DNA from: a virus
IMG/VR virus record: IMGVR_UViG_3300020394_000320
Coordinates: 1-29,836 of that record
Strand: one strand, 5' to 3'
DNA: 29,836 nucleotides
Shown here: positions 1 through 29,836 of the stretch, piece after piece
How the letters are laid out: each line of letters starts with the position of its first letter
How positions within the stretch are numbered: position 1 is the stretch's first letter
The notes under the pieces: generated by a model
Databases searched by the model: none
What the model was told of the DNA's origin: nothing
Seen by the model: the letters and a program-made list of their open reading frames with translations, nothing else
Translations under genes and position numbers: made by a program

Positions 1-539
1 CCTGCTAACCCACGACCAAGTCCTGCTGCATCTAATTGTCTAGCATATCCCATTTGTTCTGCCTGTCGTCGAGTTCCTGTCATAGCTGCTGCTCGAGTAG
101 CTGCTTGTTGTAAACCAGCGGCTTGTTGCATTCCTGCAAACCTACCAGAGTTGGGGTTTATCCCCATTGCTGCCATAGCTCGTTGATTCTGTTGTTGTGA
201 GATACCAAATGCCCGTCCAGCATCGGCTGCAGCCTGACTTGCCAACTGTTCTCTATAAGCTTCTGTATTAAAATCTTGAGCGTCTTGAACAATTGATCTT
301 TCAAGAGGGCGAAAAACATCTCTTTGGTAATTGTAATAGTCTCTAGCTTGATCCATTTGTTCTGCTTGAGCTTGCATCTGTTGGTTAGCGATACTTTCAA
401 GCATTGGGGCTGTTCGTTCGTATTGATCTCGTGCAAACGCTAGTTGTTTACGCCCTAATTCTGATTGAATACGCGCAGCTTCTGCAGATGCTTCCGCTAG
501 TGGAGCGTAGTCGGGAGCTTCAACGGTGTTTTTTCCCAT
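1..539 (-). CDS. Internal/structural virion protein, N-terminal part (cut by window edge)
   Basis: The gene starts at ATG 539 with a good ribosome site (AGAGGAAAGCGATT before ATG) and reads without a stop to the left edge, so about 179 residues are visible and the C-terminus is missing. The sequence is rich in Ala and Gln and begins MGKNTVEAPDYAPLAEAS. It is predicted to be almost entirely helical. It carries the landmark GINPNSGRFAG near residue 130, which I recall from structural proteins of many podovirus-like phages, usually annotated as internal or tail-associated virion protein; the exact role is not known to me. Its first 43 bases overlap the end of the GNAT-like gene, as expected for a co-translated virion operon. 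The virion assignment rests on this motif and the neighbourhood. Confidence 0.7.
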   Translation of the reverse strand, partial: MGKNTVEAPDYAPLAEASAEAARIQSELGRKQLAFARDQYERTAPMLESIANQQMQAQAEQMDQARDYYNYQRDVFRPLERSIVQDAQDFNTEAYREQLASQAAADAGRAFGISQQQNQRAMAAMGINPNSGRFAGMQQAAGLQQAATRAAAMTGTRRQAEQMGYARQLDAAGLGRGLA

Positions 540-961
540 AATCGCTTTCCTCTCATATAGTTCTCGGGCCAAAGCACGAGGATTAACATATCTTGACCGG
601 ATGATCCGGCGTTCTTCATTATGGCTTCTATACGAAAACCAATGTGTATGTCTAGGTGGAGTGCTTTAGTATTATCAGCTTCCACCAGTCCTGTAAGTCT
701 TTGGAGCTTACAATCTTGAAATGCATAAATAAAAGCATGATCTAAAAGCTCTAAAAACAATTTGGTGGGTTTGCTGACTGCAATATGTACGTTTGCATTG
801 TGGCCGTTCATACTTTCAAACACTATACCACTTACTATATTGCCTTTGGTTTCAGCGCCCATAGCGTAGTAATTATGCCAACTAGCACCGTCAGGCATCT
901 GCTCGGCTACCCATTCACCAACTCGACATTTATCATCAAATATTAATCGAGATGTAGACAT
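497..961 (-). CDS. GNAT-like acetyltransferase-fold phage protein
   Basis: Codes for 154 residues from the ATG at 961, preceded by CAGGAGTAGTT, a clear ribosome site. An upstream in-frame ATG at 979 has no such site and was not used. The protein resembles the GNAT-fold proteins that many podoviruses place next to internal virion genes (T7 gp13 is a known relative in position). Supporting features are a central beta region (GNIVSGIVFESMNG, NVHIAVSKP) followed by a helix rich in aromatic residues and the segment RLTGLVEADNTKALHLDIHIGF. That segment matches the late GNAT motif in which an Asn plus helix is followed by 'lGF'. The acetyl-CoA loop (Q/RxxGxG/A) is not convincing, so catalysis is uncertain and a structural role in the virion is equally possible. 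It overlaps the next virion gene by 43 bases. Confidence 0.6.
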   Translation of the reverse strand: MSTSRLIFDDKCRVGEWVAEQMPDGASWHNYYAMGAETKGNIVSGIVFESMNGHNANVHIAVSKPTKLFLELLDHAFIYAFQDCKLQRLTGLVEADNTKALHLDIHIGFRIEAIMKNAGSSGQDMLILVLWPENYMRGKRLWEKTPLKLPTTLH

Positions 962-972
962 AACTACTCCTG

Positions 973-984
973 ACCACACGTTAT
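973..984. promoter_or_regulatory. Recurrent dyad motif (WTAACRYGTTAW class) upstream of the GNAT-like gene
   Basis: On the minus strand it reads ATAACGTGTGGT, 12 bases before the start at 961 and ahead of its ribosome site. It shares TAACGTGTGG exactly with the copy before the small terminase gene. It is one of about ten copies described in the findings. Its function as promoter or operator is inferred from placement. Confidence 0.45.
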
Positions 985-1012
985 CATATTAGATTGCAAT
1001 TTGACAATCATT

Positions 1013-1156
1013 TTATGTTTTCTTAGTCTTTGCACCTTTTCCACCACTTTTCTTCTTTTTTGCTGCTGCAATTACATCACCACGTGTTATTTTCTTTTTG
1101 TTTCCATACATCGCAGCTAGTCTTTTTTGTTTAGGGGTATACTTAGAATATGGCAT
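1013..1156 (-). CDS. Small basic protein (47 aa)
   Basis: Starts at ATG 1156, which shares its A with the stop codon of the gene before it (TAATG), and ends with TAA at 1013-1015. The 47 residues begin MPYSKYTPKQKRLAAMYGN and end in a Lys/Gly-rich tail, giving a strongly positive charge. A similar N-terminus occurs in small proteins of uncultured marine phages, as far as I recall; no function is established. It is the last of four coupled Lys/Arg-rich genes lying between the tail-tip genes and the GNAT-like gene. DNA binding inside the head is a reasonable guess from charge, not shown. Confidence 0.7.
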   Translation of the reverse strand: MPYSKYTPKQKRLAAMYGNKKKITRGDVIAAAKKKKSGGKGAKTKKT

Positions 1157-1443
1157 TACTTCTTCCTTTTTCTTTTGACAATAGTTTTTACGTTTGTTGG
1201 TTTACCTCCAACTCCTTGAGCTTTTGATCGTTTTCTTGATACTGCGCTTTTAATTTGAGCTTTAGTCATTGAAGCTGCTTTGCTTCTAGGAACGCACTTA
1301 GGGTAAGCCCTCTTAGACTTTTTAGCAGATTTACGCCCGCAAGGTTGGTACTTACCTTTTTTCTTTGGCGCACCAATATCAACCCAGTCACCTTTGGGCC
1401 CTTTACCAAACCAAGCTTTTAATCCACCAGAAGGCTTTGCCAT
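1156..1443 (-). CDS. Conserved basic phage protein, Cys-containing (95 aa)
   Basis: Starts at ATG 1443, overlapping the upstream stop as TAATG. The N-terminus contains LKAWFGKGPKGDWVDIGAP, followed by KYQPCGRKSAKKSKRAYPKC, and the C-terminus has GGKPTNVKT. I recognise this arrangement as a widespread family of short phage and large-virus proteins of unknown function: a Trp-Asp core, two conserved Cys spaced by a basic stretch, and a basic tail. The two Cys (about residues 36 and 50) could bind metal or form a disulfide. It is very basic and belongs to a four-gene run of similar character. Role unknown; a virion component or DNA-condensing protein would fit the late operon. Confidence 0.75.
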   Translation of the reverse strand: MAKPSGGLKAWFGKGPKGDWVDIGAPKKKGKYQPCGRKSAKKSKRAYPKCVPRSKAASMTKAQIKSAVSRKRSKAQGVGGKPTNVKTIVKRKRKK

Positions 1444-1619
1444 TATGCGTACCCTCCTCCTCTTTGCTTATACGTTCTAACCAACCACCCGTTTGCGTAA
1501 GCTGATGGGTAGACCTTGAACTTACGTTTAGCTTCAGCTTTTACTCTTGCATACAGTGCAGGATTTGTTGGTCTTGCTCCTGATTTCTTCTTAGTAGATT
1601 TTTTCTTCTTTGTAGCCAT
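1443..1619 (-). CDS. Conserved small basic viral protein (58 aa)
   Basis: Starts at ATG 1619, ribosome site GAAAGGGTTGTT, and ends at TAA 1443-1445, overlapping the next ATG. After a Lys-rich head comes RPTNPALYARVKAEAKRKF, then VYPSAYANGWLVRTYKQRGG, ending GGGYA. This 'ALYARVKAEAKRKF...YPSAYAN.WLVRTYK.RGG' pattern is shared by many short proteins of marine phages and some giant viruses, of unknown function. It lies between two other basic genes and is translationally coupled to the downstream one. Confidence 0.75.
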   Translation of the reverse strand: MATKKKKSTKKKSGARPTNPALYARVKAEAKRKFKVYPSAYANGWLVRTYKQRGGGYA

Positions 1620-1636
1620 AACAACCCTTTCTTATG

Positions 1637-1921
1637 TTAACACTTCCACCTTCTTCTTGCCTGTCGTAAACGAGAATTAGGATTCTTTGCTGCTTTTGGA
1701 AACTTTTTCATCTGTCCTGCTGATCTTGCGCAGAATGATTTACGCCTTTTAGCTGCCTTGCTTCCCGGCTTTACTTTTCCTGTTACTGCTGTTTTAAGCT
1801 TAGAGCCGGGGTTTTTACGCCTGTACGCAGCAACACCTGCTCGTGTCATTCCTGCACCTGCTTTGGTAGGACGGAAGTTCTTTTTGTTGCGCTTTGGCAT
1901 ATTATCTCTTTTGCGAGCCAT
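1637..1921 (-). CDS. Basic conserved phage protein, DUF6321-like (94 aa)
   Basis: Starts at ATG 1921, preceded by AAAGGAGAAGAGG. The alternative Met 8 has a weaker site. The sequence contains GVAAYRRKNPGSKLKTAVTG, then KRRKSFCARSAGQMKKF and ends NSRLRQARRRWKC. I associate this with a family of unknown function (I believe DUF6321) seen in marine phages, with conserved KSFCARS and C-terminal WKC. The protein is extremely basic, with two Cys. It follows a small gene that it overlaps by 20 bases. Its stop codon TAA lies in a GTTAAC sequence that may also serve the next gene's leader. Confidence 0.75.
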   Translation of the reverse strand: MARKRDNMPKRNKKNFRPTKAGAGMTRAGVAAYRRKNPGSKLKTAVTGKVKPGSKAAKRRKSFCARSAGQMKKFPKAAKNPNSRLRQARRRWKC

Positions 1922-2066
1922 CCTCTTCTCCTTTCAAACAAAGCGTTGGTCGTCGTTCACAACTCCACAATTCAAGACGGTTGAGAGGTTGTGGCATATA
2001 AGGTGGTAGTTTCTGTATATACATTACATCCTGTTCCTGTGCGTCGTTGACTAAAAGCTGCGTCAT
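1902..2066 (-). CDS. Small protein of unknown function (54 aa)
   Basis: Start chosen at ATG 2066 because it is preceded by TTGGAGGTATTTTTA, a very strong ribosome site; the in-frame ATG at 2084 lies upstream of that site. The protein runs MTQLLVNDAQEQDVMYIQKL, then PPYMPQPLNRLELWSC, and is unlike its basic neighbours (near neutral, with Pro and Trp). Its 3' end overlaps the next gene by 20 bases and supplies that gene's ribosome site. I do not recognise the family with certainty. Confidence 0.6.
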   Translation of the reverse strand: MTQLLVNDAQEQDVMYIQKLPPYMPQPLNRLELWSCERRPTLCLKGEEDGSQKR

Positions 2067-2085
2067 TAAAAATACCTCCAACATG

Positions 2086-2097
2086 TTAACGCGTTAT
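2086..2097. promoter_or_regulatory. Recurrent dyad motif before the gene at 2066
   Basis: Plus-strand TTAACGCGTTAT, minus-strand ATAACGCGTTAA, a nearly perfect inverted repeat with half-sites ATAAC and GTTAA around GC. It sits just upstream of the GGAGG ribosome site of the 54-residue gene and contains the stop codon of the 28-residue reading frame. Same class as the copies at 9488, 21589, 25319 and others. Confidence 0.45.
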
Positions 2098-2172
2098 TAG
2101 ATCAATAACTAGAAAAATTATGAACCCCGCTACCAAAAAGCGTCCTATCATACAATTAATACAATACTTCAT
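2086..2172 (-). CDS. Tiny membrane peptide (28 aa), tentative
   Basis: The frame opens at ATG 2172, four bases after the stop of the preceding gene, and closes at TAA 2086-2088. After MKYCINCMIGR come about 15 hydrophobic residues (FLVAGFIIFLVIDLI), a convincing single membrane span, then TR. The ribosome site is weak (GAGATG). Coupling distance and the membrane span make it plausible. It fills an otherwise empty stretch, but chance is not excluded. Confidence 0.35.
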   Translation of the reverse strand: MKYCINCMIGRFLVAGFIIFLVIDLITR

Positions 2173-2176
2173 AGCT

Positions 2177-2518
2177 TTAAGCATCTCTATCATAGTGTAC
2201 TATCCAACTATCCATCATGTCTGTACGTATAAGTTCAGGCTGAGAATCTATTTCGATATCAATTATATCTTGTGTAGTCATGTCTTTTGTTAGCCACTTT
2301 TCAAGATCAGCATCTGTTACTTTATCAATATCTATAAACGTATCCCGACTACAAAGATAACTAATGTCTTTACTCAAATCATAATTTTTAAAACCTTTTG
2401 GATGTTGATCATTTGTAATCTTCCAATAAGCTTCAATCCTTACAATAACATTTTTAAAGTTAGCAGATTCTGCTACCTTATACACTTTGTTAACAATAAA
2501 TTCTCTTTTATACGCCAT
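2177..2518 (-). CDS. Phage protein of unknown function, likely tail-associated (113 aa)
   Basis: Starts at ATG 2518 with ribosome site TTAGGAGACGAA. It begins MAYKREFIVNKVYKVAESAN and continues FKNVIVRIEAYWKITN, a beta-rich acidic protein. The C-terminal half has a predicted helix, VTDADLEKWLTKDMTTQDII, followed by a short strand. Similar short proteins with 'VYKVAES..NVI.RI.W' occur near tail genes in marine phages, as far as I remember. It directly follows the 362-residue tail gene. No catalytic motif is visible. Confidence 0.65.
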   Translation of the reverse strand: MAYKREFIVNKVYKVAESANFKNVIVRIEAYWKITNDQHPKGFKNYDLSKDISYLCSRDTFIDIDKVTDADLEKWLTKDMTTQDIIDIEIDSQPELIRTDMMDSWIVHYDRDA

Positions 2519-2526
2519 TTCGTCTC

Positions 2527-3615
2527 CTAAGTAATTCCATAGTAACTTTTATCAGTTACCATTAAGTTAACAGGTCTACTATTTTGATCAAATACCTCAT
2601 CTTGATCGTATGCTTTAATCGACGGTACAGTACCAACAGTCATTTCGCCAATAACAAAACCTGTTAATGCAGCACCAACAACAAGACTTAATGAGAGTCC
2701 TCCTGTAAAAACAGCTAAAATAATACCTAATATTGACCCAAGAAGCCCTCCAATACCACAACTTGTATCTACGTATTGATAAGCTGCACCAGCAAAATCA
2801 GCTTTCCAAGTTGCAGTGTGGGTCGTAGTATTTCGAGGGTGGCGAACACATCCGCGAAAAGAAGCCCAAGATTTATACTCAAAAGCATACTGTTTAGTAA
2901 CAAGCCCAAAACCACTACAATCAATTGTTCCCTCCCCACTATTATTATATGCTAATCCTCCATAAGCAGAAGGCACAATACTATATAGTTTGTTTGCAGT
3001 GTTAGTAACAGAACCCGAATGGTCTTTAGTTTTGTTGGATGTAAAATTAACATGACTTGAAGTAGTATAGCTGTTTGCTCCTAGTGAAACTGAACCTTTT
3101 GAATTTGTTTTTATAGACGATGGGTGTGTAATTGTTACAACATCATCAATACGAAGCGGTCGTTTGCTGTCTGTAAAAACTAACTTTGAACTGCTATCAT
3201 ATACTGCAATACCAAAATCGCTTAAGGTTACAGCAGAACTAGGCAATTCGGTTAATGGAGCAAAAGCATAAACAGCAGGTGCTTGACTAGAAGTTCCACT
3301 AAATAGTAAATTAACTACCCATTTTGTTCCTTCATTAACAACATCCATTATACAAATTTCTTGGTTGTTATGATTGGGGCAGTAGAAAGGGATAAAGAAA
3401 TCAACATCCAAAGTAATATCATATTGTATAATGCGCCCCATATCATAGTTACTAGATCGAGTAGCAGCATTAATACCTATATGATGGTCCCCTGTATAAG
3501 TTGGTTGTACCGCGCTTGTCGTCGTTGACATTTGGCCTGCATAAACGACGGACGAATAGTCACTATGAAACGCTATCTTGTTATCAGAACCATATGCAAC
3601 AATACCGTAACTCAT
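2527..3615 (-). CDS. Tail protein with C-terminal hydrophobic Gly-rich segment (362 aa)
   Basis: Starts at ATG 3615, overlapping the upstream stop (ATGA). The N-terminus MSYGIVAYGSDNKIAFHSD resembles the opening of phage tail-tip proteins in which a short strand ('YG..VY....') starts a beta domain. Ser/Thr-rich beta segments fill most of the protein. Around residues 285-335 there is a long Gly/Leu/Ile-rich stretch (GGLLGSILGIILAVFTGG and following) with two possible membrane-inserting helices, unusual for a fibre. It could insert into the host envelope during DNA ejection; that is inference. It lies next to the tail-tip protein gene. Confidence 0.65.
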   Translation of the reverse strand: MSYGIVAYGSDNKIAFHSDYSSVVYAGQMSTTTSAVQPTYTGDHHIGINAATRSSNYDMGRIIQYDITLDVDFFIPFYCPNHNNQEICIMDVVNEGTKWVVNLLFSGTSSQAPAVYAFAPLTELPSSAVTLSDFGIAVYDSSSKLVFTDSKRPLRIDDVVTITHPSSIKTNSKGSVSLGANSYTTSSHVNFTSNKTKDHSGSVTNTANKLYSIVPSAYGGLAYNNSGEGTIDCSGFGLVTKQYAFEYKSWASFRGCVRHPRNTTTHTATWKADFAGAAYQYVDTSCGIGGLLGSILGIILAVFTGGLSLSLVVGAALTGFVIGEMTVGTVPSIKAYDQDEVFDQNSRPVNLMVTDKSYYGIT

Positions 3616-3884
3616 CGGCCAAGAACCAAATACTGATGGGGAGTTCCATTACTAGGTTGCGTAATAGTAATAGTTGATGAGGTTTGAGAGCTAGTAGGAC
3701 GAAGCTCTTCGTCAGCTGTATCTCTTATACCAGTAGGAGTGAAAACTACTTTAAACTCTGTTACGTCTGCGTAGTTACTCTTAGTTAACGTTATTGTTGT
3801 TGATGAATTTAAATTTCCTTTAGCGATAACACTAAGAGAACTGTTTGTAAGATTTACCCCATCAACTTGTATCCCAAACGCCAT
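3612..3884 (-). CDS. Small beta-rich tail accessory protein (90 aa)
   Basis: Starts at ATG 3884, which overlaps the stop of the 1002-residue tail gene (TAATG), and its own stop overlaps the next ATG. It begins MAFGIQVDGVNLTNSSLSVI and has alternating Thr/Ile/Val strands, consistent with a small beta-sandwich. No family recognised. Translation is apparently coupled on both sides, which argues for stoichiometric production with the two tail proteins. Confidence 0.65.
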   Translation of the reverse strand: MAFGIQVDGVNLTNSSLSVIAKGNLNSSTTITLTKSNYADVTEFKVVFTPTGIRDTADEELRPTSSQTSSTITITQPSNGTPHQYLVLGR

Positions 3885-6800
3885 TATGACAAATCCCCTA
3901 TTTTAACTCGAAGAGTTGATCCATCGAATACTTCAATTTTGGTAGAAGTAATTTTTAATCTATCACCTGTGGTTGCGTTAGATACATCTAATGTCCCACG
4001 AAAAGTTGCGTCATTTGCCTCTATCTGTCCTGTTTTATCTATTTTCCAACCGGCAGTCCCTGCAGAATAATTTGATGATTGTATAACATTGCCAATCTTA
4101 GCATTATCAATTGATGCATCTTCAATCATAGCTTGTGTAAGAAAGACAGTATTATTAGACACTCGGAAAGGTTCAGCAACTTGTTGAGTCTGACCAGCAA
4201 CCATCTGATTAACAAGTGCACCGTCGTCAACACTAATATCAGCTGAAGAACTATTAATATTTATTGTGTTGTTCACTGTAGAGCCGTCTGTATCTATATA
4301 TGAATGCATATTCATAGTTACAGTTAAGTTATCATTTCCGACAGCATTTCTAGTAACGGATACTTGGTATGGAGTGAACGACCCAGTGTGTAATCGAGTA
4401 GTAGAAAACGCAATGCCGCCAAATTGGTCAACAGAACCATCTATTGTGTTTATAAGCGCCGTTATATTACTAGTAGTTATTCTATTGCCGTTGGTAGGAT
4501 CGCCGCCCATATTATGTACGCTAGCCTCAGGTCTGTAATAATAAGTTGCGTCGTTAAAATTTGTAGACTGGATAAGTGAATTGCTAAGACCCGTTGGTAT
4601 AGTTAAAACACCAGAAGTAACCTCTCTATTTACTACTGTTTTTCCACTAGACGATGTAACATCTTTTATTACTCTTACAATGTGGTTCTTACCATAGCTA
4701 GTATAACTATTTCCACTTGAAGTACGTTCCCTCCTACCAAGTTCTTCATACGTAGCAGAAAGCCCGGGTATTCCATTTATAGCAGCAGCTAGATTTAAGC
4801 CTGTATTCCTAAAGTTATCTTCATTATCTTGAGTATTTGCCCATGCGTTATAAGGATATATTCTATACGCATATATGTCATTACCCATACCACTACTGTG
4901 TATAGCACAAACATATTTTAATCTATCTGTATCACTACTGCTACTACTGCTTTGGCTGGGATTATCAAAGTCATACTGGGTAGGGGTCCCAGTTGGAACA
5001 TCTACTGCAACTGTTAGTTCAACTTTTCTATCACCAGAACTTGCACCTGCATTAAATGTAGTTGAGTTACTATATTGTTGTTGTGTAACTTCTACTCCAT
5101 TTAGAAAATATTTAACTCCATTTTCATAATCTGCGCCCATATTACTACCACTAGAATCAATGTAATCACCTCTTTTAATCAGTAGTGGATGCCCATCATT
5201 TGATGAATCGTTTTGATTAAAAGTATAAACTTTACCTACAATAACACGAAGAACAGGTCTTTCTTGATACTGAGTAGTAGAATATGCATTACCATTAAAA
5301 TCAAACTGCCCTTGCTCCCCTTTATCAAAAGCAAAAACATTGGTAGCCCCAGATTGATTACTATTAGCAACAACTTTAACTGTAATTAAAGCACCAGTCA
5401 TGCCAGCACTTGGAGTGTATATCTTTTTTAATCTGTATCCTTGACTATACGTATCAATAGAAGATTGAAGAGTGGGATCTCCTGTAGTTTGTCCGTAAGC
5501 TTGAAAAGAGTTCATAGGATATCCTGCTACCGGGTGTGCGCTGGTGAATACTTGATTATTATCTAAAGGATAGTGTTGAGGTAATTTATTAGTAGTTGCG
5601 CCAGTACCACCAGTAAAAGGTGCGTCTGCACTAATGACTCCAAAACACGCTACAGTGTAAGTCTTTCCGTCTACTTCAAACTCTAATTGATGCCGATTTG
5701 TATATATGTTCCATGTAGAACTATAGTTACTACCTTTTAATTCTTCTGCAAAAATAGCCATATCGCTATTACTCCAACTGGGGGCTTTAACTAGATCTTT
5801 ATTTAAAAAAATAGTAGAAGTATTTCCAAAAAAAGGAGCCGTAGGAGGTACATTATAAGTATAACCATCCACTGGAGTATTGAACCAATTATTTTTAGGA
5901 TCAGCCTCTAAAGTTATTTCTTCGCCATTATGTTTAGCAAATCTAATTTGTGCACCTACTGGGATATACTCCCAGTCACGCACCTTTATTGTAAAACTAG
6001 CTCCTGTTGGTGTAGTACGAATGCTAAACACGTCCGCATTAAATAACGCACCTGATCCATTTCCAAAAAGAGATATGTTTGGATTTGAAACTGACGATAT
6101 GCCAATATTGCTACCACTAGAATCAACGTTGTAATTAACAGTTCCACCAAGATGTATGTCTGTACCAGCGATTTTGTTACCATAAAAATCAACAGTGTTT
6201 AAAAGACTTGCAGTAATTTTATCTGCCGTTAGATCTTTAATTTGTGCATTTGTTATAGACGCATCGTGAATAAAAGCAGTTTTCATGTAAGTGCCTGCCG
6301 GAATAGTTACACCATTAATTACTGTTTGTGTATCTATTTGAAAAAAAGGTGACTGAGAGTTAGTTCCATAAGCCTCAGCTAACAACTCCATAAGGAAGGC
6401 AGGGCTAGCCGAAGTTGCACCTTGTGTTCCTGCTGTTTGATTAAATGCGCTTGCTTCCCCATTCTGATTTATATTTCGTACCCAATAATATCTTGTACCT
6501 GACCCACCTATAACATGAGAAAAATTGTTACCAGATGTCATACCGACAAGTACAGCGTCACCTATAACATCAGAAGTATGAGCCCAGATTTCAGTATAAG
6601 CATGCCCCGCATAAACTGGAGCATTCCAACTAACTATTATACTAGCATGAGCTCCAGATACTGATAAATTTGTAGGAGGTTGTGGAGCTTCAATTGCAAT
6701 AATAGAATTTATAGAAGGTGAAGCTGTTATATTTCCTGTAGATGTGCCTGTTACTATTCCAGTAGCAATAAGCTTTCGTGCAGTTAAAACACCGTCAACT

Positions 6801-6892
6801 CCTCCACCATCAAGTGCTTCACGAACACGTTGCACAAACTGTTGTAGATCACGTGGAAGAGGGGACGAGACGGTTGGTAGATTATTAGCCAC
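3884..6892 (-). CDS. Tail-tip/host-specificity protein with FnIII and cupredoxin-like domains (1002 aa)
   Basis: GTG start at 6892 overlapping the upstream gene by 8 bases. The N-terminal 60 residues include a helix. Residues about 68-155 form a fibronectin type III domain (PQPPTNLSVSG, VSWNAP, RYYWVRNIN). Residues about 205-250 (DASITNAQIKDLTADKI) and the C-terminal 915-1000 (ASIDNAKIGN, GWKIDKTGQIEANDATFRG) match central-tip proteins of the lambda J / DUF1983 type. Between them, about residues 546-680, lies a cupredoxin-like domain with His568 (DGHPLLI), Cys662, His665 and Met669 (YVCAIHSSGMG), the full ligand set of a type-1 copper site. Probably the receptor-contacting tail tip. Copper binding is predicted, not shown. 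Confidence 0.75.
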   Translation of the reverse strand: MANNLPTVSSPLPRDLQQFVQRVREALDGGGVDGVLTARKLIATGIVTGTSTGNITASPSINSIIAIEAPQPPTNLSVSGAHASIIVSWNAPVYAGHAYTEIWAHTSDVIGDAVLVGMTSGNNFSHVIGGSGTRYYWVRNINQNGEASAFNQTAGTQGATSASPAFLMELLAEAYGTNSQSPFFQIDTQTVINGVTIPAGTYMKTAFIHDASITNAQIKDLTADKITASLLNTVDFYGNKIAGTDIHLGGTVNYNVDSSGSNIGISSVSNPNISLFGNGSGALFNADVFSIRTTPTGASFTIKVRDWEYIPVGAQIRFAKHNGEEITLEADPKNNWFNTPVDGYTYNVPPTAPFFGNTSTIFLNKDLVKAPSWSNSDMAIFAEELKGSNYSSTWNIYTNRHQLEFEVDGKTYTVACFGVISADAPFTGGTGATTNKLPQHYPLDNNQVFTSAHPVAGYPMNSFQAYGQTTGDPTLQSSIDTYSQGYRLKKIYTPSAGMTGALITVKVVANSNQSGATNVFAFDKGEQGQFDFNGNAYSTTQYQERPVLRVIVGKVYTFNQNDSSNDGHPLLIKRGDYIDSSGSNMGADYENGVKYFLNGVEVTQQQYSNSTTFNAGASSGDRKVELTVAVDVPTGTPTQYDFDNPSQSSSSSSDTDRLKYVCAIHSSGMGNDIYAYRIYPYNAWANTQDNEDNFRNTGLNLAAAINGIPGLSATYEELGRRERTSSGNSYTSYGKNHIVRVIKDVTSSSGKTVVNREVTSGVLTIPTGLSNSLIQSTNFNDATYYYRPEASVHNMGGDPTNGNRITTSNITALINTIDGSVDQFGGIAFSTTRLHTGSFTPYQVSVTRNAVGNDNLTVTMNMHSYIDTDGSTVNNTININSSSADISVDDGALVNQMVAGQTQQVAEPFRVSNNTVFLTQAMIEDASIDNAKIGNVIQSSNYSAGTAGWKIDKTGQIEANDATFRGTLDVSNATTGDRLKITSTKIEVFDGSTLRVKIGDLS

Positions 6893-9470
6893 TTGCTAGC
6901 TCCGACATAGAATTTGCAATAGAAAGTGAAAAAACTTCTTTTGAACCCTCAATTTGCATTTCCCAGTCGCGCCCAACTTTAGACGGAAGTCTGAAGGGAT
7001 CTCTATTTTGCACAGTTTGTGTATGTACCAACGCGTTATCTGCATAAAATTTTACTGTCATGGGGTAAGCTTCGGCTTCAAGTTGAGCGCAAGAAAACCC
7101 CATTATTTGTGGCATCGTAAATTTCTTAGATTTCCAAGTATAATTTTTTTCTGCACCTCCGCTGAAAGGTTTTACTTTATTCCCACTATCGTCAACAACA
7201 ACAAAAAGCTTATCTAAAAGTAAATCGTGATAAGCAGAGTCAGCATAAATATCATGAAGAATAAATTGACCACTTCTTACATCAAAAATAAAACCCCCGC
7301 TTTGCGTCCCGTTGTTGTAAAATGCTATGTACTGGTTATCTTGTTGATAAGCATGTATTGATTCTGGTTTGAAAAAAGCTTGCCATTGACTAAAATCAAA
7401 AAGATTTTCAGTAACAATCCTAGAACCTCCGGGCGACAGTAACATTAACCCGTCAGGTGCTGCATAAACAACTCCACCCATAAGACTTACAATACTTCGT
7501 TTAGATACACAGGCTTGTTCGAGTTCAGATTTAACAATAGTCATATTTGCAGGGTGCGAACCTTGAACTAAATATGGTGTGCCTTTGGTTAGAACAGCAA
7601 GTGTGGTGTCCATTCTACCAAACCCAACAACTGGAAAATCAACTGTTTGTATATAGTTTTCAGGCCATGCATGAGGGTGGTATGGATCACAAAAATGTAT
7701 ATCACGCCCTGTAAAACCAGCCATAATTCCATTAGGTAAGTTTATTAAACCAGAGAGTGTTTGTGGAGGTTCGCTCCAAGTCAAACTTGGAAGTTCTTCT
7801 GCTAAATCTTCTGCTTTTACATTATCAGTAAAACTTGCAGCAGAGGATGCTATTTCTTTTACAAATAAAAATGTACCAGAAACAGAACGGTATATTCGTC
7901 TATGAGAAACTATGTAACTACTTGGGATAGAACTAAATCCTGATAACGATACAGTTTGCCCTAATTTAACATCAACGGAATTTGAAGCCTCAGCCGGAGC
8001 CGACTCAAATTCAAAACCAGATTCTTTATTTACATTTGTGTATGTATAAACACGTGTTTCTACTGTTGAACTTTCATCTGTAGACCCAACACTTTGCAGT
8101 AAAGTAAATATAGGTTGGTCTGGGTAATCTCCATTTTTTATTGATAAAGTTGCATTCGCTCCAACAGCAGTAGTTTCAATAACCGCAAAAGGTTCAATAG
8201 ACCCAAATGTTTGAACTCCTATGCCAAGATAAGTGTACGAGTTAAATAAACTTACATAAGCTTGATTAACTACAGGAAATATATTTGAAGTACCATTTAC
8301 AGTTATTTTAAGATACTGATTTTCCATAGCATCTACATTAGCTTGTGTTACAAACAAACGAGCAGGACTATCAGAATTAGAAGCATAACTGGTAGGTATT
8401 GAAGATAGGTTTGTCATATTATTAGAAGCCATTCTACGGTAAGATATACGGTTATTAGGGCCTAGCCCTGCAGTGCCCGGAGTAATCACAACACATGAAC
8501 CATACTGTGTTGCGTTGAGTCCAGAAAGATTGCTATCTAAGAATGTTGCAAACGCAGCAGCTGTTAAAGTACCAGTAAATGTATAGGTTACGTTATACAT
8601 TGCATAGTATGGTGAGTTTGCATGGCTTACAGTGAATCTTTGTCCAGATTCTATTGCACTTATTTCAGAATCGTCAATTACCACATAGGGCCCAGTATAA
8701 TATGCTGCTCCAGTTGCACTTAAGTTAAGTGAACCATCTATAAACGTACCATCTGTATTTGGTTCTGTTCCAGTTTGAAACTTTACAAAAAGTTTAGCCG
8801 TTGGGCCAGTAGCAGTTGTATTTATTTCAACATTACCGCTTTGTTCAGTAGCTGTAACATCTAAATTTGACACCGCATTTATTGCAGCTGTAACTGAGGT
8901 CGAAGTTATTGTCCCACTTAAACTAACAGTTTGATAATCGTTAGCATTGTCAGCTACAGTACTAATCAACATATTATTAGCAGTAGTCAAACTAGCAACG
9001 TGTGATGCAGTTAAGGTAACTGTAGCAGGGTGAGAAGTAGCTGTTCCAGCATTTACAGACGCAGATATAGGAGTAGATGGAGCAGGTAATCCTAAAGGTC
9101 TTGTTGCTGTAGGATAATTTGTGCCTGACAAAGCAAGCGAATTGTATGTTGCTTTTGGCCCGCCATCACCTGTAAAAAATGTCCACTCCGACACATCTCC
9201 TGCTATTTGACTTCGGCAAACATCAACATCAGAGTTCCAATGAAACCAGTAGTTATTTTCAGATACACTATCTTGCCCAAAACGGTATATAGATTGAATA
9301 GTTCCAGTCTTTTGTAAATCAGCAACTTTAGCTCCAACATCTGTTAATGTTTGTATACTGCCTTGGAACACAGGACAGTTTAAAGCTGTTTGAGCTTGAT
9401 TATCCTGAAGATATCTAGCTGGAACAATAGGAGCTATTCCTCCAAAACTTTTTATACTGAAAACTGCCAC
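6885..9470 (-). CDS. Tail tubular protein B-like / tail hub protein (861 aa)
   Basis: GTG start at 9470 with a strong ribosome site (AAGGAGGCGCA). The N-terminus, FGGIAPIVPARYLQDNQAQT then ALNCPVFQGSIQTL, is the signature of the large gp12-like tail proteins of podoviruses ('..P...P..L.dn.Aq.A.Nc....G.l.pl'). The C-terminal third (from about residue 590, INLPNGIMAGFTGRDIHFCD) continues this beta-propeller-like family to the end. A Ser/Thr-rich insertion of roughly 330 residues (about 135-470), with Ig-like strands, makes it longer than the T7 protein. It probably forms the nozzle of the short tail. A sigma-70-like promoter and a dyad motif lie just upstream, so it may head its own transcript. 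Confidence 0.75.
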   Translation of the reverse strand: MAVFSIKSFGGIAPIVPARYLQDNQAQTALNCPVFQGSIQTLTDVGAKVADLQKTGTIQSIYRFGQDSVSENNYWFHWNSDVDVCRSQIAGDVSEWTFFTGDGGPKATYNSLALSGTNYPTATRPLGLPAPSTPISASVNAGTATSHPATVTLTASHVASLTTANNMLISTVADNANDYQTVSLSGTITSTSVTAAINAVSNLDVTATEQSGNVEINTTATGPTAKLFVKFQTGTEPNTDGTFIDGSLNLSATGAAYYTGPYVVIDDSEISAIESGQRFTVSHANSPYYAMYNVTYTFTGTLTAAAFATFLDSNLSGLNATQYGSCVVITPGTAGLGPNNRISYRRMASNNMTNLSSIPTSYASNSDSPARLFVTQANVDAMENQYLKITVNGTSNIFPVVNQAYVSLFNSYTYLGIGVQTFGSIEPFAVIETTAVGANATLSIKNGDYPDQPIFTLLQSVGSTDESSTVETRVYTYTNVNKESGFEFESAPAEASNSVDVKLGQTVSLSGFSSIPSSYIVSHRRIYRSVSGTFLFVKEIASSAASFTDNVKAEDLAEELPSLTWSEPPQTLSGLINLPNGIMAGFTGRDIHFCDPYHPHAWPENYIQTVDFPVVGFGRMDTTLAVLTKGTPYLVQGSHPANMTIVKSELEQACVSKRSIVSLMGGVVYAAPDGLMLLSPGGSRIVTENLFDFSQWQAFFKPESIHAYQQDNQYIAFYNNGTQSGGFIFDVRSGQFILHDIYADSAYHDLLLDKLFVVVDDSGNKVKPFSGGAEKNYTWKSKKFTMPQIMGFSCAQLEAEAYPMTVKFYADNALVHTQTVQNRDPFRLPSKVGRDWEMQIEGSKEVFSLSIANSMSELASG

Positions 9471-9487
9471 TGCGCCTCCTTAACTTA

Positions 9488-9499
9488 ATAACACGTTGA
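9488..9499. promoter_or_regulatory. Recurrent dyad motif before the gp12-like gene
   Basis: Minus strand TCAACGTGTTAT, inside a longer near-symmetric AT-rich stretch (9481-9510). It sits between the sigma-70-like -10 box at 9511-9516 and the ribosome site of the gene at 9470. It therefore covers the expected transcription start, a position typical of an operator. Confidence 0.5.
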
Positions 9500-9510
9500 C
9501 ATATTAACTA

Positions 9511-9539
9511 ATTATATCAAAAACCTCAATTCTTTTCAA
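9511..9539 (-). promoter_or_regulatory. Sigma-70-like promoter upstream of the gp12-like gene
   Basis: On the minus strand TTGAAA (9534-9539), 17 bases, then TATAAT (9511-9516): five of six and six of six matches to the bacterial consensus at the ideal spacing. Predicted start near 9504. The -35 box lies in the last codons of the endolysin gene. It would give separate host-polymerase transcription of the tail hub and tip genes. Experimental mapping is lacking. Confidence 0.5.
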
Positions 9540-9993
9540 AATGTGGACCATCAATGAATGGACGACGTCCTTGTGAACGACGTAAGTCTATATAAGCATT
9601 CATAGCTTCTTCGGCTGTTCCTTCCCAATCACGAAGGTCATCTATTTGCCATGCGGCGCCCCAACGAATTTTAGTATCTGTTCGTACCGCAGCTTCTTTC
9701 ATCGCATCTGCTATTTCATCATAAACCTGAATTTCCCAACACGGCTCTCCGTCTTGGTACGCCATTAAATCGACGGCATGAGCTTTACCATCTTCTTGAA
9801 TAAGGTGTTTTGATTTCATAGTCTGGGATCGGCCCGAATTAAAAAGCTTTTCCTGTTCTGCCAAAGAACGAACCCCATAAATCACTCCGAAGTCGATTTT
9901 CGTCAATTCAATCGCTCTTTTTACTGTTTCCACCAGATCCTCGTGTACGTCCACCAGTTTCTGAAAACTTCTCTGAGATAGTTTGAACGGCAT
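9526..9993 (-). CDS. Endolysin, M15-family D-Ala/L-Ala-D-Glu peptidase (155 aa)
   Basis: Start taken at ATG 9993, which has AAAGGAGAAAAAAG just before it; the longer frame from 10020 would place that site inside the coding region. The protein is a zinc peptidase of the VanY/T5-endolysin (M15) type that cleaves peptide bridges in peptidoglycan. Visible features: YGVRSLAEQEKLF (residues 39-51), the zinc motif SKH...AHAVD with His63 and Asp75, and the C-terminal ligand His151 in DGPHFE. Length is that of a single-domain enzyme with no wall-binding domain. It follows the holin gene and a small Cys-rich frame, forming the lysis cassette. The lack of a signal peptide fits release through the holin. 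Confidence 0.85.
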   Translation of the reverse strand: MPFKLSQRSFQKLVDVHEDLVETVKRAIELTKIDFGVIYGVRSLAEQEKLFNSGRSQTMKSKHLIQEDGKAHAVDLMAYQDGEPCWEIQVYDEIADAMKEAAVRTDTKIRWGAAWQIDDLRDWEGTAEEAMNAYIDLRRSQGRRPFIDGPHFEKN

Positions 9994-10096
9994 CTTTTTT
10001 CTCCTTTTGTTTGTGGACAAAGTTAACCCACTCTAAGTTCATATCATAAAAGTATTGACAGTACTTACACTGCATACTTCCTCTGACGTACTCCAT
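9908..10096 (-). CDS. Small zinc-ribbon-like protein with uncertain start
   Basis: From the ATG at 10096 the frame encodes 62 residues with one CxxC (MQCKYCQYF). Reading further upstream in the same frame reveals a second CxxC (IKCEVCGHDM) with 12 residues between the two pairs, a textbook zinc ribbon, but no ATG, GTG or TTG lies ahead of it. Possible starts are an ATT at 10123 or an ATA at 10132, the latter overlapping the holin stop (ATAG) and preceded by AGGAAG. The 3' end overlaps the endolysin gene by 86 bases, which is long. The gene is probably real in its Cys-rich part. The start is unresolved and a sequence error cannot be excluded. Confidence 0.45.
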   Translation of the reverse strand: MEYVRGSMQCKYCQYFYDMNLEWVNFVHKQKEKKDAVQTISEKFSETGGRTRGSGGNSKKSD

Positions 10097-10128
10097 GTCG
10101 TGCCCGCATACCTCGCACTTAATGGAGT

Positions 10129-10491
10129 CTATTTTTTCTTCCTCATGTTAAATAGCTTAGATGCCGACCGTGTGGCGAAACTCGCACTTACGATAGCTCC
10201 TAACGCTATTTGATACCACTGAGGCATACCCGCAAGGGCTTCAAACCCATCGGATACAATACCTCTGCCCCACTCCCCACAAAAACTTAGCACAAGAGGA
10301 ATACTGAAGAGCAGAGTCAACCATTCGTCCTTCCATGAAGACTGTGATGCGCGCATCGCAGCAAGATCCCAATCAATCTCACCTGTTGCTTCTTTCATGC
10401 GTATGGTAGCTTCAGCTTTTTGTATAGCTGTCTTACCCTCTAAATACGAAGAAGCAAGACTGCCAACAGAACCTATTAGTGCTTGTATCAT
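10129..10491 (-). CDS. Holin, 3-TM family (GTA-type holin) (120 aa)
   Basis: Starts at ATG 10491, overlapping the upstream stop (ATGA). Landmarks are the N-terminal helix MIQALIGSVGSLASSYLEGK, the motif ATGEIDWDLAAMRASQSSWK (residues 35-54), a membrane span at about 57-71 (WLTLLFSIPLVLSFC), another at about 92-106, and a Lys-rich tail. This is the pattern of the three-transmembrane holin family first named from gene-transfer agents and common in marine phages. It would form the inner-membrane lesion that lets the M15 endolysin reach the wall. It lies directly before the zinc-ribbon frame and endolysin gene. Confidence 0.85.
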   Translation of the reverse strand: MIQALIGSVGSLASSYLEGKTAIQKAEATIRMKEATGEIDWDLAAMRASQSSWKDEWLTLLFSIPLVLSFCGEWGRGIVSDGFEALAGMPQWYQIALGAIVSASFATRSASKLFNMRKKK

Positions 10492-10568
10492 TTCTTTTTA
10501 GGCCTTCCTCGTTTAGCTTTCTTTTTGGGAAAAATAACTGCCCATAGTTTTTTAAGGTACTTTATCAT
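10488..10568 (-). CDS. Tiny basic peptide coupled to the holin (26 aa)
   Basis: ATG at 10568 is preceded by GAGGAGTTAAAG, a strong ribosome site, and the TGA stop at 10488-10490 overlaps the holin start (ATGA). The 26 residues start with an amphipathic/hydrophobic helix (MIKYLKKLWAVIFP) and end in a Lys/Arg-rich tail (KKKAKRGRPKKK). It begins within the end of the EF-hand gene. The ribosome site and the overlaps on both sides make it likely to be translated. It could act with the holin at the membrane or simply couple translation. Confidence 0.6.
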   Translation of the reverse strand: MIKYLKKLWAVIFPKKKAKRGRPKKK

Positions 10569-10893
10569 CTTTAACTCCTCTTTTAGCTAATTGATTAAAC
10601 CCTATGAAACTCGCCAAAACTCCCATATTACTAATAACCCAAATTTCAGCGATACCTGAGAGATGTGAAATTCTATCTACAGGTACTAACGGCGTCATTA
10701 ACACGATTATGAATAAAGTTACAGTGATAGCAGAAAACCATACTAAATGTCTTTGTTGATCTTCTTTTTTGTCTCTGTTTTCTAATAGCACCATGCGCTC
10801 TTTAATAGCCATTTCTCTATCAGTAACAACACCGTCACCATTAGTATCTGCTTCTTCCCAGACTGAACCTTTTTCTAACGTTTTTTGTGCCAT
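10552..10893 (-). CDS. EF-hand membrane protein in the lysis region (113 aa)
   Basis: Starts at ATG 10893. Residues 16-27 (DTNGDGVVTDRE) are a canonical EF-hand loop with Asp16, Asn18, Asp20, Thr24 and Glu27 as calcium ligands. A charged helix follows (NRDKKEDQQRH, residues 39-49). Two membrane spans come next, at about 50-70 and 83-100. The charged linker and first span make this type recognisable from the lysis or late regions of marine phages; function unknown. Its position just before the holin suggests a calcium-sensitive membrane accessory, which is inference. The ribosome site is weak, so translation may depend on the gene upstream, whose stop lies 3 bases before. Confidence 0.75.
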   Translation of the reverse strand: MAQKTLEKGSVWEEADTNGDGVVTDREMAIKERMVLLENRDKKEDQQRHLVWFSAITVTLFIIVLMTPLVPVDRISHLSGIAEIWVISNMGVLASFIGFNQLAKRGVKDDKVP

Positions 10894-10895
10894 AA

Positions 10896-11066
10896 CTAAC
10901 TTTTTGCTTTCTTTTTAGCTGTAGCACTCAAATCTTTAAAATGAAATAAACGTTTGCTATTTTTACCGTGGGTTTTTCCAGAATGTAACTGACCGTTTGG
11001 CATTTTATGTGTTCCGCCTTTGTATTCAGTACCATCACGAAAATAATGTTTTACGCCTTTAGCCAT
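10896..11066 (-). CDS. Small conserved His/Lys-rich marine phage protein (56 aa)
   Basis: Starts at ATG 11066 with AAAGGTAAATCT before it and overlaps the preceding gene by 8 bases. The sequence MAKGVKHYFRDGTEYKGGTH followed by KMPNGQLHSGKTHGKNSKRL is a pattern I recall from many uncultured marine phages ('K.YF.DGTE..G.THKMP.G.LHSGKTH...S..L.HF.DLS'). It is basic with four spaced His residues. No function is assigned to this family. Part of a set of five small genes ahead of the holin. Confidence 0.75.
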   Translation of the reverse strand: MAKGVKHYFRDGTEYKGGTHKMPNGQLHSGKTHGKNSKRLFHFKDLSATAKKKAKS

Positions 11067-11187
11067 AAGATTTACCTTTTTTACCTGACTTCTTAGTCTT
11101 TTTCGCCATCTTCATTGGTTTTTTGTTAGTAGTCATCTTCATAGATTTTGGTTTCTTTTTCCCCATTGTGTATCCATATCCCGGCAT
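11059..11187 (-). CDS. Small Lys/Met-rich protein (42 aa)
   Basis: Starts at ATG 11187 with a clear ribosome site (AAAGGAAATGAT). It begins MPGYGYTMGKKKPKSMKMTT and is dominated by Lys, Met and Gly, with no hydrophobic core, so it is probably disordered alone. Similar 'MPGY..GK..K' peptides are frequent in marine phage late regions. It is coupled at both ends (8-base overlap downstream, one base after the upstream stop). Nucleic-acid binding would fit the charge but is not shown. Confidence 0.7.
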   Translation of the reverse strand: MPGYGYTMGKKKPKSMKMTTNKKPMKMAKKTKKSGKKGKSYG

Positions 11188-11188
11188 A

Positions 11189-11344
11189 TCATTTCCTTTC
11201 TTTTGGTTTCATAAAAGTTTGAGCGACACCTCTGTCACACGTTATTACAACAACTCTATTTTCTTCATTATACACTACCCATACACTACCTGACCGTCTT
11301 CGTACTTCTTCAAGTCTTACTCCTTTCTTTTCATAAGTTTCCAT
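11189..11344 (-). CDS. Small protein of unknown function (51 aa)
   Basis: Starts at ATG 11344 and ends with TGA at 11189-11191, one base before the next start. It begins METYEKKGVRLEEVRRRSGS followed by VWVVYNEENRVVVITC, suggesting a short beta-hairpin domain. The ribosome site is weak. Within it lies a sequence of the recurrent dyad class (11234-11245). Spacing and absence of any competing frame support it as a gene. Confidence 0.6.
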   Translation of the reverse strand: METYEKKGVRLEEVRRRSGSVWVVYNEENRVVVITCDRGVAQTFMKPKERK

Positions 11345-11370
11345 CTTTCTACCATTAGAATACCTCTGAG

Positions 11371-11856
11371 CTAACGTCTGTCAAGCAAGACAAGCCCATA
11401 AGTAAAGGCAAAAAGAATAGCAGTGCCAATGCCAACGGTAAGTATACCTATGCTCCACATTATAATCTTCTCTCTTCTTTCTTTTGCTTCGTATATTTCT
11501 TTTTGTCTACGTTTACGAATATCACCTTCCATAGCTAATAGTTCTTCCCATGCTCTTGTTCCGTGAGTAAACATTATGAAAGTTTTTAATTCGTCTCTTT
11601 GTGATTCTAATTTTTTCTTAGCAGCAAATGCTTCAATTGCTTCTTGCTCTATAGATTGCCCACTAAATACTTTCTTAAACAGCGATGGATTCTTAGCAGA
11701 TTTATGCGCCGCATCCACATCAGACACAGCTCCCATCCATCTTGACAGATCCTGTGACATACTTTCAAGATCACGGCCCGCTGCAAAAGCGCGCTTGATC
11801 CCCCCGAAAGCCGCCGTTGCCGTAGAAATAGCCGCGCTAATTGTGAGCGGGTCCAT
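11371..11856 (-). CDS. Helical membrane-anchored phage protein (161 aa)
   Basis: Starts at ATG 11856, one base past the stop of the previous gene (TAATATG). The N-terminus MDPLTISAAISTATAAFGGI is a small-residue helix. The middle is a long charged helical region ending AMEGDIRKRRQKEIYEAKER, followed by a single membrane span at about 131-153 (MWSIGILTVGIGTAILFAFT). The pairing of the RAWEELLAMEGDIRKRR helix with a C-terminal anchor is known to me from lysis-adjacent genes of marine phages. It might act as a spanin-like or holin-accessory protein, but no lipobox or outer-membrane signal is visible. Function unknown. Confidence 0.7.
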   Translation of the reverse strand: MDPLTISAAISTATAAFGGIKRAFAAGRDLESMSQDLSRWMGAVSDVDAAHKSAKNPSLFKKVFSGQSIEQEAIEAFAAKKKLESQRDELKTFIMFTHGTRAWEELLAMEGDIRKRRQKEIYEAKERREKIIMWSIGILTVGIGTAILFAFTYGLVLLDRR

Positions 11857-11857
11857 A

Positions 11858-12094
11858 TTATTTTGCCTCCAATATTCTATCTATTTTTGAATCAAGCGCA
11901 TCAAGACGAGCAAGTACTCTATCTATCGAAGCATTGCTTTCAATCTTAGTAGAATATTCTTTAGCAAGTTCTTCTCTTGTTTTGTTTAAAAGAATAGAGA
12001 TACGCTTAAGTTCATCATGTTGGCTTTTAACCCACCAAATAAGAAAACCTAATCCACCTGTTAATATAGAACTCCAAAGCGCATCTAATTCCAT
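11858..12094 (-). CDS. Small membrane/coiled-coil protein, possible lysis accessory (78 aa)
   Basis: Starts at ATG 12094, overlapping the upstream stop (TAATG). The N-terminal 25 residues hold one membrane span (ALWSSILTGGLGFLIWWV). The rest is a coiled coil with heptad-spaced Leu/Ile (RISILLNKTREELAKEY, VLARLDALDSKIDRILEA). The layout resembles small phage-encoded lysis accessory proteins of the XhlA type, although those carry the span at the C-terminus. It sits between the DUF6447-like gene and the membrane-anchored 161-residue protein. Confidence 0.65.
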   Translation of the reverse strand: MELDALWSSILTGGLGFLIWWVKSQHDELKRISILLNKTREELAKEYSTKIESNASIDRVLARLDALDSKIDRILEAK

Positions 12095-12309
12095 TAATTA
12101 TCCTTTTCGGGTGGCTTCTCAACAGCTTCTGTCAATAGTTTAACAAAAGCGTCTCTGCCAACTCTTAACTGATCAAGATTAAAAGCTGTAGATCCAATTT
12201 TTCTATCAAGGTCAGCTATATGATTTACCATTTGTTTTTGTTCGTCTGTTAATTGATCTTCAGTATAGTCAGTTCCGTTAATCTTAATGGTTTTTTTATT
12301 TTCTTCCAT
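12094..12309 (-). CDS. DUF6447-like small phage protein (71 aa)
   Basis: Starts at ATG 12309 behind AAAAAGGAGATCAAA. The order of elements is MEENKKTIKINGTDYTEDQL, TDEQKQMVNHIADLDRKIG, then FNLDQLRVGRDAF. This closely matches a short helical family seen in T4-like and other marine phages that I recall as DUF6447. An initial beta-hairpin is followed by two helices. No function is known. Coupled by TAATG to the membrane/coiled-coil gene downstream. Confidence 0.75.
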   Translation of the reverse strand: MEENKKTIKINGTDYTEDQLTDEQKQMVNHIADLDRKIGSTAFNLDQLRVGRDAFVKLLTEAVEKPPEKDN

Positions 12310-12334
12310 TTTGATCTCCTTTTTAATTTAGTTG

Positions 12335-12571
12335 TTAACTTTTCCAGTACTCCCTACCAGTTTTAATAACAGCATTTATTTTAGTTAAGTCTTTATCTTT
12401 ATACTTGTCATCGAGCAATTCTGTTTCAAGCGTCATAATAATTCCACCGACGCAAGATTTTTTATCTTCAGCGCTCTCGTTTTTCATTTTCATATTACCC
12501 ATGATGTTTTCTATAATATCGCATTGATGTAACATTCTTAGGTAATCTCTTTCTAATTCATTAACCGCCAT
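12335..12571 (-). CDS. Small helical protein (78 aa)
   Basis: Starts at ATG 12571; the ribosome site AAAAGGAGAATAAAT overlaps the last codons of the S74 fibre gene. The sequence MAVNELERDYLRMLHQCDII continues as a mixed-charge helical protein rich in Met and Lys. No family recognised. Placement directly after a fibre gene leaves fibre assembly or an unrelated late function open. Confidence 0.65.
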   Translation of the reverse strand: MAVNELERDYLRMLHQCDIIENIMGNMKMKNESAEDKKSCVGGIIMTLETELLDDKYKDKDLTKINAVIKTGREYWKS

Positions 12572-12573
12572 AT

Positions 12574-14469
12574 TTATTCTCCTTTTAACTTGGTTATTTC
12601 TGCTTGCAAACTGTCAACTTTTGCTGATAGTTCTTGCACCGCTTTTACTAGGATAGGGTATGTGTTCATTGGCTGTGCTTCTAACCTTGATGGGTTTTCG
12701 TAACTAACCAATCTAGTCCTAGTAGTAGAACTAAAATCCATTTCAACTTCGTGCAATTCTTGAGCAATAAAACCTATTTCTTTTTTACCTTCCCATTTAC
12801 CATCTCTTCTGTTCCAAGTAAACTTTCTTGGCTTCATCGCTTTTATAAAATTCAAACCTAAGTCTAAATCTTCTATAGCTGTTTTGTCTCTTTCATCTGA
12901 TAATGCAGTAATGCTAGTAACTTGACATCTTAATGCCGTAATACTTGAATCACCTAATGTAATTTCGTTACTTACAGAACTTGAAGAAGGATTTGCTCCG
13001 TTACCAAGGCACATGGAATTACTACCAGTATAATAGTTGGTTCCACCATTATTATAAAGAGCTCTATAACCTACACTTGTATTATTATTCCCACTACGTA
13101 CTCGAGATCCTGCATCATACCCCACTCCTACATTATTATCGCCGCTATTAATATAATAATTGGCATAACTCCCAATGCCAACATTCTGGAACCCACTACT
13201 CATGGAATATGATGCCCTAAACCCTATTCCAATATTATGACTAGCAGAACCGCCACCATATCCTGCTTGGTATCCAATATAAATAACATTATCCCCACCA
13301 TCCATATCGTACCCAGCTCTATAACCTATAAGTACAGAATTATCTGTTTGGTTGTACATCGAATTACCTGCTTGATATCCAATACTTACGTTCTGCCGCC
13401 ACCCAACCTTAGCATAATACCCAACAGCTACATTTGAGTAAGAGTTCGTGTAATATGTTTCTGCCTCGTAACCGAGGAGGGTGTTGTAATCTCCTGTTGT
13501 CATATTACCCCCCGCGTAAGCTCCCACAATTGTATTATTGGTTCTACCACTTCCACCATTATTAACCATAGCATAATAGCCGATAACCGTATTTTGCGAA
13601 TCACTAGAGCTGCTACCAGGAGATGTACTATCATAACCTGCGATCGAACCTACAAAGGTGTTATATGAAGAAGAAGAACCAATTCCATACCCTGCTCGAT
13701 CTCCAATCGCTACGTTCTGATCTCCATCTGTTACATGATGGAGCGCATCAAATCCTAGAACTGTGTTTCGCGTTCCCGTAGATGTGTTCAAATTAGGTGT
13801 AGGTTCCGACGTCCCCGCAATAATAATATTATCAGTACCAGCTACTAAGCCTAGTTTACCGCTTAAAGAAGCTCCCCAAGTTTGGCTTGTAAAAACACTA
13901 CTGCCCCCACCGCTGCCACTACCAACGCCTAAATTAGCGGGCGTAATTTTTTTCATTATTCCGCCATCATCTATTAAAACAAAATCCGCATCACTCGACG
14001 ACGTTGTTGTGGTTGGTGCGTCCGAGTTAGTTGTAGAGAGTAATGTTCCCGTAGTTGATGGTAGATCTAAGGTTATATTCCCACTAAAAGAAGAATGCGC
14101 AGGAGCTTTTATAGAAGCATAATGAGCATTGTTACTTTCGCAAAATAATCTTAACTCTGATTGAGAACCTGAGTTTCTAATATTAAAAACACCAGTATTA
14201 ATTGATGAGAAATCACTGACCTCAAATGGTACAAAACTAATAACTTCAATAACATCGTTAGCTGATGCACCAGATGTTAAAACTACATCAGAGCCATTAG
14301 TAGCGGTAAAATCACTACCTGCAGCAAGCTTTAGACCGTTTTTATACACATCAATAAAACCTACTGTATACCCCTCTGTTGCAAAAGTTGCTTGGTTAGC
14401 AGTAGCAGTAAAAGAACTACGGTTTTGCGTAGCTTGTGGTACTGGTTGAACTCCTATATATCCTGCCAT
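12574..14469 (-). CDS. Tail fibre with beta-roll repeats and S74 self-cleaving chaperone (631 aa)
   Basis: Starts at ATG 14469 (TAATG overlap). Residues 1-85 are the fibre anchor typical of marine phages (MAGYIGVQPVPQATQ, SFTATANQATFAT, GFIDVYKNGLKL). Residues about 235-490 hold some 14 repeats of about 17 residues with the core NxxxGxxA (NVAIGDRAG, NTFVGSIAG, NVSIGYQAG), as in YadA-like trimeric beta-rolls. The C-terminal 110 residues are an S74 intramolecular chaperone: LSDERDKTAIEDLDLGLNFI with the Ser524-Lys529 catalytic pair, GFIAQELHEV, and a final coiled coil. Auto-cleavage before Ser524 would release the chaperone after trimerisation. Confidence 0.85.
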   Translation of the reverse strand: MAGYIGVQPVPQATQNRSSFTATANQATFATEGYTVGFIDVYKNGLKLAAGSDFTATNGSDVVLTSGASANDVIEVISFVPFEVSDFSSINTGVFNIRNSGSQSELRLFCESNNAHYASIKAPAHSSFSGNITLDLPSTTGTLLSTTNSDAPTTTTSSSDADFVLIDDGGIMKKITPANLGVGSGSGGGSSVFTSQTWGASLSGKLGLVAGTDNIIIAGTSEPTPNLNTSTGTRNTVLGFDALHHVTDGDQNVAIGDRAGYGIGSSSSYNTFVGSIAGYDSTSPGSSSSDSQNTVIGYYAMVNNGGSGRTNNTIVGAYAGGNMTTGDYNTLLGYEAETYYTNSYSNVAVGYYAKVGWRQNVSIGYQAGNSMYNQTDNSVLIGYRAGYDMDGGDNVIYIGYQAGYGGGSASHNIGIGFRASYSMSSGFQNVGIGSYANYYINSGDNNVGVGYDAGSRVRSGNNNTSVGYRALYNNGGTNYYTGSNSMCLGNGANPSSSSVSNEITLGDSSITALRCQVTSITALSDERDKTAIEDLDLGLNFIKAMKPRKFTWNRRDGKWEGKKEIGFIAQELHEVEMDFSSTTRTRLVSYENPSRLEAQPMNTYPILVKAVQELSAKVDSLQAEITKLKGE

Positions 14470-14726
14470 TATTTACTCTCTTCTACTTTTGCAATATACG
14501 CTTTTTTTACTGCATCAGTATGTAATTCTTTAGCAATTGCTTGAACGCTTGCATCTTCTTTAGCAAGATCATCTTCTGAAATATTAGGTGTTACAACATG
14601 ACGTTCAAAAGTTCGTGTTATTTCAACACCATCTCTCTTAATAACCGAAGCTACTCTTACGTTAATAGTTTTAAACTCACCATTTACAGTTATCTTATCT
14701 ACAATTTTTTCTTCTGTTAAGGCCAT
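14469..14726 (-). CDS. Small acidic protein between fibre genes (85 aa)
   Basis: Starts at ATG 14726, with AAGGAGAGAAC upstream, and its stop overlaps the next fibre start. It begins MALTEEKIVDKITVNGEFKT and contains NVRVASVIKRDGVEITRTFE followed by RHVVTP, a beta-sheet pattern I recall as a short companion of marine phage fibre genes. The C-terminal half is helical (VQAIAKELHTDAVKKAYIAK). Role unknown; a fibre assembly or attachment factor is a fair guess from position. Confidence 0.65.
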   Translation of the reverse strand: MALTEEKIVDKITVNGEFKTINVRVASVIKRDGVEITRTFERHVVTPNISEDDLAKEDASVQAIAKELHTDAVKKAYIAKVEESK

Positions 14727-14735
14727 GTTCTCTCC

Positions 14736-16511
14736 TTAAGGATTAATATCATCATCATCTGTCATATACACTATGTTACCCCAAATATCTGCTGATCCAC
14801 TAGTAAGCTGACTTACAGTAATAAAATCATCAGCAGTACCTGATATGCTTTCTATAATTCTAATAAAATCATTATTCTCATTTATACTTGGAAATAGTTG
14901 TGCATTAGATGCCCAAGAAACATTTTCTAGTCTAAGCCCCCCAAGATTCCATATTATACTTCCTCCTGAGAGATTAGCAGGGGTGTAAGGAACTCCATAA
15001 ATTCTCAAATCGCCGCTTCCAGTAAGTCCTGAAGTATTGATATTTGCACCACGAAAATCTAAAAAAATTCTATTCCCTATTCGCGTATAACGACCATTAG
15101 CATCATCAACACTAGCAGTATTACCTTGACTATCTTGAAAACTTGGTGTCCATGAACCTTCTTCGTACCAATAAAACGTATTTGCTAACGCTGTATCTGT
15201 TCCAAACAATATTCCTGTAGAAACTCTTAGCTCCCCTATAATATCTACATCTTTAACCGGATATCCTGCATCATTAGTACTATCCCCACTCAATAATACT
15301 TTGCTATCACTTCCTCGGACATAAAGAGCTCTATCCCCACTATCACCCTCAACACGAAAATCTATATCCGCTGAACCTTCATTAATTACAACTTCAGCTT
15401 GCCCGCTTTCTATATATGAGCTTCCATTAGCCGAGATGAACGATTTTGACGCCCCGTCCGTATGGACTTGTATATCTAATAGTCCATCTTCGCTATTTTG
15501 CGTTACTACCTGCATTCTAGTGAATATACGAGCGTACTCGTGTTTATTATTTCCGCTATTTAGACCTGAAAACTTAATAAGCCCTATAGCATCATTACTT
15601 GCTTCAGAACCTGATTCCCTCCAAAAATCCATTATTGGGCCAGAGGAAGAATCATTACCTTTATCTCTAAGCGTAAGAAGAGTGTGAGAGTCACTACCAT
15701 CAACATAATCAGGCTCAGAATATATAGTCACTGTCGAAGCTAAGTCAGTAGTGGAGTTTGCATTAATTATTAATCTATTTAAGGCAGCATCAACTTTAAA
15801 AAAATTATATCTACCATCAGATTCAATTATAAAATCCTGATCTAAACCAGCATTATTAAACCTAGTTTCTTGATAATTGAACCGCATATGCTCTCTTGAA
15901 GAACCGCCTGACATATTGAAAAATCGCGTTATTGCGTCTTCAGACCCATCAGAAGCATCATCTATTTGAACATCTATAGAACTATAATCTACATCTTGAT
16001 ATGCATCATTCTTACCTTTAAAGTTTATTTTTCCAATATAATCATCGTCAGCTGCACTAGCAGACGTTCTATGTAAATTAAAAATAGGACCTGCTGTATC
16101 ACCAGAATCGTCAGAATAAACATTTACATTTTCATCAATTATAATTCCCGAATAAACTTGAGTCCCATTTTGCGCTATGGTGCGAAGATGAAGTTCTCCT
16201 TTTAAAGACCCAGCAGTATTATCAAGTATATTTGCAAATACAGAATTATAAACGTTGCTATTAGAATTAGAATTTAGGCCGTAAAAATCAATCTGCCCAA
16301 GCTTAGTACTACTAACATCTCGCTTTAAATTAATAAAAGGATAATTAAACATACCAGTATACCCACCCGATATGTCACTTGATATATTAATAATATCTCC
16401 GTCTATAGTCGTATTTGAGGACGAGGTATTTACATAACGAGCATCAGATTGAGTTTTAGTAAAACCATCTACTTGTGCTACTACTGGTCTTGCTCCTAAA
16501 TACCCTGCCAT
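14736..16511 (-). CDS. Tail fibre / receptor-binding protein (591 aa)
   Basis: Starts at ATG 16511 (TAATG overlap). It opens MAGYLGARPVVAQVDGFTKT, the same MAGYxG anchor as the S74 fibre, followed by TQSDARYV, a fibre-type junction. The long middle is Ser/Asp/Asn-rich beta structure with repeated segments of the type 'DYIGKINFKGKND' and 'AIGLIKFSGLNSGN', roughly 170 residues apart. The C-terminal 150 residues (EEGSWTPSF, GRYTRIGNRIFLDF, YGVPYTP) form the compact head common to receptor-binding tips of many tail fibres. No S74 domain is present. The two fibres probably attach to the same site on the tail. Confidence 0.75.
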   Translation of the reverse strand: MAGYLGARPVVAQVDGFTKTQSDARYVNTSSSNTTIDGDIINISSDISGGYTGMFNYPFINLKRDVSSTKLGQIDFYGLNSNSNSNVYNSVFANILDNTAGSLKGELHLRTIAQNGTQVYSGIIIDENVNVYSDDSGDTAGPIFNLHRTSASAADDDYIGKINFKGKNDAYQDVDYSSIDVQIDDASDGSEDAITRFFNMSGGSSREHMRFNYQETRFNNAGLDQDFIIESDGRYNFFKVDAALNRLIINANSTTDLASTVTIYSEPDYVDGSDSHTLLTLRDKGNDSSSGPIMDFWRESGSEASNDAIGLIKFSGLNSGNNKHEYARIFTRMQVVTQNSEDGLLDIQVHTDGASKSFISANGSSYIESGQAEVVINEGSADIDFRVEGDSGDRALYVRGSDSKVLLSGDSTNDAGYPVKDVDIIGELRVSTGILFGTDTALANTFYWYEEGSWTPSFQDSQGNTASVDDANGRYTRIGNRIFLDFRGANINTSGLTGSGDLRIYGVPYTPANLSGGSIIWNLGGLRLENVSWASNAQLFPSINENNDFIRIIESISGTADDFITVSQLTSGSADIWGNIVYMTDDDDINP

Positions 16512-16822
16512 TATACATCTTGCTCCAATACTGATAACACAACATCAACTGAATCAGCTGTGTCCGATTGAACTGTTATTGCATCAGCAGCTTCTGCTAT
16601 TATTTTTCCATCTAGTACCGAAAACGCAGTGTTTGCAGGAATTGGAACCCCTTTAACCAAAAATATACTTCCCAATTTAATGTCAACAGCAATTTGAGAT
16701 GTTGTTACATTTGCTACATTACAACCTATAATAACCGCTGTCTTATTACTTCCTACCGTATAAACAGTAGCAGCACTGGTTCCAGCCCCATCAGTAGTAT
16801 AGTTTTTAAATACATTTGCCAT
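16511..16822 (-). CDS. Beta-sandwich virion protein (103 aa)
   Basis: Starts at ATG 16822 and overlaps the next gene by TAATG. MANVFKNYTTDGAGTSAATV, then VYTVGSNKTAVIIGCNVANV, then PIPANTAFSVLDGKIIAEAA, form alternating strands that match a small structural-protein family frequent beside fibres in marine phages, perhaps a collar or decoration component. No enzymatic motif. Confidence 0.7.
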   Translation of the reverse strand: MANVFKNYTTDGAGTSAATVYTVGSNKTAVIIGCNVANVTTSQIAVDIKLGSIFLVKGVPIPANTAFSVLDGKIIAEAADAITVQSDTADSVDVVLSVLEQDV

Positions 16823-16825
16823 AGA

Positions 16826-17353
16826 TCAGCCTAATGCTATTGACAAGGCAAGAGCAGTTCCAGCCTCGTCTACGTTTAAATTTGTTCGAGCGTTTGCTGC
16901 AGTCGATGCACCTGTGCCCCCATGCGCAACTGCTAAATCCGTAGTAATTGCTAAATCTCCACTAATACTCACGCCAGAAGATGTTGTTTCCAATCTTATA
17001 CCATTATTATATCTCAACTGAACCCCTTGATCTGCAAAACATATAATATAATATTTAGCAGCATTTCTCTTTGATATAGCTATATTTCCATCTGTTTGAA
17101 TCCAGAGATTATGGCCATTCATATCCCTTATAATACTATTTCCGGCTCCATCTGAGTTATGAAATATTTTAAAATCACTATTATCACCAAAGACAATTTC
17201 ATGATCAGTTGGAAATGTAAGATCCCCATCAATACTAACATCTACTGTTATAGCCGACTCTAGTTTATCAGTATTTAAATTTGTAAAGTTCGCATCAACT
17301 TCAGTATTCGTTAGGGGCGAACCTTTGCCTGATCTTGTAACGATTGTTGCCAT
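16826..17353 (-). CDS. Short tail fibre-like protein (175 aa)
   Basis: Starts at ATG 17353 (weak ribosome site TTAAGGGGTAAATC). The N-terminus MATIVTRSGKGSPLTNTEVD followed by ANFTNLNTDK is a fibre anchor common in marine phages. The middle FGDNSDFKIFHNSDGAGNSI and GIRLETTSSGVSISGDLAI match a beta-helical fibre module. The C-terminal VAHGGTGASTAANARTNL is another module found at the end of many fibres. It looks like a compact fibre or fibre adaptor. Confidence 0.75.
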   Translation of the reverse strand: MATIVTRSGKGSPLTNTEVDANFTNLNTDKLESAITVDVSIDGDLTFPTDHEIVFGDNSDFKIFHNSDGAGNSIIRDMNGHNLWIQTDGNIAISKRNAAKYYIICFADQGVQLRYNNGIRLETTSSGVSISGDLAITTDLAVAHGGTGASTAANARTNLNVDEAGTALALSIALG

Positions 17354-17371
17354 GATTTACCCCTTAATTAT

Positions 17372-17830
17372 TTAGCTTGCTGATAATGTTATTGTCCAAG
17401 TTATAGACATTGTATCGTCAGCAGCTTTATTAACAACACTAAATACAGTTCTGCAAAGCATGTCACCTCCAGAAGCCGCATTAAATATACCTGCTTCAGT
17501 CACTGCTCCAGTTGCATCACCTGCTTCAAAAGAAGAAACATATACAACTTTTTCGTTATTTGACCCTGAGATTGTTGTGCTATCAAGCGCCTCTCTTGAA
17601 CCTAGTAAAGTTACTAAATCAGTTTGAGAAGCAGCTGCAGCTGTTGTACCAGAACCAAGCCCCATATGCGACATAACACTTTTTGAGGCATCTTTCATAC
17701 GAGAAGCTATATATTCTAAACCTTTATTGACGACAAGGTTTTTTACTTCCCTTTCGTCTTTGATATTCCCGGCCTTGTCCTTTAGAACGATGTTAAGCTG
17801 ACCGGAGAGCTTTAAATTTTCATTAATCAT
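17372..17830 (-). CDS. Structural tail/fibre-associated protein (152 aa)
   Basis: Starts at ATG 17830 with TTTTAGGAGATCATT upstream. It begins MINENLKLSGQLNIVLKDKA with VKNLVVNKGLEYIASRM, then HMGLGSGTTAAAASQTDL and a beta-rich end with VTEAGIFNA. This arrangement (N-terminal strand pair, 'NLVVN.GL..IA.RM', 'MG.GSGTT..A..QT.L', 'TEAGIFNA') is common in marine phage virion proteins, function unassigned. It belongs to the run of fibre and collar genes. Confidence 0.75.
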   Translation of the reverse strand: MINENLKLSGQLNIVLKDKAGNIKDEREVKNLVVNKGLEYIASRMKDASKSVMSHMGLGSGTTAAAASQTDLVTLLGSREALDSTTISGSNNEKVVYVSSFEAGDATGAVTEAGIFNAASGGDMLCRTVFSVVNKAADDTMSITWTITLSAS

Positions 17831-17839
17831 AATGATCTC

Positions 17840-18796
17840 CTAAAAGGTTCGGGAAGCACCGACATAATCTCCCTCAAAATAAGTGAAGTCGCAATAACCC
17901 TGACTTCTTAAAGACCCCGCGTCGGTTATCGGGATCGTATTTGATGGTCGTTTTCCAAAACTTAAAACGTCTCCATCGGTTACTCCAGAACTATCAGAAA
18001 ATGTTCTGCTATACGCAGTTATTATAGCAATAACCTCTGCGACAGTCGCAACATTTGTAGTATTTTTTATAAACTGCATTTCTTGATCATCAAGTATTGA
18101 AGCTTCACCATCTACGTCGTCTGTTGCATCGACATTATTAGCAAGCGCTTTTGTAAGGGCTCTTGCAGTAATTACATCTGAAAAAGTAGGAGTCTCACTT
18201 AAACCTTTACCAAACAATGGTATCGGACTATCGGTGATTGACGGTGATTCACTAAAAGGTTTACCTATTCCAAGTGAAGCTGCATCTTCAGCAGCTAAAA
18301 TATTATCTGCAAGTTGTTGCGCAAAACTTTTAACTAATGGATCAGTTATACCAACATTATCTGCAGAAGTTTTATCAAAAGAAATAACGTCATCATCGGT
18401 TATAGCTGCTGCATCAGAAAGTGTTTTATTAAATTGTATGACTGCATTTTCTGCTATAGCAGCACTATCAGTAAGAACTTTAAAGAAACTAAATACAGCA
18501 CTATCAACACCGCCAACTGTATCGTCAAACTCTTTAAATATTACAAACTCACCTTCCTCCATTTGTAGTTTTATCTTAGCAAGCTGTGCAGTAATCATTT
18601 TAAGTTGCTGTGTAAAAACTGCAGCATTATCAACACCAATACTGTCTGTTTTTATCTTTAACTTAGCAAGTTGCTCAGCAATCATCTTAGTTTGTTGAGT
18701 AAAGACTACAGCATCATCAGTACTACTCATATTAGTTTTGAGTTGAGTAAAAGCTACCTTAAGTGCATTTATAAGTACTGCCGATTTTAGTTTCAT
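17840..18796 (-). CDS. Repetitive collar/fibre protein (318 aa)
   Basis: Starts at ATG 18796 overlapping the upstream stop (ATGA). The N-terminal 80 residues contain two copies of a helical unit (FTQQTKMIAEQLAKLKIKTD and FTQQLKMITAQLAKIKLQ). Residues about 90-295 are about eight imperfect repeats of 20-28 residues of the form 'L(T/S)Dxxx(I/V)(T/A)(D/E)xxxxxFxK'. The last 25 residues (GYCDFTYFEGDYVGASRTF) match the C-terminus of other repetitive marine phage proteins. Repeat proteins of this kind vary in length between related phages. A spacer or adhesive collar role is inferred. Confidence 0.65.
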   Translation of the reverse strand: MKLKSAVLINALKVAFTQLKTNMSSTDDAVVFTQQTKMIAEQLAKLKIKTDSIGVDNAAVFTQQLKMITAQLAKIKLQMEEGEFVIFKEFDDTVGGVDSAVFSFFKVLTDSAAIAENAVIQFNKTLSDAAAITDDDVISFDKTSADNVGITDPLVKSFAQQLADNILAAEDAASLGIGKPFSESPSITDSPIPLFGKGLSETPTFSDVITARALTKALANNVDATDDVDGEASILDDQEMQFIKNTTNVATVAEVIAIITAYSRTFSDSSGVTDGDVLSFGKRPSNTIPITDAGSLRSQGYCDFTYFEGDYVGASRTF

Positions 18797-19128
18797 GCAA
18801 AATCCTCTCGTATTCTAAATTTAAGGATTTCAAATATTGTTTCTCTTAGACCTGTAGACTTAACAATTTCTATTTCACCTTCATACGTACCGGGCTCTTG
18901 ATTAAGATCATTAGTCTGCCATTGAATAACTGCAACACCTGTATTAGCAGTAGCTGGATTTATATACGCCTGCCTAGAAAATAATACTGTAGATTCTCCA
19001 GCAGCTCTAAAATGAAGTGTTACTGTAGCTCCTGTTAAATTAGTAGCTGTGTTGGTATCTTCATCTGTAAAAGTTAATTTTATCTGCGGGCCTGTATCAC
19101 CTTGTACGTAGTTAAATGAAGTGCTCAT
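18793..19128 (-). CDS. BppU N-terminal-like Ig-fold tail protein (111 aa)
   Basis: Starts at ATG 19128 (TAATG overlap). The pattern YVQGDTGPQIKLTFTDEDTN, ATNLTGATVTLHFRAAG and a final strand set matches the Ig-like N-terminal domain of baseplate upper proteins (BppU_N class): 'GDT.p.l...l.d..g.pvdltGatv.f...'. Only this domain is present. It likely connects repetitive or fibre proteins to the tail. Confidence 0.7.
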   Translation of the reverse strand: MSTSFNYVQGDTGPQIKLTFTDEDTNTATNLTGATVTLHFRAAGESTVLFSRQAYINPATANTGVAVIQWQTNDLNQEPGTYEGEIEIVKSTGLRETIFEILKFRIREDFA

Positions 19129-19775
19129 TAGTATGCCACCCTTTTTGTTGCACTACCAGTAAAGTTTGGGCCTCTAACACGCGTTCCAACACGACGGTAG
19201 TCTCGTCGTTTTGCAGCGTCTGCGTCCTTCTTAAACTCTGTCTGATAGTAAATTGATAGCTCTGGGCTTGTCCACTCTTTGTTAGGTATGGAAGTCAACA
19301 TACCGATAGCCCCGTAAGCAATACAACGTCCATAAGTCTCAAAAATCCAATCTTCAATACCTGTTGCTGTAAGCTTAGTTTTTAAAACACCAGTACCTGT
19401 AAATTCATATTTTTTATCAGGAGTAGGATAAAATTTTATAGAAGTATCTTGATAGATTGCATAATACTTAGGACACCCTTGTTCATTGAATGCAGTAGTA
19501 GTTAAATGTCTATCTGTAATACGAGGAATGCATCTACCATCAAGCACAATTTCATATACATTTTCTAATACAGCTTCGCTAGAAGGTAGAAATATAGAGT
19601 AATCCGCAACATTTTTAACAGCAAAATCCTTTTCTATGTCAAAACGCCATATTTCGCTGCGTTGAAGAAACTTTGCTGCTGCTTCTTGCAGATGGGACTC
19701 CATGACAATTTCAGGACACCCCGGCACATAAGGTTGTATGTAAGGGTAGAGTTTATCCCATAAAACCGTTGCCAT
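19128..19775 (-). CDS. Tail tubular protein A-like / head-tail adaptor (215 aa)
   Basis: Starts at ATG 19775 (TAATG overlap). It begins MATVLWDKLYPYIQPYVPGC, then helical LQEAAAKFLQRSEIWRF, then paired strands (FYPTPDKKYEF, TGTGVLKTKL) and ends with a basic tail (RRDYRRVGTRVRGPNFTG). The order of a helical start, central beta part and C-terminal helix is that of gp11-like adaptor proteins that form the first ring of a podovirus tail. Homology is inferred from layout and position after the other adaptor gene. Confidence 0.65.
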   Translation of the reverse strand: MATVLWDKLYPYIQPYVPGCPEIVMESHLQEAAAKFLQRSEIWRFDIEKDFAVKNVADYSIFLPSSEAVLENVYEIVLDGRCIPRITDRHLTTTAFNEQGCPKYYAIYQDTSIKFYPTPDKKYEFTGTGVLKTKLTATGIEDWIFETYGRCIAYGAIGMLTSIPNKEWTSPELSIYYQTEFKKDADAAKRRDYRRVGTRVRGPNFTGSATKRVAY

Positions 19776-20473
19776 TATGCTACCGCCCTCCCTGTTGTTG
19801 GTGTAACAGCTGCGTCTGCCTGTGTTTTAACACCGATTGCAGCGTTAAATGCTTGATATGCAGCCACAGCGCGGGCTTCATTTGCTCCATATTCTGCGTC
19901 TTTTGAATAAGCACGATATAGTATCCAATCTGTAATTGGGCTTAAGTATATATCATCGAGTTTTATAACTTCAGCGCTGCCCGTAACTGGATCTAAATCA
20001 GACGCAGATAAAGTATGTGCCCCCGGAGCATCAGTATAAATAACTTCTAGCTCTGCGGTAGCAGTAGCCGGAGGATATACATAAAACTCTTTCGGTATTC
20101 TAGGATCATATGTGTAATGTTGTATGTTATCAGTTTGTGTTTCAGTATGCCAGCTGGGACGCTGATCATCTAAAACAGCTCGATCAACAACCCTAACCAC
20201 TTTTTTTAGCGATCCAGATTTAACATTGCGAGTTATGTCTAACAAACGTAGGGCTGAAGGAAATCCCCCACTTGAGGCAGTTAACTCTTGTTTTGTCCCA
20301 GCTGCACATGTGAATGTTGCACATTTTGCGTTCGCATCAGGTCTTAAAAGAACAATGCTCAAGTAAGATTCGTTTAACCACTTTTGAAGTTCTAAACGAG
20401 GCCAACGTGTTCCTGTGTCTTGTAAGATAGCTTCAACGCGTGAAATTATATCTATTACTTTGAATGTTGCCAT
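19775..20473 (-). CDS. Head-tail adaptor protein, DUF6682-like (232 aa)
   Basis: Starts at ATG 20473. VEAILQDTGTRWPRLELQKW followed by LNESYLSIVLLRPDANAKC matches the N-terminal helix pair of a phage adaptor family I recall as DUF6682 (substrate-less structural protein found directly after the coat gene). FYVYPPATATAELEVIYTDA forms the central strands, and SPITDWILYRAYSKDAEYGA the late helix, as in gp11/gp4-type adaptors. It is the first gene after the terminator hairpin downstream of the coat gene. Confidence 0.75.
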   Translation of the reverse strand: MATFKVIDIISRVEAILQDTGTRWPRLELQKWLNESYLSIVLLRPDANAKCATFTCAAGTKQELTASSGGFPSALRLLDITRNVKSGSLKKVVRVVDRAVLDDQRPSWHTETQTDNIQHYTYDPRIPKEFYVYPPATATAELEVIYTDAPGAHTLSASDLDPVTGSAEVIKLDDIYLSPITDWILYRAYSKDAEYGANEARAVAAYQAFNAAIGVKTQADAAVTPTTGRAVA

Positions 20474-20507
20474 TTTTCCAACCTATTACAAGTTTCCAAT
20501 AAAGGTA

Positions 20508-20525
20508 GGGGGCCGTCAGGCCCCC
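20508..20525 (-). terminator. Strong GC hairpin after the major coat protein gene
   Basis: A perfect 7-bp stem (GGGGGCC / GGCCCCC) with a 4-base loop lies 8 bases after the coat gene stop. On the minus strand it is followed by TACCTTTATTGG, a weak T-rich tail. Position and strength recall the terminator just after the coat gene of T7. It would lower, not abolish, transcription of tail genes relative to capsid. Confidence 0.7.
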
Positions 20526-20532
20526 CTTATTG

Positions 20533-21543
20533 TTAGGAAGGATCACCTACTAATGCAGTAACTAAAGCTTCATTTTTAAGAACTTTTCGGCCATATACCG
20601 CTAGTCCTCTAACTTTGTCACCAAAGTCAGTTTGATTACGAAGCTGTTCAGTTTTACTGATTTGTGAGGCAAATGAACAAGCAGCTTTAGTACCTGCTAC
20701 CATCATTCTTCTAGGTTTTGCACCTGAAGATGATCCACCAGATGATGTTGCTGCCAAACCATTAACAAGCTGTTTACCAGTAGTTCCCTTAGGAAGAAGG
20801 TTAGACACATAAACAGTGAACCTGTCTAGCATACCAACTTTACCTGTTCTGATGGTGCTAGCTGCATCACCAGTAAAGTAAGCTTGTGCAATATCAGTCT
20901 GCATAAGAAGATGACGATCTTGCGGTGTCATAATCAACCAACGTCCATCTTCTGGAACATTCTGCTCATCAAGCGCGGCAGACATTCTAAGAATAGTTTT
21001 TAGGACGTTTGCTGGAGTTGCCTGATCAATCGGCGCACTATCTGATCCTAAGTTATAGGCTCCAGATTTTGCACCTGCAGTAGTACCTTTATTGGCTGTT
21101 GCTGCGCCTTCGGTTACAAAGTACTGAAAAAATACTTCGTTCTCGATTGCAATTTTAAGTTGCTTTGCAGCATCCTCAGTAAACATGTTCATAAGATCCA
21201 TGTCGGCTTGATAAGCAAGCACATCATTTACCTGAACACTAAAGTATTTACCTTTATTGATTTGCATATCAACGGTAATAGGTACTGGGACCTCATCTTG
21301 TAAAGTTGTACCCGCACCTGCGTAATCATTGATAGTAATTGATGGAGCAGTACGAATTGTGATTGTGTCACCCTGATTTTGAATCTCGCCTTCCCAATCA
21401 GTGTTAGCGATTTCAGTCATCATGGTGTTCGCATAAAATTTTGCATTCAGCTTCTGCGACCAAAGCTGAGGAATAAATGTCGAGGAATACGACGGATTTG
21501 TGTCGAATGCGCCGGAGCCTACGACGGGGAATACAGCAGCCAT
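20533..21543 (-). CDS. Major coat protein (336 aa)
   Basis: Starts at ATG 21543 with the strongest ribosome site of the window (TAAAGGAGGCCCAAA), as expected for the most abundant virion protein. The sequence (FIPQLWSQKLNAKFYANTMM, TITIRTAPSITINDYAG, VNDVLAYQADMDLMNMFTED, GRWLIMTPQDRHLLMQTD) is that of the podovirus HK97-fold coat family. Its N-terminal arm and 'W(S/A)..l...Y....' start are typical, and the length is within the family range. It follows the scaffold gene, has a dyad and a direct repeat in its leader, and is followed by a terminator. Confidence 0.88.
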   Translation of the reverse strand: MAAVFPVVGSGAFDTNPSYSSTFIPQLWSQKLNAKFYANTMMTEIANTDWEGEIQNQGDTITIRTAPSITINDYAGAGTTLQDEVPVPITVDMQINKGKYFSVQVNDVLAYQADMDLMNMFTEDAAKQLKIAIENEVFFQYFVTEGAATANKGTTAGAKSGAYNLGSDSAPIDQATPANVLKTILRMSAALDEQNVPEDGRWLIMTPQDRHLLMQTDIAQAYFTGDAASTIRTGKVGMLDRFTVYVSNLLPKGTTGKQLVNGLAATSSGGSSSGAKPRRMMVAGTKAACSFASQISKTEQLRNQTDFGDKVRGLAVYGRKVLKNEALVTALVGDPS

Positions 21544-21560
21544 TTTGGGCCTCCTTTAAA

Positions 21561-21605
21561 AGTTAGTGTTAAGACGGCTGCTTTCCAGTTAACGTGTTAA
21601 GACGG
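21561..21605. repeat. Direct repeat containing the dyad motif in the coat gene leader
   Basis: On the minus strand CCGTCTTAACACGTTAACT (21605-21587) is repeated 9 bases later as CCGTCTTAACACTAACT (21577-21561), differing only by loss of two bases. The first copy contains the 12-bp dyad (21589-21600) and the scaffold gene stop codon. Both lie before the coat gene ribosome site. Could be tandem regulator sites or a duplication. Confidence 0.6.
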
Positions 21606-22589
21606 AATCTTAACTCGATTTTCCATATATGCAGCAGTCAGTTCCGCTTCAAGTTTTGCCGCTTCTTCATACTTTCCTCTTGTATTTAACGTCCGAACTT
21701 TTGACCAAGCACTATTCATATCTCTCGCAGAGTAGATTTTGCCAGTTGGAGTTACGGGCGATTTTACAGAGTTAGCACTCCGATTTGGCGCGACCTGCTT
21801 TTCAAGTTCTTGTTTAGCTACAGGTTTTTCAGGTTCATTTGATGCTTCAGGTAATGATGCTTTCCAGAGCTTTACGTAATCCGCTATAGCTTCTGCATCG
21901 CCTTTATCAAATGCTTCCTGAGCTTGAACTCTTCGCGGGGCACGTAACATAGGATCATGTTCATTTAACCACGCTATCCAACGTTCATCATTGTCGACCT
22001 CAGCAAAATCAGGAACTAAATTCATTAATCTCTGACTAAAGCCGACATCTCCAACTTGTTTATTAGTACCTGCAATTTGTTCTTGCAGTTCCTTAATAGT
22101 TTTATTTTGCTTCTCTAGTTTTTCCTCATAATCCTGAGCAACTTCTTGAGCAACTTTACGTTGGACGTTCAACAAATCTTCACCAAACTCTTCTCGATCT
22201 GCATCAGTCACTAAACTGACTTTCTCCTTCGGCTTTGTCGGTTCTTCTTTTTTTGCAGTCATTTCTTTTTGAAATGAGTTCAATTGTTCTGTTAGCTGCT
22301 TAACTTGTTGGTGCAGCCTAGGAACTTCAACATCGTACTTACCCTTAAGAGTGCTGTACTTCTGCTTAAAATCAACCTCTACGTCCGTCGGTGACGTGTC
22401 AGCTGGCTTTACTTCCTCAGGTTCAGCTTGTTTAACCTCTGTTTCTGTCTCAGATTTTGTCTCAGTATCCGGTTTGATCTCTTCTTCAGAAGTAGTTTCT
22501 TCTGTTTTAGAGTCAGATTGGGCTTGTAACGCTTTCTCGAGCTCTTCAACTTCGTCTAATTGTTTCTGTACCTGTTTTGGTAACGCCAT
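21597..22589 (-). CDS. Capsid scaffolding protein (330 aa)
   Basis: Starts at ATG 22589 with TTAAGGAGAAAAAT. It is very acidic at the N-terminus (Glu/Thr/Lys-rich, residues 1-70), has predicted coiled coils at about 72-185 (FKQKYSTLKGKYDVEVPRLH, EKQNKTIKELQEQIAG), and becomes more basic toward the C-terminus (MENRVKIPS at the end), where scaffolds bind coat protein. Lying between portal and coat genes is the canonical place. It is expected to direct procapsid assembly and then leave. No protease domain is visible. Confidence 0.8.
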   Translation of the reverse strand: MALPKQVQKQLDEVEELEKALQAQSDSKTEETTSEEEIKPDTETKSETETEVKQAEPEEVKPADTSPTDVEVDFKQKYSTLKGKYDVEVPRLHQQVKQLTEQLNSFQKEMTAKKEEPTKPKEKVSLVTDADREEFGEDLLNVQRKVAQEVAQDYEEKLEKQNKTIKELQEQIAGTNKQVGDVGFSQRLMNLVPDFAEVDNDERWIAWLNEHDPMLRAPRRVQAQEAFDKGDAEAIADYVKLWKASLPEASNEPEKPVAKQELEKQVAPNRSANSVKSPVTPTGKIYSARDMNSAWSKVRTLNTRGKYEEAAKLEAELTAAYMENRVKIPS

Positions 22590-22620
22590 ATTTTTCTCCT
22601 TAAAGCTCCAACTCTGTTTC

Positions 22621-22642
22621 GTAGCGCCCGAAGGTAAGCTAC
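22621..22642 (-). promoter_or_regulatory. Possible RNA hairpin with UUCG loop before the scaffold gene
   Basis: On the minus strand GTAGC and GCTAC can pair, enclosing CC-TTCG-GG, a stable tetraloop type, with small internal loops. It lies in the 82-base gap between the 77-residue gene and the scaffold start, which holds no gene I can support. A processing or attenuation site is possible; pairing is short. Confidence 0.3.
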
Positions 22643-22671
22643 TCCCGTCTTTGGTCTGCTTCGTCGTGCTC

Positions 22672-22905
22672 TTACGAGCGGTTTGCTACTTTAGGCGAAT
22701 CGTCAATTGCCTTTAGTAAATCTTTAAATGCTTCGCAACGACCTTGCAGACGGTGGATTGTAGCCATGTCATCTGCTTGCAGTAGCCGCGAAACGGCTTT
22801 TTCAGTTTGCTCCTCTAGCAGTGCTATCAGAGCGTTATTGCCTGTTTCTTTTATTCTTAGCAGCGCATTTATTTGCTGCTGGTCACAAAGATTCAAGTCA
22901 ATCAT
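22672..22905 (-). CDS. Small helical protein upstream of scaffold (77 aa)
   Basis: Starts at ATG 22905; no ribosome site precedes it, but a sigma-70-like promoter predicts transcription beginning at or within a base or two of this ATG, so it may be read leaderless. MIDLNLCDQQQINALLRIKE then ALIALLEEQTEKAVSRLLQ suggests two to three helices. Comparable small helical proteins occur between portal and scaffold in podoviruses, role unclear. I do not recognise a named family. Confidence 0.6.
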   Translation of the reverse strand: MIDLNLCDQQQINALLRIKETGNNALIALLEEQTEKAVSRLLQADDMATIHRLQGRCEAFKDLLKAIDDSPKVANRS

Positions 22906-22911
22906 AGGGCA

Positions 22912-22940
22912 AGAATACTAAATATGTTATATCGTGTCAA
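22912..22940 (-). promoter_or_regulatory. Sigma-70-like promoter overlapping a dyad motif
   Basis: Minus strand TTGACA (22935-22940), a perfect -35 box, then 17 bases and TATTCT (22912-22917). The predicted start is about 22905, the first base of the next gene. The -35 box is part of a degenerate dyad copy (TTGACACGATAT, 22929-22940), so a protein bound to the dyad would block or assist polymerase directly. Confidence 0.5.
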
Positions 22941-23097
22941 CAGGTTGTGTATTTAGCTCTTTTGCTTTCTTTAAAGCATTTTCTGCGAGCATTCCATAAA
23001 ATGCAGCAGCTCTACCTTCAGAAACATGAGCTATGCCCTTTATTTCTTCTAACGCTTCTTCGTAAATTTTAATTATTTCTTCGACGCTATTGTCCAT
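22927..23097 (-). CDS. Small acidic helical protein after the portal gene (56 aa)
   Basis: The ATG at 23097 lies within the last codons of the portal gene (11-base overlap). The 56 residues begin MDNSVEEIIKIYEEALEEIK and read IAHVSEGRAAAFYGMLAEN, then ALKKAKELNTQPVDTI, a single helical domain with clean heptad-like spacing. Codon use and overlap support a real gene. Its tail encodes the TTGACA element of the downstream promoter. Function unknown. Confidence 0.7.
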   Translation of the reverse strand: MDNSVEEIIKIYEEALEEIKGIAHVSEGRAAAFYGMLAENALKKAKELNTQPVDTI

Positions 23098-25123
23098 TTG
23101 GCCTAGGGCTAACTAAGTTTTCCTGACGCCCCCCTTGAGGTGTGCCATCTTCCTGCAAATTTTCTTGGGCTGCTTGAGCTTGCATTTGTTGCAACATCAT
23201 AGCTTGTTGCTGAGCCATCTCTTGTTGTTTTTGTACGTCTTCACGAGATGGAACCAGACGATCAACATTTGTATTGAGATTACCCGCCATATCACGCATA
23301 AGCTCTGCAGTGCCCGGAAGCCCAACAATCTGTTGTGCGATTGGACTTTCCAGTACAAGACGCAAGAACTCATTTTTGCGTACAGCTTCTGTTTCTTTAA
23401 CCACCAGAGACATAGCGCCCCGCGCTAGTATCTGTACGTCACCGATAAGATCAGGATCATCAGCATATCTGAGGTTTCTCTGGTATTGTCGCTCGAGCAT
23501 TGGACGTAAAACGTCAAAATCAATATTACTTATAACCTGCTTGATAGATTTCCCTGCATTGCTCATAAGCATTGACAGACCAGACGAAGTTCGTCCTGCA
23601 CCCGGCACATGGGAGCCTGTCATATATTTGGGTATACCAGACACCTCATCAGCCAAAATCATGAATTTATCAAATACTCCTAAGAGCTCTGCAGCATTAG
23701 AATTTGGCTGAAAAAATGTCATTGGGGGCGAGGAATCATTGTAATCAGAAGCTTGAAACTGCCAGATTTTCCAAGGGTGCATCTGTGTGATGTCCTCGCC
23801 CGGAGGGAGACGACTGATATTTACACCAACTTGAGGGCCGGAAGATATACCCATGTTATTTGCAAGAGCTCTGGCAGCAGCGTTACACATATTTTGAGCG
23901 TCCATACACAAGTCAGCGACTCCGTTACCGTCTAGGCGACCTGGAACTTTCTCGAACGAGGTAACGTAGTAAGGTTTACGACCAAGTGGGTCATAATTCA
24001 AAACAGCACGAATGACAGTATTTTTTACCATCCAAACTTCACAAGGATAAGATTTTTGCGGATCAGGAATTTCTTCTTCAGATAAACCCCAGTCAAGCAA
24101 TAAATCACCGGGAATAGTATCCCACAATTGTATAGCTGCAACAACATCTGAGCTAGCTTCATCCATATCAACGCTTGTCACGTCTTCATATTCTTGGTGC
24201 TCTTCATCGAGCCAGTTCATTCCTCCATGACCAAAATCAACTAAAAGAGAACGTACAGACGCTTCATCATACCCTTCTACACCAATCATATTTTCTACAT
24301 CTTCGCGAGTAAGATGGTGTACTTCAATCACGGGCATGTTTTGTATATCATCACCCCAAGGACACCAATAAAATTTAAATGGGTCAACTCGTTCCCATTC
24401 ATCACGAATTACTTCTACAACTCCTAACCCACCTTCTACATATTTCATTGTCTTTCGTTTTCTAGGAGTAGGCCCCTTCATGATTGCATATGGAAAGGTT
24501 GCGATATCGTTTGTAAACTCAAACAACGCTTTGGTGTACCCACCTTCTGTCATTTGGTCTTCCATCTTTTTTTCCATGCGCTCAACACGTTGTTCGGCTT
24601 GAAACTTCATAGCTCGCATAGCCGTATCTTTCATCCCGCTAGCTAGCTGTTTTAATTCATCTTGTGTTGGCGGTGCATTTCCAGCTTCATAGTACGCCAT
24701 AAGATTTTGACGCATTATGTTCTGCATGTTTTGCGCAATATCAGGAGGAACTTCAGGTATTGGCGTAGCAGAAAGCGACCAAGGTTTATCTTCACCTTGC
24801 CCTAAAAGTGTATCTCTAAGCCAAGCTGTCGCTGTACGACACTTTGCGCTTACGATACCCATAAAAATTTCTGACCCCCCATGCTCTCGTATCTCAGCTA
24901 GTTTATTAGGGTCGTATTCCATGTTTCGTGCACGAAGACAATCTATCAGCCTGTCCTCTAGTTCGTCTCTAAAATGTTCACGCATCATTTCCCAACGATG
25001 GCGGACATGAGATCCAAGCCCCTGTGCTATAGGAGAATTTTGAGTTATGTCAGACTGTCGTTGCGCTTCTGCTTCTATATCACTAGAACGCGCAACAGGT
25101 ATTATAGAGGGGCCAAGGTTCAT
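23087..25123 (-). CDS. Portal (head-tail connector) protein (678 aa)
   Basis: Starts at ATG 25123, overlapping the upstream stop (ATGA). Size, position after the large terminase and before scaffold, and sequence identify it as the portal. An N-terminal helical region (RHRWEMMREHFRDELEDR) leads into a stem and wing region with FPYAIMKGPTPRKRKTM and YEDVTSVDMDEASSDVVAAI, a central segment NAAARALANNMGISSGPQVG, the helix KFMILADEVSGIPKYMTGS, and a Gln-rich C-terminal helix (about 640-665, QQQAMMLQQMQAQAAQ) like the barrel of long podovirus portals. It forms the dodecameric DNA gate and docks the terminase. Confidence 0.88.
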   Translation of the reverse strand: MNLGPSIIPVARSSDIEAEAQRQSDITQNSPIAQGLGSHVRHRWEMMREHFRDELEDRLIDCLRARNMEYDPNKLAEIREHGGSEIFMGIVSAKCRTATAWLRDTLLGQGEDKPWSLSATPIPEVPPDIAQNMQNIMRQNLMAYYEAGNAPPTQDELKQLASGMKDTAMRAMKFQAEQRVERMEKKMEDQMTEGGYTKALFEFTNDIATFPYAIMKGPTPRKRKTMKYVEGGLGVVEVIRDEWERVDPFKFYWCPWGDDIQNMPVIEVHHLTREDVENMIGVEGYDEASVRSLLVDFGHGGMNWLDEEHQEYEDVTSVDMDEASSDVVAAIQLWDTIPGDLLLDWGLSEEEIPDPQKSYPCEVWMVKNTVIRAVLNYDPLGRKPYYVTSFEKVPGRLDGNGVADLCMDAQNMCNAAARALANNMGISSGPQVGVNISRLPPGEDITQMHPWKIWQFQASDYNDSSPPMTFFQPNSNAAELLGVFDKFMILADEVSGIPKYMTGSHVPGAGRTSSGLSMLMSNAGKSIKQVISNIDFDVLRPMLERQYQRNLRYADDPDLIGDVQILARGAMSLVVKETEAVRKNEFLRLVLESPIAQQIVGLPGTAELMRDMAGNLNTNVDRLVPSREDVQKQQEMAQQQAMMLQQMQAQAAQENLQEDGTPQGGRQENLVSPRPNGQ

Positions 25124-25311
25124 TCTTCTTCTTTAATGTCTTTTAATTCTGGTCGGCAATAAGCTGAGTACGGACTGCCAGTCCCTGCAACATTAATTTT
25201 AGAAACGTGCCATGAACACGTTTGATAGTTGCCAACTACTCCTTCGTCCACTATTTCCGATCCTTTCAATAGTACTAAAACAAATATCACAGTCTTCACT
25301 ACAAATATCAT
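25120..25311 (-). CDS. Small protein with hydrophobic N-terminus between terminase and portal (63 aa)
   Basis: ATG at 25311 chosen over the adjacent TTG. The first 16 residues (MIFVVKTVIFVLVLLK) form a membrane span or uncleaved signal; the rest contains two Cys (CSWHVSK, AYCRPELKD) and an acidic end, so it could be exported with a disulfide. The stop overlaps the portal start. There is no clear ribosome site; a dyad motif lies directly upstream. Exclusion or envelope functions are possible but unproven. Confidence 0.6.
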   Translation of the reverse strand: MIFVVKTVIFVLVLLKGSEIVDEGVVGNYQTCSWHVSKINVAGTGSPYSAYCRPELKDIKEEE

Positions 25312-25318
25312 CAAACCG

Positions 25319-25330
25319 ATAACGCGTCAA
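25319..25330. promoter_or_regulatory. Recurrent dyad motif after the terminase gene
   Basis: Minus strand TTGACGCGTTAT, half-sites TTGAC and GTTAT around GC, placed between the terminase stop (25335-25337) and the next start (25311). It shares TCTGTTRACG with the copy before the small terminase gene. Confidence 0.45.
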
Positions 25331-25334
25331 CAGA

Positions 25335-26750
25335 TTATGTCCACCCTGCAGCTGACACTTTAACGACTTCCTTTCTCTGCACGTTAAAACCCATAGCGCC
25401 AAAAACTTCTCCACCGTCTGCATGCAAACACATATACTGAAACGCATCAGCTATGTCAGACCACGGGTGGGATTTTTCTGGCTTCTCGTCACGTACCCCC
25501 TTCGTATTTATTTTGTACCTGTATTTTCCTGCAAGAGCCTGTATCAAATTGCTAGCATTGATAGGGCAGGCAATGAATCCGTACTTGCCGTCGACCACAC
25601 GTGTGAGGTATTTGTCGACCGCAGATATTCTAGCTGCTACAGAGTTTGTCCGCGCAGGTCGTATACTAAATCCTTCGTTCTTGTAGATGTCAGCTACCGT
25701 ACGTTCGTCAGTCTGTACGCGCTGAAACGCAGCGGGGTCAATTATCACCACAGCTTTTCGTCCTCCATATTTGTTCGCCAGCAGAGGTTTCAGTCTTTCT
25801 CTAACAAATCGTAACGCACCCATGCCATCAGAGATAAGCGAATCGTAAACTATCAGGCGCCCGTCGTATGCAACGTTGCCGATGACTGCAGCGGGCGTCA
25901 GTCCGGCGTCGACACCTATTATCAGTGGACTGTCTGTAAACATTGGTTTGAGCTCTTCCTCCGCCACGTGCACTGACCTGTCGAACGATCTAAATACTGG
26001 TTGTCCACTTAAAGACTTACCAAACTGGGCGTGTATATACACATCCACCCAGTCTTCCGTCTTACCTTGAGAAAGATTATCGTAGTAATCATCAGGTAAA
26101 TACTTAACCCAGTCTGCTTCAGGGCTCATTCCGCTCGGTTGAAGGGTAACATGGACGTTTTCAGGGGGGTCTGTGAGCAAATCTTCCCAATATGTGTCCA
26201 TATCAGGGGGGTTTGTCATGCCCCAAAGGTGCATATTTGGCACTCCATTATCGGTCTGACACCCCACTCCATTCATCATTTTGTCCGGATATCGCCCTAT
26301 TCTACCCTGTGCAGCGTTGTAAATATCGGGGTGAATCTCCCTAAATTCGTCAAAAATGAAGAAACTAGCCTGTAAAGACAGCAATCTACGCACATCATTA
26401 GCGTCATCTAGCCCTCTAAACAGCACTTCGCACTCAATTTCACCCACTTTTATGATGAATTTGTACTCAGTTTTAAGAAAACTACCCATAATTCCATCAG
26501 GAATCCACTTCAGGAAGTCCGGAATAGACGTATCTCGCAGCTGTTCACGTGTATTTCGCACCCAAATTGCCCTAGAACGGCGTATTCCGTCCTTACATGG
26601 GGCCATTCTAGCCGCATGATGCAGTATTTTCATGATTCCGGCTGTAGTTTTCGTCGATCCTACGGGGCCAACAGCCAACGAAATGAATTTTTCGCTGTAA
26701 AAGAACTCATCAAGGCTCTTTATGACCTCAAAATTGATTTCATGAGCCAT
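25335..26750 (-). CDS. terL: Terminase large subunit (471 aa)
   Basis: Starts at ATG 26750 and overlaps the small subunit gene by 11 bases. It is the ATP-driven DNA-packaging motor with nuclease. The ATPase P-loop is GPVGSTKTT (residues 28-36), Walker B is FFIFDE with Asp134-Glu135, and the coupling motif is WGMTNPP (Thr179-Asn180). The RNase H-like nuclease has Asp281 (IIGVDAG), Asp338 (VVIIDPAAF) and Asp432/Asp435 (HPWSDIADAFQYM). All acidic residues are present, so it should cut and package. The length is typical. No tRNA-like or inserted element interrupts it. Confidence 0.92.
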   Translation of the reverse strand: MAHEINFEVIKSLDEFFYSEKFISLAVGPVGSTKTTAGIMKILHHAARMAPCKDGIRRSRAIWVRNTREQLRDTSIPDFLKWIPDGIMGSFLKTEYKFIIKVGEIECEVLFRGLDDANDVRRLLSLQASFFIFDEFREIHPDIYNAAQGRIGRYPDKMMNGVGCQTDNGVPNMHLWGMTNPPDMDTYWEDLLTDPPENVHVTLQPSGMSPEADWVKYLPDDYYDNLSQGKTEDWVDVYIHAQFGKSLSGQPVFRSFDRSVHVAEEELKPMFTDSPLIIGVDAGLTPAAVIGNVAYDGRLIVYDSLISDGMGALRFVRERLKPLLANKYGGRKAVVIIDPAAFQRVQTDERTVADIYKNEGFSIRPARTNSVAARISAVDKYLTRVVDGKYGFIACPINASNLIQALAGKYRYKINTKGVRDEKPEKSHPWSDIADAFQYMCLHADGGEVFGAMGFNVQRKEVVKVSAAGWT

Positions 26751-27090
26751 CGTCTATAGCCTGACCCTCAATTGTTATGGCATCTTCCTGATCTTTGGCG
26801 CGTGTGATGTTGATTACCACCTGCGGGCCCGCTCCAGCGACGTCGGCTTTACTGTCAGGTTCTAATCTGCCCATTTTATTGAGTAACTTTTGAAATTCTA
26901 TACGGGCAGTCGGGTTTACCTCCGGACTTTGCATAGTTCTAAAAAGATTATCAAGGTTCACCGCCCCCAAAAGGCGCGCGACTGTCTCCATTAGGGACGG
27001 ATCTTCCTCGATCTTGGCTAGCTCAGCAGGAGTCAAGATAGGTTCATGGACTTTCGTAGGATCTATTACATGGTTAACACGTTCTGTCAT
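26740..27090 (-). CDS. Terminase small subunit (116 aa)
   Basis: ATG at 27090 chosen over a GTG six bases upstream. There is no ribosome site; the recurrent dyad lies 1-13 bases before it, with a TTGACC box 17 bases farther, so the message may start at the ATG. MTERVNHVIDPTKVHEPILT, then helical LTPAELAKIEEDPSLMETV, RIEFQKLLNKMGRLEP, and an acidic C-terminus fit a small terminase that recognises the packaging site and loads the large subunit. Identification rests mainly on its overlap with terL; the sequence itself is weakly diagnostic. Confidence 0.7.
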   Translation of the reverse strand: MTERVNHVIDPTKVHEPILTPAELAKIEEDPSLMETVARLLGAVNLDNLFRTMQSPEVNPTARIEFQKLLNKMGRLEPDSKADVAGAGPQVVINITRAKDQEDAITIEGQAIDDGS

Positions 27091-27091
27091 A

Positions 27092-27103
27092 GCCACACGT
27101 TAA
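27092..27103. promoter_or_regulatory. Recurrent dyad motif at the head of the late operon
   Basis: Minus strand TTAACGTGTGGC; with flanks CTGTTAACGTGTGG. A second weaker copy (plus TTAACACGTTCT, 27074-27085) lies 18 bases into the small terminase gene. A TTGACC box at 27120-27125 stands 17 bases from TAACGT, giving TSS near 27090. This would be the principal leftward start. Confidence 0.5.
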
Positions 27104-27357
27104 CAGATGCGCTTCTTTTGGTCAACTAGCAGCATGACGAAGAACAAAAGGGGAACAATAGAAAAAACAGGGGTTGCGATGAACGGGATACATAAGGCCG
27201 GGGCCGGGGGGTGCAGCACCTCGGTCCCTCCCCTCCCCTTGTTTACGCTTTTCCATTGATAGAACATAAGACCATGCGAAAAAACGTGGCAGTTCTCGGC
27301 AGATAACCTCTCGTGGTAGTGGGTACTAGCAAAGCAGTAACATGTGATGCGTGTATT

Positions 27358-27374
27358 CCCTCACGGGCTGAGGG
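27358..27374. promoter_or_regulatory. Hairpin CCCTCA-loop-TGAGGG in the non-coding divide
   Basis: Six Watson-Crick pairs (extendable by two weaker pairs) with a 5-base loop CGGGC. A second short hairpin CGAC-ACGGTG-GTCG follows at 27379. No T-tract follows on either strand, so it is not a classic terminator. Confidence 0.35.
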
Positions 27375-27460
27375 GAGACGACACGGTGGTCGTGGAGAGC
27401 GACGGAAGTACGGGTGTCAGAAGGTTTGGGGTCGTTAGTTGAGTGGATAGGGTAGCGTAG

Positions 27461-27562
27461 CCATGCCATATATATGCAAAGCATGGAGCGTCCTCACCGA
27501 TTAAGTTCGGCGGCACTGTAACTCAAAAGGTTACATACTGTACATTCAGAGAGTGTGCAGTA
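27461..27562 (+). ncRNA. Hairpin-rich leader of the first rightward gene (possible structured RNA)
   Basis: Four successive stems occur in 100 bases ahead of the ATG at 27595: CCATGC/GCATGG (27461-27486), CCGA/TCGG with loop TTAAGT (27497-27510), GTAAC/GTTAC with loop TCAAAAG (27518-27534), and a 9-bp stem TACTGTACA/TGTGCAGTA with a 9-base loop (27536-27562). After the last stem come CCTTAATCTTTT and the ribosome site TGGAGTAATT. It does not match a tRNA or a riboswitch I know. A structured leader or attenuator is the likeliest reading. Confidence 0.4.
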
Positions 27563-27594
27563 CCTTAATCTTTTAACAAAACAATGGAGTAATT

Positions 27595-28092
27595 ATGCTT
27601 ACAGAAAAACAAATTAAGGCAAAAATTGGTGGCATTAATAGATCAACTAAAGCTATCAGAAACAATATCCAAGAAGTTCTTTGCAGTATTGCAGGACGTG
27701 GATTTGACGTAGAAGTTGGCGACGTTTCTTTGTTCACTAATCTTGTCAATGCGACAACTGGTATGAACCAAGCACTTATCAAAAGATGGATACGTGAGAA
27801 TGGGTTAGCCACTTGGAACAAAGACAAGGGTAGATATACTTTGAACAAGAACGCGCAAACTAAAGCAAATGAAGAGTTCGACGACGCTCACGCATATTGC
27901 TTGTATCTTTTCACTGACGAAACAAAAACTTGGTACAACCCACCTAAGTCAGAAAGCAACGGCGACAAGAAAGAGTTCGACGTCAAGGCTTGGGCGGCGA
28001 GAGCGTACAGTTCCCACAAAGATCATCTTGATGCTATGATCAAGGAACTTGCCAAGTACAAGGAAAAGGCAAAGCTTGACCTTGTCGCGTAA
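27595..28092 (+). CDS. First rightward (early) gene, unknown function (165 aa)
   Basis: Starts at ATG 27595 with ribosome site AATGGAGTAATT. The protein is lysine-rich and mixed alpha/beta: MLTEKQIKAKIGGINRSTKA, then NNIQEVLCSIAGRGFDVEVG, NQALIKRWIRENGLATWNKD, and a C-terminal helix ending YKEKAKLDLVA. The segment around residues 55-85 (MNQALIKRWIRENG, TWNKDKGRYTL) resembles a small winged-helix-like DNA-binding unit, which is only an impression. It heads the early operon behind a structured leader and is followed by the iteron cluster, so a replication or regulatory role, including iteron binding, is worth testing. Confidence 0.65.
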   Translation: MLTEKQIKAKIGGINRSTKAIRNNIQEVLCSIAGRGFDVEVGDVSLFTNLVNATTGMNQALIKRWIRENGLATWNKDKGRYTLNKNAQTKANEEFDDAHAYCLYLFTDETKTWYNPPKSESNGDKKEFDVKAWAARAYSSHKDHLDAMIKELAKYKEKAKLDLVA

Positions 28093-28177
28093 GTGACGCC
28101 ATGCGAAACGTCATGTAAAACGTCATATTGGAAAGCTCAATAAAAACAATCACTTGAGTATACCTTTATGACGTTAT

Positions 28178-28206
28178 GACGTTATGACGTTAATATAAAG
28201 TATAAT
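28178..28206 (+). promoter_or_regulatory. Possible promoter embedded in the iterons
   Basis: TATAAT at 28201-28206 is a perfect -10 box. The best -35 at 17 bases (GACGTT, 28178-28183) is poor and is made of iteron sequence. If used, iteron-bound protein would control it directly. Confidence 0.3.
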
Positions 28207-28229
28207 CAGATATTTCAAAGTGTGCATGG

Positions 28230-28241
28230 TTAACGTGTATA
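28230..28241. promoter_or_regulatory. Recurrent dyad motif on the rightward side
   Basis: Plus strand TTAACGTGTATA, with flanks ATGGTTAACGTGTATACG. It shares GTTAACGTGT exactly with the copy before the small terminase but points rightward, as do the genes here. It lies between the two iteron groups. Confidence 0.45.
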
Positions 28242-28375
28242 CGACCGCTTATGATATGTCTCTCTCAATGAGCGTCATAACGTCATAAGCTAACAAACTC
28301 AATAACTTAAACAAATCGAAACGTCATAATGAGCGTCATAACTCTTATGAACGTCACATACTATTGGAGGTACTA

Positions 28376-28660
28376 ATGAAGTCTTATCATAATTATCAAA
28401 AGCCATCACATAAAGTATCGTGCAACTGGCATAGAAAATTATCCACTGCGGACAAACGCGACAAAGCTATTGCACGTGGTGTATCCGAAACTGCAACCAA
28501 CAAGCACAAGGATATTCTTGAGAAGTATTCGATCACTTCTGATGACGGTGCTTGGCTAGTTGTGATGAAAGGTAGACACGACGTTCCTGTCTATAGATCT
28601 GCCACGCTCAACGACGCTATCGAGTACACACATTATTTCGATCGTGTCTATAACGCGTAA
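28376..28660 (+). CDS. Small early protein of unknown function (94 aa)
   Basis: Start set at ATG 28376 because TTGGAGGTACTA lies immediately before it; an upstream TTG reading would swallow that site. The protein MKSYHNYQKPSHKVSCNWHR is basic at the N-terminus with three His and one Cys, then helical (KRDKAIARGVSETATNKHKD), then a short beta part (GAWLVVMKGRHDVPVYRSAT). No family recognised. It is followed ten bases later by a tRNA gene. Confidence 0.6.
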   Translation: MKSYHNYQKPSHKVSCNWHRKLSTADKRDKAIARGVSETATNKHKDILEKYSITSDDGAWLVVMKGRHDVPVYRSATLNDAIEYTHYFDRVYNA

Positions 28661-28661
28661 A
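28650..28661. promoter_or_regulatory. Dyad-class motif before the tRNA gene
   Basis: Plus ATAACGCGTAAA, half-sites ATAAC and GTAAA around GC, 8 bases before the tRNA and overlapping the stop codon of the preceding gene, as at several other copies. Confidence 0.35.
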
Positions 28662-28669
28662 CTGTTTAT

Positions 28670-28743
28670 GGGGGTCTGGTGTAATGGTAGCACGACAAGT
28701 TCCAACCTTGTAAGCGTGGGTTCAATTCCTACGACCTCTGCCA
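28670..28743 (+). tRNA. tRNA-Trp (anticodon CCA), CCA end encoded
   Basis: The 74 bases fold into a full cloverleaf. Acceptor: GGGGGTC with GACCTCT (two G-T pairs). D arm: GTGT-AATGGTA-GCAC. Anticodon arm: ACAAG-TTCCAAC-CTTGT, perfect stem, anticodon CCA at loop positions 3-5. Variable region: AAGC. T arm: GTGGG-TTCAATT-CCTAC. Then G and CCA. The D arm resembles tRNA-Gly, but shifting the loop to a TCC anticodon breaks the stem, so Trp is preferred. It lies inside the rightward gene row. It could supplement host UGG decoding or mark a former integration site; no integrase is visible. Confidence 0.85.
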
Positions 28744-28767
28744 ATCTTAACCTTAACGGAGAAACTT

Positions 28768-28950
28768 ATGACACTAGATGAAATACTCAATAGAGAAAAC
28801 ATAGATAACCACGTAACGACATTCACGTATCTGAAAGACGAGACAATGCGTGATAGACTTAATGGTCTACAGGGTACGCTTACACCTGTAGATATAAACA
28901 TCAACGAAAATACTAGCGCATACATGGAGGTAATATGGGTAGAAGATTGA
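28768..28950 (+). CDS. Small acidic protein (60 aa)
   Basis: Starts at ATG 28768 after TAACGGAGAAACTT. It begins MTLDEILNRENIDNHVTTFT and continues LKDETMRDRLNGLQGTL, with an acidic C-terminus (NENTSAYMEVIWVED). It overlaps the following gene by 16 bases and contains that gene's GGAGG ribosome site. Family not recognised. Confidence 0.65.
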   Translation: MTLDEILNRENIDNHVTTFTYLKDETMRDRLNGLQGTLTPVDININENTSAYMEVIWVED

Positions 28951-29060
28951 TACGACTCATTGGCGACGTGATCGCTAGGGTAAACAAAGAAACGTTAGAA
29001 GACGTTATAGGTGCAGTGTGCATATTCGCATCAATGTACGTACTTCTACTTGTATTTTGA
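28935..29060 (+). CDS. Small membrane protein (41 aa)
   Basis: ATG at 28935 follows ATGGAGGTAAT. A basic amphipathic head (MGRRLIRLIGDVIARVNK) is followed by a single membrane span at about residues 24-41 (VIGAVCIFASMYVLLLVF) that ends at the stop, leaving almost no tail. Small early membrane proteins of phages often modify host envelope or exclude rivals. That is a general expectation, not evidence. Confidence 0.65.
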   Translation: MGRRLIRLIGDVIARVNKETLEDVIGAVCIFASMYVLLLVF

Positions 29061-29076
29061 CTAGAGAGGTATTGAT

Positions 29077-29340
29077 ATGTTTACACAATACGTAACTGCT
29101 CTTGTAATATCATATGTAATAACAATAGGTGGCGAACCCAAAGTAGTGGATAGCGTGACCTATTTTCAAAATGCTGAAGATTGTCAGCAAGCATTTCAAC
29201 ACACAAATGTTGGGGAAAATTTATACGCTCATCTACGACGTACATACGGCAAACGTATGAGTATGAGTTGCGAGCCTACAAACATTGTAAGCAAGCCTAT
29301 GAATATCCCACCACCACGACCTAAAATATTGGAGGACTAA
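29077..29340 (+). CDS. Secreted-looking small protein with two cysteines (87 aa)
   Basis: ATG at 29077 after AGAGAGGTATTGAT. The first 18-20 residues (MFTQYVTALVISYVITIGG) are hydrophobic and look like a signal peptide or anchor. The rest has YFQNAEDCQQAFQHTN and SMSCEPTNIVSKPMN, two Cys likely joined outside the cytoplasm, and a Pro-rich end (PPPRPK). Short exported proteins with 'YF..aedCq.a' are known to me from marine phages, function unknown. Confidence 0.65.
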   Translation: MFTQYVTALVISYVITIGGEPKVVDSVTYFQNAEDCQQAFQHTNVGENLYAHLRRTYGKRMSMSCEPTNIVSKPMNIPPPRPKILED

Positions 29341-29341
29341 T

Positions 29342-29512
29342 ATGCGTTTACGTTTAGCGACTAAATGGAAAACTGATGCTCATTACAACAGAACCGAACG
29401 TCGGTATTGTAATGGTAGAATTGCGAGCCGTTACATCAAGTCCCAGGCGGCGCGTGAACGACGACGCAACTCTAAAGCAATAACACGTTATGAACTTAAG
29501 ATGGAGGAGTAA
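29342..29512 (+). CDS. Small very basic protein (56 aa)
   Basis: ATG at 29342, with TTGGAGGACTAAT before it. MRLRLATKWKTDAHYNRTER then RIASRYIKSQAARERRR is Arg-rich and helical, suggesting nucleic-acid binding. The stop codon is immediately followed by the next ATG, and its last codons form that gene's GGAGG site. A perfect dyad-class sequence (29480-29491) sits in its 3' part. Family not recognised. Confidence 0.65.
   Translation: MRLRLATKWKTDAHYNRTERRYCNGRIASRYIKSQAARERRRNSKAITRYELKMEE
29480..29491. promoter_or_regulatory. Dyad-class sequence before the zinc-ribbon gene
   Basis: ATAACACGTTAT, half-sites fully complementary with AC at the centre. It lies 21 bases before the start at 29513, inside the coding region of the preceding small gene. 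Coding constraint (AITRYE) could explain it, so it is less certain than the intergenic copies. Confidence 0.3.
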
Positions 29513-29710
29513 ATGAAACGACCAAGATGTTTCAAGTGTGACGAGTTCTTTCCGATCAAGCGTTGGAAACTTGGGTACAATACTTGTCTAACGTGTGGGC
29601 AATCGGTAGCGGAGCAAGTAAAGTTCTGCGTCGTTCCCATGCACAAATCAAACTACGTTGTGGTATCTAACAAAGAAGAACTAAAAGGTATCAACAACAA
29701 AACACAATGA
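29513..29710 (+). CDS. Zinc-ribbon protein conserved in podovirus early regions (65 aa)
   Basis: ATG at 29513 directly after the previous stop, ribosome site GATGGAGGAGTAA. Four Cys at residues 6, 9, 25 and 28 (CFKC, CLTC) make a zinc ribbon; between them is PIKRWKLGYNTC, and after them VKFCVVPMHKSNYVVVSNKE. The order 'CxxC..p..rW.lGy..CxxCG...a....k..vvP..KSNY..v...eeL.g.n' is a small family I know from podovirus early or replication regions, function unassigned. Length is normal for it. Confidence 0.8.
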   Translation: MKRPRCFKCDEFFPIKRWKLGYNTCLTCGQSVAEQVKFCVVPMHKSNYVVVSNKEELKGINNKTQ

Positions 29711-29721
29711 TGGAGGAATAA

Positions 29722-29836
29722 ATGAACGAACAAGAAATAGCTTTCGTCGTCGCGTTGCTGTGCAGCGGGGCGCTCGTCACCGTCTACATACTCTGGCTAG
29801 CAGGACTATTCAGCAAACGACCAACTCAACAATCCG
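29722..29836 (+). CDS. Small membrane protein, cut by window edge
   Basis: ATG at 29722 with GATGGAGGAATAA before it; 38 codons are visible and the frame is open at the window end. MNEQEIAFVVALLCSGALVT followed by VYILWLAGLF is a single long membrane span, then a basic tail (SKRPTQQ). Family not recognised; part of the rightward row of small genes, each preceded by its own strong ribosome site. Confidence 0.65.
   Translation, partial: MNEQEIAFVVALLCSGALVTVYILWLAGLFSKRPTQQS

Follow-up and report, generated by a model that had tools for sequence, protein, structure and literature searches.

Opposed 8-bp iterons with rigid geometry mark a probable replication origin in a group of uncultured podovirus-like phages

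The window, by which we mean the whole stretch of DNA analysed, spans a 29,836-base record of an uncultured virus, a podovirus-like phage. Its late module, with the terminase and portal genes, is transcribed leftward, and its early genes run rightward from position 27595. The two modules are separated by about 500 bp with no evident gene (27097-27594), which hold a terminator-like hairpin at 27536-27562 and may contain the early promoters or a genome end. The gap separating the first two early genes (27595-28092 and 28376-28660) holds a cluster of short repeats, and a tRNA-Trp (CCA) gene lies shortly downstream at 28670-28743. A tRNA-Trp gene is also found near the array in two relatives (G010, L038:1375-1448; G002, L060:18513-18586) and is absent in the other relatives scanned. 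The GC skew reverses close to where the two modules meet; it follows gene direction and is therefore uninformative on an origin. The features of the region are listed below.

27595-28092, plus strand: first early gene, encoding a 165-aa protein of phrog_1448 (unknown function), predicted to be winged-helix-like.
28097-28128, minus strand: left outer arm, three iterons at 12-bp spacing (CGCCATGC, CGTCATGT, CGTCATAT), degenerate in the window and perfect in several relatives.
28144-28156, plus strand: IHF-like site AAACAATCACTTG in the left spacer, matching 8 of 9 consensus positions, at the same offset in close relatives (p about 0.1 alone).
28166-28189, plus strand: inner-left iterons, three tandem copies of TTATGACG, recognised by motif count and geometry score.
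28190-28272, no strand: core of 83 bp between the opposed inner arrays, with a sequence that diverges among relatives.
28190-28219, no strand: AT-rich candidate DNA-unwinding element abutting the triple, the second-weakest 30-bp duplex start among the 29,807 in the window.
28273-28288, minus strand: inner-right iterons, two tandem copies (CGTCATAACGTCATAA on the plus strand), recognised by motif count.
28297-28309, plus strand: IHF-like site ACTCAATAACTTA in the right spacer, with the element TCAAnnnnTTAC, the most conserved part of that spacer.
28322-28359, minus strand: right outer arm, with perfect copies at 28322 and 28334 and a degenerate one at 28352; 41 bp separate the second inner-right copy from the first outer copy, as in most relatives.

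The motif TTATGACG occurs eight times in the window against an expectation of 0.92, a count that no shuffle reached. Seven of the eight copies fall within 28166-28341, starting at 28166, 28174 and 28182 on the plus strand and at 28273, 28281, 28322 and 28334 on the minus strand; the remaining copy lies elsewhere in the window. Degenerate copies are located at 28097 (CGCCATGC), 28109 (CGTCATGT), 28121 (CGTCATAT) and 28352 (CGTCACAT). The initial annotation had described a cluster of seven perfect copies, three in tandem and four on the opposite strand, together with degenerate ones, and this description holds, far above chance; the exact 12-bp spacing of the left degenerate copies had been missed. 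We scored the array geometry as three tandem units followed by two inverted units 85-130 bp further, with a maximum of 32. The window array scores 32, against no more than 23 for the best of 30 first-order Markov shuffles of a 55-kb relative.

The same array, motif included, is present in at least 10 IMG/VR contigs, and about 10 more carry it with another motif. When IMG/VR was scanned for TTATGACGTTATGACG, 31 stretches were obtained, 10 of them with an opposed pair about 100 bp away. All 10 records with the opposed pair encode a relative of the 165-residue protein (35-100% identity), and most of the other stretches are, by our estimate, what chance would produce for a 16-mer. Absence of the repeats from close relatives had been named beforehand as an observation that would speak against a functional array; they are present in the close relatives examined. 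The spacings of the inner units are near-invariant, at 8-8-8 in the triple and 8 in the inner-right pair. In ten same-motif relatives the last left outer copy lies 45 bp from the triple (44 in one), and the second inner-right copy lies 41 bp from the next outer copy wherever the latter is perfect. The first-to-first distance across the core is 107 bp in the window and 107 or 117-120 bp in relatives, the ten giving 107, 117 or 119 bp. Even phages with phrog_1448 proteins of only 25-35% identity preserve this geometry and the same orientation to the early genes. The array follows the phrog_1448 gene in one clade and precedes it in the other, and its function is therefore not tied to a place beside that gene.

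Loci found through the protein family alone are laid out alike, and most or all of their copies have a different motif: CGTAATAA in L072, TGTCATAA in L083, GTAGCA in L081, and TGTCTTAA or close forms in L074, L075, L079, L092 and G020; GGACAA in L082 fits the layout more loosely. Such a joint change of most or all copies is expected if a single protein reads every copy. The protein encoded just before the array in the window had been proposed as that reader, a proposal disfavoured by the pair L083 and L084. Across 4.6 kb these two loci are 88.9% identical, with a few residue differences between their phrog_1448 proteins; even so, L084 has TGTCTTAA in its three visible copies, where TGTCATAA stands in L083. 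With the array preceding the gene in other relatives, the sequence comparison suggests that the 165-residue protein is probably not the iteron reader. The structural model of this protein has no significant match in the PDB. A further long relative, G011, encodes a homologous helicase and lacks the array geometry, displaying GGGGTTAA repeats at 16-bp spacing instead. In this GC-rich phage the GGGGTTAA/TTTAACCCC repeats, partly at 16-bp spacing, surround the same gene pair (L095, about 3300-5700) and possibly represent a differently built origin.

The weakness of the duplex beside the triple is shared widely: in 16 of 18 arrays no more than about 0.2% of the contig is equally weak, and the arrays of L036 and L032 are those with duplexes that are not exceptionally weak. 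The TATAAT at 28201-28206, reported earlier within the AT-rich segment, is indeed present; it is not kept in relatives, and the promoter scan found neither a matching -35 for it nor a promoter above shuffles. The IHF-like sites separate the inner from the outer repeats at constant offsets. The TCAAnnnnTTAC element occupies a single offset, and conservation reaches 0.83 in its IHF-consensus columns against 0.55 in the other columns, while among the clades nearest the window the best IHF match of the left spacer holds a constant offset. Since the p-values of single sites are modest (about 0.05-0.1 for most), the case for IHF rests on position and conservation.

The window stops before any replication gene, helicase included. 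The array and a helicase gene share a contig in G010 (55 kb) and G020 (59 kb) only, too few for a covariation test; in both, the array heads the early module, with a DUF927 primase-helicase encoded about 15 kb further on. The early module of G010 encodes a MoxR-like ATPase, a VWA protein, DNA polymerase A, an exonuclease, an SNF2 helicase, a Gp2.5-like SSB and the DUF927 primase-helicase, and G020 carries ORFs matching these in size and order, plus the DUF927 protein. The G020 primase-helicase has 982 residues, for which Pfam reports only DUF927; from its typical residues, we read the N-terminus as a likely archaeo-eukaryotic primase. In G010 the corresponding sequence occupies two ORFs instead, of 321 and 445 aa, which overlap (L051:4590-6834), perhaps because of a frameshift or a sequencing error.

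The profile of the primase-helicase family matches SCCmec Cch in the PDB (5dgk, E 5.5e-10), with one irrelevant weak match besides. The C-terminal domain of the G020 protein was modelled with only moderate confidence overall (mean pLDDT 65, rising to 74-88 over the winged helix). By both structure programs the top match of this model is SaPIbov1 Rep (8tch) (Foldseek E 4.5e-3, probability 0.96; Z 9.4, rmsd 3.9, 111 aligned); the match to Cch has Z 7.1. Conservation of the C-terminal domain is 0.54, against 0.83 for the helicase core; the lower value fits a changing specificity, and is likewise seen elsewhere in the protein. A helicase related to SaPI Rep and Cch, with a predicted C-terminal winged helix, is found in G010 and G020. 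As the window ends before any helicase gene, we infer such a helicase in its own phage; the DUF927 primase-helicase is the likely reader of the iterons.

The recurrence of one pattern in many related phages, with its signal respelled consistently, marks the array as the probable start of DNA copying. The initial annotation had offered an origin or a switch; the origin is supported by the repeats and their rigid geometry, the concerted motif change, the duplex minimum, the conserved IHF-like element and the SaPI-Rep-like domain of the candidate initiator in relatives, and the binder then proposed is not. We assign a probability of about 0.7 to the array being a replication origin that works in the manner of SaPI/PICI origins, with extra outer arms. 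The DUF927 primase-helicase would bind the 8-bp iterons via its C-terminal winged-helix domain, and the facing tandem inner arrays would load two helicase assemblies in opposite orientations. Melting at the AT-rich element beside the triple would then give rise to bidirectional forks. A bending protein similar to IHF, bound between the inner and outer repeats, may fold the outer arms back onto the inner arrays. We tentatively suggest, at somewhat less than even odds, that this constitutes a two-tier origin not described before, in which facing inner 8-bp tandem iterons are combined with 12-bp-spaced, IHF-folded outer arms at fixed 45- and 41-bp distances, and which is kept across a diverse phage lineage while the initiator and the iterons change specificity together. 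How DNA copying starts is unknown for most uncultured tailed phages, and the array provides a defined candidate origin with a named candidate initiator. The phage group is seen in many metagenomes, its candidate origin links to the replicons of pathogenicity-island satellites, and the arrays, with their matched motif changes, form a naturally occurring set of candidate origins for the study of initiator-iteron co-evolution.

Among the other readings, the strongest, though unlikely, casts the repeats as operators through which a phage repressor or activator would act on the early genes, and gives them no part in starting replication. The array heads the early module between divergently transcribed modules and in one clade directly precedes the first early gene, AT-rich DNA also suits promoters, and the neighbouring protein is predicted to be winged-helix-like. 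However, the unconserved TATAAT and the negative promoter scan do not favour a switch, the outer arms hold exact spacing around a core of variable sequence and length, and the neighbouring protein barely changes while the motif does.

An attP-like attachment site, with arm repeats, IHF sites and a variable core serving a tyrosine recombinase, is improbable. It would account for the outer arms, the IHF-like sites, the variability of the core and the tRNA-Trp gene near the array in the window, G010 and G002, and integrase-family genes are present in G011 and G020. Yet the integrase of G020 lies about 17 kb from the array, none was found in the window or G010, and the IHF-like sites lie outside the inner repeats rather than between core and arms. 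The opposed pattern was also not found in 84,980 genomes searched, with no array seen whole or clearly split, and lone triples there are microsatellite-like, although a prophage would split the array. The least probable reading is a packaging or terminase-recognition site near a genome end. Some 1 kb separates the array from the gene before terL; in phage tf, which has a similar layout, the terminal repeat is found between terS and the first early gene; and lambda cosB likewise pairs terminase repeats with IHF. Against this, terminal repeats or cut sites were not found at the array, contig ends do not, as judged by eye, clearly cluster at one point, and in the clade of the window the array is found within the early module, past its first gene. 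The tyrosine recombinase family genes (G020:42316-42714 and G011:60430-60849) include one that adjoins the early module at its end, and the phages concerned could be temperate, or could use the recombinase in another way.

Searches of named phages revealed no DNA match to the array region beyond short hits at chance level, and tblastn with the 165-aa protein of the window gave no match among them; a divergent homologue of this protein weakly matches an early gene of many T7-like phages. The array was not found in VpV262 or tf, both of which have proteins in the structural family search. Three candidates were rejected: APK16, with only a borderline AT-rich score of 24; Pseudomonas phage Rollin, with tandem TGGCGCAG beside a run of N and no convincing opposed pair; and Rhizobium phage RHph_TM3_14A, which has its weakest duplex in the early noncoding gap (19577) and repeats not above chance. 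The microsatellite-like TTATGACG triples in Prevotella/Bacteroidales, Streptomyces, Ignavibacteria and a few other genomes (L125-L142) have no opposed pair. A T7-like origin, started by transcription, would call for a single-subunit phage RNA polymerase and its promoters; the polymerase (PF00940) had no match in five records including the long relatives, nor in any control genome. A literature search found no description of the array.

SaPI Rep binds iterons through its C-terminal domain (PMC7581432), and PICI origins always have two iteron sets around an AT-rich region (PMC6092414), an arrangement also found in the window. The proposed phage origin would share with them an initiator helicase with a C-terminal dsDNA-binding domain and iterons that differ between elements. 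The SaPI origin adjoins rep, whereas the phage array lies about 15 kb from the helicase gene (G010, G020), belongs to a large tailed-phage genome and would be served by a helicase fused to a likely primase; rigid 12-bp-spaced outer arms with IHF-like sites are not described in the passages on PICI origins that we found. In the PDB, no protein other than SCCmec Cch gives the phage protein a convincing sequence-profile match. Cch2 binds direct repeats through its C-terminal domain but belongs to another helicase family, its putative-origin site has only three 5-nt iterons, and the phage protein differs in being a longer fusion. Iteron plasmid origins (RK2, R6K, pSC101) resemble the array in placing iterons by an AT-rich unwinding element, with IHF, but their iterons are longer and usually form a single direct array, and plasmid Rep proteins are not helicases. 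The origin of phage P4 has short iterons and a primase-helicase initiator, the alpha protein; P4 and the P4-like L017 differ from the phage array in their D5_N helicase family and in wider, less regular spacing. L017, an unrelated contig, has opposed TTATGACG pairs between genes for a D5-type helicase and a zinc-ribbon primase, in an intergenic stretch that also holds AT-rich DNA and an IHF-like site. Two such P4-like contigs (L017:9418-9729 and L012:1860-2110) have this iteron as opposed pairs lying between a D5-type helicase gene and a primase gene.
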